From Cellulomonas cellasea (lineage in GTDB: Bacteria; Actinomycetota; Actinomycetes; Actinomycetales; Cellulomonadaceae): a stretch of 49,569 bases of DNA. The first letter of the stretch is position 1. Each line of letters starts with the position of its first letter. The notes under the pieces were generated by a model that did no database searches, had not been told where the DNA came from, and worked only from the letters and a program-made list of their open reading frames with translations. Both the position numbers and the translations under genes were made by a program. Shown here one piece after another: positions 1 to 49,569 of the stretch. The stretch is taken from positions 1-49,569 of the forward strand of contig NZ_BJLR01000029.1 in the NCBI RefSeq assembly GCF_006538745.1, in the 5' to 3' direction.

Positions 1-199
1 ACCCCCGCGTGAGCGACACCACCCACGAGCCGGTCGACACCCACACGGCGTCGACCGGCCCGAGGTCACTGCGTGTCCCGCGACCGACGCACGTGCGGCA
101 GCCGCCGCACGTCCCGCAGCGGGCGCGCGTCGCACGGTCGCGGGAGCTCGCGCGCCTCGCGCCGTTGCCGCAGGTCAGGCTGCGCGGCAGGGTGGCCGC
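1..199. other. Left edge, no gene supported; larC upstream region
   Basis: No convincing coding region. A 64-codon GTG frame from position 9 has arginine/proline-rich shadow composition and no ribosome binding site. The useful content is the larC promoter at 165-193. Confidence 0.5.
165..193 (+). promoter_or_regulatory. larC promoter, leaderless type
   Basis: TTGCCG at 165-170, 17 bp, then CAGGGT at 188-193. Six bases separate the -10 from the ATG at 200, so transcription would start at or next to the start codon. No Shine-Dalgarno sequence is present. Confidence 0.55.
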
Positions 200-1522
200 A
201 TGACCCACGCGCCGCACGCCGCCCCGACGGTCGCAGGCCGCGTGCTCTGGGTCGACGCGTCCGCGGGCGTCGCGGGCGACATGCTCCTCGGTGCGCTCGT
301 CGACGCGGGCGTCCCGCTCGACGTGCTGCAGGCCGCCGTCGACGCGGTGATCCCGGGCTCCGTGCGGCTCACGGCGGCGACCGTCACCCGTGCCGGGCTG
401 CGCGCCACCAAGGTCGAGGTCGACGTGCTCGTCGACGACCCGCCGCACCGCACGTGGTCGACGATCCGCGGCCTGCTCGGCGACGCGGACCTCGACCCGG
501 CCGTCCGCGCCGCGGCCCTGGCGGCGTTCGCTCGCCTCGCCGACGCCGAGGGCCGCGTGCACGGCGTCCCGGCCGAGGACGTGCACTTCCACGAGGTCGG
601 TGCGCTCGACGCGATCGCGGACGTCGTCGGCTCGTGCGCCGGGGTCGCGAGCCTCGGCGCGGCGCGCGTCGTCGTCTCGCCGGTCGCGCTCGGCTCGGGC
701 ACGATCGACGCGCACCACGGGACCCTGCCGGTGCCGGCACCCGCCGTGCTCGAGCTCGCGCGCGGCTGGGACGTCCTCGCGGGCGGCCGGGGTGAGCTCG
801 CGACACCGACGGGCCTCGCGCTCGTGACGTCGCTCGCCTCGGCGTCGGGACCGCTCCCCGCGATGCGCGTCGAGCGCACGGGGGTCGGCGCGGGCACCCG
901 GGACCGGCCCGACCGCGCGAACGTCGTGCGGATCGCGCTGGGGACCGAGGCCGTCGTCCCCCCGCACGCCGACGTGCGCACCCGGCAGGAGCCGGCCGTC
1001 GTGCTCGAGACGAACGTCGACGACCTCGACCCGCGGTTGTGGCCGGGGGTCCTCGCGCGGCTCCTCGCCGCCGGTGCGTCCGACGCGTGGCTCACGCCCA
1101 TCCTCATGAAGAAGGGCCGCCCCGCGCACACCCTCCACGTCCTGGCCGACCCGCTCGCGGCCGACGCGCTGCGCGAACTGGTGCTGGCGCACACGACGAC
1201 GCTCGGGATCCGCACGAGCACCGTCACGAAGGACGTGCTCGACCGCGCGTGGGTGTCCGTCGACGTTCCGCTCGGCGCTCCGAGGGAGAGCAGCCCCGTG
1301 CGGATCAAGGTCGGGCACCGGGGGGGCGTCGTCGTCCAGGCGATGCCGGAGTTCGAGGACGTCGCGGCCCTCGCCGACGCGACCGGCGTGCCGGTCGCCC
1401 AGGTGCTCACGGCCGCGCACGCGGCCGCCGCTGGCGCCAGGCTCCTCGCCGGAGTGCCCTGGGACGAGACGCAGACGCCAGCCGTCGGGACCTCGTCCGC
1501 CGACGACGCCGCGACGCGCTGA
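200..1522 (+). CDS. larC: LarC, nickel insertion protein for the NPN cofactor
   Basis: LarC (DUF111) is the CTP-dependent cyclometallase that inserts nickel into pyridinium-3,5-bisthiocarboxylic acid mononucleotide, the last step of nickel-pincer cofactor synthesis. The 440-residue protein shows the family N-terminus VDASAGVAGDMLLGALVDAG, the FHEVGALDAIADVVG motif, and the C-terminal block ETNVDDLDPRLWPGVLARLL followed by ILMKKGRP. It appears to be one continuous frame; some Lactobacillus larC genes are read through a programmed frameshift, and none is needed here. The ATG at 200 is chosen because it sits six bases after a -10 hexamer. It converges on larE-larB, which supply its substrate. 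Confidence 0.93.
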   Translation: MTHAPHAAPTVAGRVLWVDASAGVAGDMLLGALVDAGVPLDVLQAAVDAVIPGSVRLTAATVTRAGLRATKVEVDVLVDDPPHRTWSTIRGLLGDADLDPAVRAAALAAFARLADAEGRVHGVPAEDVHFHEVGALDAIADVVGSCAGVASLGAARVVVSPVALGSGTIDAHHGTLPVPAPAVLELARGWDVLAGGRGELATPTGLALVTSLASASGPLPAMRVERTGVGAGTRDRPDRANVVRIALGTEAVVPPHADVRTRQEPAVVLETNVDDLDPRLWPGVLARLLAAGASDAWLTPILMKKGRPAHTLHVLADPLAADALRELVLAHTTTLGIRTSTVTKDVLDRAWVSVDVPLGAPRESSPVRIKVGHRGGVVVQAMPEFEDVAALADATGVPVAQVLTAAHAAAAGARLLAGVPWDETQTPAVGTSSADDAATR

Positions 1523-1561
1523 GCCGACCCACGCCTCCCGGGCCGCCTCGAACGCCGGGCC

Positions 1562-2254
1562 TCAGCCCGCGTCCCCCCACGGCGCCGCGATCTGCGCCGC
1601 GAGGTGCCCCGCGCCGTACCCGTTGTCGATGTTGACCACCGCGACGCCGGGCGCGCAAGCGTTGAGCATCGTCAGCAGCGGCGCAAGCCCCTCGAACGCC
1701 GCGCCGTAGCCGACCGACGTGGGCACCGCGACGACGGGCGCCTCGACGAGCCCCGCGACGACGCCGGGCAGGGCACCGTCCATCCCGGCGACGACGACGA
1801 GCGCACGCGCGGACCGCACGAGGTCGAGGTGGCCGAGCACGCGGTGCAGCCCCGCGACGCCGACGTCCACGACCGTCTCGACGGGCCGTCCGAGGTGCCG
1901 GGCCGTGAGCGCGGCCTCCCGTGCGACGGGGAGGTCGGACGTGCCGGCGGCGAGCACCACGACGAGGCCCCCGGTCGGCTCGGGCGGCTCCCCCGGCCAC
2001 GCGACGAGGCGGGCGTCGGCGTCGTGCACGGCGTCGGGGAGCTCGGCGAGCAGCACGCCGACCTGGGCGTCGGTCACGCGCGTGAACAGCGTGCGCGCCG
2101 CGCGCCCACGGACCTGGGCGGCGATGACGCGCACCTGCTCGACGGACTTCGACTCGCACAGCACGGCCTCGGGGAAGCCTCGGCGCTGCGCGCGGTCGTG
2201 GTCGAGCTCGACGAAGTCCGCGAGCGCCGGCGGCGGCGCCCAGCGCTCAGGCAC
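1562..2254 (-). CDS. larB: LarB, NaAD carboxylase/hydrolase of NPN synthesis
   Basis: LarB carboxylates nicotinic acid adenine dinucleotide at C5 of the pyridine and cleaves the phosphoanhydride to give P2CMN. The 230-residue protein has the PurE/AIR-carboxylase-like core: a nucleotide-binding stretch (LVVVLAAGTSDLPVAREAAL), DVGVAGLHRVL, and the C-terminal VNIDNGYGAGHLAAQI. The GTG at 2254 is chosen because it overlaps the last 8 bases of larE, giving translational coupling. A longer upstream reading of this frame has shadow composition inside larE. It is second in the larE-larB operon. Confidence 0.9.
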   Translation of the reverse strand: MPERWAPPPALADFVELDHDRAQRRGFPEAVLCESKSVEQVRVIAAQVRGRAARTLFTRVTDAQVGVLLAELPDAVHDADARLVAWPGEPPEPTGGLVVVLAAGTSDLPVAREAALTARHLGRPVETVVDVGVAGLHRVLGHLDLVRSARALVVVAGMDGALPGVVAGLVEAPVVAVPTSVGYGAAFEGLAPLLTMLNACAPGVAVVNIDNGYGAGHLAAQIAAPWGDAG

Positions 2255-3128
2255 CGCGCACGCCGACGAGCGGGAGCGTGAACGCGCCGGACTGCACGCC
2301 GGCGAGGTCGAGCGCGACGAACCGGAAGCCCGCGGAGCGGACGGCCCGCCACACCTCCTCGCGCAACGCGTCGCCGACGACGGCCGCGAGGTCGCGCACC
2401 GGGACCTCGAGCCGGGCAACGTCGCCGTGGTGCCGCACGCGCAGGTCCCCGAGCCCGAGGCGCCGGAGCTCGGCCTCGGCGGCCTCGACCTGCGCGAGCT
2501 TCTCGGGCGTGACCTCCTCGAAGTGCGGGATCCGCGACGCGAGGCACGGCGCCGCGGGCTTGTCGGCGGACGGCAGCGCGAGCACGTGCGCGACGCGGCG
2601 GACCGCGGCCTTGTCGAGGCCGGCGTCGGCGAGCGGGCGCAGCACCCGGTGTGCGGTCGCGGCGCGCGAGCCGGGCCGGTCGGGGCGGCGCGCGTCGTCG
2701 GCGTTCTCGCCGTAGGCCACGGCGGTCAGGCCGTGCGCGGCGACGACGTCGGCGCCGATGCGCGTGAACAGCTCGTCCTTGCAGAAGAAGCAGCGGTCGG
2801 GACCGTTGCGGCGGTACTCGGGGTTGTCGCCCTCGTGGGTCTCGACCTCGACGAGCGGCGCGCCGACCACCCGGGCGACGTCGTGCGCCGCGGCCCGCTC
2901 GTCGGACGCGAGGCTCGGCGAGACGCCCAGCACGGCGACGACGCGGGCCGCGCCGAGCGCCTGCGTCGCGAGCGCGAGCAGCACCGAGGAGTCGACCCCG
3001 CCGGAGAACGCGACCCCGACGCGGCCGGAGGGCACGGCCGACCGCAGCGCCGTCATGAGGTCCTGGACCGTGTCGCGGTCCGCGTCATCGAGGAGCCGTA
3101 GCCACGGCCGCTCCACCTGCTCGGGCAT
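2247..3128 (-). CDS. larE: LarE, ATP-dependent sulfur transferase of NPN synthesis
   Basis: LarE adenylates P2CMN and transfers sulfur, run twice, to give the dithiocarboxylate precursor. The 293-residue protein has the PP-loop ATP-pyrophosphatase motif FSGGVDSSVL (41-50). Cysteines lie at C113 and C116 (RCFFCKDELF) and C195 (KPAAPCLASRIP). By position C195 should match the sacrificial cysteine of the Lactiplantibacillus enzyme. Three cysteines would also allow the iron-sulfur-dependent, non-sacrificial version; sequence alone does not decide. AGGAGG sits a few bases before the ATG. First gene of larE-larB. Confidence 0.92.
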   Translation of the reverse strand: MPEQVERPWLRLLDDADRDTVQDLMTALRSAVPSGRVGVAFSGGVDSSVLLALATQALGAARVVAVLGVSPSLASDERAAAHDVARVVGAPLVEVETHEGDNPEYRRNGPDRCFFCKDELFTRIGADVVAAHGLTAVAYGENADDARRPDRPGSRAATAHRVLRPLADAGLDKAAVRRVAHVLALPSADKPAAPCLASRIPHFEEVTPEKLAQVEAAEAELRRLGLGDLRVRHHGDVARLEVPVRDLAAVVGDALREEVWRAVRSAGFRFVALDLAGVQSGAFTLPLVGVRGA

Positions 3129-3197
3129 CAGGCCTCCTGGACCGGGTCGGGACGGGTGGCGGCCGCGCGCTCGGAGCCGCGCCTCGCGACCCGGACG

Positions 3198-3226
3198 ACC
3201 CTAGCCGCGCTGGAGTCGTGGGGCAG
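3198..3226 (-). promoter_or_regulatory. larE-larB promoter candidate
   Basis: On the minus strand CTGCCC (3226-3221) is followed after 17 bp by TAGGGT (3203-3198). This places a start about 60 bases before the larE ATG, in the 133-bp gap after the glucuronidase gene. It suggests larEB is not only read from the glucuronidase promoter. Confidence 0.4.
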
Positions 3227-3261
3227 CGGGTGCGCCGCCCGGGACCGGCGCCGCGTGCGCG

Positions 3262-5043
3262 TCATGACGTGCGGGTCCAGCGGCGGCGCAGCGCGTGCGC
3301 GGCGGCCTTGGGCTGGCGGTCCCGGGTGAACACGCCCTTCTTGTTGCCGCCGACGCGCATGACCCCGGAGGACGTCTGGAAGTCGGCGAAGTTCCAGACC
3401 TGCTCGCCGACGACGGCGTCGACGCTGTCGAACACGCGGTGGTTCATGTCGAGGTGCTCGACCTGGTACTCCTCGGTCCACGGAGTCGGCGTCACCGAGT
3501 GCAGGCCGGGCACCGTGTCCGCCCCGTACTCCGTGATGATGATCGGCTTGCCGTCGCCCGCCCACGCCTCGAGCTCCTCGCGCCACGCGGCCTCGGCGGC
3601 GACGAGGTCGCCGCTCTGGACGTACCAGCCGTAGTAGCGGTTGAGCATGAGGACGTCGCCGAGCTCGGACACCTGGCACTTCCCGTGCGGGGCGAGCATG
3701 ACGTTGACGAAGCCGACCGGCCGCGTCGGGTCGAGCTCGCGGGTGAGGGCGAACAGCGGCTCGAAGTACGCGCGGGCGGCGTCCGTGTCGGACTCGGGCT
3801 CGTTGGCGATCGACCAGAGCACGACGCTCGGGTGGTTCTTGTCGCGGGCGACGAGCTCCCGGATCGCCTGCGCGTGCACCTCACGGGACCGGTCGTTGAC
3901 GGTCTCCGGGGAGAACGTCGTGTAGCCCTGGGTGCCGAAGATCCCGCCGGCGAGGCCCATGTTCTGCCCGACGGCCGCGACCTCGTCGATCACGACGACG
4001 CCGTGGCGGTCCGCGTAGTCGTACACCTCGTCGGCGTACGGGTAGTGCGACGTGCGGAACGAGTTGGCCCCGACCCAGTCGAGCAGCGCGAAGTCGTGCA
4101 CGAGGAACGCGTCGTCGTGGCCCTTGCCCCGGACGGCGCTGTCCTCGTGCTTGCCGAAGCCCGTGAAGCGGAACGGCTCGCCGTTGATGAGGAACTCGAT
4201 CCCGCGGACCTCGACCGTGCGGATCCCGACGGTCTGGAGGTAGCTGTCGAGCGTCGCGCCGTCGTCGCCGACCAGCTCGACGTCGAGCTCGTGCAGGTAC
4301 CCGTCGCCGGGGGCCCACCGGTGCGCGCCGGCGACGCGCAGCTCGCCCTGCTCGCCCTCGCCGGTCGCGACCACCCGGCGCTCGGCGTCGCGCAGCGTGA
4401 CCCGCGTCGTGCGCGCGGCGTCGCCGGCGGACTCGACCGAGTAGCGCACGACGCCCGTCGACCCGTCGAGGTCCGTGACCACGGTGACGTCGCGGACGTA
4501 CGTGGCCGGCGTCGCGTAGAGCCACACCGCGCGGTGCAGCCCCGCGTAGTTGAAGAAGTCGTGGAAGTAGCGCTGCCGGCGTCCGTGCGGGGTGTCCTCG
4601 ACGACGCCCGGCGGGATGGTCTCGAACGTGAGCTCGTTGTTGACGACCGCGGTGACCCGCAGCTCCTCGCCGGGCACCGCGAGGTGCGTGACGTCGGCCT
4701 CGAACGGCGTGTACCCGCCCTCGTGCTCGGCGACCTGCGTGTCGCCGACCCACACGACGGCCCGGTGCGTCGCGGAGTCGAAGCGGAGCACGACCCGCTC
4801 CCCCGCCCACCCGCGCGGCACCCGCACGGTCGTCTGGTACCAGGCGTCGCCGACGTGGTCGCGCACCGCGGCGTCGGCGAGCACGTCGTTGTAGCTCGCG
4901 GGCACGGGCACGTCGACGGCGTCGTCGAGCTCCCCGGCGAACCAGCGGTCCCCGCGGCCCGCACCCGCCGCGTCGAGGCGCAGCCGCCACAGGCCCGTGA
5001 GGGACTTGCGCTCACGGGTGCGGGTGTCCTGGGGGCGGAGCAT
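3262..5043 (-). CDS. uidA: Beta-glucuronidase, glycoside hydrolase family 2
   Basis: Hydrolyses beta-D-glucuronides to free glucuronate. The 593-residue protein has the GH2 layout: sugar-binding domain (about 10-180), immunoglobulin-like domain (about 183-280) and TIM barrel (about 282-593). The acid/base glutamate is E415 in IANEPES and the nucleophile E505 in ITEYGAD. VGGNKKGVFTRDRQPKAA carries the N-x-K pair (N567, K569) that in E. coli GUS contacts the substrate carboxylate, which separates it from beta-galactosidases. Length and residue positions nearly equal the E. coli enzyme. No signal peptide, so cytoplasmic. GAGGAGG precedes the ATG at 5043. Divergent from a LacI gene. Confidence 0.94.
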   Translation of the reverse strand: MLRPQDTRTRERKSLTGLWRLRLDAAGAGRGDRWFAGELDDAVDVPVPASYNDVLADAAVRDHVGDAWYQTTVRVPRGWAGERVVLRFDSATHRAVVWVGDTQVAEHEGGYTPFEADVTHLAVPGEELRVTAVVNNELTFETIPPGVVEDTPHGRRQRYFHDFFNYAGLHRAVWLYATPATYVRDVTVVTDLDGSTGVVRYSVESAGDAARTTRVTLRDAERRVVATGEGEQGELRVAGAHRWAPGDGYLHELDVELVGDDGATLDSYLQTVGIRTVEVRGIEFLINGEPFRFTGFGKHEDSAVRGKGHDDAFLVHDFALLDWVGANSFRTSHYPYADEVYDYADRHGVVVIDEVAAVGQNMGLAGGIFGTQGYTTFSPETVNDRSREVHAQAIRELVARDKNHPSVVLWSIANEPESDTDAARAYFEPLFALTRELDPTRPVGFVNVMLAPHGKCQVSELGDVLMLNRYYGWYVQSGDLVAAEAAWREELEAWAGDGKPIIITEYGADTVPGLHSVTPTPWTEEYQVEHLDMNHRVFDSVDAVVGEQVWNFADFQTSSGVMRVGGNKKGVFTRDRQPKAAAHALRRRWTRTS

Positions 5044-5126
5044 GGGTGCCTCCTCTGGCCGGCGTGCCGGCGGGGCGGTTGCGGGCGGTGCGTCCACCCA
5101 TTCACCGCCCGTGCGCGCCGCCGCGA

Positions 5127-5136
5127 CAAGCGGTTG
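5127..5136. promoter_or_regulatory. LacI-type operator between glucuronidase and regulator genes
   Basis: CAAGCGGTTG is close to a perfect palindrome around a central CG, the classical LacI/GalR operator shape. It overlaps the -35 hexamer of the regulator gene (TTGCCG, 5134-5139) and a possible minus-strand -35 (TTGTCG, 5129-5124) for the glucuronidase. One bound dimer could repress both. Confidence 0.5.
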
Positions 5137-5162
5137 CCGTCGGTTGTCGCCGACCGTACGGT
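5134..5162 (+). promoter_or_regulatory. Promoter of the LacI-family gene, leaderless type
   Basis: TTGCCG at 5134-5139, 17 bp, TACGGT at 5157-5162, then six bases to the ATG at 5169. No Shine-Dalgarno sequence is present. Confidence 0.6.
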
Positions 5163-5168
5163 GCACGT

Positions 5169-6359
5169 ATGCCCGGTGATCAGGGCCCGCAGCGCCGCGG
5201 ACCGACGATCTACGACGTGGCCCGCGAGTGCGGCGTCGCCCCGTCCACGGTCTCGCGGGCCTTCTCCCGGCCGGGTCGCGTCAACGCGGAGACCGCGGCA
5301 CGCATCCGGGCGGTCGCCGAGACGATGGGCTACCGCGCGAACCCGCTGGCCCGGGCCCTGCCGACGGGGCACACGTCGCTGCTCGCGCTCATCGTCTCCG
5401 ACGTCACCAACCCGTTCTTCTTCGAGATCATCCGCGGCGCGGAGCAGGCGGCTGCGGCGGCCGGGTACACCGTCCTCGTCTCGGACGTGCAGGAGTCGGC
5501 GCAGGCCGAGCGACAGGCGCTCGACCGCGTGGTGCCGCTCGTCGAGGGGGTCGTGCTCGCGACGTCGCGCATGTCGGACTCGACGATCCGCGTCATGGCC
5601 AAGCAGCGCCCGACGGTCGTGCTCAACCGGGTCCTGACCGAGGTGCCGAGCGTCGTGACCGACAACTCGCGCGGCATGCGCCGGGCTGTCGAGCACCTCG
5701 GCGAGCTCGGCCACCACACCGTCGCCTACGCCGCCGGGCCGGAGGCGTCGTGGGCCGACGGGATGCGGTGGCGGAGCATGCGCGAGGCCGGCTACGAGCT
5801 CGAGCTCAAGGTCCGTCGCCTGGGCCGGTTCGAGCCGACCGTGCGCGGAGGCCTGGACGCCGCGCACGCGCTCGCGCTCGCTCCCGCCACGGCGGTGGTC
5901 TGCTACAACGACCTCGTCGCGATCGGCCTCATGCGCGGCCTGTCGTCGATGGGCGCCCGGGTGCCCGCCGAGGTCAGCGTCGTCGGCTTCGACAACATCT
6001 TCGGGTCCGACTTCTGCAGCCCGCCCCTGACGACCGTCGCCGCCCCGCTGCGTGCGCTCGGGTCGCACGCGGTGCGGGCGCTGCTGCGCGAGCTCGGGCA
6101 CACGACCCCGCACGCGGTGCGCGCGACGGTGCTGCCCGCCCAGCTCGTCGTGCGCGGCTCGACGGCCAAGCCCGGGCGACGGAGGCACGCCTGGACGAAG
6201 GATGCGGCGGCGCCCCCGGAGCCGGTCTCCGGACCCGCACGGGCGTCGGGGTCGGCCTCGGCGGCTGCCGCGACGGCGGCGTTCCCGTCCGCGTCGTCCG
6301 CGGCATCGGCCGCCGCGCCTGCACGGACCGGTCAGCCGGCGCACTCCCCGCCTGCCTGA
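5169..6359 (+). CDS. LacI/GalR-family regulator, probably of the glucuronidase gene
   Basis: A 396-residue DNA-binding repressor. The N-terminal helix-turn-helix and hinge helix cover about residues 13-62 (PTIYDVARECGVAPSTVSRAF, then RANPLARAL). The periplasmic-binding-protein-like effector domain follows to about 333, with VSDVTNPFF and CYNDLVAIGL typical of the family. The ATG at 5169 is chosen because it follows a -10 by six bases and puts the HTH at the N-terminus; an upstream GTG would add a shadow-like extension. The last roughly 60 residues are an Ala/Ser/Pro-rich tail beyond the family's usual end. Divergent from the glucuronidase, so a uronide or glucuronate inducer is likely. Confidence 0.9.
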   Translation: MPGDQGPQRRGPTIYDVARECGVAPSTVSRAFSRPGRVNAETAARIRAVAETMGYRANPLARALPTGHTSLLALIVSDVTNPFFFEIIRGAEQAAAAAGYTVLVSDVQESAQAERQALDRVVPLVEGVVLATSRMSDSTIRVMAKQRPTVVLNRVLTEVPSVVTDNSRGMRRAVEHLGELGHHTVAYAAGPEASWADGMRWRSMREAGYELELKVRRLGRFEPTVRGGLDAAHALALAPATAVVCYNDLVAIGLMRGLSSMGARVPAEVSVVGFDNIFGSDFCSPPLTTVAAPLRALGSHAVRALLRELGHTTPHAVRATVLPAQLVVRGSTAKPGRRRHAWTKDAAAPPEPVSGPARASGSASAAAATAAFPSASSAASAAAPARTGQPAHSPPA

Positions 6360-6435
6360 CGCGCCGCGTGCACGGGCCGCTCGGGCGACACACCCACCGC
6401 GCGGCTGACGGGTCGGCCGCCGCCTCGACACCGGC

Positions 6436-6464
6436 GTTGCCGCACGTTGCCACGCCCCGTTGCC
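6436..6464 (+). repeat. Three GTTGCC direct repeats upstream of the larA-like gene
   Basis: GTTGCC occurs at 6436-6441, 6446-6451 and 6459-6464. The last is part of the -35 region. The same hexamer is in the larC -35 (164-169) and the LacI operator region (5133-5138). It may be an operator half-site or simply repeated -35-like sequence. Confidence 0.35.
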
Positions 6465-6489
6465 CCGAGGGGCCGCGGAGGCGCAGGGT
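6460..6489 (+). promoter_or_regulatory. larA-like gene promoter, leaderless type
   Basis: TTGCCC at 6460-6465, 18 bp, CAGGGT at 6484-6489, then six bases to the ATG at 6496. The -10 and spacing to the start codon match the larC promoter. Confidence 0.55.
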
Positions 6490-6495
6490 GGGCGG

Positions 6496-7788
6496 ATGAC
6501 AGCCCTCACGCAGCCCGCGGACCGCGTCGGCGCCCGGTCGATCGGCGGTCCCGGCCAGGTCCTCGACGACGGCACCGTCCGCGCGTTCGTCACCGAGCGC
6601 CTCGCCGAGATCGACCTCGCGGGCCGGACGCTGTGCGTCGTCGTCCCCGACGGGACGCGCAGCTGCCCCCTGCCCCTGCTGCTCGGCGCGGTGCACGAGG
6701 CGTCGACGGCCGCGGGCGCGGCGCACCTGACGTTCCTCGTCGCGCTCGGCACGCACGCCGCGATGGCCGAGCCCGAGCTCGCGCGCCACCTCGGGTACGA
6801 CGCCGGCGAGGTCGCCGGGACCTACCCCGGCACGACCGTGCTCAACCACGCGTGGTGGGACGACGCGACGTTCGTGTCCGTCGGGACGATCAGCGCCGAG
6901 CGGCTCTCCGAGCTGTCCGAGGGACGTCTCGTGCGCGACGTCGACGTCCGGCTCAACCGTGCCGTCGTCGAGCACGACGTCACGCTCATCATCGGACCGG
7001 TGTTCCCGCACGAGGTCGTGGGCTTCTCGGGCGGCAACAAGTACCTGTTCCCGGGCGTCGCCGTGAAGGACGTCATCGACGTCTCGCACTGGCTCGGTGC
7101 GCTCATCAGCAGCTCGGAGATCATCGGCACGCGCGGCATCACCCCCGTGCGGGCGCTGATCGACGAGGCCGCGGCGCTCGTCCCCGGGGAGCGGTACGCG
7201 CTGTGCGTCGTCGCGCAGTCCGGCACCGGGGCGCTGCACGCCGCAAGCTTCGGGAGCCCCGAGGACGCGTGGGCCGCCGCCGCGGACGTCTCGGCCGAGA
7301 CGCACGTCCGGTACCTCGACGCGCCCGTGCGCCGCGTGCTCTCGGTGATCCCCACGAAGTACGAGGACATGTGGACCGGCGCGAAGGGCTTCTACAAGGT
7401 CGAGCCGGTCGTCGCCGACGGGGGTCAGGTCGTCATCTACGCGCCGCACATCACGGAGATCTCCGTGATGCACCCGCAGATCCTCGAGATCGGGTACCAC
7501 TGCCGCGACTACTTCGTGAAGCAGTGGGACCGCTTCGCGCACCTGCCGTGGGGCGACCTGGCGCACTCGACGCACCTGCGCGGCCAGGGCACCTACGACG
7601 ACGTGCACGGCGAGCGGTGCCGCGTCACGGTGACGCTCGCGACGGGCATCCCCGAGGACGTGGTGCGCGCAGCGAACCTCGACTACCTCGACCCCGCCGA
7701 GGTCGACGTCGACGCGTGGGCGCAGGACCCGGGCACGCTCGTCGTCCCCCAGGCCGGCGAGGTGCTGCACCGGCTGCGCACGCCCTGA
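6496..7788 (+). CDS. LarA-family nickel-pincer racemase/epimerase
   Basis: A 430-residue LarA (DUF2088) protein that would use the NPN cofactor for hydride abstraction and return on a 2-hydroxy acid. Residues matching L. plantarum LarA are visible: D52/R55 in PDGTR, H87 in LGTHAAM, H172 in FPHEVVGF, K182 in SGGNKYLFPG (the cofactor-linking lysine) and H198 in VSHW. The H172-K182-H198 spacing equals 174-184-200 of LarA. The surroundings of H172 and K182 differ from lactate racemases, and the family includes malate, phenyllactate, hydroxyglutarate and gluconate isomerases. Proximity to a glucuronidase suggests a sugar acid; substrate unproven. The ATG is preferred over TTG at 6460, which lies in the -35. 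Confidence 0.85.
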   Translation: MTALTQPADRVGARSIGGPGQVLDDGTVRAFVTERLAEIDLAGRTLCVVVPDGTRSCPLPLLLGAVHEASTAAGAAHLTFLVALGTHAAMAEPELARHLGYDAGEVAGTYPGTTVLNHAWWDDATFVSVGTISAERLSELSEGRLVRDVDVRLNRAVVEHDVTLIIGPVFPHEVVGFSGGNKYLFPGVAVKDVIDVSHWLGALISSSEIIGTRGITPVRALIDEAAALVPGERYALCVVAQSGTGALHAASFGSPEDAWAAAADVSAETHVRYLDAPVRRVLSVIPTKYEDMWTGAKGFYKVEPVVADGGQVVIYAPHITEISVMHPQILEIGYHCRDYFVKQWDRFAHLPWGDLAHSTHLRGQGTYDDVHGERCRVTVTLATGIPEDVVRAANLDYLDPAEVDVDAWAQDPGTLVVPQAGEVLHRLRTP

Positions 7789-7844
7789 CGGCCCCACCGG
7801 GCGCGGACCCGGGCGGGCGCGGGTCGCGCGATGGTGCGGTGCGC

Positions 7845-7873
7845 GTGCCTCCGGCGCCCGGCGACGCCAGACT
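7845..7873 (+). promoter_or_regulatory. dinB promoter candidate, leaderless type
   Basis: GTGCCT at 7845-7850, 17 bp, CAGACT at 7868-7873, then six bases to the ATG at 7880. The -35 is weak, but the -10 to start spacing repeats the local pattern. No LexA (SOS) box was noticed. Confidence 0.4.
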
Positions 7874-7879
7874 CGGCAC

Positions 7880-8956
7880 ATGAGCGCACCGAGACCCTGG
7901 GTGCTGCACGTCGACCTCGACCAGTTCGTCGCGGCCGTCGAGGTGCTGCGCCGGCCCGAGCTGGCCGGGCGGCCCGTCGTCGTGGGCGGGCGCGGCGACC
8001 CGACCGAGCGCGGCGTCGTGTCGACCGCGTCGTACGAGGCGCGCGAGCTCGGCGTGCACTCGGGGCTGCCGTTGCGCGTGGCCGTCCGCAAGGCGCCCGA
8101 CGCGGTGTTCCTGCCCGTCGACGGGCCCGCGTACGAGGCGGTCTCCGACGAGGTCATGACCACGCTGCGGGGGCCCGGCGTGCTCGTCGAGGTGCTCGGG
8201 TGGGACGAGGCGTTCCTCGGGGCGGCGACCGACGACCCGGAGGCGCTCGCCCGCGCCGCCCAGGACGCCGTGCTCGCGGCGACCCACCTGCACTGCTCAG
8301 TCGGGATCGGCGACACCAAGGTCCGCGCCAAGATCGCGACCGGCTTCGGCAAGCCGGCCGGGATCTTCCGGCTCACCGCCGAGAACTGGTTCGACGTCAT
8401 GGGCGAGCGCCCGACGATCGAGCTGTGGGGTGTCGGCACGAAGGTCTCGCGCCGGCTCGCCGGCCTCGGCGTCCGCACGGTCGCGGAGCTCGCCGCGGCC
8501 CCGACCGACGCGCTCGTCGCGGAGTTCGGCCCCCGCATGGGGGTCTGGTACCACGAGCTCGGTCACGGGCTCGGGCCCACCACGGTCGACGACCGGCCCT
8601 GGGTCCCGCGCGGGCACAGCCGCGAGACGACGTTCCAGCAGAACCTCACGACGCCCGAGCAGGTCCGGGACGCGGTCGGCGAGCTTGCCCGAGCGGTCGT
8701 CACCGACACCGTCGAGGACGGGCGCGAGGTCCTGCGCGTCGCGCTCAAGGTCCGGTACGCGCCGTTCGAGACCAAGGTCGTGAGCCGCAAGCTCGCCGCG
8801 CCCACGCGCGACGGCGCCGAGGTCGAGCGTGCGGCGCTCGCGCTCGCCGAAGGCCTCGAGGAGCGCGAGGTCCGCCTGCTCGGGGTGCGGGCCGAGATGG
8901 TGATGCCCGACGACGCCGACCCCGCGGAGCGGACCCCGGTGCGCGGACGGATCTGA
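7880..8956 (+). CDS. dinB: Y-family DNA polymerase IV, DinB2-like
   Basis: A 358-residue translesion polymerase. The palm carries HVDLDQFVAAVE (metal-binding D12, D14), the finger motif TASYEARELGVHSGLPL, and GWDEAFLG in place of the usual SIDEAYLD. GIGDTKVRAKIATGFGKPAG and WGVGTKVSRRLAGLGVRTVAEL (helix-hairpin-helix) follow, then the little-finger domain with GHSRETTF. The position of the E. coli Pol IV steric gate (F13) is V17 here. GWDEA and a non-aromatic gate are traits of mycobacterial DinB2, which readily inserts ribonucleotides. The C-terminus ends soon after the little finger and shows no clear clamp-binding peptide. Confidence 0.9.
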   Translation: MSAPRPWVLHVDLDQFVAAVEVLRRPELAGRPVVVGGRGDPTERGVVSTASYEARELGVHSGLPLRVAVRKAPDAVFLPVDGPAYEAVSDEVMTTLRGPGVLVEVLGWDEAFLGAATDDPEALARAAQDAVLAATHLHCSVGIGDTKVRAKIATGFGKPAGIFRLTAENWFDVMGERPTIELWGVGTKVSRRLAGLGVRTVAELAAAPTDALVAEFGPRMGVWYHELGHGLGPTTVDDRPWVPRGHSRETTFQQNLTTPEQVRDAVGELARAVVTDTVEDGREVLRVALKVRYAPFETKVVSRKLAAPTRDGAEVERAALALAEGLEEREVRLLGVRAEMVMPDDADPAERTPVRGRI

Positions 8957-8966
8957 GCACGGTCCC

Positions 8967-8986
8967 CGGCCGGCCCGGGCCGGCCG
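8967..8986. terminator. Palindromic hairpin between dinB and the permease
   Basis: A 20-bp perfect GC-only palindrome (GGCCGGCCCGGGCCGGCC core) in the short convergent gap, ending at the permease stop codon. It could serve both genes. No T-run follows and the loop would be tight. Confidence 0.35.
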
Positions 8987-10447
8987 TCAGCCGCCCGGCG
9001 CCGCGTTGCGCGCGTGGTGCGGGCTGTCCGGGTTGAGCAGCGAGTGCCGGCGCCCGTACGCGAAGTACAGGACGAGCCCGATCACGAGCCACACCCCGAA
9101 GCGCACCCAGGTCTCCCAGTGCAGCTGCAGGATCAGGAACAGCGACGCCAGCACGCCAAACGCGGGGACGAACGGCATGAGCGGGAGCCGGAACGAGCGC
9201 TCGGCGTCGGGGCGCGTCCGGCGGAACATGATGACCGCGACGCACACGACGACGAACGCCGACAGGATGCCGATGTTCGTCAGGTCCGCGACCGCCCGGA
9301 TCGGGAAGACGCCCGCCAGCAGCGCCGACGCGATGCCGGCGATCCAGGTGACCCGCTGCGGCGTCCCGTGCCGGTCGACGCCCGCGAACCACGTCGGCAG
9401 CAGCCCGTCGCGGCTCATCGAGAACCACACGCGCGTCACGCCGAGCAGGAACGTCAGCATGACGGTGAGGATCGACAGCACCGCGAACACGGAGATGATG
9501 CTCGCGATCACCGGGAGCCCGACGTTGGTGAACGCCGAGGCGAAGCCCGCGGTCGGGTCGATCTCCTCGTAGCTCTGCAGGCCGGTGAGCACCAGCGTGG
9601 CCGCGACGTAGAGCAGCATCGCGATGATCAGCGACAGGAGGATCGCCTTCGGCATGTGCTTGCGGCCGTCCTGCGCCTCCTCGGCGGCGGTCGACATCGC
9701 GTCGTACCCGAAGACCGCGAAGAACACCATCGCCGCGCCGGTCAGGACCGGGCCGAAGCCGTTGGGCAGGAACGGGTCGTAGTTCGCGGTGTCGATGTAG
9801 AAGACGCCCAGCCCGATGATGAACAGGATCAGCACGACCTTGATCGCGACGGCGACGAGCTCGAAGCGCCCGAAGGTCCGCGTGCCCCGGCTCAGGATGA
9901 ACGTCACGAGCAGGCAGATCAGCAACGCGGGGACGTTGACGACGCCGCCCTCCTCCTCGGGGCTCGCCGTGACGGCCGTCGGCAGCTCGAGGCCGAACCC
10001 CGCGAGGAACGCGTCGAGGTAGCCGGAGATGCCGATCGCGACGACCGCGACGATCGCGATGTACTCGAGCAGCAGGTCCCACCCGATGAACCAGCCGACG
10101 ATCTCGCCGATCGCGACGTACCCGTACGTGTAGGCCGACCCGGCGCGCGGGATCATGCCCGCGAACTCCGCGTACGACAGCGCCGCCGCCGCGGACGCGA
10201 GGCCGGCGACGAGGAACGAGATCAGCACCGCCGGGCCGACCCCGGGGTTCTCCGCGTCGCCGTGCGCGACGAGCCCGGCCAGGGAGAAGATCCCCACGCC
10301 GATGATCCCGCCGACCCCGATCGCCGTGAGCTGCCACAGCCCGAGGCTCTTCGTGAGCCGGCCCGCACCGCTCTCGCTCTCCACCTCGTCCATCCGGTCG
10401 ACGGGCATCCGTCGCCAGATCGAGCGCTGATCCCTCGACACGACCAT
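8987..10447 (-). CDS. APC-superfamily amino acid permease (cationic amino acid transporter type)
   Basis: A 486-residue membrane protein with about twelve hydrophobic segments. The start of helix 1 (IGVGGIIGVGIFSLAG) is the APC substrate-binding unwound region, and helix 3 has FAGMIPRAGSAYTYGYVAIGE. MVFFAVFGYDAMSTAAEEAQDGRKHMPKAI is the helix 6 region typical of the CAT/YfnA group, which imports basic or other amino acids by proton coupling. GAGGGGAG about 8 bases upstream supports the ATG at 10447. It is a single gene, convergent to dinB. Substrate cannot be set from the sequence. Confidence 0.88.
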   Translation of the reverse strand: MVVSRDQRSIWRRMPVDRMDEVESESGAGRLTKSLGLWQLTAIGVGGIIGVGIFSLAGLVAHGDAENPGVGPAVLISFLVAGLASAAAALSYAEFAGMIPRAGSAYTYGYVAIGEIVGWFIGWDLLLEYIAIVAVVAIGISGYLDAFLAGFGLELPTAVTASPEEEGGVVNVPALLICLLVTFILSRGTRTFGRFELVAVAIKVVLILFIIGLGVFYIDTANYDPFLPNGFGPVLTGAAMVFFAVFGYDAMSTAAEEAQDGRKHMPKAILLSLIIAMLLYVAATLVLTGLQSYEEIDPTAGFASAFTNVGLPVIASIISVFAVLSILTVMLTFLLGVTRVWFSMSRDGLLPTWFAGVDRHGTPQRVTWIAGIASALLAGVFPIRAVADLTNIGILSAFVVVCVAVIMFRRTRPDAERSFRLPLMPFVPAFGVLASLFLILQLHWETWVRFGVWLVIGLVLYFAYGRRHSLLNPDSPHHARNAAPGG

Positions 10448-10615
10448 GCGTGTGCTCCCCTCAAGGACCGGGCGACGCCGGAGCGTCGTCCACCGGACGC
10501 CTGCCTCCCGAGCCTCACAGCGATCCGGTCGCGCGTCAACCGGTCACGGGCCCGCACCGGCGTCCGCCCCCAACGGGCAGGGGCGGACGCCGGGCGGGTG
10601 CGCCGACGTGCTCCG

Positions 10616-11080
10616 TCACGCCGGGGCAAACGCCGGGCGGAGCGCGACGACCCGCTCCGGGACGTACGGCGTGACGAGCAGCGGCCGGCCCCACTCCGCG
10701 GGCGTCCGGTCGGCCTTCGCGTTGTTGCACGCACGGCACGCCGCCACGGTGTTGAGCCAGGTCAGCGCCCCGCCACGCGACGCGGGCACCACGTGGTCGA
10801 CGGTGTCCGCGCGCCCGCCGCAGTACGCGCACCGGTGGCGGTCGCGCGCCCGGACGCCGGCCTTGGTGCACGCCTCCGCACGACGCTGCAGCCAGCCCAT
10901 CGCGACGTAGCGCAGCAGGCGGACCTTGGTCGGCAGCGGGTGCGGTCCGAACGTCGCGCCCTCGACGAACTCCTCGACGATCGCGACGCCCCGGGCGAGC
11001 ATCGTGATGGCGTGCTGGAGCGACACGTGGTGCAGGGGCTCGTAGCCGGCATTGAGGACCTGCACGCTGCGGGTGCTCAC
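10616..11080 (-). CDS. HNH endonuclease domain protein
   Basis: A 154-residue protein of the common actinobacterial HNH family. The N-terminal half (VLNAGYEPLHHVSLQHAITML) precedes the nuclease core: CAYCG, DHVVPASRGG and NTVAACRACNNAKADRTPAEWG. The four cysteines form the zinc knuckle around the beta-beta-alpha-metal site. The GTG at 11080 follows GAGAGGAAGGA; the longer open frame to 11527 is low-complexity shadow. Such genes are often chromosomal singletons of unknown role and need not be mobile. Confidence 0.88.
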   Translation of the reverse strand: MSTRSVQVLNAGYEPLHHVSLQHAITMLARGVAIVEEFVEGATFGPHPLPTKVRLLRYVAMGWLQRRAEACTKAGVRARDRHRCAYCGGRADTVDHVVPASRGGALTWLNTVAACRACNNAKADRTPAEWGRPLLVTPYVPERVVALRPAFAPA

Positions 11081-11221
11081 GGTCCGTCCTTCCTCTCGTG
11101 GTGGGTGGTGCTGTTCGGTGGTGCGTGCGGTGGCTGGGTGGCGGCGTGCGGGGCGGCGTGCGGGGCGGGAGAGGGTGTGGGCCCTAGGGCGCGTGTGGGT
11201 GGTGGGGTGCACGGTGTGCGG

Positions 11222-11497
11222 ATGGACTCCGGCACCGTCTCCGACGACGACATCCGCGCGGCCCGGGACGCGTGGCTCCTCGCGCGGCCGCTGGGCGAGC
11301 GCGACGGGCCGGAGCACGCGTTCCTCCTCAACCTCGTGCAGGCGCAGTCGCGCGCGCTCGCGGCGGCGTTCCGGGCCGAGCTCGCGGGCCGGGGCGGTCA
11401 CGCGGGCAGGGGCGGTCATGCGCACGGCGCCGACGGCGCCGGTCGTGCGGGTGGTCCGGCGCACGCGGGTCAGCACGACGTCGCACCCCCGGACTGA
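11222..11497 (+). CDS. Small hypothetical protein
   Basis: A 91-residue ORF. Residues 1-55 look like a charged helix pair (DDDIRAARDAWLLARPLGERDG, then HAFLLNLVQAQSRALAAAFRAEL) and the rest is a Gly/Ala/His-rich tail. CACGGT lies six bases before the ATG, as in the leaderless genes of this window, but no -35 is clear. Divergent from the HNH gene across a G-rich 140-bp gap. I do not recognise the family. Codon bias in the first half favours a real gene. Confidence 0.5.
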   Translation: MDSGTVSDDDIRAARDAWLLARPLGERDGPEHAFLLNLVQAQSRALAAAFRAELAGRGGHAGRGGHAHGADGAGRAGGPAHAGQHDVAPPD

Positions 11498-11554
11498 GGG
11501 CGCGGGGCCGGTGCGGCGTCGGGACACCGCCGGTGCGACCGACCCGCGGACGGG

Positions 11555-11627
11555 TGCGCGCGGAGGGGTTCGAACCCCCGGCCTGCTGCTTCGGACGCAG
11601 CCGCTCTCTCCGCTGAGCTACGCGCGC
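11555..11627 (-). tRNA. tRNA-Arg (anticodon CCG)
   Basis: A 73-nt cloverleaf on the minus strand. The acceptor GCGCGCG pairs with CGCGCGC, discriminator A. D-arm GCTC/GAGC, anticodon stem GCTGC/GCAGC with loop GTCCGAA (CCG reads CGG), T-loop TTCGAAC. The 3' CCA is not encoded. Confidence 0.93.
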
Positions 11628-11664
11628 GTGGACGCGCGCCAGCTCCACGGGTCGGCGCGCGCTG

Positions 11665-11737
11665 TCCCTGGGGCGGGTCTCGAACCCGCGACCTCCCCGA
11701 TATGAGCGGGGTGCTCTGACCGCTGAGCTACCCAGGG
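11665..11737 (-). tRNA. tRNA with CAT anticodon (elongator Met, possibly Ile2)
   Basis: A 73-nt cloverleaf. The acceptor CCCTGGG pairs perfectly with CCCAGGG, so the first pair is C1-G72. The anticodon stem is CCCCG/CGGGG with loop CTCATAT, and the T-arm is GCGGG/CCCGC. The three G-C pairs and C1xA72 mismatch of initiator tRNA are absent, so it is not tRNA-fMet. Position 38 is T instead of the usual A. Met versus lysidine-modified Ile cannot be settled by eye. CCA is not encoded. Confidence 0.85.
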
Positions 11738-11780
11738 CCGACGCCGCCCCGTGTGCTGGCGGGCGTCGTCGTGCTGTGCG

Positions 11781-11853
11781 TCGGGACGGAGGGACTCGAA
11801 CCCTCGATCGCCTGCTCCCAAGGCAGGAGGCCTAGCCGCTGGCCCACGTCCCG
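11781..11853 (-). tRNA. tRNA-Pro (anticodon TGG)
   Basis: A 73-nt cloverleaf with acceptor CGGGACG/CGTCCCG (C1-G72, usual for proline tRNAs). Anticodon stem CCTGC/GCAGG with loop CTTGGGA (TGG, G37), T-loop TTCGAGT, discriminator A. CCA is not encoded. Confidence 0.94.
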
Positions 11854-11917
11854 TTCGGGTCGTCGACCTCGCGGTCCGACGACCTGCACGGTGGTGGGGG
11901 TCGCCATGCCGACCTGG

Positions 11918-11990
11918 TGCGCCCGGAGGGACTCGAACCCCCAACCTCCGCATCCGTAGTGCGGCGCTCTGTCCGTTGGGCTACGGGCGC
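11918..11990 (-). tRNA. tRNA-Arg (anticodon ACG)
   Basis: A 73-nt cloverleaf with acceptor GCGCCCG/CGGGCGC, anticodon stem CCGCA/TGCGG and loop CTACGGA (ACG, with A34 a target for inosine). T-loop TTCGAGT, discriminator A. CCA is not encoded. It is the promoter-proximal member of the four-tRNA cluster. Confidence 0.94.
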
Positions 11991-12130
11991 ATGCTGTGGA
12001 CGCCGCGCTCCCCGCCGACCCCGTGCGGGGCGGCGTGCGCGGTCGTTCCTCTCTCGCTGTGCAGCTGTCAGGGCGTCGTCCGGCCGGGGCCGGGTGACGC
12101 TCACGAGCACGCCCCGGTGACCGGGGGTGC

Positions 12131-12199
12131 GGGTCCTGCGGTGGTGTGGGTCCTACGGTGGTGGGGGTCATGCGGTGACGCAGGTCGTGCGGTGGGGCG
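12131..12199 (+). repeat. Degenerate 17-18 bp tandem repeat
   Basis: Four imperfect copies at 12131-12147, 12148-12164, 12165-12182 and 12183-12199. The shared core is GGTC-x-TGCGGTGG. The first two copies differ at only two positions. Confidence 0.6.
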
Positions 12200-12235
12200 G
12201 GCGCGCCCACGACCGGGTCGCGCCCGGACATGCGA

Positions 12236-12269
12236 GGAGCCGCCCCAGGAGTACTCCCGGGGCGGCTCC
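12236..12269 (-). terminator. Strong hairpin terminator
   Basis: An 11-bp perfect stem GGAGCCGCCCC/GGGGCGGCTCC around a 12-base loop. It lies 28 bases past the stop of the 50-codon ORF on the minus strand. No T-run. Confidence 0.6.
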
Positions 12270-12296
12270 GCGACGCTGTGCCAGACGGTGTCTGGG

Positions 12297-12449
12297 TCAG
12301 GTCACGGGGCCTCCGCGGGGCTCCCGCATCGCGCGGTCGATCGGTCCGGGCCGCTCGGCGGACGGCTTCGCGTACGACGGACCGGCGCCGGGGAGCGCGA
12401 CGCAGCGCAGGCCGGGGGCCTCGTGCGTGCGGATCGCGCGGCGGTCCAT
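12297..12449 (-). CDS. Possible small protein, 50 residues
   Basis: The ATG at 12449 follows GAGGAG at good spacing, and the frame ends 28 bases before a strong hairpin, so it has the outline of a complete transcription unit. The product (starts MDRRAIRTHEAPGLRC, ends REPRGGPVT) is basic and proline-rich with no transmembrane segment or signal. I do not recognise it. In-frame extension upstream to 12593 is arginine-rich and lacks a ribosome binding site. Confidence 0.4.
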   Translation of the reverse strand: MDRRAIRTHEAPGLRCVALPGAGPSYAKPSAERPGPIDRAMREPRGGPVT

Positions 12450-12593
12450 CGTGTGCTCCTCGTGCTCGTGCTCGGGACGTCGCGGCCGGGTGGCCGGTCG
12501 GTGCGTGCGTGCTCGCGGTGCGCGTGCCCGGACCGGGCTCGTCTCGACCGCGGACGGGAGCCTGCCACGGCCCCGCGCGGACGCGCACGGCAT

Positions 12594-13148
12594 TTACGCG
12601 GGCGGGCGACGCAGCAGGAAGAAGAACGGCCGGGGCATCCCGCGCAGGTCCATGACGCCGAGCAGCGTCCGGTCGTCGACCCGGCGGAACACGTCGATGA
12701 TCGGCACGGCGTCGTAGACCATCGCGGTGGTGCGCACCCCGCGGTGCTCCACGGTCCGCAGCCGCGAGCGCGGCGCACGGGTCGCGAGCAGCGGGAGCAG
12801 GCCGCGGAACGCCCGGTCGACGAGCGGGAGGCGCGCGAGACCGGGCCGGCGCGTGAGGAGCGCCACCGGGAGGCGTCCGGGGTCGACCGACCACAGCGTT
12901 CCGTGCGCACCCCGGAAGACGAGCGGGTGCCCGTCCTCCGTCCCCGCGAACCGCTTGCCGTGCCAGCCGAGCCGCTCGAGCAGCCCGTCGAACGGGTGCC
13001 CGGTCGGGACGCCCGCACCGAGCCAGGCGCCGAGCACCTCCCCCACGTCGACCGGAGGGAGCGCGTCGAAGACCGCGAGCACGTGCTCGGTCGTCCCGCC
13101 GGCCCGCAGCGCGTCGACGAGCGCGAGCCCGTCCGAGGCAGCCGTCAT
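12594..13148 (-). CDS. DUF4334 / GXWXG-domain protein
   Basis: A 184-residue protein. The N-terminal GXWXG region (about 33-75) has VLGAWLGAGVPTGHPFDGLLERLGWHGKRF. The C-terminal DUF4334 part (about 110-184) has RTVEHRGVRTTAMVYDAVPIID and DRTLLGVMDLRGMPRPFFFLLRR. The molecular role of the family is unknown; members occur beside oxidoreductases and in lipid-related contexts. The ATG at 13148 overlaps the stop of the upstream DUF1992 gene by 4 bp (ATGA), so the two are translationally coupled. Confidence 0.82.
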   Translation of the reverse strand: MTAASDGLALVDALRAGGTTEHVLAVFDALPPVDVGEVLGAWLGAGVPTGHPFDGLLERLGWHGKRFAGTEDGHPLVFRGAHGTLWSVDPGRLPVALLTRRPGLARLPLVDRAFRGLLPLLATRAPRSRLRTVEHRGVRTTAMVYDAVPIIDVFRRVDDRTLLGVMDLRGMPRPFFFLLRRPPA

Positions 13149-13927
13149 CCCGGGCCGCCGCTCGACGAGCGGTCGCGCGCGTGCGCCGCGCCGCGCAGCC
13201 GCCCCAGCACGCGCGGCCAGGACCGCGACCGGCTGGCGGTGCGGTGCTCCGCGGCCGCGGACCGGGCCTCCTCCTGCGCCCGCGCCGCCGCCTCCGCGTG
13301 ACGCGCGCGCCGCCGCTCGTGCCAGCGCGCGACCTCGGACTCGACGTCGCGCAGCGGCGTGACGACCGGCGGCCCGCCGAGGAGCTGGCGGCGCGCCGCG
13401 ACGACCCGGGCGTTGAGCTCCTCGACGAGCTCGCGCACACGCTCCTCGGTGCGTTCCTGGTCGAGGCGGTCGTCGAGCGCCGCGTCGTCCTTGCGGAGCT
13501 GGAGCGCCTCGGGCAGCACGCCGGTGATCTGCTCGCGCTCGATGAGCGCCTTGAGCCACCAGTCCGGGTCGTGGCGGCCCGTGATCCCGGGGATCGGCTT
13601 GCCCGCGAGGGGAAGGTCGTCGAACTCGCCGCGGGCCATCGCCTGCCGCACGAGCTCGTCGGCGAACGAGCCCCGCGCCGCCATGCTCGGCGGCCTCGGC
13701 GCCGGTGGTGCTGTCGCGGGTGCACCGGTGACGGGACCAGCCGCGCCGCCGCGCACCGCGCCGTCACCGCGCACCGCGCCGTCGTCGACCCCTGCGCGCC
13801 CCTCGGACCCCGCGCCGTCACCCGGCGCGGCGGCGTCGTCCAGCGCGGCGCCCGCGTCCCGCTCCTGCTCGGCGAGCCGGTCGAGCCGGTACTGCAGTGC
13901 GCGGCGCTGGGGGTCGTGGTCCTGCAT
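13145..13927 (-). CDS. DUF1992 (DnaJ-subfamily-C-28-like) protein
   Basis: A 260-residue cytoplasmic protein. An Ala/Gly/Asp-rich linker (about 25-80) separates a short N-terminal helix from the DUF1992 core: SFADELVRQAMARGEFDDLPLAGKPIPGI then WWLKALIEREQITGVLPEALQLRKD. The C-terminus (about 165-235) is a charged coiled-coil-like helix. DUF1992 is shared with eukaryotic DNAJC28, but no J-domain is present. The ATG at 13927 is used; a GTG two codons earlier (13933) is equally possible. First gene of a two-gene unit with the DUF4334 gene. Confidence 0.82.
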   Translation of the reverse strand: MQDHDPQRRALQYRLDRLAEQERDAGAALDDAAAPGDGAGSEGRAGVDDGAVRGDGAVRGGAAGPVTGAPATAPPAPRPPSMAARGSFADELVRQAMARGEFDDLPLAGKPIPGITGRHDPDWWLKALIEREQITGVLPEALQLRKDDAALDDRLDQERTEERVRELVEELNARVVAARRQLLGGPPVVTPLRDVESEVARWHERRRARHAEAAARAQEEARSAAAEHRTASRSRSWPRVLGRLRGAAHARDRSSSGGPG

Positions 13928-14108
13928 GGTCACCCCCGCAGCGGGCCGTCGGTCGTCGTCACGCGGCCCTTCGGGGCCTCCCGACCACGCTACGACGACC
14001 GCGCCGGGCGTGCCCCCGGACGCACCGCCCCGGGCACCACGGCGGGGCAGGTGCCGTCCGCGTCGCCGCCGACCCGCGGCCCCGCCGCCACAGCCGCCGG
14101 ACCGGGCG

Positions 14109-15137
14109 TCAGCCCCAGCAGTTCCGCACGCCGAACGGCACGTTCTCCGACGCCACCCCGGGCATCGGGTAGCGCGTCACGAGCGTGACGCCGGTGTCGA
14201 GGTAGCCGCTCGGGCGGTCGCCGCCGCGGACGGCCTCGGCGATCTGCCGCACACCCTGGGCCGCCATGTTCTCGGGGTACTGCTGCGCGGTCGCGTCGAG
14301 GTCCCCGGGCCGCACCGCGCTCTTCATCGCGGCGCACCCGCCGTCGACCGACACGACCACGACGCCCGCCATGTCGATCCCGGCGTCGCGCATGACCGCG
14401 ATCGCGCCGAGCGCCGCGGGCTCGTTCACGGTGTAGACGACGTTGATCCCGGGGTCCTCCGCGAGCAGCTCGCGCATCCCGACGCGGGCGAGGTCCTCAT
14501 CCCCCTCGGTGTCGACGGACCCGGAGATCACCGGGTCGCCCTCCTCGATGCCGAAGCCGGAGAGGAACCCCTCGCGGCGGAGCTCGCCGGACGCGATGCC
14601 GGGCGCGAGGTCGAGCAGCGCGACCCGTGGCGTGATCCCGAGCTGGTCGACCTTCTCGCGCGCGTAGCCGCCGACGAGCGCGCCCGCGCGGCGGTTGTCG
14701 GTCGCGAAGACGGCGTCGACCGCGCTCGTGGGGTCGGTCGGGGTGTCGACCGCGATGACGATCACGCCCGCCGCGCGCGCCTCCTCGATGGCCGGGACGA
14801 GGGCCCGCGAGTCGGTGGGTGCGACGAGGATCCCGTCGACCCCGTCCGCGGTCATCCGGCGGATCGCCTCGACCTGGGACTCGACGTCGACGTCGGACGA
14901 GCCGGTCGCGGTGACGAGGTCGACGTCGTGGTCGTCGGCGGCGTCGAGCGCGTCGTTCTTCATCGCGACCCAGAACGGGTTGGTCTCCTGCTTCGTGATG
15001 AGCCCGACCGTCACGTCCTGCTCCCCGCCGTCGCTGCAGGCCGCGAGCGCGGCGACGAGCGTGCACGCCACGCCGAGCGCGAGCGGGCGGGACCAGCGGT
15101 GCCGCGGGTGCGGCCCGGGCCGACGTCGCGTGCGCAT
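14109..15137 (-). CDS. Sugar-binding lipoprotein of ABC type (PBP family 1)
   Basis: A 342-residue exported lipoprotein. The signal peptide carries lipobox LAAC at about residue 34, after an arginine-rich N-terminus. The mature part is a ribose/fructose-type periplasmic binding protein: VGLITKQETNPFWVAMKNDA, GVDGILVAPTDSRALVPAI, VIVIAVDTPTD and VVVVSVDGG. The pattern most resembles fructose- or ribose-binding components. GAGGAGAG precedes the ATG. It is the second gene after an MFS porter. No ABC ATPase or permease lies nearby, so it either serves a transporter encoded elsewhere or acts as a receptor. Confidence 0.87.
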   Translation of the reverse strand: MRTRRRPGPHPRHRWSRPLALGVACTLVAALAACSDGGEQDVTVGLITKQETNPFWVAMKNDALDAADDHDVDLVTATGSSDVDVESQVEAIRRMTADGVDGILVAPTDSRALVPAIEEARAAGVIVIAVDTPTDPTSAVDAVFATDNRRAGALVGGYAREKVDQLGITPRVALLDLAPGIASGELRREGFLSGFGIEEGDPVISGSVDTEGDEDLARVGMRELLAEDPGINVVYTVNEPAALGAIAVMRDAGIDMAGVVVVSVDGGCAAMKSAVRPGDLDATAQQYPENMAAQGVRQIAEAVRGGDRPSGYLDTGVTLVTRYPMPGVASENVPFGVRNCWG

Positions 15138-15151
15138 GGTCTCTCCTCGGT

Positions 15152-16480
15152 TCAGAGGGCGGGAGCGAGCTGGTGCGCGTCCTCGCTGCGCGTGGTGCGC
15201 AGGTCGAACAGGGCGTAGGCGGCGACGACCGCGAGGCACGCCGCGGGGACGACGAAGCCGAGCGACGTGCGCCCGGAGGCGTCCATGACCGCGCCCTGGA
15301 CCATCGGCAGCAGCGCGCCGCCGAGGATCGCCATGACGAGGCCGGCGGCGCCGAACTTGGCGTCGTCGCCGAGCCCACGCAGCGCGACGCCGTAGATCGT
15401 CGGGAACATCAGGGACAGCGCCGCGGAGATCGCCACGACCGCGATGAGGCCGACGATGTTGAGCGCGACGACGGAGACGAGGCAGCAGACGACGCCGAAC
15501 ACGGCCATCACGAGCAGCAGCATCGCGGGCCGGAAGATCCCGAGCAGGTACACCATGACGAACCGGGCGACGAGGAACACCAGGAGGCTCGCCTGCAGGA
15601 ACCAGCCGGCCTCGTGCGGCTCGAAGCCGACGACGTCCTGGGCGTAGATGATCGTGAACGTCCACGCGCACGTCTGCGCCGCCACGTTGAAGAACTGCGC
15701 GATCACACCGAAGCGGTAGTGCCGGTTGCGCCACAGGCGCCGGCCGACGCCCTTGCGGGGCAGCGCGTCCGCGTCCTCCTCGACGGGCACGCTCATCTTC
15801 CGGAAGGCGATGAGCAACCAGATGAGCACGAGCACCGCCGCGATGCCGACGTACGGACCCAGCACGAGGCCGAGGTCCTGCTCCTGGCTCGCCCGGATCT
15901 CGTCGGGCGTCATGATCACCTTGGCGGCCTCGGACGTCAGCGCCGGCAGGATCAGCACCGCGCCGAGCAGGACCCCGACGTTCGCGCCGACGGGGTTGAA
16001 GGCCTGCGCGAGGTTGAGCCGCTGCGTCGCGCTGCGCTCGGAACCCATCGCGATGACGAACGGGTTCGCCGACGTCTCGAGGATCGACAGCCCGGCGGCG
16101 AGCACGAAGAGCGAGACGAGGAAGAACTCGTACACCAGGGCCTGGCTCGCAGGCACGAAGAGGAACCCGCCCACGGCGGCGAGCCCGAGCCCGGTCAGCA
16201 CCCCGGCCTTGTAGCCGTACCGCCGGTTGATGAACGCGGCGGGCAGCGCGAGCAGGAAGTACGCGCCGTAGTACGCGAACTGCACGAGCGACGCCTGGAA
16301 GTTCGACATGTCGAAGATGCTCCGGAACACCCCGACGAGGACGTCCGTGAGGTTCGCCGCCGCGCCCCAGGCCGCGAAGCACAGCAGCAGGAGGAAGAAC
16401 GGGACCCGAAGCCGACGATCGACCAGAGGCGCCTTCGCGCTCTCGGCACCTTGCGGTGCGACCGCTGCCGGAGTGGCCAC
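15152..16480 (-). CDS. MFS sugar transporter, FucP/GluP family
   Basis: A roughly 442-residue membrane protein with about twelve helices. Family motifs of the L-fucose/glucose:H+ symporters are clear: FQASLVQFAYYGAYFLLALPAA, INRRYGYKAGVLTGLGLAAVG, ETSANPFVIAMG and RLNLAQAFNPVGANVGVLLG. It imports a sugar with protons; fucose, glucose/galactose and others are known in the family. The GTG at 16480 gives about 10 bases from GGGGGAG; a GTG at 16489 is only one base from it. It leads a two-gene operon with the sugar-binding lipoprotein 14 bases downstream. Confidence 0.88.
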   Translation of the reverse strand: MATPAAVAPQGAESAKAPLVDRRLRVPFFLLLLCFAAWGAAANLTDVLVGVFRSIFDMSNFQASLVQFAYYGAYFLLALPAAFINRRYGYKAGVLTGLGLAAVGGFLFVPASQALVYEFFLVSLFVLAAGLSILETSANPFVIAMGSERSATQRLNLAQAFNPVGANVGVLLGAVLILPALTSEAAKVIMTPDEIRASQEQDLGLVLGPYVGIAAVLVLIWLLIAFRKMSVPVEEDADALPRKGVGRRLWRNRHYRFGVIAQFFNVAAQTCAWTFTIIYAQDVVGFEPHEAGWFLQASLLVFLVARFVMVYLLGIFRPAMLLLVMAVFGVVCCLVSVVALNIVGLIAVVAISAALSLMFPTIYGVALRGLGDDAKFGAAGLVMAILGGALLPMVQGAVMDASGRTSLGFVVPAACLAVVAAYALFDLRTTRSEDAHQLAPAL

Positions 16481-16612
16481 GGCGATCACTCTCCCCCGTC
16501 GGCGTGATCGTGCTCTGAGGCGAACATATGCCCGGATCGCCCGGAGCGACACCGGCCGCGGCCCCGAGGGCGCCGAGCCGCGCGGGACCGCCCCGAGGTG
16601 CAGGATGGCGAC

Positions 16613-18160
16613 GTGCTGCTCGCCGACGTCGCCGCCACGTCCACGGCCCTCGCCGCGACCCGCTCGCGCCTGGGGAAGCGCGCGCTGCTCGTGGACCTGC
16701 TCCGCCGGACAGCACCGGCGGAGGTGCCGGTCGTCGCGCGCTACCTTGCCGGGGAGCTGCGCCAGCGCCGCACCGGGCTCGGCTGGCGCTCCCTCGCGTC
16801 GCTGCCGGCCCCCGCCGCGGAACCGACGCTCGAGGTCACCGCGGTCGACGCCGCGTTCGAGGAGATGGCGGGCCTGTCGGGGCCGGGGTCGACGACGGCC
16901 CGCACCGCGCTCGCGTCGGAGCTGTTCGCGGCGGCGACCGAGCCCGAGCAGCGCCTGCTGCGCGGCCTCGTCTCGGGCGACCTGCGGCAGGGGGCGCTCG
17001 ACGCGCTGCTGCTGGACGCGGTCGCGGACGCCGCCGGGGTCCCGCCCGAGGCGGTCCGCCGCGCGGCGATGCTCGCGGGCAGCACCGAGCCGGTCGCGGC
17101 GGCGGCGCTGGGGGCCGGGTCTCCCGAGGAGGCGCTCGCCGCGCTCGGCGGGTTCGGGCTCGCGGTCGGGCGGCCCGTGCGCCCGATGCTCGCGGCCTCG
17201 GCGCCCGACGTGCCCGCCGCCGTCGCGGGCTTCGACGGCCGGCCCGTCGTGGTCGACGCCAAGCTCGACGGGATCCGCGTCCAGGTGCACCGCGACGGGG
17301 ACGAGGTCCGGGTGTTCACGCGCAGCCTCGACGACATCACCGCGCGCGTGCCCGAGCTCGTCGCGGTCGCCCGCACGCTCCCGGTCCGCACGGTGGTGCT
17401 CGACGGGGAGGCGCTCGCGCTCGACGCGACGGGCCGCCCGCGACCGTTCCAGGAGACCGCGTCGCGCAGCGCGACCCGGGACGCCGAGCTCGCCGCCGAG
17501 GTCGAGCTGCGCCCGTTCTTCTTCGACGTCCTGCACGTCGACGGCCGGGACCTGCTCGACGCCCCGCTCGTGGAGCGCCTCGAGGTGCTCGACGCCGTCG
17601 CGGGGGCGCACGTCGTCGAGCGCGTCGTCGCGCAGGACACCGAGGCCGCGCAGGCCGCGTTCACCGGCTGGGTCGCCGCCGGGCAGGAGGGCGTCCTCGT
17701 CAAGGACCTCGGTGCGCCGTACGAGGCGGGCCGTCGCGGGTCCGCGTGGGTCAAGGTCAAGCCCCGTCACACGCTTGACCTCGTCGTGCTCGCGGTCGAG
17801 CGGGGTTCGGGCCGGCGCAGCGGGCTGCTGTCGAACATCCACCTCGGCGCGCGCGACGGGTCGGGCGGGTTCGTGATGCTCGGCAAGACGTTCAAGGGCA
17901 TGACCGACGAGATGCTCGCGTGGCAGACGCAACGGTTCGGCGAGCTCGCGGTCGAGGACGACGGGTGGACCGTGCGGCTGCGGCCCGAGCAGGTCGTCGA
18001 GGTCGCGTTCGACGGCCTGCAGCGCTCGACCCGCTACCCCGGCGGGCTCGCGCTGCGGTTCGCCCGCGTCGTCCGCTACCGCGACGACAAGACGGCGGGC
18101 GACGCGGACACGATCGACACGGTGCGGGCCTTGGCGGTCCCCGGGGGCGACGGCGCGTGA
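16613..18160 (+). CDS. lig: ATP-dependent DNA ligase
   Basis: A 515-residue ligase of the actinobacterial LigB / archaeal type. The N-terminal DNA-binding domain (about 1-200) precedes the adenylation domain. Motif I is [13 protein letters not shown], with the nucleophilic lysine in KLDG. Motif III is [12 protein letters not shown] is EGVLVKDL and V is WVKVKP. The OB-fold ends with [25 protein letters not shown]. Motif I begins DAK rather than the common EYK. The GTG at 16613 gives the family start [26 protein letters not shown] lies six bases before it. Overlaps the next gene by 4 bp. Confidence 0.92.
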
Positions 18161-18810
18161 CGGCGACGGGCAGGCCTGCCGTGCCCGGCCACGTCGTGCT
18201 GCTCGGCGACTCGGTGCTCGACAACGGCGCGTACGTCCCGGGCGAGCCGGACGTCGTCGCGCAGCTGCGGGCGGAGCTCGGGCCGGCGTGGGCGGCGACG
18301 TTGCTCGCGGTGGACGGCGACGTGGTGGACGGCGTCGCTCGTCAGCTGCGGGGCCTGCCGGGCGGCGCGACGCACCTCGTCGTGAGCGTGGGCGGCAACG
18401 ACGCGCTGGGCTCCGCGTACCTCCTCGGGGCCGGCGTCACGTCGGTGGCCGCCGGGGTGGAGCTGCTCGCGGGCGCCCAGGCCGAGCTCGCCGAGCGGTA
18501 CGACGCGATGCTCGACGTCGTGCTCGCGACGGGACTGCCGACCGCGGTGTGCACGATCTACGACACGCGCCTCGCGGAGCCGAGCCACGCCGTGGTGCGC
18601 GGCGCCCTCGCGCTGTTCAACGACGTGATCACGCGCGCCGCCTTCGCCCGCGGGGTCGGCGTGCTCGACCTGCGTCTGGTGTGCGCGCAGGACGCCGACT
18701 TCGCGAACCCGATCGAGCCGTCGGCGCACGGGGGGCGCAAGATCGCCCGGGCGGTCGCGGCGTGGCTCGAGCCCGACCGACCGGCCACGCGCTCGACGAT
18801 CGTCGTCTGA
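18157..18810 (+). CDS. SGNH/GDSL-family hydrolase
   Basis: A 217-residue esterase-like protein. Block I is [14 protein letters not shown] (nucleophile S in GDSV). GGND is block III, and [12 protein letters not shown] carries the C-terminal His in the IEPSAHGG context of the family. No signal peptide, so cytoplasmic. The GTG at 18157 overlaps the ligase stop (GTGA), giving translational coupling. A coupled ligase and SGNH hydrolase has no obvious shared pathway. Natural substrate unknown. Confidence 0.85.
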
Positions 18811-18867
18811 CCGGGCGGTCCACTCCCGGCGCCGGGGCGGACCCCGTTCGCGGTGGGCGGTGCTCGC

Positions 18868-19851
18868 TCACGCCAGGTCGAACGTCGCGACGACCGGCGC
18901 GTGGTCCGACTCGGGGTACTTGCGGTCGACCGCGAACGCCGCCGACTCGTCGTGCAGCACCTCGTTGTGGATCTCCGAGCCGCGGTAGTGCTCGAGCAGG
19001 TTCCGCGTCACGAGCATGTGGTCGAGCATCTGCCCGCGCCCCTGGTGGTACAGCGTCACGCGCGAGGACTCGGGGACGGTGTTCTCGATCGGGACGAGGA
19101 CCCGGTGCACGAGCTCGGGGTTGCCGGTGTCCTCGACGTTGCCGCGCACGGCGAGCACCGACACCTCGTCGGGCCCGGCGTTGAAGTCGCCGGCGACCAC
19201 GACCCGCGCGCCGGGGTCCGCGTCGAGGACCTGGTCGACGAGCCGGCGCGTCTCGAGCGCCTGCGCCATGCGCTTCATGGCCGACAGGAACGACCCCTCG
19301 GCCCAGCCGTCCGCGGTGCGCCACGTGAAGCTGTCGACGCGCTGACCCGGGATGTCGGTCGCGAGCTTGGACTTCCAGTGCACGTCCACGACGTGCAGGG
19401 CTGTGCCGTCGGGCAGCTGCAGGACGACGTGCAGGATCGGGCGCTCGATCCCGACGACGACGGCGGCCGCGTCGGGCGGCACGGCCGTCAGGCGCCGGTA
19501 CGTCAGCGGCGCGACGAGGTCGTTGCGCAGCTGCTCGACGGCGAGCACGGGCAGGTGGCTGACCACGACGAGGTTGCGCTCGTCGAACACCTCGCCGCCC
19601 TGCGTGCGGGTGCTCGTCATGGTGGCGCCCTCGAGCGCGGTGCCGCGGAGCAGCTCGGTGAGGGCGTGCAGCCCGCGCGGCTGCCTGTCGCGCTCCTGGC
19701 CGTTGACCTCCTGGAGGCACAGGACGTCCGCCCGCAGCCGGGCGATCTGCGGGCGCATGAGGAGGACCCGTTCGGCGAGCGACGGGCGCGCGCCGGGCGG
19801 CGTCTCGTCGAGGTTCTCGACGTTGAAGGTCGCGATGCGGAGCTCGGCCAT
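18868..19851 (-). CDS. Endonuclease/exonuclease/phosphatase (EEP) family protein
   Basis: A 327-residue EEP-fold hydrolase. Motifs in order: LRIATFNVENL, DVLCLQEVN, ERNLVVVSHLPV, HVVDVHWKSK, VVVAGDFNAGPD, GQMLDHMLVTRNL and the C-terminal SDHAPVVATFDL. All metal and catalytic residues (N, E, D/N, D/H) are present. VHWKSK is typical of nuclease-like rather than inositol-phosphatase members. No signal peptide or membrane segment. GGGAG precedes the ATG at 19851. Role unknown; DNA/RNA or phosphodiester hydrolysis is likely. Confidence 0.87.
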   Translation of the reverse strand: MAELRIATFNVENLDETPPGARPSLAERVLLMRPQIARLRADVLCLQEVNGQERDRQPRGLHALTELLRGTALEGATMTSTRTQGGEVFDERNLVVVSHLPVLAVEQLRNDLVAPLTYRRLTAVPPDAAAVVVGIERPILHVVLQLPDGTALHVVDVHWKSKLATDIPGQRVDSFTWRTADGWAEGSFLSAMKRMAQALETRRLVDQVLDADPGARVVVAGDFNAGPDEVSVLAVRGNVEDTGNPELVHRVLVPIENTVPESSRVTLYHQGRGQMLDHMLVTRNLLEHYRGSEIHNEVLHDESAAFAVDRKYPESDHAPVVATFDLA

Positions 19852-20217
19852 GACGCACTCCCGGTCCGGGTCGGCGCACCCGGGTCGCGCTGGCTGGTCG
19901 TCGCGTCGCCGTCGCGGCGTCGGCTCCCCCGCCCGTCGGGGTCGCACCACCGGAGGAGAGCCCGCGACCGTCCGGTGATACGCCCAGCCGAGAGCGACCC
20001 GGGCATCACCCGTCGGGACGGTCCCCCACGACCTCGCGACGGGTTCCCCGGGGCCTCTCACGTACGTCTCCTACCCCCCGCTAGTGCGGGAGCGCGACCA
20101 CTCGGTAAGGATGTCGATACCGTTTTACAAAAATCGTTCTCCACCTCTGTACGCCGCGCTCCGCACCGCTTACGGTGAGGGCGCATCCACCCGGAATCAG
20201 TCGCAAAGGGGCGATAG
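19852..20217. promoter_or_regulatory. Upstream region of the xylanase operon
   Basis: No gene is seen. The part from 20100 is unusually AT-rich for this DNA. It holds CGGTA at 20103-20107 and its inverse TACCG at 20118-20122, TTTACA at 20124-20129, and TACGGT at 20171-20176, a good -10 some 40 bases before the start codon. CGGGAGCGCGACCA at 20087-20100 matches 11 of 14 bases of the CebR operator (TGGGAGCGCTCCCA). Which elements are used is inference. Confidence 0.4.
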
Positions 20218-23200
20218 ATGACGCGTTCACCCGCGCGTTGGACAGCACGAGGGGCGGCTCTGCTCGCCGTGGTCATGGCAGCTGCCGTGGCCCCGGGCGC
20301 GGCAGCCGCCTCGACCACCACCGACCTGGCCGCGGCCGCCGACGAGCCCGTCGTCGTCCTCGGTACCGACTTCGAGGACGGCACCTGGGCCCCGTGGACG
20401 CAGAGCGGCGCGGCGCCGCTCTCGGTCGTCGACGTCGACGGCGGCAAGGCGCTCCTCGTGAGCGGCCGCGCGGCCGACTACGAGGGCATCCAGTCCCCCA
20501 CCGGGCTGCTCGAGCCCGGCGCGTCCTACACGTTCTCGATGCGGGCCCGGCTCGCCGAGGGCACCGAGGGCTCGGCGGGCATCCGGTTCGTCGTCAAGCC
20601 CGACTACACGTGGGTCGGGAACACGACGATGACCGCCGACGCGTGGACGACCGTGACCGGCTCCTTCACGGCGCCCGCGGCGGCCGACCCGGCGACGCTC
20701 CAGGTCTACCTGGGCACCGGCGACCTCGCCGCGCCGTACGACTACCTCGTCGACGACCTCGTCCTGACGGCGGCCGGCGGAGGCGGCGGCGAGCCCGACC
20801 CCGACGTGGTCCCGGGCGGCGCGGTCAACCCCGTGCCGACCCCGGTGACGACCGCGCGCGGCACCGGGAACGTCGCCGCGCTGACGTTCGACGACGGCCC
20901 CAACCCCGGCGAGACCGACGACCTGCTCGACCTCCTCGCCGAGAACGACCTGACCGCGACGTTCTGCGTCATCGGCCAGAACGTCCAGGCCGAGGGCGGC
21001 GCCGCGCTGCTGCGCCGGATCGTCGACGAGGGCCACACGGTCTGCAACCACACGACGACCTACGCCGACATGGGCAGCTGGACGCCCGAGCAGATCCGCG
21101 CGGACCTGGCCCGGAACCTCGCGATCATCCGTGAGGCCGCCGGGGACCCCGAGCTCGAGGTCCCGTACTTCCGCGCGCCGAACGGCAGCTGGGGTGCGAC
21201 CCCGGCCGTCGCCGTCGAGCTCGGCATGCAGCCGCTCGGCCTCGGCAACGTCATCTCCGACTGGGACGGCAACGACCTGTCCGAGGAGACGCTGACCGCG
21301 AACCTGCGCGCAGCCGTCACGCCCGGCGCGGTCGTGCTGGTGCACGACGGCGGCGGCGACCGCGCGAACGGCATCGCAGCCGTCCGCACCGTCCTCGGCG
21401 AGCGCCTCGCGGAGGGCTGGACGTTCACGCTGCCCACGGGCGGCGCCGCTCCGACCGTCACGTCGCTGAGCAGCGACTTCGAGGACGGCCTCGACGGCTG
21501 GGTCCCGCGCGGCGACGCCGACGGCGACCCCACGGTCGAGGTCACCACCACGCAGGCGCACGGCGGCACGCAGGCGGCGCTCGTGACCGGGCGCACGACC
21601 CAGGGCGACGGCATCGGCCGCGACGTCACGGGTCTGCTCACGGCGGGCACGACCTACGACATCAGCGCCTGGGTCCGGTTCGGCGAGGGCGCCCCGACCG
21701 ACGACGTCTGGCTCAGCCTGCAGCGCACGAGCGAGGGCGCGACGACGTACGACACCGTCGCGCAGCTCACGGGCGTGACCTCCGGTGCGTGGCACGAGAT
21801 CCGGGCGACGTACCAGATGCCCGAGGCCGAGTCCGCGTTCCTCTACCTCGAGACCTCCTACCCCGACGGCTCGGCGGCCGACCTCCTGGTCGACGACGTC
21901 GTCATCTCCGCGAAGCAGCCCAGCGAGGTCCAGGACCTCACGCCGCTGCAGGACACGGTCGACTTCCCGGTCGGCGTCGCGATCGACAGCCGCGAGACCA
22001 CCGGCCCCGCGGCCGAGCTGCTCCTGCGGCACTTCGACCAGATCACGGGCGAGAACCACATGAAGCCCGAGGCCTGGTACACGGACGCGCGCGAGTTCCG
22101 CACGCACCCCGAGGCCACGACGCTCATGGAGTTCGCGCAGGAGAACGACGTGCGCGTCTACGGGCACACGCTCGTGTGGCACAGCCAGACCCCGGCGTGG
22201 TTCTTCACGCACGAGGACGGCACGCCGCTCACCACGAGCGAAGCCGACAAGCAGGAGCTGCGGATGCGCATGCGGACGCACATCTTCGACGTCGCCGAGG
22301 CGCTCAGCACCGGCGGCGGCTACGGCCTCTTCGGCAGCGAGACGAACCCGGTCGTCGCGTTCGACGTGGTCAACGAGGTCGTCTCCGACGGCCGCAGCGA
22401 GGAGGACGGGCTGCGCCGCAGCGAGTGGTACCGGGTGCTCGGCGAGGAGTTCATCGACCTCGCGTTCCGGTACGCCGACGAGGCGTTCAACGGCGAGTTC
22501 GCGGTCGAGGGCGAGCGTCCCGTGACGCTCACGATCAACGACTACAACACCGAGCAGGTCGGCAAGCAGCAGCGCCTGCACGCGCTCGTCGAGCGGCTGC
22601 TCGCCCGGGACGTCCCGGTCGACGCGGTCGGCCACCAGTTCCACGTGAGCCTGGCCATGCCGGTCCAGGCCCTCGAGGACGCGATCGTCGCGTTCGACGA
22701 CCTGGGCCTGACGCAGGTCGTCTCGGAGCTCGACGTCACGACGGGCACGCCGGTCACGCAGGCGAGCCTCATCGAGCAGGGCTACTACTACCGCGACGCG
22801 TTCCGGATCTTCCGCGAGCACGCCGAGGACCTGTTCTCGGTGACGGTGTGGGGCCTGACCGACGGTCGCAGCTGGCGCGTCGACTCGGGCGCCCCGCTGC
22901 TGTTCGACGACGCGCTGCAGGCCAAGCCGGCGTACTACGGCGCGGTCGACGGCGAGCTTTCGGCCCGCCAGCGTGCGGCGAACGCGTTCCGTGGGGACGT
23001 CGCCGTCGCCGCGGGCGCCACGGGCGCGGTCGAGTGGCGGCAGCTGCCGCTGCAGACGGTCGAGGACGTCGCCGGCTTCTCGGTGCGCTGGGAGGCCGAC
23101 CACCTGTCGGTCTACGCCCGGGTCACCGACGCCACCGTCGACGCGTCCGACGCGGTCACGTTCGTCGTCGGCGAGGAGTCGTACACCGTCGGGCGCAACG

Positions 23201-24291
23201 GCGAGGCCGAGGTCGAGGCCGTCGTCGAGGCGGTCGACGGCGGGTACGCGGTCGTCGCGCACCTGCCCCGCACCTCGGCCGAGGGCGACCAGGTGAGCTT
23301 CGACGTCCGGGTCACCGACGGCGAGAGCAGCGCGGCGTGGAACCAGCCGGGCGTGCTCGGGACGCTCACGCTCGTCGAGGCCCTGTCCACCACCCAGGTG
23401 GTCGAGGCCGCGGGGGCTCCCGTGATCGACGGCCAGGTCGACGCCGCGTGGGCGTCGGCGAACGCCGTCACGACCGACAAGCAGATCGAGGGCGAGGGCG
23501 GCGCGACCGCGAACGTGCGGACGCTCTGGCGCGAGAACACCCTCTACGTGCTCGCCGAGGTCACGGACCCGACGCTCGACGCCACGGGCTCCGACCCGTG
23601 GGTCCAGGACTCGCTCGAGATCTTCCTCGACGCGGGCAACGTCAAGAACGGCCCCTACCGCTACGACGACACGCAGATCCGCATCAGCTACCTCAACGAG
23701 GCGTCGTTCGGGACGGGTGACGAGGCGTTCCAGCAGAACCGCCTCGTGAGCCAGACCAGCACGGTCGCGGGCGGCTACGTCGTCGAGGCGTCGATCAGCC
23801 TGCTCGAGGCTGGCGGCGTGGGGACGTTCCACGGCCTGGACTTCCAGGTCAACGACGCGACGGCCGGCGCGCGCACCGCGGTGCGGGCGTGGGCGGACCC
23901 GACGGGTCGCGGCTACCAGAGCACGGCCCGCTGGGGCGTCGCCGAGCTCGTCCCCGCGGTCGTCGTCCCCGAGCCCGACCCGAGCGTCACCGCGGACCGG
24001 AAGGTCCGGGCCGGCGACCAGCTCGAGGTCACGCTCGAGGGCTACCTCCCGAGCAGCACGGTCGACCTCGTGCTCGAGCGGCGTATCGGGCGCTGGGTCG
24101 TCGCACGCGTCGACCTCGGCGACGTCACGGTCGGCGCGGACGGCTCCGCGACGACCGAGGTGCGGGTCCCGCGCGGGGTCCTGCCGGGCAAGTACACGCT
24201 GCGCGGCACCTCCGGCGAGGTCACGGCCGACACCACGGTGACGGTCCAGCTCGCCAAGCCGTCCTGGTGGTGGGGGTGGTGGCCGTTCTGA
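20218..24291 (+). CDS. Secreted multidomain CE4 deacetylase / GH10 endo-xylanase with CBM9 modules
   Basis: A 1357-residue exported enzyme. Order: signal peptide (1-31), CBM4/9/22-like module (about 45-185), Gly/Pro linker, CE4 NodB deacetylase (about 215-405), second CBM4/9/22-like module (about 412-565), GH10 xylanase (about 575-912), a CBM9-like module (about 918-1055), CBM9 (about 1060-1245) and a beta domain ending in a tryptophan-rich tail (1349-1357). CE4 residues: D225/D226 in TFDDGPNP, H273 and H278, R319 in RAPNGSW, H376 in LVHDG. GH10 residues: acid/base E720 in FDVVNEV, nucleophile E837 in VSELDV. It would deacetylate and cut acetyl-xylan. AAAGGGG precedes the ATG. Organisation resembles Cellulomonas xylanases. 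Confidence 0.93.
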   Translation: MTRSPARWTARGAALLAVVMAAAVAPGAAAASTTTDLAAAADEPVVVLGTDFEDGTWAPWTQSGAAPLSVVDVDGGKALLVSGRAADYEGIQSPTGLLEPGASYTFSMRARLAEGTEGSAGIRFVVKPDYTWVGNTTMTADAWTTVTGSFTAPAAADPATLQVYLGTGDLAAPYDYLVDDLVLTAAGGGGGEPDPDVVPGGAVNPVPTPVTTARGTGNVAALTFDDGPNPGETDDLLDLLAENDLTATFCVIGQNVQAEGGAALLRRIVDEGHTVCNHTTTYADMGSWTPEQIRADLARNLAIIREAAGDPELEVPYFRAPNGSWGATPAVAVELGMQPLGLGNVISDWDGNDLSEETLTANLRAAVTPGAVVLVHDGGGDRANGIAAVRTVLGERLAEGWTFTLPTGGAAPTVTSLSSDFEDGLDGWVPRGDADGDPTVEVTTTQAHGGTQAALVTGRTTQGDGIGRDVTGLLTAGTTYDISAWVRFGEGAPTDDVWLSLQRTSEGATTYDTVAQLTGVTSGAWHEIRATYQMPEAESAFLYLETSYPDGSAADLLVDDVVISAKQPSEVQDLTPLQDTVDFPVGVAIDSRETTGPAAELLLRHFDQITGENHMKPEAWYTDAREFRTHPEATTLMEFAQENDVRVYGHTLVWHSQTPAWFFTHEDGTPLTTSEADKQELRMRMRTHIFDVAEALSTGGGYGLFGSETNPVVAFDVVNEVVSDGRSEEDGLRRSEWYRVLGEEFIDLAFRYADEAFNGEFAVEGERPVTLTINDYNTEQVGKQQRLHALVERLLARDVPVDAVGHQFHVSLAMPVQALEDAIVAFDDLGLTQVVSELDVTTGTPVTQASLIEQGYYYRDAFRIFREHAEDLFSVTVWGLTDGRSWRVDSGAPLLFDDALQAKPAYYGAVDGELSARQRAANAFRGDVAVAAGATGAVEWRQLPLQTVEDVAGFSVRWEADHLSVYARVTDATVDASDAVTFVVGEESYTVGRNGEAEVEAVVEAVDGGYAVVAHLPRTSAEGDQVSFDVRVTDGESSAAWNQPGVLGTLTLVEALSTTQVVEAAGAPVIDGQVDAAWASANAVTTDKQIEGEGGATANVRTLWRENTLYVLAEVTDPTLDATGSDPWVQDSLEIFLDAGNVKNGPYRYDDTQIRISYLNEASFGTGDEAFQQNRLVSQTSTVAGGYVVEASISLLEAGGVGTFHGLDFQVNDATAGARTAVRAWADPTGRGYQSTARWGVAELVPAVVVPEPDPSVTADRKVRAGDQLEVTLEGYLPSSTVDLVLERRIGRWVVARVDLGDVTVGADGSATTEVRVPRGVLPGKYTLRGTSGEVTADTTVTVQLAKPSWWWGWWPF

Positions 24292-25559
24292 GCACCACCG
24301 CTCCCGGGCACCGCACCGCCGACGCCACGCTGACCGTGCGTGGCGCCGGCGGGCGGCCCCTGGCCGACACCGAGGTCGTCGTCGAGCAGACGCGTCACGC
24401 GTTCTCGTTCGGCAACATCGGCTTCGACTTCATCGGGCTCGCGAACGACGAGACGGAGGCGCTCCCGGACAGCCCGTTCGGGGGCGCCCCGCCCGCGAGC
24501 GCCGCACGGCTCGCGGACCTGTTCCTCGACGTGTTCAACACGGTGACCCTGCCGTTCTACTGGGGCGGCTTCGAGCCGCGCCGGGGCGAGCCGGACACGG
24601 CGCGGCTGCTGCGCACCGCGCAGTGGTTCGCCGAGCGCGGGGTCACGGTCAAGGGCCACCCGCTGGTCTGGCACACGGTCACCGCCGACTGGCTGCGCGA
24701 GCTCTCGACCGACGAGGTCGAGGCCGCGCAGCGGGCCCGGATCCGGCGCGAGGTCACCGACTTCGCGGGGGTCGTGGACGTGTGGGACGCGATCAACGAG
24801 GTCGTGATCATGCCCGTCTTCGACAACGAGGAGCACCGCAACGGCATCACGCGGCTCTGCTACGAGCGGGGGCGCATCGCGACGATCCGGATGGCGTTCG
24901 AGGAGGCGCGCGTGGCCAACCCCCGCGCGACGCTGCTGCTCAACGACTTCGACCTGTCGACGGCGTACGAGTGCCTCATCGAGGGCGTGCTCGAGGCCGG
25001 CATCCGGATCGACGCGATCGGGCTGCAGAGCCACATGCACCAGGGCTACTGGGGCGAGGAGAAGACGCTGCGCATCCTCGACCGCTTCGCGCGGTACGGG
25101 CTGCCGCTGCACCTGACCGAGAGCACGCTGCTCTCGGGCGACCTCATGCCGGCGCACATCAAGGACCTGAACGACTACCAGGTCCCGTCGTGGCCCTCGA
25201 CGCCGGAGGGCGAGGAGCGGCAGGCAGAGGAGATCGTGCGGCACTACCGCACGCTCGTCGGGCACCCCGCGGTGCAGGCCGTGAACTACTGGGGGATCTC
25301 CGACGAGGGCGCCTGGCTCGGTGCACCCGTCGGGCTCGTGCGCACGGACGGCACCCCCAAGCCGTCGTACGACGCGCTGCGCGGGCTGGTCCGGGGCGAG
25401 TGGTGGCACGGGCCGACGACGCTGCGCACCGACGCGTCGGGCCGGGTCGCCGTCCGCGGGTTCCTCGGCGACTACCGGGTCTCGTCCGGCGACGCGGCGG
25501 CGTCGTTCGCGCTCACGACCCCCGGCACCGTGGAGGCCGAGGTGTCGCTCCCCCGCTGA
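24279..25559 (+). CDS. GH10 endo-1,4-beta-xylanase without signal peptide
   Basis: A 426-residue GH10 enzyme. A short N-terminal beta domain (about 13-45, TADATLTVRGAGGRPLADTEV) precedes the barrel, and a small C-terminal beta domain follows (about 380-426). Catalytic residues: acid/base E174 in VWDAINEVV and nucleophile E281 in LHLTEST. Substrate-site motifs VKGHPLVWH and GLQSHMHQGYW are present. There is no signal peptide, so it probably acts inside the cell on imported xylo-oligosaccharides. The start is GTG 24279 (or 24276), overlapping the last codons of the secreted xylanase, whose Trp codons supply the G-rich ribosome binding site. Confidence 0.88.
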   Translation: MAVLSTTAPGHRTADATLTVRGAGGRPLADTEVVVEQTRHAFSFGNIGFDFIGLANDETEALPDSPFGGAPPASAARLADLFLDVFNTVTLPFYWGGFEPRRGEPDTARLLRTAQWFAERGVTVKGHPLVWHTVTADWLRELSTDEVEAAQRARIRREVTDFAGVVDVWDAINEVVIMPVFDNEEHRNGITRLCYERGRIATIRMAFEEARVANPRATLLLNDFDLSTAYECLIEGVLEAGIRIDAIGLQSHMHQGYWGEEKTLRILDRFARYGLPLHLTESTLLSGDLMPAHIKDLNDYQVPSWPSTPEGEERQAEEIVRHYRTLVGHPAVQAVNYWGISDEGAWLGAPVGLVRTDGTPKPSYDALRGLVRGEWWHGPTTLRTDASGRVAVRGFLGDYRVSSGDAAASFALTTPGTVEAEVSLPR

Positions 25560-25563
25560 CGCC

Positions 25564-25635
25564 CCGCGACGGCCCGTCGCCGCGCCGCCCACCCGGCTCA
25601 TGACCCGGGGGCGGCGTGGCGGCGGGCCGTCGCGG
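25564..25635. terminator. Long bidirectional hairpin between xylanase and subtilase genes
   Basis: Arms of roughly 25-30 bases pair almost perfectly around a short loop near 25598-25604, broken by two G-T wobbles and a small end bulge. It fills the 90-bp convergent gap and would stop transcription from both sides. Confidence 0.7.
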
Positions 25636-25649
25636 TGGCCCGGCCCGCG

Positions 25650-27023
25650 TCAGAGCGGGATGTCGACGAACGGGGGGAGTCGACCCTCGCCGCGCGTCCG
25701 GTCGGCCTTCGACAGGAGCGACGACCAGGCCGCGCGCACCGGGACGCCCTTCGTGGCGGCGCGCCGTGCGACGTGGCCGGCGAGCAGCGCGGCCGAGAAC
25801 GACGTGCCGCCCCAGCGCCCCTGGCCACCGAACGGCTTCTCCGTCGTCGTCCCGTCGTCGAGCTCGACCGTGCCGGTCAGGTAGGTGCTCAGCAGGTTCT
25901 CCCCCGGCACCACGACGTCGATCCACGGCGCGTCCGGCGGCGTGAACGGCGCGAGCGTCGCCGAGCGGGACCTCTTCTTCGTCGCGGCGACCCGTGCCGA
26001 GCCGACCGCGACGACGTCGTCGAGCGCGGCGGGCCACGCCGGCTCGCGCGCGTCCACGCGCAGCTCCCCGTCGGGTCGCTCGCCGGCGAGCTGCTGGGCC
26101 ACGAGCGGGTCCGCGTGGTTGCCCGAGCAGGCCACGACGAGGACCTCGGGCGGGAGGCGGTCGACCGCGGCGGCGAGCGCGAGCGGCGGGCGGGAGTCCG
26201 AGGTGTAGCAGACGAGCGAGAGGTTGAGCACGTCGATCCCGCTGCGTCCGAGCGCGACGATCCCGCGCGCGACGTCCCACGACGACGCCGCACCGCGGTC
26301 GTCGAGCACCCGTCGCACACGCACGGTCGCGCCCGGCGCGCGCTGCAGCACGAGCCCGGTCACGAACGTCGCGTGCCCGGCGGCGACCGGGAGCGGCCCG
26401 TCGCCCGGCACGAGCCGGTCGGACTCGTCCGCGAGGTAGCGGCCCGCGAGCGCCGGGTGCGCGAGCACCGCGGTGTCGAGCACGCCGACCGTGATCCCCG
26501 CACCGCCGCTGCCGTCGAGCCGCACGACGTCGTCCGTCCGGACCGGGGGCGGCCCGCCGCCGTGCGAGACGGTCCCGCCGCCGTTGGTCACGAGCCCGAG
26601 GAACCGGTTCTTGCCCATCGTCGGGAACCAGCCGGAGTACCGGTCGGCCAGGGAGGTCCGCAGCAGCGTGAGGAGCTCGTCGGCGTCGTCCGGCTCGAGC
26701 CCGCCGTCGGCGGCCCGGCGCGCGGGTCGGACGTACGTCTCCCGGAGACCGGGTGGAGTCCCGTCGTCCGGCACGGCCGCCCCCGCGCCCGGCGCCGGTC
26801 GCTGCGCCCGCTCGCGCCGCCACCCGTCGAGCAGCGCCTCGAGGTGCTCGCGCGGGTAGGCGATCCGGCTCAGGCCCAGGTCGGCGTCGCTCTCGTGCGT
26901 GTAGCCGGCGGCTCCCCAGCGGTCGAGCGTCGCCCGGACGAGCCCGTCGTGCTCGCCGGCGACGAGCAGGTCCACGGTCGCGGACGGCGTCGCGGTGGGG
27001 CGCCTCGGGGTCTGCTCGGACAT
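25650..27023 (-). CDS. Subtilase (S8) serine protease, cytoplasmic type
   Basis: A 457-residue S8 protease. The catalytic triad is D183 (GVLDTAVLAHP), H217 (GHATFVTGLVL) and S408 (GGTSFSAALLAGH); oxyanion N302 is in SGNH. The first 175 residues have no signal peptide and no recognisable inhibitor propeptide, but resemble a charged adaptor region (DLLVAGEHDGLVRATLDRWG). A secreted role is therefore unlikely. GGAGG precedes the ATG. The gene is divergent, by 145 bp, from the TPR-CHAT gene, suggesting joint control. Conserved pairing of S8 and CHAT genes in actinobacteria is recalled, not checked. Confidence 0.9.
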   Translation of the reverse strand: MSEQTPRRPTATPSATVDLLVAGEHDGLVRATLDRWGAAGYTHESDADLGLSRIAYPREHLEALLDGWRRERAQRPAPGAGAAVPDDGTPPGLRETYVRPARRAADGGLEPDDADELLTLLRTSLADRYSGWFPTMGKNRFLGLVTNGGGTVSHGGGPPPVRTDDVVRLDGSGGAGITVGVLDTAVLAHPALAGRYLADESDRLVPGDGPLPVAAGHATFVTGLVLQRAPGATVRVRRVLDDRGAASSWDVARGIVALGRSGIDVLNLSLVCYTSDSRPPLALAAAVDRLPPEVLVVACSGNHADPLVAQQLAGERPDGELRVDAREPAWPAALDDVVAVGSARVAATKKRSRSATLAPFTPPDAPWIDVVVPGENLLSTYLTGTVELDDGTTTEKPFGGQGRWGGTSFSAALLAGHVARRAATKGVPVRAAWSSLLSKADRTRGEGRLPPFVDIPL

Positions 27024-27099
27024 GTGCGCCTCCGTACCCGGCGGGATCCGCCCAGTCTCGCAGCGGCCCCCTCCGCCCGGAAGGGACGAGGTCTGCCCG

Positions 27100-27128
27100 T
27101 TGACGAAGCGGTCCGCGCGCGCGACCGT
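27100..27128 (+). promoter_or_regulatory. Candidate promoter of the TPR-CHAT gene
   Basis: TTGACG at 27100-27105 and GACCGT at 27123-27128, spaced 17 bp, giving a leader of about 34 bases. It lies in the 145-bp region shared with the divergent subtilase gene. Confidence 0.35.
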
Positions 27129-27168
27129 CGGAGCAGGACGTGCGCACGGCCGGGACGAGGCGAGTGAC

Positions 27169-29910
27169 GTGACGGAGCTCAGGGTCGACGCCGACGAGGC
27201 GCTGCGGCTGGCGGGGGTCGACCCCGCGGCCGCGGTCCTGCTCGCGGGCGACGTCGCCCCGGCGGCCCGTGCGGCGCGTGCGTGGGCGGCCGCGTGCGTC
27301 GCGGAGCGGGCGCTCGGCGTCGCCGCGATGCAGCAGTCCCGGCTCGACGACGCGCTCGCGCACCTGCGGGCGGCGGTCCGGGCCGGGCGCCGCGCGGCCG
27401 ACGCCCGACTGACCGGCGAGGCCCGGATGAGCCTCGCGTCCGCGCTCATGCTCCGTGGCCGGCCCCGGCAGTCCGCGCAGGAGATCGGCCGCGCGCTCGC
27501 CGACCTCGACGGCGTCGCAGCGGCCCGTGCACTGACGCAGCGCGCCGCGATCTCCCAGGAGCTCGGCCGCCTCGACGACGCGTTCGACGACCTGCGCCGC
27601 GCCCTGCCGGTGCTGCGGCGAGCGGGTGATGTCCAGTGGGCGACGCGCGCGCTGTCCAACCGCGGGCTGCTGCACACGGCCCGGCGCGAGTTCGCCGCGG
27701 CCGAGGCCGACCTCGTCGCCGCGGGCCGGCTGTGCACCGAGCACGGGCTGCGGCTGCCCGGCGCGATCGTGGCGCACAACCTCGGGTGGGTGCACGCGCA
27801 GCGCGGTGACGTCCCCGCCGCCCTGCGGCACCTGGCGTCCGCCGAGGCCGCGTTCACGGGCCTGGGGCTGGCGTCGGGGTCGATCCTCACCGACCGTGCC
27901 GAGCTGCTGCTCTCGGTGCGCCTCGTCGACGAGGCACGCGCGACCGCGGAGGCGGCCGTCGCGGCCGACGAGCGGGACGGGCGGCGCAACCACCTGCCCG
28001 AGGCCCGGCTCCTGCTCTCGACGATCGCGCTCGTCCAGGGCGACGCGGAGCAGGCCCGGGCGGCGGCCGAGACGGCGATGCACGACTTCGGTCGGATGGG
28101 CCGCACCGAGTGGACGACCCTCGCGCGGTACGCGCGCGTCCAGGCGCTCGTCGAGGCGGACCGGGCCGTGACCCCGGCGCAGGTCCGGCGCGTCGCCGAG
28201 GCGCTCGCGCAGTCGGGCTGGGCCGTCCCGGCCCTCGAGGCCCGCATCCTCGCCGCCCGGCTCGCCCTGCGCCGGGGGGACGCCGCCGGGGCGCGCCGCG
28301 ACCTCGCGGAGGCCGGCCGGGCGCGGCGCGCAGGACCCGCGGACGCGCGCGCCCGTGCGTGGCTCGCCGAGGCGATGCTCCGGGAGCAGACCGGCAACCG
28401 CCACGGCGCCGTGGCGGCCCTGCGCGCCGGGCTGCGGGTCGTCGAGGACCACCGCGCGACGCTCGGCGCGACCGAGCTGCGCGCGCACGTCACGGTGCAC
28501 CGCGGCGCGATCGCCCGGATGGGCCTGCGCCTCGCGCTCGAGGACCGCGACGCGCGGCACGTGCTGTGGTGGGCCGAGTGCAACCGCGCGACCGCGACGC
28601 TGCTGCGCCGTGCGCACCCGCCCGAGGACGCGGCGCTCGCGGACCTGCTCGCCCGGCTGCGCGCCACGATGACCGCGATCGAGGAACGGCGGACCGCGGG
28701 GGTCACGGCGTCCGCCGCGGTCGCGCAGCAGGTCGGGCTCGAGCGCACGATCCGCGACCGCTGCCGCGAGCTGCCCGGACGCGACGGCGACGTGCCGGTG
28801 CGCCCACGACCGGTCCCCGAGCTGCAGCACGCGCTGCGCGGTGCGGCCCTCGTGGAGTACGTCGAGCACGACGGCCGGCTGCTCGCGGTGACCGTGACCG
28901 CGGGGCACGTCCGGCTGCACGCGCTCGCGACGGTCGAGGAGGTCCGCGCGCAGGTCGAGCTCGTGGGCTTCGCGCTGCGCCGGCTCGCCGCGGGGACCGC
29001 ACGCCCGGCGAGCCTCGCGGCGGCGGAGACGGTGCTCGCCCGTGCCGGGGACCGGCTCGACGCGCTGCTCGCGCTCCCGCTGCGCGGCGCGCTCGGCGAC
29101 CGGCCGCTCGTGGTCGTCCCGGTCGGCGTCCTGCAGCAGGTGCCGTGGTCGGTGCTCCCCTCGTGCCGCGGCCGCGCCGTGAGCGTGAGCCCCTCGGCGA
29201 CGCTGTGGCACGCGGCCGCCGGTCGGAGCGCGCCCGGGGACGGGCGGGTCGTCGTGGTCGCCGGCCCCGGACTGCCGGGGGCGCGGGCCGAGGCGGACGC
29301 GGTGGCCGCCGAGTACCCGGGCGCACGTGTGCTCGTCGGGCCCGACGCCGCCGCAGGACCCGTCGCGGCGGCGATCGACGGGGCGGCGCTCGTGCACCTC
29401 GCGGCCCACGGGCGGCTGCGCTCGGACAACCCGATGTTCTCCGCGCTGACCCTCGCGGACGGCCCGTTCACGGTGCACGACCTCGAGCGCGTCCCGCGCG
29501 CGCCGCACCACGTCGTGCTGGCCGCGTGCGACACCGCCCGGTCCGAGGTCGTCGGCGGCGGAGAGATCCTGGGGTTCACCGCGGCCCTGCTCGCGGGCGG
29601 GACGGCGACGCTCGTCGCGCCCGTCGTCCCCGTCGCGGACGCCCAGACGGTCACGCTCGTCGTGGCGTACCACCGCGAGCTCGGCCGCGGCCGTACGCCC
29701 GCGGAGGCGCTCGCGCACGCCCAGCTCGCGCTCGCCGGCTCGGACGAGCAGTCCCGGGCGGCCGCGGCGGGATTCGTGGTGCTCGGGCACGGCGACCGGC
29801 CCGGCTCCGGACCCACCGGGCCGCCGCGCGTCCCGGGGGTGGACGTGACGCTGCCGAGGCACGCCGACCTCGCGGCAGCCACGCCCGTCGCCGCCGGGCT
29901 GCCCGGGTGA
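27169..29910 (+). CDS. TPR-CHAT protein, caspase-like protease
   Basis: A 913-residue protein. About 1-560 is a helical array with repeated TPR-like units (for example LDDALAHLRAAVRAGRRAADA, LDDAFDDLRRALPVLRRAGD, VPAALRHLASAEAAF). The C-terminal CHAT domain (about 620-890) is a clan CD cysteine protease with H747 in LVHLAAHGRLRSDNPMF and C787 in HVVLAACDTA. Both catalytic residues are intact. No signal peptide or membrane segment. The GTG at 27169 follows GACGAGG; the frame upstream is not convincing. The Cys-His pair and TPR sensor layout are those of proteases activated by a bound partner. Next genes are a 63-codon ORF and a 150-residue protein, then a convergent sigma factor. Confidence 0.9.
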   Translation: MTELRVDADEALRLAGVDPAAAVLLAGDVAPAARAARAWAAACVAERALGVAAMQQSRLDDALAHLRAAVRAGRRAADARLTGEARMSLASALMLRGRPRQSAQEIGRALADLDGVAAARALTQRAAISQELGRLDDAFDDLRRALPVLRRAGDVQWATRALSNRGLLHTARREFAAAEADLVAAGRLCTEHGLRLPGAIVAHNLGWVHAQRGDVPAALRHLASAEAAFTGLGLASGSILTDRAELLLSVRLVDEARATAEAAVAADERDGRRNHLPEARLLLSTIALVQGDAEQARAAAETAMHDFGRMGRTEWTTLARYARVQALVEADRAVTPAQVRRVAEALAQSGWAVPALEARILAARLALRRGDAAGARRDLAEAGRARRAGPADARARAWLAEAMLREQTGNRHGAVAALRAGLRVVEDHRATLGATELRAHVTVHRGAIARMGLRLALEDRDARHVLWWAECNRATATLLRRAHPPEDAALADLLARLRATMTAIEERRTAGVTASAAVAQQVGLERTIRDRCRELPGRDGDVPVRPRPVPELQHALRGAALVEYVEHDGRLLAVTVTAGHVRLHALATVEEVRAQVELVGFALRRLAAGTARPASLAAAETVLARAGDRLDALLALPLRGALGDRPLVVVPVGVLQQVPWSVLPSCRGRAVSVSPSATLWHAAAGRSAPGDGRVVVVAGPGLPGARAEADAVAAEYPGARVLVGPDAAAGPVAAAIDGAALVHLAAHGRLRSDNPMFSALTLADGPFTVHDLERVPRAPHHVVLAACDTARSEVVGGGEILGFTAALLAGGTATLVAPVVPVADAQTVTLVVAYHRELGRGRTPAEALAHAQLALAGSDEQSRAAAAGFVVLGHGDRPGSGPTGPPRVPGVDVTLPRHADLAAATPVAAGLPG

Positions 29911-30098
29911 GCAGCACGGCTGCCCCGACGGGCAGCACGCCGCGTCCGGTGTATCAGCGCCGCCGGTCGACGCTCCCCCGGGTGGTGCACCTGCACCAGG
30001 GGCGCGCCGAGCGCACCGCGGTGGGACGCTGGGACCGGGGCTCCGGCACCGGCGACGCGCCACGGGCCCCGCGGACGAGCGGACGGGGACGACGATGA
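29907..30098 (+). CDS. Possible 63-residue linker ORF in the CHAT operon
   Basis: A GTG overlaps the CHAT stop (GTGA, 29907-29910) and its own TGA overlaps the ATG of the next gene (ATGA, 30095-30098). The frame thus fits exactly between two 4-bp overlaps. The product (starts VSSTAAPTGSTPRPVYQRRR, ends in an arginine-rich tail) is basic and unstructured and I do not recognise it. It may be a genuine small protein, a coupling device, or chance in a GC-rich gap. Confidence 0.35.
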   Translation: MSSTAAPTGSTPRPVYQRRRSTLPRVVHLHQGRAERTAVGRWDRGSGTGDAPRAPRTSGRGRR

Positions 30099-30547
30099 CG
30101 CAGCCACGATGGACCGACGACGACGAGCTGCTCGCGGACCTGCGCGCCGCGCTGGGCCGCGCCACGCCGGCGAGCGCGCGCGAGCTCGAGGGGGCACGGG
30201 CCGCGTTCACGTGGCGGACCGTCGACGCCGAGCTCGCGACCCTGAGCTACGACTCGCTGCTCGACGACCGCGTCCTGGTCCGCGGAGCGGCCACGGCGCC
30301 GCGCAGCCTCGTGTTCGACGCCCCCGACCTCACGGTCGAGCTCGAGGTCACCGGCGAGCGCCTCGTCGGCCAGCTCGTGCCCCCGGGCCCGGGCGACGTC
30401 GTGCTGCAGACCGCCGACGGCCGGGAGTCGCCCGTGCCGGCGGACGACGCCGGCTGCTTCTCCGTCGCCGCGCCGCCCGGCACCCGCATCCGGCTGCGCT
30501 GCACCACGCCGTCCGCGACCGTCGTGACCGACTGGGTGCGGACCTAG
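30095..30547 (+). CDS. Unknown 150-residue protein between CHAT and sigma factor genes
   Basis: An N-terminal helical part (about 8-65: DELLADLRAAL, then ELEGARAAFTWRTVDAELATLSYDSLLDD) is followed by a beta-rich domain (about 66-150) with SLVFDAPDLTVELEVTGERLVGQLVPPGPGDVVLQTADG. That domain resembles carboxypeptidase-regulatory-like or Ig-like folds. No signal peptide, membrane segment or zinc motif, so it is not a classical membrane anti-sigma factor. Its stop codon overlaps that of the convergent ECF sigma gene by 4 bp. Position between a protease and a sigma factor makes a regulatory or substrate role possible. Function unknown. Confidence 0.75.
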   Translation: MTQPRWTDDDELLADLRAALGRATPASARELEGARAAFTWRTVDAELATLSYDSLLDDRVLVRGAATAPRSLVFDAPDLTVELEVTGERLVGQLVPPGPGDVVLQTADGRESPVPADDAGCFSVAAPPGTRIRLRCTTPSATVVTDWVRT

Positions 30548-31137
30548 ACGTCCGCCGCCGCGGCGATCCACGCGGCGACGGCCGGGTTCTCCCGGATGCG
30601 CTGCAGGGCTCGCGCGCGCGTCGGCCCGATGCTCCCGATCGGGATCCCGAGCCGTGCGCTGACCTCGGCGTAGCTCGGCGGCGGGTCCTGCACGAGGACC
30701 AGGAGCAGCTCGCGGTGCTGCTCGGACAGCTCCGCGAACGCCCGCAGGAGGAGCTCGTGGCGGCCGGCCTGGTCGAGGTCCTCGACGACCTCCTCGTCGA
30801 GCCGCGCGGTCGCGGGCGGCTCGTGGTCGATCCCGGGGCCGAGCGGGTCGACCGGCTGCGTGCGCCGGCGTGCGCGCAGCAGGCGCAGGCACTCGTTGCG
30901 TGCCGTGGCGACGATCCAGCCCGGCAGGGCGGCGGGCTCGCGCAGGTCGTCGAGGTGCTCCACGAGCCGCAGCCAGAGCGTCTGCACGACGTCCTCGACG
31001 TCCGAGCCCTGCAGCCGGTAGCGCCGCACGATGCCGTGCACGAGCGGCGTGAACCGCACGACGAGCTCGTCCCAGGCCGTCTGCTGCCCTCCGCGCGCCG
31101 CGAGGACGAGCTCCGCGACGGAGACGTCGTCCGCCAT
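30544..31137 (-). CDS. ECF-type RNA polymerase sigma factor
   Basis: A 197-residue sigma-70 family factor of the ECF group. Region 2 (about 12-85) has WDELVVRFTPLVHGIVRRY and DVEDVVQTLWLRLVEHLDDLREPAALPGWIVATARNECLRLLR. Region 4 (about 125-185) has LLRAFAELSEQHRELLLVL and the helix-turn-helix YAEVSARLGIPIGSIGPTRARALQRIR. Regions 1 and 3 are missing, as expected. GGGAGG precedes the ATG at 31137. No typical zinc anti-sigma gene is adjacent; the convergent 150-residue protein is the nearest partner candidate. Confidence 0.9.
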   Translation of the reverse strand: MADDVSVAELVLAARGGQQTAWDELVVRFTPLVHGIVRRYRLQGSDVEDVVQTLWLRLVEHLDDLREPAALPGWIVATARNECLRLLRARRRTQPVDPLGPGIDHEPPATARLDEEVVEDLDQAGRHELLLRAFAELSEQHRELLLVLVQDPPPSYAEVSARLGIPIGSIGPTRARALQRIRENPAVAAWIAAAADV

Positions 31138-31208
31138 GGGCTGCCTCCCGGTCGCCGGCGAGGACGGTACCGGCACCGCGTCGGGCCGGGTCCTCCCGAG
31201 GCTACGCC

Positions 31209-31367
31209 GGTGCGCCGCCGGGGTGCGCCCCGGGTCAGGCGGTGCGCCGCCAGGGTGCGCCCCGGGGTCGGGCGGTGCACCGCCCCGGCGCGCGTCCCCT
31301 TCGGGCGGTGCGCCACCCCGGCCTGGTCCGATCGGGCGGTGCTCGTCCCGGCGCGTCCGCGTCAGGC
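31209..31367 (+). repeat. Degenerate 30-33 bp tandem repeat downstream of ohr
   Basis: Five units start with GGTGC and end in a CAGGC/CGGGC-type motif: 31209-31240, 31241-31273, 31274-31306, 31307-31337 and 31338-31367. The last unit overlaps the 3' end of the ohr coding sequence. A 14-bp palindrome, GGCGGTGCACCGCC, lies at 31271-31284 and recurs at 31836-31849 on the other side of ohr. Confidence 0.6.
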
Positions 31368-31760
31368 GGTGCGCAGCGTGAGCCGCTCCCCCGCGAGCGC
31401 CTTGGTGAACGGGCACAGCGCGGCGGCCTGCTCGAGGACGCGGTCCGCGGTCTCGGCGGGCAGGCCCGTGACCTCGAGCACGAACGACGACGTGTACCCG
31501 GAGCCGTCGCCCGACTCCAGGGTGACCGTCGCCTCGACGTGGGCGTCGACGGCGGACGCGCCCTGCGAGCTCGCCGCGACCTGGAGCGCCTGGTGCAGGC
31601 AGCCCGCGAGCGCCGCCGCCATGAGGTGCTCGGGCGACGTCGCGCCGTCCGACCCGTCGGCGTCCCCCGCGACGGCGAGGCCGACGTCGAGGCTGCCGTC
31701 CGGCGTGCTGACCCGGCTCGCGGATGCGGTGGCGCGTGCCTCGTGGACCTGCTGCGTCAT
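31362..31760 (-). CDS. ohr: Organic hydroperoxide resistance protein (Ohr/OsmC family)
   Basis: A 132-residue thiol peroxidase that reduces organic hydroperoxides. The two redox cysteines are C54 (HLMAAALAGCLHQAL) and C116 (ALCPFTKAL), with R16 and E44 (SPEHL) as the conserved active-site pair. Length and spacing fit Ohr. The ATG at 31760 is chosen by alignment to the family start; the ribosome binding site is weak (GAGCGAG), and an ATG ten codons earlier has none. No OhrR regulator is adjacent. Related GC-rich repeats flank the gene on both sides. Confidence 0.88.
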   Translation of the reverse strand: MTQQVHEARATASASRVSTPDGSLDVGLAVAGDADGSDGATSPEHLMAAALAGCLHQALQVAASSQGASAVDAHVEATVTLESGDGSGYTSSFVLEVTGLPAETADRVLEQAAALCPFTKALAGERLTLRTA

Positions 31761-31833
31761 GGTGGTCTCGCTCTCGTCGTCGCGGGGCATGCGGTGTGCC
31801 TCTACTGTCACCAGCGCGGGGCCGCCGCGCATC

Positions 31834-31905
31834 TCGGCGGTGCACCGCCCGAGCACGGGCGGGCGCACCGTCCGGCTCGGCCGGCGCACCGTCCGGCGCG
31901 GGCGA
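31834..31905. repeat. Repeat block upstream of ohr, related to the downstream block
   Basis: The palindrome GGCGGTGCACCGCC is at 31836-31849. It is followed by two copies of GCGCACCGTCCGG about 20 bp apart (near 31863 and 31884). The motif GGCGCACCG is the inverse of CGGTGCGCC in the downstream repeat. A -10 box for ohr was not identified within it. Confidence 0.5.
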
Positions 31906-31918
31906 GCACAGCGGGGGG

Positions 31919-32704
31919 TCAGGCGAGCGAGAGCGCGAACGACAGCACGAACCCGCCGGTCGTGCTGAGGGCGACGAGCGGGCCACCGCGCTCGTACGCC
32001 TCGGGCATGAGCGTGTCGGCGAGCGAGGCGAGCACCGCCCCCGCGGCGAACGCGAGCGGCAGCGAGATCGTCTCGGGCGACGTCTGCGAGAGCGGGCCGG
32101 CGCCGAGCACGACGGCGAGCGTCAGCAGCACCGCGCACAGGACCCACAGCCCGACGACGTACCGGTGCGAGCGGCCCTGCGCGCGCATCGACGCGGCGCC
32201 GACGAGCGCCTCGGGGAAGTTCGACACGAAGATCGCCGCGAGCAGCGCGAGGCCGCCCGTGCCCTCGCCGAGCGAGACGCCGAGCGCGAGGTTCTCGGGG
32301 ACGCCGTCGAGCGTGACCGCGGCGAGCAGCGCGAGCCCGGCGGCGCCCTGCTTCGAGGCCGACGACGCGGGCCGGTCGGACGCGGCGGCGTCCACGTCGA
32401 GCTTGTCGCTCGCCTCGTCGCCCTCCTGCGTCCGCGACCCGGCGCGCGCGGCCTTGTCGAGCTGCGCGCTGAGCACCGTGAACACGACCGCCCCGAGGAC
32501 GAGGCCGGCGACGGCGCGCCACAGGCCGCCGCGCTCGTAGGACTCCTCGAAGAGCTCGAACGCGAGCGCCGTGATGAGCGCCCCCGCGGCGAACGCGAGC
32601 ATCCCCGCGAGCACGCGCTTCGGGACGGTGACCCAGCCGCCGACGAGCGCGCCGATCACGAGCGCGCTCGAGGCGATGGCCCCGAACACCAGCGACTCGC
32701 CCAT
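31919..32704 (-). CDS. ZIP-family divalent metal transporter
   Basis: A 261-residue membrane protein with about eight helices. A variable cytoplasmic loop (about 95-130, acidic and Ser/Ala-rich) follows helix 3. The metal-site helix has TLDGVPENLALGVSLG, and the next helix has FVSNFPEALVGAASM, as in bacterial ZIP proteins. Metal choice (Zn, Fe, Mn) is not readable. The ATG at 32704 follows AGTGGGGG and starts just before the first helix; an upstream start at 32740 would add twelve unsupported residues. Confidence 0.87.
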   Translation of the reverse strand: MGESLVFGAIASSALVIGALVGGWVTVPKRVLAGMLAFAAGALITALAFELFEESYERGGLWRAVAGLVLGAVVFTVLSAQLDKAARAGSRTQEGDEASDKLDVDAAASDRPASSASKQGAAGLALLAAVTLDGVPENLALGVSLGEGTGGLALLAAIFVSNFPEALVGAASMRAQGRSHRYVVGLWVLCAVLLTLAVVLGAGPLSQTSPETISLPLAFAAGAVLASLADTLMPEAYERGGPLVALSTTGGFVLSFALSLA

Positions 32705-32764
32705 GCCCCCACTGAAGCGCATGCCGGTGCGCGACGCCACGGCAGGGACGGGCGCCCGGAGTGG

Positions 32765-32911
32765 TCAGGTGCGGGGCGTCCCGGGCTCCGCAGCACCGGG
32801 GATCACGCACACCCCGTCGACGCACGTGCCGGCGTCCTCGTCGCCGAGCGGCACGAGCGCGAGCCCGGCGAGGACGGGCTCCGAGGCCGGCGTGGGCGTC
32901 CCGCCGCTCAC
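32765..32911 (-). CDS. Small CxxxxC protein coupled to DsbA
   Basis: A 48-residue ORF starting at a GTG that overlaps the stop of the upstream DsbA-like gene (GTGA). It contains GTCVDGVCVIPG, two cysteines four residues apart, in a proline/alanine-rich chain. No signal peptide. Coupling to a thiol oxidoreductase and the cysteine pair make a redox or metal-binding partner role plausible, but the family is not named. Confidence 0.5.
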   Translation of the reverse strand: MSGGTPTPASEPVLAGLALVPLGDEDAGTCVDGVCVIPGAAEPGTPRT

Positions 32912-33561
32912 CGGGCGACCGCCCGCTCGTCGCGCACCCGCTCGAGCGCGGACAGGAACACGTCGGGGGCCTGCGCCCCCGAGACGGCGTAGCGGCCGTC
33001 GACGACGAAGAACGGCACCCCGCGGATGCCGATCTCCTGCGCGGCGGCGATGTCCTGCTGGACCGCGTCGGCGTACCGGCCCGAGTCGAGCGCCGCGCGG
33101 GTCTCGTCGGCGTCGAGCCCGACCTCGGCCGCGAGCGCCACGAGCTCGTCGACGCGCCCGACGTGCCGGCCCTCCTCGAAGTACGCCCGGAACAGCCGCT
33201 CGACGAGCGCGCCCTGCAGGTTGTGCGCCCGCGCGTGGTGGACCGCCTGGTGCGCGAGCAGCGTCTTGGTGTGCCGGAGCGCGTCGAAGTCGTACGCGAG
33301 CCCCTCGCCCGCGGCGAGCGCGGTCATCTGCGCGAGCATCTGCTCGACCTGCGCGGCGGGCAGCCCCTTGTGACCGGCGAGGAAGTCGACCTCCGTGCCC
33401 TCGAAGTCGACGGGCGTGTCGGGGGCGAGCTCGAAGGCGTGGTACTCGACCTCGACCTCGCCGTCGAACTGCTCGATCGCCCGCTCGAGGCGCCGCTTGC
33501 CGATGTAGCACCACGGGCAGGCGATGTCGGACCAGACGTGGACGGTCACAGGAGTGCTCAC
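32908..33561 (-). CDS. DsbA-family oxidoreductase, FrnE-like
   Basis: A roughly 217-residue cytoplasmic thioredoxin-fold protein. The active site CPWC is in VWSDIACPWCYIGKRRLERAI. The helical insertion contains HHARAHNLQGALVERLFRAYFEEG, and the cis-proline loop is GIRGVPFFVVDGRYAVSGAQ. This is the FrnE / 2-hydroxychromene-isomerase-like subgroup, which acts on disulfides under oxidative stress in some species. No signal peptide. The GTG at 33561 is a best guess, because no clear ribosome binding site exists; GTG 33576 and 33549 are alternatives. Confidence 0.88.
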   Translation of the reverse strand: MSTPVTVHVWSDIACPWCYIGKRRLERAIEQFDGEVEVEYHAFELAPDTPVDFEGTEVDFLAGHKGLPAAQVEQMLAQMTALAAGEGLAYDFDALRHTKTLLAHQAVHHARAHNLQGALVERLFRAYFEEGRHVGRVDELVALAAEVGLDADETRAALDSGRYADAVQQDIAAAQEIGIRGVPFFVVDGRYAVSGAQAPDVFLSALERVRDERAVAR

Positions 33562-33664
33562 GACCGTCGTCAACACCGGGTGCGCGCCGCTATTCCCGCC
33601 CGCCCGGGACCCCAGCGGCGACCCCGCGGCGCGGACGCCGACGTGGCACGCCCGGCGCCGGCCG

Positions 33665-34336
33665 TCAGGCCCGTGCCGCCGGGACGTCGTCGGGCAGCAC
33701 GCCGAGCGTCTGCGGCGAGGGGGACGCCGCGCGCGCCGACACCGAGGTGAGCCGGTGCCGGTGGTGGCGCCGGCACAGCACCTCGTACCCGACCGTGTCG
33801 GCGTCCGCCTCGACGTCGCCGACGACGACCTGCTCGCCCTCGACGACCATGACCCCGTCGACCGTCCGGGCGTTGTGGGTCGCGCGCGCGCCGCACCAGC
33901 ACAGCGCGCGCACCTGGAGCACCTCGATGCGGTCCGCGAGCTCGACGAGCCGCGCGGAGCCCGGGAACAGGCGCGTGCGGAAGTCGGTCGTGATGCCGAA
34001 CGCGAAGACGTCGACGTCGAGCTCGTCGACGACCGCCGCGAGCTGGTCGACCTGCGCGGCCGTGTAGAACTGGGCCTCGTCGCAGATCAGGTAGTCCACG
34101 GCACGCCCGTGGGTGCGCCGCGCGACGACCTCGGCCCAGAAGTCGGTCGTGTCGCCGACCTCGTGCGCGTCGACGCTGAGCCCGAGCCGCGACGACAGCC
34201 GTGCGGCGCCGGCCCGGTCGTTGCGGGTGAACAGGACCCCGTCGCGTCCGCGCGCGTCGTGGTTGTGGTGCATCTGCAGCGCGAGGGTCGACTTGCCGCA
34301 GTCCATCGTCCCCGAGAAGAACGCGAGCTCAGCCAC
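33665..34336 (-). CDS. tdk: Thymidine kinase, type II
   Basis: A 223-residue salvage kinase converting thymidine to dTMP with ATP. The P-loop is FFSGTMDCGKSTLALQ. The Walker B-like motif is LICDEAQFYTAAQVDQL, with the catalytic glutamate in DEAQF. The lasso/zinc part has ALCWCGARATHNAR and VLCRRHHRHR. The C-terminal 25 residues are a low-complexity tail. The GTG start is 12 bases after the upstream phosphohydrolase gene, so the two are probably cotranscribed. Confidence 0.93.
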   Translation of the reverse strand: MAELAFFSGTMDCGKSTLALQMHHNHDARGRDGVLFTRNDRAGAARLSSRLGLSVDAHEVGDTTDFWAEVVARRTHGRAVDYLICDEAQFYTAAQVDQLAAVVDELDVDVFAFGITTDFRTRLFPGSARLVELADRIEVLQVRALCWCGARATHNARTVDGVMVVEGEQVVVGDVEADADTVGYEVLCRRHHRHRLTSVSARAASPSPQTLGVLPDDVPAARA

Positions 34337-34348
34337 GGACCGCCCCGC

Positions 34349-35623
34349 TCACGCGTGCACCGCGAGGAACGGCACGACGACCTCGTGCGGCGTGAGCGAG
34401 CCGTGCACCCCGACGAGCTCGAGCGAGCCGGGGCTCTGGGTGCGCGAGTCGACGACCGTCGCACGGCCGGCCATCGCGACGACGACGTCGCCGATGAGCG
34501 GGCGCACATGCGCCGCGACGTCCCCGAACCACCCGGCCGCGATCGCGTCGGCCCCGGTCACGACGACCGCCGCGGGCCCGAGGGTCTCGCGCCAGCGCGC
34601 CGCGACCCCGCGGGCGCGCACCGCGACCTCGTCCGGCCCGACGTCCTCGCCCGGCTGCGTGACGTGCAGGTGCAGCGCGCGCGGCTCCCCCGCGACGACC
34701 ACGACGCCGTCCGCGAGCGCGGGCGTCGCGGCGACGTCCCAGCGCCGGGCCGGGTCGACGTCGACCATGCCGTGGTCCGCCGTCACGTACAGCGACGTGC
34801 CGCGCGGCAGGGACCGGGCGAGGCGCGCGAGCTCGCTGTCGACCGCGCTCAGCTCGTCACCCCACTGGCTCGACCCCCAGCCGTGGTGGTGCCCGGCCTT
34901 GTCCAGGTCGCCCCAGTAGAGGTAGACGAGCGACGTGCCCGCGAGCTCGGACGCCGCGGCGTCGACCCGGTCCGGGAGCGACTCGGCGCCGACGTAGCGC
35001 GCGCCGCGCAGCGCGGCCTCGGTGAGCCCCGAGCCGGCGAACCGCGCGGGCCCGACGCTCGTCACGGGGATGCCGGCGTCCCCGAGCTGCTCGAAGACCG
35101 TGGGCTCGCGCTGCCACGCGTGCGGGTCGACCCCGTCGTTCCAGGACACCATGTTCGCGAGCGCCCCCGTCGCCGGAACACGCACGCTGTAACCGACGAG
35201 CCCGTGGCGCCCGGGCGGGGTCCCCGTCCCGAACGACGCGATGGACGCCGCCGTGGTCGACGGGAAGCCCGACCGCAGCGCGGGCGAGCCCTGCAGGAGC
35301 GAGCGCAGGAACGGCGCGTGGCCCGCGCGCTCGCTCAGGTTGTTCCGGCCGAGCCCGTCGACCAGCACGACGCACGCGCGCCGGGCACCGGGCAGCCCGA
35401 GCCGGCCGCGCGCGTCGGCGGAACCGCGCACACCGCGGGCCCCGATCGCCGCGGCGACCGCCGGGAGCACCGCACCGAGGTGACGGCCCGGGAACGCCGG
35501 CGCGAGCAGCCCCGCGGTCGACAGCGCCGCACCGACCTCGGCGGCGGGGTCGACCCGCGCGTCCGGCGCGGGCGCGTCAGCGGGCGTCGCGCCCGTCAGG
35601 GGCGACGAGGAGGGCTCGGTCAT
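34349..35623 (-). CDS. Alkaline-phosphatase-superfamily phosphodiesterase/pyrophosphatase
   Basis: A 424-residue metal-dependent phosphohydrolase of the nucleotide pyrophosphatase/phosphodiesterase type. Metal-site motifs: CVVLVDGLGRNNL, the nucleophile region SGFPSTTAASIASFGTG, YLYWGDLDKAGHHHGW and YVTADHGMVDV. There is no signal peptide, so a cytoplasmic role is expected; this is typical of the actinobacterial group. The ATG overlaps the stop of the DUF5998 gene (ATGA), giving coupling. Substrate unknown. Confidence 0.88.
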   Translation of the reverse strand: MTEPSSSPLTGATPADAPAPDARVDPAAEVGAALSTAGLLAPAFPGRHLGAVLPAVAAAIGARGVRGSADARGRLGLPGARRACVVLVDGLGRNNLSERAGHAPFLRSLLQGSPALRSGFPSTTAASIASFGTGTPPGRHGLVGYSVRVPATGALANMVSWNDGVDPHAWQREPTVFEQLGDAGIPVTSVGPARFAGSGLTEAALRGARYVGAESLPDRVDAAASELAGTSLVYLYWGDLDKAGHHHGWGSSQWGDELSAVDSELARLARSLPRGTSLYVTADHGMVDVDPARRWDVAATPALADGVVVVAGEPRALHLHVTQPGEDVGPDEVAVRARGVAARWRETLGPAAVVVTGADAIAAGWFGDVAAHVRPLIGDVVVAMAGRATVVDSRTQSPGSLELVGVHGSLTPHEVVVPFLAVHA

Positions 35624-36195
35624 CGCGGGCGGGACGTCGCGGCGGACAGCGCGCGGGCGAACGTCGAGGCGGCCCGGACGGCGCCCGCACCCTCGGCGAC
35701 CGCCGAGACGCGCACGACGACGTCGTCGGGCGTGAGCGTGCCGGTGAGCCCGTGGTCGGCCTCGCAGCCGGCGTCCCCGCACGTCGCGGGCTCGAGGTCG
35801 ACGCGCGAGACGGCCCCCCACCCGATCGCGAGCGTGAGCTCGGAGGCCGCGTCGCCCGTGCGGTGCTTCTCGGGCTTCGCGACGACGTGCGTGAGGGCGA
35901 CCGAGCGCAGCTCGGCGAGCGGGACCGACTCGGTCGTCGCGGACGCGCTCGCCGACGGGTTCTCGCTGTCCGCGGGGTGGTCGTCGACGTGCGCGACGAC
36001 GAGCCGCGACGGCGTCAGCACGAGCACCGTGACGTGCCGGCGCACCTCGGCGTCGTCGAACGTCGTCTCGGGATGGACCAGGTGCGCCACGACCGGCTCG
36101 TCGGCGAGCGCGACGTCGAGCACGTCGGCGACGAGGTCCGGGTAGTACCCGGCCCGGTGGAGGTCGTGGCGGAGTTCGGTGAACGCAGCGGGCAC
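35620..36195 (-). CDS. DUF5998 family protein
   Basis: A 191-residue actinobacterial protein of unknown function. Recognisable parts are AAFTELRHDLHRAGYYPDLVADVLDVALADEPVVAHLVHPETTFD and ESVPLAELRSVALTHVVA, then a cysteine-containing stretch (ATCGDAGCEADHGLTG). It appears soluble. The GTG at 36195 follows GGGAGG. Family members usually lie next to this phosphohydrolase gene, as here, but the shared task is not known. Confidence 0.8.
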   Translation of the reverse strand: MPAAFTELRHDLHRAGYYPDLVADVLDVALADEPVVAHLVHPETTFDDAEVRRHVTVLVLTPSRLVVAHVDDHPADSENPSASASATTESVPLAELRSVALTHVVAKPEKHRTGDAASELTLAIGWGAVSRVDLEPATCGDAGCEADHGLTGTLTPDDVVVRVSAVAEGAGAVRAASTFARALSAATSRPR

Positions 36196-36236
36196 GGGTC
36201 CATCCTCCCACCCCGCGCGGCCCCGCCGGCCCGTCG

Positions 36237-39011
36237 TCACGTCGGGAGCGCGCGCCGGGAGCCGTCGGCACGGTCGGCGGTCCCGAGCTGGGCGCGTGCG
36301 CCGAGCACGGTGGCGCCGTGCTCGGAGACCACGACCGGGTTGAGCTCGAGGCTGCGCAGCTCGGGCAGGTCGTCCGCGAGCACCGACAGCCGCGCGATGA
36401 CGTCCTCGAGCGCGTCGACGTCGAGCCGCGGGAGCCCGCGATACCCGAACAGGCGGGGTGCGGCACGCGCGGCCCGCACGAGCTCGGCGACGTCGACGTC
36501 GGTGAGCGGGGGCACGGCGTAGCTGATGTCCCCGAGCAGGTCCGACGCGTCGCCCGAGAGGCCGAAGCTGAGCACCGGCCCAAACAGCGGGTCCTCGACG
36601 GACCGGACGACGCACGCGGCACCGAGCGGGGCCATGCGCTGGACCTCGAGCGGCGCGCGCCCGGGCTCGAGCGGGTGGCCCTGCGCGAGCGCGAGCACCT
36701 GCTCGACGTCGGCGCGCAGCTCCGCCTCGTCGTGCACGTCGAGCCGCACCCCACCGAGGTCCGCGCGGTGGCGCAGCGCCGGGACGGTCGTCTTGAGCGC
36801 GACGGGCCAGCCGATGCGGTGCGCGGCCTCGACGGCCTCGTCGGGCGTCGCGACCGGGACCGACTCGAGCACCGCGACCCCGGCGCAGGCCAGGAGCTCG
36901 GCGGTCTCGGCGGGGCTCAGGTCGACCACGTCCCCCGGCGTCACGCCCGCGAGCCGCGCGGCGACCAGCCGGCGCGCCGCCCGGGTGTCGACGCCGGCGG
37001 GCTGCACCGCGGTGCCGCGGTCCGCCGAGCGCCACGCCGAGTAGCGCTCCGCCTGCCCGAGCGCGAGGACCGCGTCCTCCGGGGTCGTGTACGCCGGGAT
37101 GGTCCAGCGCCGCCCGTCGTCGTCCTCGGCGGTCAGGTCGTCGGTCGCGCCGTGCAGCCCGAGCATGCACGCGACGGTCGTGCGCCCCGAGCCGGCCGCG
37201 ACGGCGGCGAGAGCGCGCGAGACCCGCACCTGCGAGTGCCCGACGGTCGGGACGTGCACCGCGACGACGACGTCGACGGCCGGGTCCTCGTAGAGGCTCG
37301 CGAGCGTCGAGGCGAGCGCCTCGTCCTCGGCGTCCTCCCGGACGATCGCGGCCTGCCCCCCGACGACGAGCCCGACCGCGGCGGCGGCCTCGGCGACGAG
37401 CGCGGCCATGGGCGCCGAGCTCGCCACGATCGCGACGCGCCGGCCCGTGGGCAGCGGCTGGAGCGCGAGCACCTGGGCGACCTCGAGCATCTGGTGGGTG
37501 TTCTCGACCCGGATCACGCCCGACTGGCGCATGACCTCCTCGAGCGTGCGCCGCGGGGCCCGGGTGGCGCGCACCGCGTGCCCGGGCGGCACGACCTGCC
37601 CCGAGCGGCCCGCGGTCACGACGACGACCGGCTTAACCGCCGCGAGCCGCCGGGCGACGCGCGAGAACTTGCGCGGGTTGCCGATCGACTCGAGGTAGAG
37701 CCCGACGACCTCGGTCGCGTCGTCGTCGCGCCAGAACTGCATGAGGTCGTTGCCCGAGACGTCCGCCCGGTGGCCCGCGGAGACGAAGTGCGAGAGGCCG
37801 AGGCGGCGCCGGCGCACCGAGCCGAGCAGCGCGACCGCCATGGGCGCCGACTGGCAGAACAGCCCGATCGTGCCGGGCGGCGGCGGGTCGGCGGCCAGGG
37901 ACGCGTTGAGCACCCGGCCCCCGGTCGAGGACAGCACGCCGTACGAGCTGGGCCCGACGACGCGCATGCCCGCCGCGTGCGCGGTGCGCAGCAGGGCCCG
38001 CTGCAGCGCGAGCCCCTCGGGGCCGGTCTCCGCGAACCCGTCCGAGAGGATGACGACGCCGCGGACCTGGAGCCGCGCGAGCGCCCGGACGGCGGCCACG
38101 GCCTCGGCCGCGGGCACCGCGACGACCGCGAGCTCGACCGGTCCGGGCACGGACGCGACGTCGGGCCAGTGCTGCGTCGCGACGCCCGGCGCGCGCCCCG
38201 GGCCGCCCGGGAGGTCCAGGTGGTCCGGGTCGTCCGGCGGCAGCGCGACGACGTGCAGCCCGAGGTCACCGTCCGCGCCGGCCTCGAGGTCCGCCACGAC
38301 GCGCCGCGCGAGCAGGTCGTCCATCGAGCCGCGCGCGACGTCCGGGGAGCCCACGACGACGACCGAGCGCGCCGAGAGCAGGCCCTGCACGCTGCGGGCC
38401 TCGGCGCGGTGCTCGCGGTCGGCCATCACGGCGAGCGAGCGCCCGGTCGGGTCGATGTCGAACTCGACGGTCACGACGCCGTCCTCGAGCGACTGCCGGA
38501 CCGCGTACCCGGCCTCGCGGAAGACCGCGATCATGCGGCCGTTCTGCGGCAGCACCTCGGCGGTGAACCGCCGGACCCCGCGCTCCCGGGCGGCCGCGGC
38601 GAGGTGCTCGAGCAGCACCGACCCGAGCCCGCGCCCGTGGTGGGCGTCCGCGATGTTGAACGCGACCTCGGCGGCGTCGGGAGCGATGCGGTCGTACCGC
38701 GCGACGCCGATGATCTCGTCGTCCGCGGTGACCGCGACGAGCGCGACGCGGTCGGCGTGGTCGACGACGGTGAACCGGGCGAGGTCGCGGTCCGAGAGCC
38801 GGTCGAGGTTGGCGAAGAACCGCAGGTAGGTCGACCGCTCGGACTGCGCGACGTGGAACGCCTGCAGCGCCTCGGCGTCGCTCGGCCGGATCGGCCGCAC
38901 GTGCGTCGTCGACCCGTCCCGCAGGACGACGTCCGCCTCCCAGCCGGCCGGGTACGCCGGCGCCGGCACGGGGGACGTCGCGGCCGCGTCGCCGCCGGTC
39001 ACCTCAGCCAT
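36237..39011 (-). CDS. Protein lysine acetyltransferase PatA-type: GNAT plus NDP-forming acyl-CoA synthetase-like domains
   Basis: A 924-residue protein. The GNAT domain is at the N-terminus (about 30-165, with AFNIADAHHGRGLGSVLLEHL as the acetyl-CoA-binding loop). It is followed by CoA-binding, succinyl-CoA-ligase-like and ATP-grasp domains (about 180-920) related to ADP-forming acetyl-CoA synthetase. Enterobacterial Pat has GNAT at the C-terminus; the reverse order matches Streptomyces PatA, which acetylates and inactivates acyl-CoA synthetases. The catalytic status of the synthetase part was not judged residue by residue. Divergent from parC. Confidence 0.88.
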   Translation of the reverse strand: MAEVTGGDAAATSPVPAPAYPAGWEADVVLRDGSTTHVRPIRPSDAEALQAFHVAQSERSTYLRFFANLDRLSDRDLARFTVVDHADRVALVAVTADDEIIGVARYDRIAPDAAEVAFNIADAHHGRGLGSVLLEHLAAAARERGVRRFTAEVLPQNGRMIAVFREAGYAVRQSLEDGVVTVEFDIDPTGRSLAVMADREHRAEARSVQGLLSARSVVVVGSPDVARGSMDDLLARRVVADLEAGADGDLGLHVVALPPDDPDHLDLPGGPGRAPGVATQHWPDVASVPGPVELAVVAVPAAEAVAAVRALARLQVRGVVILSDGFAETGPEGLALQRALLRTAHAAGMRVVGPSSYGVLSSTGGRVLNASLAADPPPPGTIGLFCQSAPMAVALLGSVRRRRLGLSHFVSAGHRADVSGNDLMQFWRDDDATEVVGLYLESIGNPRKFSRVARRLAAVKPVVVVTAGRSGQVVPPGHAVRATRAPRRTLEEVMRQSGVIRVENTHQMLEVAQVLALQPLPTGRRVAIVASSAPMAALVAEAAAAVGLVVGGQAAIVREDAEDEALASTLASLYEDPAVDVVVAVHVPTVGHSQVRVSRALAAVAAGSGRTTVACMLGLHGATDDLTAEDDDGRRWTIPAYTTPEDAVLALGQAERYSAWRSADRGTAVQPAGVDTRAARRLVAARLAGVTPGDVVDLSPAETAELLACAGVAVLESVPVATPDEAVEAAHRIGWPVALKTTVPALRHRADLGGVRLDVHDEAELRADVEQVLALAQGHPLEPGRAPLEVQRMAPLGAACVVRSVEDPLFGPVLSFGLSGDASDLLGDISYAVPPLTDVDVAELVRAARAAPRLFGYRGLPRLDVDALEDVIARLSVLADDLPELRSLELNPVVVSEHGATVLGARAQLGTADRADGSRRALPT

Positions 39012-39265
39012 GGCGTCCAGGCTAGTGCGCGGGCGCCGCGGACCGCGGGTGGACCTCCGCCGCACGCCCGGACCCGGCCCGTCGCCCGCCGCGCGGCGGG
39101 TGTCCGACCCGCGTGGCATGGTTCGTGCACGCCGCCCGACGCGCGACAATGGCGGCGCCGCGTGCGCACGTGCGCCGCCGGCCGGCACGCCGCACGACCC
39201 CGCTGGACCCGCACGCCCGCGCACGACCCGCCCGTCCGCACGTCCCCCCGAGGAGCCGCTCACCC

Positions 39266-41737
39266 ATGGCGCGACGCAACGCGACCCCCGACGTCCCGGC
39301 CGAGGACGTCGTCGAGCGGATCGTCGACATCGACGTCGCGACCGAGATGGAGGGCTCGTTCCTCGAGTACGCCTACTCGGTCATCTACTCGCGCGCCCTG
39401 CCCGACGCCCGCGACGGCCTCAAGCCCGTGCAGCGCCGGATCCTCTACCAGATGGCGGACATGGGCCTGCGCCCGGACCGCCCGTATGTGAAGTCGGCGC
39501 GCGTCGTCGGCGAGGTCATGGGCAAGCTGCACCCGCACGGCGACACCGCGATCTACGACGCGATGGTCCGCATGGCCCAGCCGTTCTCGCTGCGGCTGCC
39601 ACTCGTCGACGGCCACGGCAACTTCGGCTCGCTCGACGACGGCCCGGCCGCGCCCCGGTACACCGAGGCCCGCCTCGCCCCCGCGGCGGCGGCCATGACG
39701 ACCGGGCTCGACGAGGACGTCGTCGACTTCGTGCCGAACTACGACAACAAGCTCACGCAGCCCGAGGTCCTCCCGGCCGCCATCCCGAACCTGCTGGTCA
39801 ACGGTGCGAGCGGCATCGCGGTCGGCATGGCGACGAACATGGCCCCGCACAACCTCGTCGAGGTCGTCGCCGCGGCACGTCACCTGGTGGCGCACCCCGA
39901 CGCGACGCTCGACGACCTCATGCGCTTCGTCCCTGGCCCCGACCTGCCCTCGGGCGGCAAGATCGTCGGCCTCGACGGCGTGCGTGACGCGTACCGCACG
40001 GGCCGCGGGGCGTTCCGCACGCGGGCCACCGCGCGCATCGAGAACGTCACCGCGAAGCGCAAGGGCATCGTCATCACGGAGCTGCCGTACACGGTCGGCC
40101 CCGAGAAGGTCATCGAGAAGATCAAGGAGGGCGTGCAGTCCAAGAAGCTCTCCGGGATCTCCAACGCCGTCGACCTCACCGACCGTCAGCACGGCCTGCG
40201 GCTCGTCATCGAGGTCAAGACCGGCTTCAACCCCGAGGCGGTGCTCGAGCAGCTCTACCGGTACACCCCGCTCGAGGACTCGTACTCGATCAACAACGTC
40301 GCGCTCGTCGAGGGTCAGCCCCGCACGCTCGGGCTGCGCGAGCTGCTCCAGGTGTGGGTCGCGCACCGCATCGACGTCGTGCGCCGGCGGACCACGTTCC
40401 GCCTCGCCCGGCGTCGTGAGCGCCTGCACCTCGTCGAGGGCCTGCTCGTCGCGATCCTCGACATCGACGAGGTCATCCAGGTCATCCGCACCTCCGACGA
40501 CTCGGACACCGCGCGCACCCGGCTGCGCGACGTGTTCGACCTGTCGGAGCCGCAGGCCGAGTACATCCTCGAGCTGCGCCTGCGTCGCCTGACGAAGTTC
40601 TCGCGCATCGAGCTCGAGAAGGAGCAGGAGCAGCTCCAGCGCGAGATCGCGGACCTCGAGACGATCCTGGCCGACGAGGAGCGCCTGCGCGGCGTCGTGT
40701 CCGAGGAGATGGCCGACGTCGCCGCGACCTACGGGACCCCGCGCCGCACGGTCCTGCTCGAGTCGGCCGGGGGCACGAGCGTGACGGGCGCCGCCGCCGC
40801 GTCCCGCTCGGCGACGCCGCTCGAGATCGAGGACTCGCCGTGCTGGGCGCTGCTGTCCGCGACCGGTCTGCTGGCCCGCACCACGGGTCCGGACGCGCCG
40901 CTGCGTGCCGAGGCCGGGGTGCGCCGCGCCAAGCACGACGTGCTGCGGGGCGCGGTCGCGACGACGGCCCGCGCCGAGGTGGGTGCCGTGACGTCGCGCG
41001 GCCGCGTCGTGCGCGTGTCGGTGCTGCACCTGCCCTCGCTCCCGCCGACCGACGGCGCACCGACGCTCTCGGGCGGTGTCCCGCTCGCGGAGGTCGTCAC
41101 GCTCGAGGCCGGCGAGCGGGTCGTCGGGCTCACCTCGCTCGCGCCCGACGCGCCGACCCTCGCGCTCGGGACCGCGCAGGGCGTCGTCAAGCGCGTCTCC
41201 CCCGGCGACGTCCCGGGCAACAGGGACGCGTGGGAGGTCATCGCCCTCAGGCAGCTCGACGAGGTCGTCGGCTGCGTCGAGGTGACCGACGCCGACGAGC
41301 TCGTGCTCGTCGCGTCCGACGCCTCGCTCCTGCACTTCGCGGCGTCGTCCGTGCGTCCGCAGGGCCGCTCGGCGGGCGGCATGGCCGGGATCAAGCTCGC
41401 GGCCGGGCAGCGCGTCGTGCACTTCGGTGCGGTGCGACCCGGGGTCGAGGCCGCGGTCGTGACGATCGCCGGCACGTCGACCGCCCTGCCGGGGACGCAG
41501 GCCGGCTCGGTCAAGACGACACCGTTCGAGGTCTACCCCGGGAAGGGACGCGCGACGGGCGGGGTCCGCGCGCACCGCTTCCTCAAGGGCGAGGACACGC
41601 TGCTGCTCGCGTGGGTCGGCCCCGTGCCGCCGCACGCGACGACGTCCGCGGGCCAGCCGGTCGAGCTGCCCGCGGTCGACACGCGACGCGACGGGTCCGG
41701 CGTGCCCCTCGCGGCGCCGGTGCACGCGATCGGCTGA
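39266..41737 (+). CDS. parC: DNA topoisomerase IV subunit A
   Basis: An 823-residue type IIA topoisomerase A subunit. It has [17 protein letters not shown], the DNA-gate helix [23 protein letters not shown], and the catalytic tyrosine Y132 in PRYTEARL. The tower/coiled-coil region spans about 330-490. The C-terminal beta-propeller has only a degenerate GyrA-box ([13 protein letters not shown]), so ParC is preferred over GyrA. T94 stands at the quinolone-determining Ser position and D98 is the acidic partner. GGAG lies 12 bases before the ATG. It works with the parE product 1.2 kb away, in convergent orientation. Confidence 0.93.
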
Positions 41738-41757
41738 TGCTCCGCGGCAGAGCCCGA

Positions 41758-41787
41758 GGCGGGTCCCGCGGCGTCGCGGGGCCCGCC
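41758..41787. terminator. Bidirectional terminator between parC and GNAT gene
   Basis: A 13-bp stem GGCGGGTCCCGCG/CGCGGGGCCCGCC with a GCGT loop and one wobble pair. It is followed by TT on the plus strand. It lies in the 70-bp convergent gap. Confidence 0.7.
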
Positions 41788-41807
41788 TTCCGCGCACGAG
41801 CCTGCGG

Positions 41808-42839
41808 TCAGAGCTCGATCGACCACATCGTCGAGCCCTGGAAGACCTCGTACCCGAGGCTCGCGTAGAGCCCGTGCGCGCCCGACGGGTTCTCCGTGTC
41901 GACGCCCAGCTCGGCGTAGTGCATGCCGTCCGCGGCGTACGCGTGCATCGCGGCGGTGAGCAGCGCGACGCCCAGCCCCCGCCCGCGCCACGCGCGCCGT
42001 ACGCCGAGCAGCTCGGTGTACCCCGACGGGTACCCGGCGACGGCCCAGTCCTGCTCGTACCGGCCCGAGAGCAGGTACCCCGCGACCTCCCCGGTCGCGT
42101 CGTCGACCGCGACGAAGCTCCACGACGGGGCGAACATGCTCCGGCCGTGGCTCCACGCCTCGGCGCTCCGCGGCTGGCTGCCCCAGTGGTCGGCGAACGC
42201 CTCGTTGTGCGCGACGCGAACCGCCTCGTCGAGCTCCGGCGCCCAGGGCACGATCCGGACGCCGTCGACGTGCGGCACGGCGGGCACCCCGTCCCGCAGC
42301 GGGCGCCGCATCTCGGAGTAGTAGCGGACCGGCGCGAAGCCCGCGTGCGCGTAGACGCGGGCGGAGACCGGCGCGGCGTCCTCGAGGTAGGCGGCCAGCC
42401 GGCCCGGCACGTCCTTGCCCGACTCGGCGAGCAGCTGCCGGCCGCGCCCCTCGAGCCAGGCGACGACGGCCCGACCGACCCCGCGTCCCCGCCACGCGGG
42501 GTGCACGCCGCCGAGCAGGAACGCCCGCACGAGCGACTCGTCACCCGGCGCGGTCGTGGCCTGCGCGTAGGCGCGCATCACACCGGCGTCGTCGACACCG
42601 ACGAGCGTGTCGCGCGCGTGGTCCTTCCAGTCGCCCTCGAACATCTCGACGACCTCCTCGAGGGAGCGCCGGAACGGCAGCGCGTCGGCCTCCTCGACCG
42701 CGGAGACGAGCTCGAACAGCGCGGGGGCGTCGTCGGGCGTCAGCGCACGCCACGTGAGGCCGAGCTCAGTTGGGGGCCGGGGCGGCTCCGCGGGGGCAGC
42801 GGCACGGACGGCGATCGGGGCGAGGGACAGAGTGCTCAC
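41808..42839 (-). CDS. Tandem-GNAT N-acetyltransferase
   Basis: A 343-residue protein with two GNAT domains. The first (about 25-180) has VHPAWRGRGVGRAVVAWLEGRG and the second (about 190-343) has VRRAWRGRGLGVALLTAAMHAYA and SGAHGLYASLGYEV. Both acetyl-CoA loops (R-x-x-G-x-G/A) look intact. The layout is like mycothiol synthase, but this alone does not identify MshD. The GTG at 42839 is chosen because it lies six bases after a -10 hexamer with a good -35. Confidence 0.85.
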   Translation of the reverse strand: MSTLSLAPIAVRAAAPAEPPRPPTELGLTWRALTPDDAPALFELVSAVEEADALPFRRSLEEVVEMFEGDWKDHARDTLVGVDDAGVMRAYAQATTAPGDESLVRAFLLGGVHPAWRGRGVGRAVVAWLEGRGRQLLAESGKDVPGRLAAYLEDAAPVSARVYAHAGFAPVRYYSEMRRPLRDGVPAVPHVDGVRIVPWAPELDEAVRVAHNEAFADHWGSQPRSAEAWSHGRSMFAPSWSFVAVDDATGEVAGYLLSGRYEQDWAVAGYPSGYTELLGVRRAWRGRGLGVALLTAAMHAYAADGMHYAELGVDTENPSGAHGLYASLGYEVFQGSTMWSIEL

Positions 42840-42845
42840 CGCGCC

Positions 42846-42875
42846 ACGATGCCGGTGCTGCCCGTCGACGGGCAA
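42846..42875 (-). promoter_or_regulatory. Promoter of the tandem-GNAT gene, leaderless type
   Basis: On the minus strand TTGCCC (42875-42870) is followed after 18 bp by CATCGT (42851-42846), then six bases to the GTG at 42839. No Shine-Dalgarno sequence is present. Confidence 0.55.
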
Positions 42876-42899
42876 GACGATTGCGTCCGCCGCGCCGTG

Positions 42900-45026
42900 T
42901 CACGCGTCGATGCGGCTCCGGTCGAGCTCGTCGGCGCCCGCGATGATGAAGTCCTTGCGCGGCGCGACGTCGGAGCCCATGAGCAGCTCGAAGACCTCCT
43001 CGGCCCGCTGCGCACCCTCGACGGTGACGCGGCGCAGCGTGCGGTGGCGCGGGTCCATCGTGGTCTCCGCGAGCTGGTCGGCGTCCATCTCGCCGAGGCC
43101 CTTGTAGCGCTGGATGTCGTCCTTGTACCGCCGCCCGGCCTTGTCGAGCTTCTTGAGCGTCGCAGCGAGCTCGGCCTCGGAGTACGTGTACAGGTACTCG
43201 CCCTTGCGGCTGCCCACGGCGACCGTCTCGATGCGGTGCAGCGGAGGGACCGCGGCGAAGACCCGGCCGGCCTCGACGAGCGGGCGCATGTACCGGAAGA
43301 ACAGCGTGAGCAGCAGGGTGCGGATGTGCGCGCCGTCGACGTCGGCGTCGGTCATCAGCACGACCTTGCCGTAGCGCGCCGCCTCGAGGTCGAACGTGCG
43401 CCCCGACCCGGCCCCGAGAACCTGGATGATCGCCGCGCACTCGGCGTTCTTCAGCATGTCGGTGATCGAGGCCTTCTGGACGTTGAGGATCTTCCCGCGG
43501 ATCGGCAGGAGCGCCTGGAAGTCCGAGCTGCGCGCGAGCTTGGCGGTGCCGAGCGCGCTGTCCCCCTCGACGATGAAGAGCTCGCTGCGAGCGACGTCGT
43601 CGCTGCGGCAGTCCGCGAGCTTCGCGGGCAGCGACGAGGACTCGAGCGCGTTCTTGCGGCGGGAGATCTCCTTCTGCTTGCGCGCGGACAGCCGGGCCCG
43701 CATCTCGCCGACGACCTTGTCGAGCAGCAGCGCCGAGTGCGCCTTGTGCTCGCGCTTCGTCGACGTGAAGATCGCGCCGAGCTCGGTGTCGATGACCTTG
43801 GCCACGATGCCGCGCACCGGGGCGGTCCCGAGGACCTCCTTGGTCTGGCCCTCGAACTGCGGCTCGGCGAGCCGCACCGTGATGACGGCCGTGAGCCCCG
43901 CGAGCACGTCCTCCTTCTCGATGCGCTCGCTCGTGTCACGCGTCGAGATCTTGAGCCGGCGCGCGTTCGCCTCGACCTGCTTGCGCAGCGTCCGCAGGAG
44001 CGCCGTCTCGAAGCCCGCGAGGTGCGAGCCGCCCTTGGGCGTCGCGATGATGTTGACGAAGGTGCGGACCTCGGTCTCGTACCCGGTCCCCCAGCGCAGA
44101 GCGACGTCGACCTCGCAGCGGCGCTCGACCTCCTGCGGGGACATGTGGCCGCGCCCGTCGAGCACCGGGACCGTCTCGGTGAAGGTGCCCTCGCCCGTCA
44201 GGTGCCAGACGTCGGTGACCGGCGCGTCGGGCGCGAGGTGCTCGACGAAGTCGACCGTCCCGCCGGCGTGCAGGAACGTCTCCTCGTGCGGCCCGTGCTC
44301 CCCCGGCGTGCCGGGGACCCGCCGCTCGTCGCGCACCGTGATCGCGAGCCCGGGCACCAGGAAGCTCGTCTGGCGGGCGCGCGTGACGAGCTCGTCGTAG
44401 GAGAACACCGCGCTCGTCGGGAAGACCTGGCGGTCCGCCCAGTACCGCACGCGGGTCCCGGTGCGCCCGCGCGGCGCCTTGCCGACGACCGCGAGCTCGG
44501 AGCCCGACACGAACGGCTCGAACGGCGCCTCCGGGCTCGGCGAACCGGTGTCCGCGAACGTGCCGGGCTCGCCGCGGTGGAAGGTCATCCGGTACGTCTT
44601 GCTCCCGCGGTCCACCTCGACGTCGAGGCGGGAGGACAGCGCGTTGACGACCGATGCGCCGACGCCGTGCAGGCCGCCCGACGCGGCGTAGGAGCCGCCG
44701 CCGAACTTGCCGCCCGCGTGGAGCTTGGTGAACACGACCTCGACGCCCGTCAGGCCCGTCTTGGGCTCGACGTCCACGGGGATACCGCGGCCGTTGTCCC
44801 GGACCTCGACCGAGCTGTCGGCGTGCAGGACGATCTCGATCCGGTCGCCGTGGCCGCTGAGGGCCTCGTCGACGGAGTTGTCGATGATCTCCCACAGGCA
44901 GTGCATGAGGCCGCGCGAGTCGGTCGACCCGATGTACATGCCGGGGCGCTTGCGCACCGCCTCGAGCCCTTCGAGGACCGAGAGGTGGCGCGCCGTGTAG
45001 CTGGACTCCGCGGATGCTGTCGACAC
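42900..45026 (-). CDS. parE: DNA topoisomerase IV subunit B
   Basis: A 708-residue ATPase subunit. GHKL ATP site: EIIDNSVDEALSGHGDRIEI, DNGRGIPVDV, and LHAGGKFGGGSYAASGGLHGVGASVVNAL. TOPRIM: LFIVEGDSALGTAKLARS and MTDADVDGAHIRTLLLTLFFRYM. The C-terminal PLLRR-like tail domain includes RYKGLGEMDADQLAETTMDP. It uses a GTG at 45026; TAGCAT eight bases upstream may be its -10. Partner of parC; location close to sigA fits topoisomerase IV, since gyrB normally sits beside dnaA and recF. Confidence 0.93.
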   Translation of the reverse strand: MSTASAESSYTARHLSVLEGLEAVRKRPGMYIGSTDSRGLMHCLWEIIDNSVDEALSGHGDRIEIVLHADSSVEVRDNGRGIPVDVEPKTGLTGVEVVFTKLHAGGKFGGGSYAASGGLHGVGASVVNALSSRLDVEVDRGSKTYRMTFHRGEPGTFADTGSPSPEAPFEPFVSGSELAVVGKAPRGRTGTRVRYWADRQVFPTSAVFSYDELVTRARQTSFLVPGLAITVRDERRVPGTPGEHGPHEETFLHAGGTVDFVEHLAPDAPVTDVWHLTGEGTFTETVPVLDGRGHMSPQEVERRCEVDVALRWGTGYETEVRTFVNIIATPKGGSHLAGFETALLRTLRKQVEANARRLKISTRDTSERIEKEDVLAGLTAVITVRLAEPQFEGQTKEVLGTAPVRGIVAKVIDTELGAIFTSTKREHKAHSALLLDKVVGEMRARLSARKQKEISRRKNALESSSLPAKLADCRSDDVARSELFIVEGDSALGTAKLARSSDFQALLPIRGKILNVQKASITDMLKNAECAAIIQVLGAGSGRTFDLEAARYGKVVLMTDADVDGAHIRTLLLTLFFRYMRPLVEAGRVFAAVPPLHRIETVAVGSRKGEYLYTYSEAELAATLKKLDKAGRRYKDDIQRYKGLGEMDADQLAETTMDPRHRTLRRVTVEGAQRAEEVFELLMGSDVAPRKDFIIAGADELDRSRIDA

Positions 45027-45154
45027 GAGGCCCGATGCTAACCGTCAGGGCCCACACCGGCCGCACGCCGGGCCGTCGACCCCGCCCGTTCCGGGACATC
45101 TGGGGTGTTCCCGGGCGGGGTCGTGTACGCGGGGAGCGAACCACCCGCCCTCGA

Positions 45155-45168
45155 GGGGAAGTTTCCCC
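45155..45168. promoter_or_regulatory. Inverted repeat upstream of the DUF7455 gene
   Basis: GGGGAA-GT-TTCCCC is a perfect 6-bp inverted repeat 23 bp before the GTG start. Its place, where a -35 would lie, suggests an operator. The protein bound is unknown. Confidence 0.4.
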
Positions 45169-45191
45169 GGTCCGGATGGTTGTATGTCTAT

Positions 45192-45413
45192 GTGACGACG
45201 ACCGAACCGCTGACCGTAGCCGACCGCTGCGACCGCTGTGGCGCGCAGGCCTACGTCCGTGTGCTGCTTCCCGTGGGCGAGCTGCTCTTCTGCGCGCACC
45301 ACTACCGCGCGCACGCGCCGAAGTTCGCCGATGTGGCGACTCACGTGCAGGACGAGACCGACCGCCTTCTTGCCGAGCATGGAGCAGGTGCAGGAGCAGC
45401 AGCCGCGCGCTGA
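45192..45413 (+). CDS. DUF7455 zinc-ribbon-like small protein
   Basis: A 73-residue actinobacterial protein. It has DRCDRCGAQAYVRVLLPVGELLFCAHHYRAH, a C-x2-C ... C-x-H-H arrangement suited to binding zinc, followed by a helix. Family members usually lie between the primary sigma factor and topoisomerase genes, as here; their role is unknown. The GTG at 45192 is preferred, because an upstream start at 45105 adds a non-conserved stretch covering the AT-rich promoter-like bases. A strong terminator follows. Confidence 0.8.
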   Translation: MTTTEPLTVADRCDRCGAQAYVRVLLPVGELLFCAHHYRAHAPKFADVATHVQDETDRLLAEHGAGAGAAAAR

Positions 45414-45424
45414 CCTCGACCCTC

Positions 45425-45464
45425 GAGAGGGCGCCGACCGGGACACCCCGGGCGGCGCCCTCTC
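45425..45464 (+). terminator. Intrinsic terminator after the DUF7455 gene
   Basis: An 11-bp perfect stem GAGAGGGCGCC/GGCGCCCTCTC around an 18-base loop that itself contains complementary C/G runs. It begins 12 bases past the stop codon. Confidence 0.75.
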
Positions 45465-45615
45465 GTCATGCTGCCCCGGGACGTCGGCCCCGTCCGTCCC
45501 CTGCCGAGCGCGCTGCCGGTGCGCCCGGCCCCGCGGAGGTGCGTGACGCCGGCGGCGATGTCGGTGCCTCGCGCGACGATCGTGCGGTACGCACCCGGCG
45601 ACGAGAGGCGGACCG

Positions 45616-46512
45616 ATGACGATCGTGGTGACGACACCGACGGGCCACGTGGGTTCCCGCGTGACGACGCTGCTCGCCCAGGCCGGCGAGCGCCCGACGG
45701 TCCTGCTGCGGGACCGCACCCGGCTCGACGCCGGGCTCCGTGAGCTCTGCGACGTGGTGGAGCTCGACCTCGGCGACGCGGACGCGGTGGCGCGTGCGAC
45801 GGCCGGGGCCGACGCCCTGTACTGGGTGGACCCTCCGACGACCGACGACGACCCGGTCGCCGGCCACGAGCGCATGGGCGCCTCGGCGGCCCACGCGGTC
45901 CGCACGAACGGCATCCCGCGCGTCGTGCTGCAGAGCAGCGTCGGCGCGGAGGCCCGGCACGGCTTCGGCGACATCGACGGCCTCGCGCGCACCGAGGAGC
46001 TGCTCGACGCCACCGGCGCGCACGTCACCCACCTGCGATGCGGCTACTTCTTCACGAACCTGCTCATGGACGTCGACGGGCTGCGGTCCGGGACGCTGAC
46101 GACGACCCTCCCGCTGGACCAGCCCCTCCCCTGGGTCGACCCCCGGGACATCGGCGACGTCGCCGCGGCACGCGTGCTCTCGACCACGTGGGCGGGACGC
46201 ACCACGCAGGGTGTGCACGGGCCGGCCGACCTGTCGTTCGACGACGTCGCGCGCGTCCTGACCGACGCCACGGGACACACCGTGGTCGCGACCCGGGTCA
46301 CCGACGAGCAGGTCGCCGGGGAGCTCCGGGGGTTCGGCCTCACCGACGCCCAGGTCGACGCGGTCGTGGGCATGTCCCGCGGGCTGCGCGGCGACTTCGT
46401 CCCCGAGGACCGCCGCTCGGCGCTGACGACCACGCCGACGACGCTCGCCGCCTGGGCGCACGAGCACCTGCGCCCGCTCCTCCGCCCCGGTCAGGGCCCC
46501 GCCGCTGGCTGA
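45616..46512 (+). CDS. NAD(P)-binding protein, NmrA/SDR-like
   Basis: A 298-residue Rossmann-fold protein. The N-terminus TIVVTTPTGHVGSRVTTLL is the atypical dinucleotide loop (TPTGHVG) of NmrA/azoreductase-like extended SDRs. VVLQSSVGAE and LRCGYFFTNLL are further landmarks. The catalytic YxxxK of classical SDRs is absent, so it may be a redox sensor or quinone-reductase-type enzyme. GAGAGGCGGACCG precedes the ATG. A single gene closed by a terminator shared with sigA. Confidence 0.82.
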   Translation: MTIVVTTPTGHVGSRVTTLLAQAGERPTVLLRDRTRLDAGLRELCDVVELDLGDADAVARATAGADALYWVDPPTTDDDPVAGHERMGASAAHAVRTNGIPRVVLQSSVGAEARHGFGDIDGLARTEELLDATGAHVTHLRCGYFFTNLLMDVDGLRSGTLTTTLPLDQPLPWVDPRDIGDVAAARVLSTTWAGRTTQGVHGPADLSFDDVARVLTDATGHTVVATRVTDEQVAGELRGFGLTDAQVDAVVGMSRGLRGDFVPEDRRSALTTTPTTLAAWAHEHLRPLLRPGQGPAAG

Positions 46513-46568
46513 GCCGGCGGGCTGAGCACTGCGAGCCGGCGGGCTGACGCGCGGGAGTCCCGGCAGCA

Positions 46569-46600
46569 CGAAGGCCCGGTGCGCGTGCACCGGGCCTTCG
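46569..46600. terminator. Bidirectional terminator between NmrA-like gene and sigA
   Basis: A 14-bp perfect stem CGAAGGCCCGGTGC/GCACCGGGCCTTCG with a GCGT loop in the convergent gap. Confidence 0.8.
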
Positions 46601-46622
46601 TCGTCCCTGCTGCGGGCGGGAC

Positions 46623-48173
46623 TCAGTCGAGGTAGTCGCGCAGCACCTGGGAGCGCGACGGGTGACGCAGCTTCGACATCGTCTTGGACTCGATCTGCCG
46701 GATCCGCTCGCGCGTCACCCCGTAGACCTTGCCGATCTCGTCGAGGGTCTTCGGCTGGCCGTCGGTCAGGCCGAAGCGCATCGAGACGACGCCGGCCTCC
46801 CGCTCGGACAGCGTGTCGAGGACCTGGTGCAGCTGCTCCTGCAGGAGCGTGAAGCTGACGGCATCGGCCGGGACGACGGCCTCGGAGTCCTCGATGAGGT
46901 CACCGAACTCGCTGTCACCGTCCTCGCCGAGCGGCGTGTGCAGCGAGATGGGCTCGCGACCGTACTTCTGGACCTCGACGACCTTCTCGGGCGTCATGTC
47001 CAGCTCCTTGGCGAGCTCCTCGGGCGTGGGCTCGCGACCCAGGTCCTGGAGCATCTGGCGCTGGACGCGCGCGAGCTTGTTGATGACCTCGACCATGTGC
47101 ACGGGGATGCGGATCGTGCGGGCCTGGTCGGCCATCGCGCGAGTGATGGCCTGACGGATCCACCACGTCGCGTACGTCGAGAACTTGTAGCCCTTGGTGT
47201 AGTCGAACTTCTCGACCGCACGGATGAGGCCCAGGTTGCCCTCCTGGATCAGGTCCAGGAAGAGCATGCCGCGACCCGTGTACCGCTTGGCGAGCGACAC
47301 CACGAGGCGCAGGTTGGCCTCGAGCAGGTGGTTCTTGGCGCGGCGGCCGTCGGACGCGATCCACTCGAGCTCACGGCGGAGCTTGGGCTCCATCGTGATG
47401 CCGGCGTTGAGGCGCTCCTCGGCGAACAGGCCGGCCTCGATGCGCTTGGCGAGCTCGACCTCCTGCTCGGCGTTCAGCAGCGCGACCTTGCCGATCTGCT
47501 TGAGGTAGTCCTTGACCGGGTCGGCGGTCGCGCCCGCGGTGACGACCTGCTGGGCGGGGGCGTCGTCGTCGTCGGCGTCCGAGTAGACGAAGCCGACGCT
47601 CTCCTCGGTCGCCTCGTCGGCGGCGGCCGCGGGCTTCGCCGGCTTGTCGGCGTCCTCCTCGAGCTCGCCGGCGACGGCCTCGACCTCGGCGACGGCCGGC
47701 TCGACGTCCTCGAGCTCGACGTCCTCGAGCACGACCTCGTCCTCGGCGACCTCGCCGTCGGGCGTGGCGGTCTTCGGTGCGGCGACCTTGGCGGACGCGA
47801 CCTTGGCGCCGGCGGCGGCCTTGGCGGCGGGCGCAGCCTTGGGGGCGGACTTGGCGCGGGCCGGCTTGCGCGCAGCGGGGGCCTCGGTGGATCCGTCGGC
47901 GACGACGGCCTTGGCGGCGGGGCGCGTCTTCGCGCTCGTGGCGGCGACGGCGCGCGCAGCGGGGACCGGCTCCTCGACGGCGATCCCGGCGGTCGCAAGG
48001 CCGCGGACGACGGCCTTGAGACGCTTGGCGTCCTGGACCTGGGCCTGCTCGCAGGCCGTGCGCAGGGCGACCGCGTCGACGCTTCCGTGGGTCCGGCCAC
48101 GACGGACGAGCTCCTGCATGGCGGGATGCTCGAACTCACGCGGGAGTGCGGGGTGCGAAGGCTGGAGCGACAC
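46623..48173 (-). CDS. sigA: Primary RNA polymerase sigma factor
   Basis: A 516-residue group 1 sigma-70. After a short N-terminal region comes a long Ala/Lys- then acid-rich low-complexity stretch (about 70-205), as in actinobacterial SigA/HrdB. Region 1.2 has [29 protein letters not shown]. Region 2 has [57 protein letters not shown]. Regions 3 and 4 end in [37 protein letters not shown] start with AAAGG seven bases upstream. Confidence 0.96.
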
Positions 48174-48541
48174 AAACGACCTTTCGGCAGCGAGAGACCC
48201 GGATCAGATCGGCGGGTGCTCCCATATTGTACCGGCCGCACCTCGGCACAGCGGGCCGAGAGGGCCGTTCGGGTCAGCGTGGGCGGGGTCCCGGCGCAGA
48301 CGGCGCGGAGACGCGACGCTCGAGGATCGTGCGCGGGCCCGGTGCCCGCCACTCTCTCGAGACTGACGAGGGTGACAACGTGCGGGTGCCGGAAATGATT
48401 CCCGCAGGGACGCACCGTCCCCCGCTCCGGGCGGTGCGGGGCACGTCGCTGCGGCGTCGTCCGACGAACGCCCGCCGGGGGCGCCGTCGACGCGGTCCCG
48501 CCGCCCGACGCGGGGCGACCTCGGTCGGGCGACCGCGGCGG
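48174..48541 (-). promoter_or_regulatory. sigA upstream region with -10 box
   Basis: TACAAT on the minus strand at 48231-48226 is the best -10 in the window; no good -35 precedes it. The start would be near 48219, giving a leader of about 46 bases. The remainder (48240-48541) has no supported gene; an open frame there is shadow-like. Confidence 0.55.
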
Positions 48542-48940
48542 TCAGCTCGCGGCGGGCTTCACCGCGAGCACGGGGCACGGGGAGTCGAGCAGGATGCGCT
48601 GGGCGTTCGCGCCGAGGATGAGCTTGCCGACGGGGCTGCGGCGGCGCAGCCCGATGACGATGAGCCCCGCACCGACCTCCTCGGCCGTGCCGATGAGGTC
48701 CTCCGCGACGTCGCGCCCCCGGGCGAGGACGCGGACGTCGTGCTCGATGCCGCGCGACGTCAGCTCGGACCGGACCGCGTCGAGCGCCGTCTGGGTCTCC
48801 TGACGGTGCTCGTCGGTCTCGTCACCACGCTCGCTCACGACCACGACGAGCGACTCGCCACGCCGCTCGGCCTCGCCCGACGCCGTCTCGAGCGCCGCAC
48901 GCCCCTCAGGGGTTGCCAGGTACCCGACCACGATGCCCAT
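48542..48940 (-). CDS. Universal stress protein (UspA family)
   Basis: A 132-residue single-domain protein. It has IVVGYLATPEGRAALETASGEAERRGESLVVVV at the start and LIVIGLRRRSPVGKLILGANAQRILLDSPCPVLAVKP at the end, the latter including the G-x2-G-x9-G-type ATP-binding loop region. GGAGG precedes the ATG at 48940. A monocistronic gene upstream of sigA. Confidence 0.9.
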   Translation of the reverse strand: MGIVVGYLATPEGRAALETASGEAERRGESLVVVVSERGDETDEHRQETQTALDAVRSELTSRGIEHDVRVLARGRDVAEDLIGTAEEVGAGLIVIGLRRRSPVGKLILGANAQRILLDSPCPVLAVKPAAS

Positions 48941-49036
48941 CGGTCCTCCGCTCTCGACGCACTGACGTCCTGCCCCTGCCGTGACGCTACCGGAGCGCAG
49001 GCCCCGCGACGAACGCACCCCGGACGACGCACCTGG

Positions 49037-49569
49037 TCAACCGGCGCGCCGGACCCACCCCGGGGGCATCGCGACCGCGAGCGTGCGGTCGAGGATCCGG
49101 GCGAGCCGGTGGTCGGGGTCCTCGGTGAGCGCGCGCTCGAGCAGCAGGCCCGCGCGCGCCCCGTCGGCCTGCCACCACGCGAGGAGGGCGAGCAGGGTGC
49201 ACGCCGGCGCCTGGGCGCCGCGCCGGCCGTGCCCGACGACGCGCTCGAGCACGGTCACGTGCGCCGCGGTGAGCCCCGGCGGCGGGACGACGCCGCGATG
49301 CTGGTCGACGATCCCGGCGACCGCCTCGGCGACGAGCGCGTCGGTCGCACCGGGCGCCTCGCGCAGCGACCGCTCCGGCAGGTCCTGCGGGCCGGGCACG
49401 AGGCTCACGAGCACCGCGTCGCGCACCCGGGTGTCCGCGAGCGCGACGTCGAGTCGGCCGAGCACCGGCGCTCCCCCGGACGGCGCCCCCGCCAGGGTCG
49501 CGGCGACCTCCGCCCGCCACGAGGCCAGCGACGCGAGCCGCCACGCCGTGAGCGCCGCCGGACCGTCCG
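49037..49569 (-). CDS. DUF4192 protein, N-terminus beyond the window
   Basis: The C-terminal 177 residues of a DUF4192 protein. The frame stays open to the right edge, beginning DGPAALTAWRLASLASWRAE and continuing GRLDVALADTRVRDAVLVSLVPG. The family signature WWQADGARAGLLLERALTEDPDHRLARILDRTL is near the end. Family members are actinobacterial and functionally uncharacterised. The start lies outside, so the gene is reported as partial. Confidence 0.85.
   Translation of the reverse strand, partial: DGPAALTAWRLASLASWRAEVAATLAGAPSGGAPVLGRLDVALADTRVRDAVLVSLVPGPQDLPERSLREAPGATDALVAEAVAGIVDQHRGVVPPPGLTAAHVTVLERVVGHGRRGAQAPACTLLALLAWWQADGARAGLLLERALTEDPDHRLARILDRTLAVAMPPGWVRRAG

Follow-up and report, generated by a model that had tools for sequence, protein, structure and literature searches.

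A putative soluble anti-sigma factor in a conserved actinobacterial cluster of a TPR-CHAT protease, a subtilase and an ECF54-type sigma factor

Four adjacent genes in a 49,569-nt stretch of the Cellulomonas cellasea genome (contig NZ_BJLR01000029.1, positions 1 to 49,569; the window) encode an S8 subtilase, a TPR-CHAT cysteine protease, a protein of 150 aa and an ECF sigma factor. The reading that we prefer, at a probability of roughly 0.53, is that they form an ECF54-type switch, in which an anti-sigma factor is cut by a protease of the same locus and thereby frees an autoregulated sigma factor. Part of this picture is already published: the available part of a review (PMC8999054) describes CHAT proteins, subtilases and a "carboxypeptidase" as the gene context of ECF54 and proposes proteolytic control without an anti-sigma factor. 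The promoter motif, the linker arginine and the exchange of serine proteases described below were not found in that part of the review. Literature searches, with the primary ECF54 papers outside their scope, returned nothing on the cluster beyond the ECF54 review, the EACC2-caspase paper and the CRISPR papers when CHAT was combined with ECF context, and no report of the motif.

The subtilase gene (25650..27023, minus strand, 457 aa) and the TPR-CHAT gene (27169..29910, plus strand, GTG start, 913 aa) diverge from a gap that their coordinates put at 145 bp. The 150-aa gene (30095..30547, plus strand) and the sigma gene (30544..31137, minus strand, 197 aa, ECF54-like by gene context) are convergent, and their stops overlap by 4 nt. 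Pfam searches recognized Peptidase_S8 (2.8e-18) in the subtilase, CHAT (2.8e-35) plus TPR_1/TPR_12 in the TPR-CHAT protease and Sigma70_r2 (1.9e-15) in the sigma factor; only the 150-aa protein remained without a match at E values up to 0.5. In the subtilase alignment (85 rows), the triad and its companion are invariant wherever aligned (D183 84/84, H217 85/85, N302 85/85, S408 83/83), as is the CHAT dyad (H747 80/80, C787 80/80; 83 rows, three of them gapped there). No signal peptide was apparent on either protease when inspected by eye, and all four proteins appear cytoplasmic. On the divergent gap, the overlapping stops, the intact active sites and the apparent lack of signal peptides, the preliminary description of this DNA thus stands.

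The four genes are no chance neighbours, and the cluster is conserved across many actinobacteria. When 80 named loci were fetched with no other query than the sigma factor, all four families turned up within 9 kb in 64 of them, which answers the earlier question of whether the genes remain neighbours in related genera. Taken singly, the 150-aa protein accompanies the sigma factor in 73 of these 80 loci, TPR-CHAT in 70 and the subtilase in 67; these are the carboxypeptidase-type, CHAT and subtilase partners by which the available part of PMC8999054 defines the ECF54 context. The same four genes occur at a locus of Geodermatophilus amargosae (L161), the species of the ECF54 model protein according to that source. 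For comparison, we inspected 20 regions around off-locus motif matches, chosen by hand, partly for paired matches, and lying outside the motif discovery set: seven turned out to be further clusters, 12 lacked all four families and one had a weak generic sigma match only. No fusion joining any two of the four proteins was found among the ORFs of the loci examined. In addition, six phage-borne sigma records share 25-36% identity with the cluster sigma factor.

Several features of the 150-aa family suggest, at the level of sequence, that it is an anti-sigma factor. In 116 of 132 sigma matches (112 of 127 distinct ones), counts that include loci fetched via the 150-aa gene, its gene shares the strand of the sigma gene and lies just downstream; in 88 of those 112 distinct cases the two genes overlap. 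Judging from this overlap, the two are presumably co-transcribed, although the window differs in its convergent arrangement. The window protein is predicted to consist of two N-terminal helices and a CarboxypepD_reg-like beta sandwich; CarboxypepD_reg was matched at E<=0.1 by 58 of 107 family members, the window's own protein not among them. Hence the review's "carboxypeptidase" is probably this protein, with a non-enzymatic fold. In one deep, family-level lineage, the N-terminus of the orthologue is extended, and the protein still aligns to the 150-aa profile (98% probability, E 1.4e-13). Nine of ten scanned long orthologues matched the NCBIfam 'anti-sigma factor' model, the best at 5.3e-5 but under the curated cut-off (23 vs 100 bits), and RskA_N (0.008) and zf-HC2 (0.11) were matched by one protein each. 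An anti-sigma-like N-terminus is thereby suggested for these deep orthologues, in the long variant only and below curated cut-offs, while profile scans recognized no anti-sigma domain in the window protein. The PDB profile search gave a non-significant RskA match (E 0.46), and Foldseek, run with models of the short variant and of the long one (the latter of modest quality, pLDDT 72), gave no match at E<=1e-3 and no anti-sigma structure among the best 50, which were mainly Ig/FN3-like. The family resembles the class I anti-sigma factor RskA and the two-helix class II factor CnrY (available part of PMC7406223) in that its gene adjoins an ECF sigma gene, in its N-terminal helices and in the sub-threshold matches of its long variants; it differs in that the window protein combines no more than two N-terminal helices with a beta sandwich, and no membrane segment was apparent by eye. 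Separately, a mean-field coupling analysis of 130 sigma/150-aa pairs (Neff 65) placed 170 inter-protein pairs in the top 400 vs 205 by chance, and since this was no more often than chance, the coevolution analysis was dropped.

Arg63 of the 150-aa protein (codon 30281..30283, plus strand) is invariant in 126 of 126 family members and followed by S, G, A or D in 121 of them. Such an Arg could also have a structural role. The residue sits in a variable, gap-prone, low-confidence linker, and we regard it as the P1 residue of a candidate cleavage site (VR|G). Of the two proteases, TPR-CHAT is slightly favoured as the one that would cut there, because it persists where the serine protease is replaced by another: the window's genus has a paralogous sigma/150-aa/CHAT locus with no S8 gene found nearby, and the gene adjacent and divergent to it encodes a Trypsin_2/Nal1-like protease. 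Quite possible, though short of even odds, is that the serine protease cuts at R63 and CHAT acts downstream of it or activates it, a sub-case of the preferred reading whose odds overlap with it. The trypsin-like gene fits such a cutter, as trypsin-type enzymes commonly cut after Arg. So does the CHAT family, in which 67 of 79 members have V or A at position 828 and the Asp that reads a P1 Arg in separase is not conserved; the poor conservation of this separase-type pocket counts against CHAT as an Arg cutter, provided that the PDB chain numbering equals the paper's. On the other hand, most subtilisins are not Arg-specific, and CHAT stays in place where the serine protease belongs to another family. 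Loci without S8 had been taken as a sign that CHAT cuts, a reading withdrawn because of the trypsin-like gene beside the paralogous locus.

Two other readings dispense with cleavage of the 150-aa protein. It is unlikely, in our judgement, that the protein acts as an anti-sigma factor whose control involves no proteolysis, with R63 and the protein itself serving structural or ligand-binding roles: invariance alone is no proof of a cut, and ligand or protein binding is common among CarboxypepD_reg folds, but the low-confidence, variable surroundings of R63, the small residues after it and the two conserved protease active sites at the locus argue the other way. Less probable still is the model that the available part of PMC8999054 proposes from gene context, which does without an anti-sigma factor: the sigma factor itself is degraded by the subtilase and CHAT, which keeps the system off, and the 150-aa protein would be an adaptor or substrate carrier. 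Although both proteases are conserved with the sigma factor, the 150-aa protein tracks it at least as closely (73 vs 70 and 67), its gene takes the usual anti-sigma position, and its deep orthologues bear the anti-sigma-like N-terminus; moreover, one locus (L049) keeps the sigma and 150-aa genes with neither protease within about 47 kb of its contig. The cluster shares its gene context, and in L161 the species of the model protein, with ECF54 as presented in that part of the review, and departs from it in the proposed anti-sigma factor.

A promoter-like motif, TGTATC-N17/18-CTCC, has 67 matches in 157 distinct loci. Of these matches, 48 stand, correctly oriented, in front of a cluster gene, where about 3 would be expected given the proportion of upstream sequence, the motif having been discovered on part of the loci used for this count. 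Controls in which the motif was reversed, scrambled or given a far spacing yielded 0-2 matches in all and none upstream; a control with spacing 8-9 gave four, three of them upstream. In the window, the motif (TGTATCA-N16-CTCC, 29950..29976, plus strand) stands 145 nt upstream of the 150-aa gene. It is the only TGTATCA-N16/17-CTCC match in the 4.73-Mb genome and the best matrix match in the window, the window and its sister locus having been excluded from training. The strict motif also precedes the 150-aa gene of the sister locus (L011). Among other convergent loci, L089 and L160 have a motif-like site before the 150-aa gene, L161 has the motif before S8 only, and none was found at L162. Among the matches listed, the strict motif occurs at the locus in only 8 of 20 genomes with the 150-aa gene, and genome-wide in 125 of 396 genomes; as many genomes also have a match to the reversed pattern that served as control, only motif positions were used and not the genome-wide counts.

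The circuit that we infer would work as follows. A soluble anti-sigma factor, the 150-aa protein, would bind and inhibit the sigma factor with its N-terminal helices, and its C-terminal beta sandwich may be where a signal is sensed or a protease docks. The locus proteases would become active once the TPR array and/or the subtilase reads an intracellular trigger, and one of them would then cleave the flexible linker of the anti-sigma factor, probably behind Arg63, and so free the sigma factor. The freed sigma factor would recognize TGTATC-N17-CTCC promoters and transcribe its own locus, thus also renewing its inhibitor; in the window, it is the inhibitor gene itself that the putative promoter precedes. 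Like RseA/DegS, as far as the source available describes it, this would be a protease-controlled release of an ECF sigma factor, but here all four proteins appear cytoplasmic and the proteases are a cysteine and serine pair. A CRISPR-independent proteolytic switch had been suggested at the outset. Four-gene linkage, the coupling of the 150-aa and sigma genes, the anti-sigma-like N-terminus of deep orthologues, the invariant Arg and the motif lend weight to that idea; for ECF54, both the association and a proteolytic model are already in the literature.

The genomic surroundings bear on what the switch may control. No CRISPR-like array was found in 18000-42000 (a single 2-copy repeat only), and PADLOC at E<=1e-3 matched none of ten neighbouring proteins, so that no gRAMP/Cas7-11 is present among those ten, in agreement with the initial statement on both. 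The neighbours are housekeeping genes (gyrase/topoisomerase IV A subunit, thymidine kinase, xylanases) and speak for regulation or stress over defence; of the two outputs first considered, stress signalling gains from them, and nothing in the surroundings was found to favour phage defence. The only match in a plasmid collection is an 11.85-Mb record, and the paralogous locus is flanked on both sides by what appear, from their sequences, to be ribosomal-protein genes. BovA, presumably a component of Borvo defence, is similar to the window TPR-CHAT at E 0.014 over residues 741-860 only, not the whole protein, and its model is matched by five of eight CHAT relatives (best 1.6e-9). A CRISPR-free phage-defence switch with defence or cell death as output is very unlikely: TPR-CHAT, sigma factor and small partner do recall Csx29, CASP-sigma and Csx30, and CHAT relatives match BovA, but it is disfavoured because of the housekeeping neighbours and the sole, 11.85-Mb plasmid match, and the ten neighbours free of defence families, the setting of the paralogue and a motif-like site at a haem peroxidase gene in two sigma-only loci also tell against it.

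The proposed anti-sigma switch resembles type III-E Craspase/CASP, for which the available parts of PMC10028731 and PMC9729208 describe a TPR-CHAT protease with a His/Cys dyad and a partner that inhibits an ECF sigma factor until cleavage relieves the inhibition. The CHAT domain is distantly similar to TPR-CHAT/Csx29 chains (E 7.6e-07 to 3.9e-4), its best match being PDB 8rot (1.9e-11). The differences are that neither array nor Cas match was found in the regions scanned, that a second protease of S8 type is present, that the partner is a 150-aa CarboxypepD_reg-like protein rather than the 565-residue Csx30, and that the P1 residue would be another one if R63 is right. The EACC2-caspase systems (eLife 2021, available part of PMC8195603) include an ECF sigma gene and a TPR (DUF1822) gene; what the cluster has in common with them is a protease of caspase fold for which joint action with an ECF sigma factor and a TPR protein is proposed. 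Unlike them, it has an S8 protease and a 150-aa partner, neither of which figures in those systems as described there, and Pfam recognized neither EACC2 nor DUF1822 in any of the four window proteins. In its broadest form, the proposal is tentative and rather doubtful: a widespread CRISPR-independent TPR-CHAT switch, in which the 150-aa family is the missing ECF54 anti-sigma factor with an invariant Arg cut site in a disposable linker, a relay made up of a caspase-like protease and a serine protease of exchangeable type (S8 or trypsin-like) opens the switch, and CASP represents an RNA-guided form of such a circuit.

In the available part of the review, ECF54 had suggestive neighbours without a testable wiring; a candidate anti-sigma factor, cut site and promoter motif make the circuit one that could be rebuilt in E. 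coli. If the proposal holds, caspase-like TPR-CHAT proteases would control sigma factors in ordinary physiology, outside CRISPR, which would provide a natural frame for how Csx29, Csx30 and CASP-sigma arose or converged, and actinobacteria and synthetic biology would gain a soluble, protease-gated transcription switch.

Inspection of the window confirmed the positions given in the preliminary description for all four genes: an S8 subtilase gene (25650-27023, minus strand), a TPR-CHAT gene (27169-29910, plus strand), a gene for a 150-aa protein (30095-30547, plus strand), and an ECF sigma factor gene (30544-31137, minus strand). A gap of 145 bp separates the divergent S8 and CHAT genes, and the 150-aa and sigma genes are convergent, with ends overlapping by 4 nt. 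With Pfam and NCBIfam, three of these proteins were assigned: one as S8, one as a CHAT protein with TPRs, and one as an ECF sigma factor. For the 150-aa protein by itself, neither gave an assignment. In both proteases the catalytic residues do not vary among the aligned family members. We propose that the 150-aa protein may be a soluble anti-sigma factor, whose cleavage by a protease of the locus near R63 would free an ECF54-type sigma factor.

To examine linkage without favouring the other three genes, we searched the named genome collection using no query other than the sigma alignment. Among the best 80 of 570 confirmed matches, a sample biased to closer relatives, the 150-aa gene was found in 73 loci, CHAT in 70, S8 in 67, and all four in 64; contig ends account for some missing genes. 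These loci include Cellulomonas, Nocardioides, Lentzea, Geodermatophilus, Kribbella, Saccharothrix, Actinoplanes, and others, and the four families are neighbours in related genera. Searches with the 150-aa protein itself detected it in 8/59 relatives (own genome counted) and 20/396 genomes of the order, and a 19-row alignment of its family had matches in 48/396 genomes of the phylum. Of 132 sigma matches, 116 have the 150-aa gene directly downstream in the same orientation, 7 have it convergent, 2 have it far away, and 7 lack it (112, 6, 2, and 7 of 127 when repeated records are counted once); in 88 of these 112 downstream cases the two genes overlap. This is the classical position of an anti-sigma gene. 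Since part of these matches (L011-L088) were fetched with proteins of this very cluster, the 150-aa protein in most cases, 73/80 is the unbiased figure for this linkage. Other arrangements were also observed: two loci (L184:6240-17402 and L185:4896-16402) carry S8, 150-aa, and CHAT sets in tandem with one sigma gene only, and in Geodermatophilus chilensis (L098) one CHAT gene is flanked by two different 150-aa genes (9602-10066 and 12803-13273).

The association of these genes has already been published: a review lists ECF54 as proteolytically regulated without an anti-sigma factor, on the basis of adjoining carboxypeptidase, subtilase, and CHAT proteins, with a model protein from Geodermatophilus amargosae (PMC8999054), and a locus of this species (L161) contains the same four genes, where sigma and 150-aa converge just like those of the window. 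A different type of caspase/ECF-sigma/TPR neighbourhood, EACC2, has also been described (PMC8195603). What is listed as a 'carboxypeptidase' beside ECF54 is probably the 150-aa protein, which would have a regulatory-like fold and be no peptidase, because 58/107 aligned family members reach E<=0.1 with Pfam CarboxypepD_reg (the window protein does not) and the AlphaFold2 model (mean pLDDT 90) places a beta sandwich after N-terminal helices 9-22 and 28-41.

Elsewhere in the phylum, one family-level lineage has a longer protein at the position of the 150-aa protein in the same cluster (L169-L179), and all four families are present in L170, L171, L172, L176, and L177. In an alignment of 10 of these 11 long variants (L175, whose N-terminus is not readable, was left out), nine matched the NCBIfam 'anti-sigma factor' model, at best with 5.3e-5 over residues 12-87, below the model cut-off; single proteins matched RskA_N (0.008) and zf-HC2 (0.11), and RskA was not significant in a PDB profile search with the long variants (E 0.46). 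Homology between the long and short families extends from residue 23 of the window protein onward (98% probability, E 1.4e-13). The aligned part starts with 'PP.EVR..L..RF', similar on visual inspection to helix four of class I anti-sigma domains. This fourth helix contacts sigma2, and CnrY, a class II factor with two helices, makes similar contacts with sigma4 and sigma2 (PMC7406223).

The 126 non-redundant members (of 158 matches), among them the long and divergent ones, share only one fully invariant column, R63 (126/126). It sits in a variable, gap-prone linker (positions 55-69), where the model has its lowest confidence (block 61-70, pLDDT 71); the next residue is S, G, A, or D in 121/126, and the preceding one is V in 86/126. 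An invariant Arg that precedes a small residue within a flexible linker looks like a conserved protease site, and we regard it as a candidate; a structural role could also account for the invariance. As for the protease that would cut there, a paralogous locus of this genus (L054-L057) comprises sigma, the 150-aa gene, and CHAT; the cluster-type S8 was not found in two of its genomes (G001 and G004), and a Trypsin_2/Nal1-like protease gene adjoins the sigma operon divergently (L054:12109-13578, L055:5762-7501, L056:12092-13657, L057:4033-4986; called by family scan on the L054 copy and by similarity in the others). CHAT is thus constant there and the serine protease exchangeable. The L054 trypsin-like protein carries many 'EPFTE'-type repeats at its C-terminus. 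The Asp by which separase reads P1 Arg aligns to V828 of the window CHAT, a column with V or A in 67/79, and its absence speaks against CHAT as the Arg cutter; this Asp is already lost in Craspase (PMC9729208). We lean slightly towards CHAT or a relay.

A dyad screen upstream of cluster genes yielded GTATC-N17-CTCC. Its promoter-like form TGTATC-N17/18-CTCC occurs 67 times in 157 distinct loci (2.13 Mb), part of which had served for its discovery, and 48 occurrences lie upstream of a cluster gene on the correct strand (within 320 nt before, or at most 60 nt inside, the gene), namely sigma 29, S8 17, 150-aa 2, and CHAT 0, versus ~3 expected from upstream space of ~5%. Of five control patterns, three had 1-2 matches and one none, with none upstream, and the fifth (spacing 8-9) had 4, of which 3 were upstream. 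Outside the discovery loci, 7 of 20 regions that we chose around matches of the strict pattern TGTATCA-N16/17-CTCC, partly for paired matches, turned out to hold additional clusters (L219, L220, L221, L223, L233, L234, and L237; the L237 sigma is a 73-aa piece, and the L234 motif lies at the distal end of CHAT). A motif matrix, trained on the same loci that it scored, placed a site upstream in 94/157 loci and its best match upstream in 73 of the 129 having any match. The window's genome has a single occurrence of the strict pattern, at 29950, 145 nt upstream of the 150-aa gene. When the window and its sister locus are excluded from training, this site is still the window's best matrix match (18.7 bits), a score not decisive alone because the maxima of ten shuffles span 6.4-19.6 bits. 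As we read the match positions, the strict pattern is found at the 150-aa locus in 8 of the 20 order genomes having this gene. Among other convergent loci, the sister locus L011 has the strict motif before the 150-aa gene, L089 and L160 have a motif-like site there, L161 has one before S8 only, and L162 has none with the matrix. Because of these results (8/20 genomes; L161 and L162), our probability for the proposed anti-sigma circuit was lowered from 0.55 to about 0.53. In addition, a motif lies just 3' of the CHAT gene at L221:6557 and L234:6884 (both minus strand), and pattern pairs ~5.4 kb apart occur in several genomes of one genus (G210, G286, G313). No target is evident for these; ~1 kb further on lies a DUF1304 gene, assigned by a scan in L221. 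The window's second-best matrix match (19982, minus strand; 14.6 bits, inside the shuffle range) stands 131 nt upstream of a gene of the endonuclease/exonuclease/phosphatase family (18868-19851).

Regarding output, the genes around the cluster are housekeeping, the plasmid collection gave a single match (an 11.85-Mb record), and no evidence for defence was found. Nearby, a 1357-aa polysaccharide deacetylase-GH10-CBM fusion (20218-24291) is followed by a second GH10 gene (24267-25559). In three loci with closely related sigma genes and the 150-aa gene undetected (L110, L118, L139), sigma stands beside an animal-type haem peroxidase gene, and two have a motif-like site there, at the called start in L110 and 34 nt before the gene in L118, with none in L139; these sites are a weak hint of oxidative stress.

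The cluster is not a member of type III-E, because no CRISPR array was found at 18000-42000 of the window, no Cas match was obtained among the neighbouring proteins scanned, and the CHAT domain is only distantly similar to that of Craspase. In the type III-E system, Csx30 binds and inhibits CASP-sigma, and Csx29 cuts Csx30 (PMC10028731). If the anti-sigma reading of the 150-aa protein is right, the circuit of this cluster would work alike.
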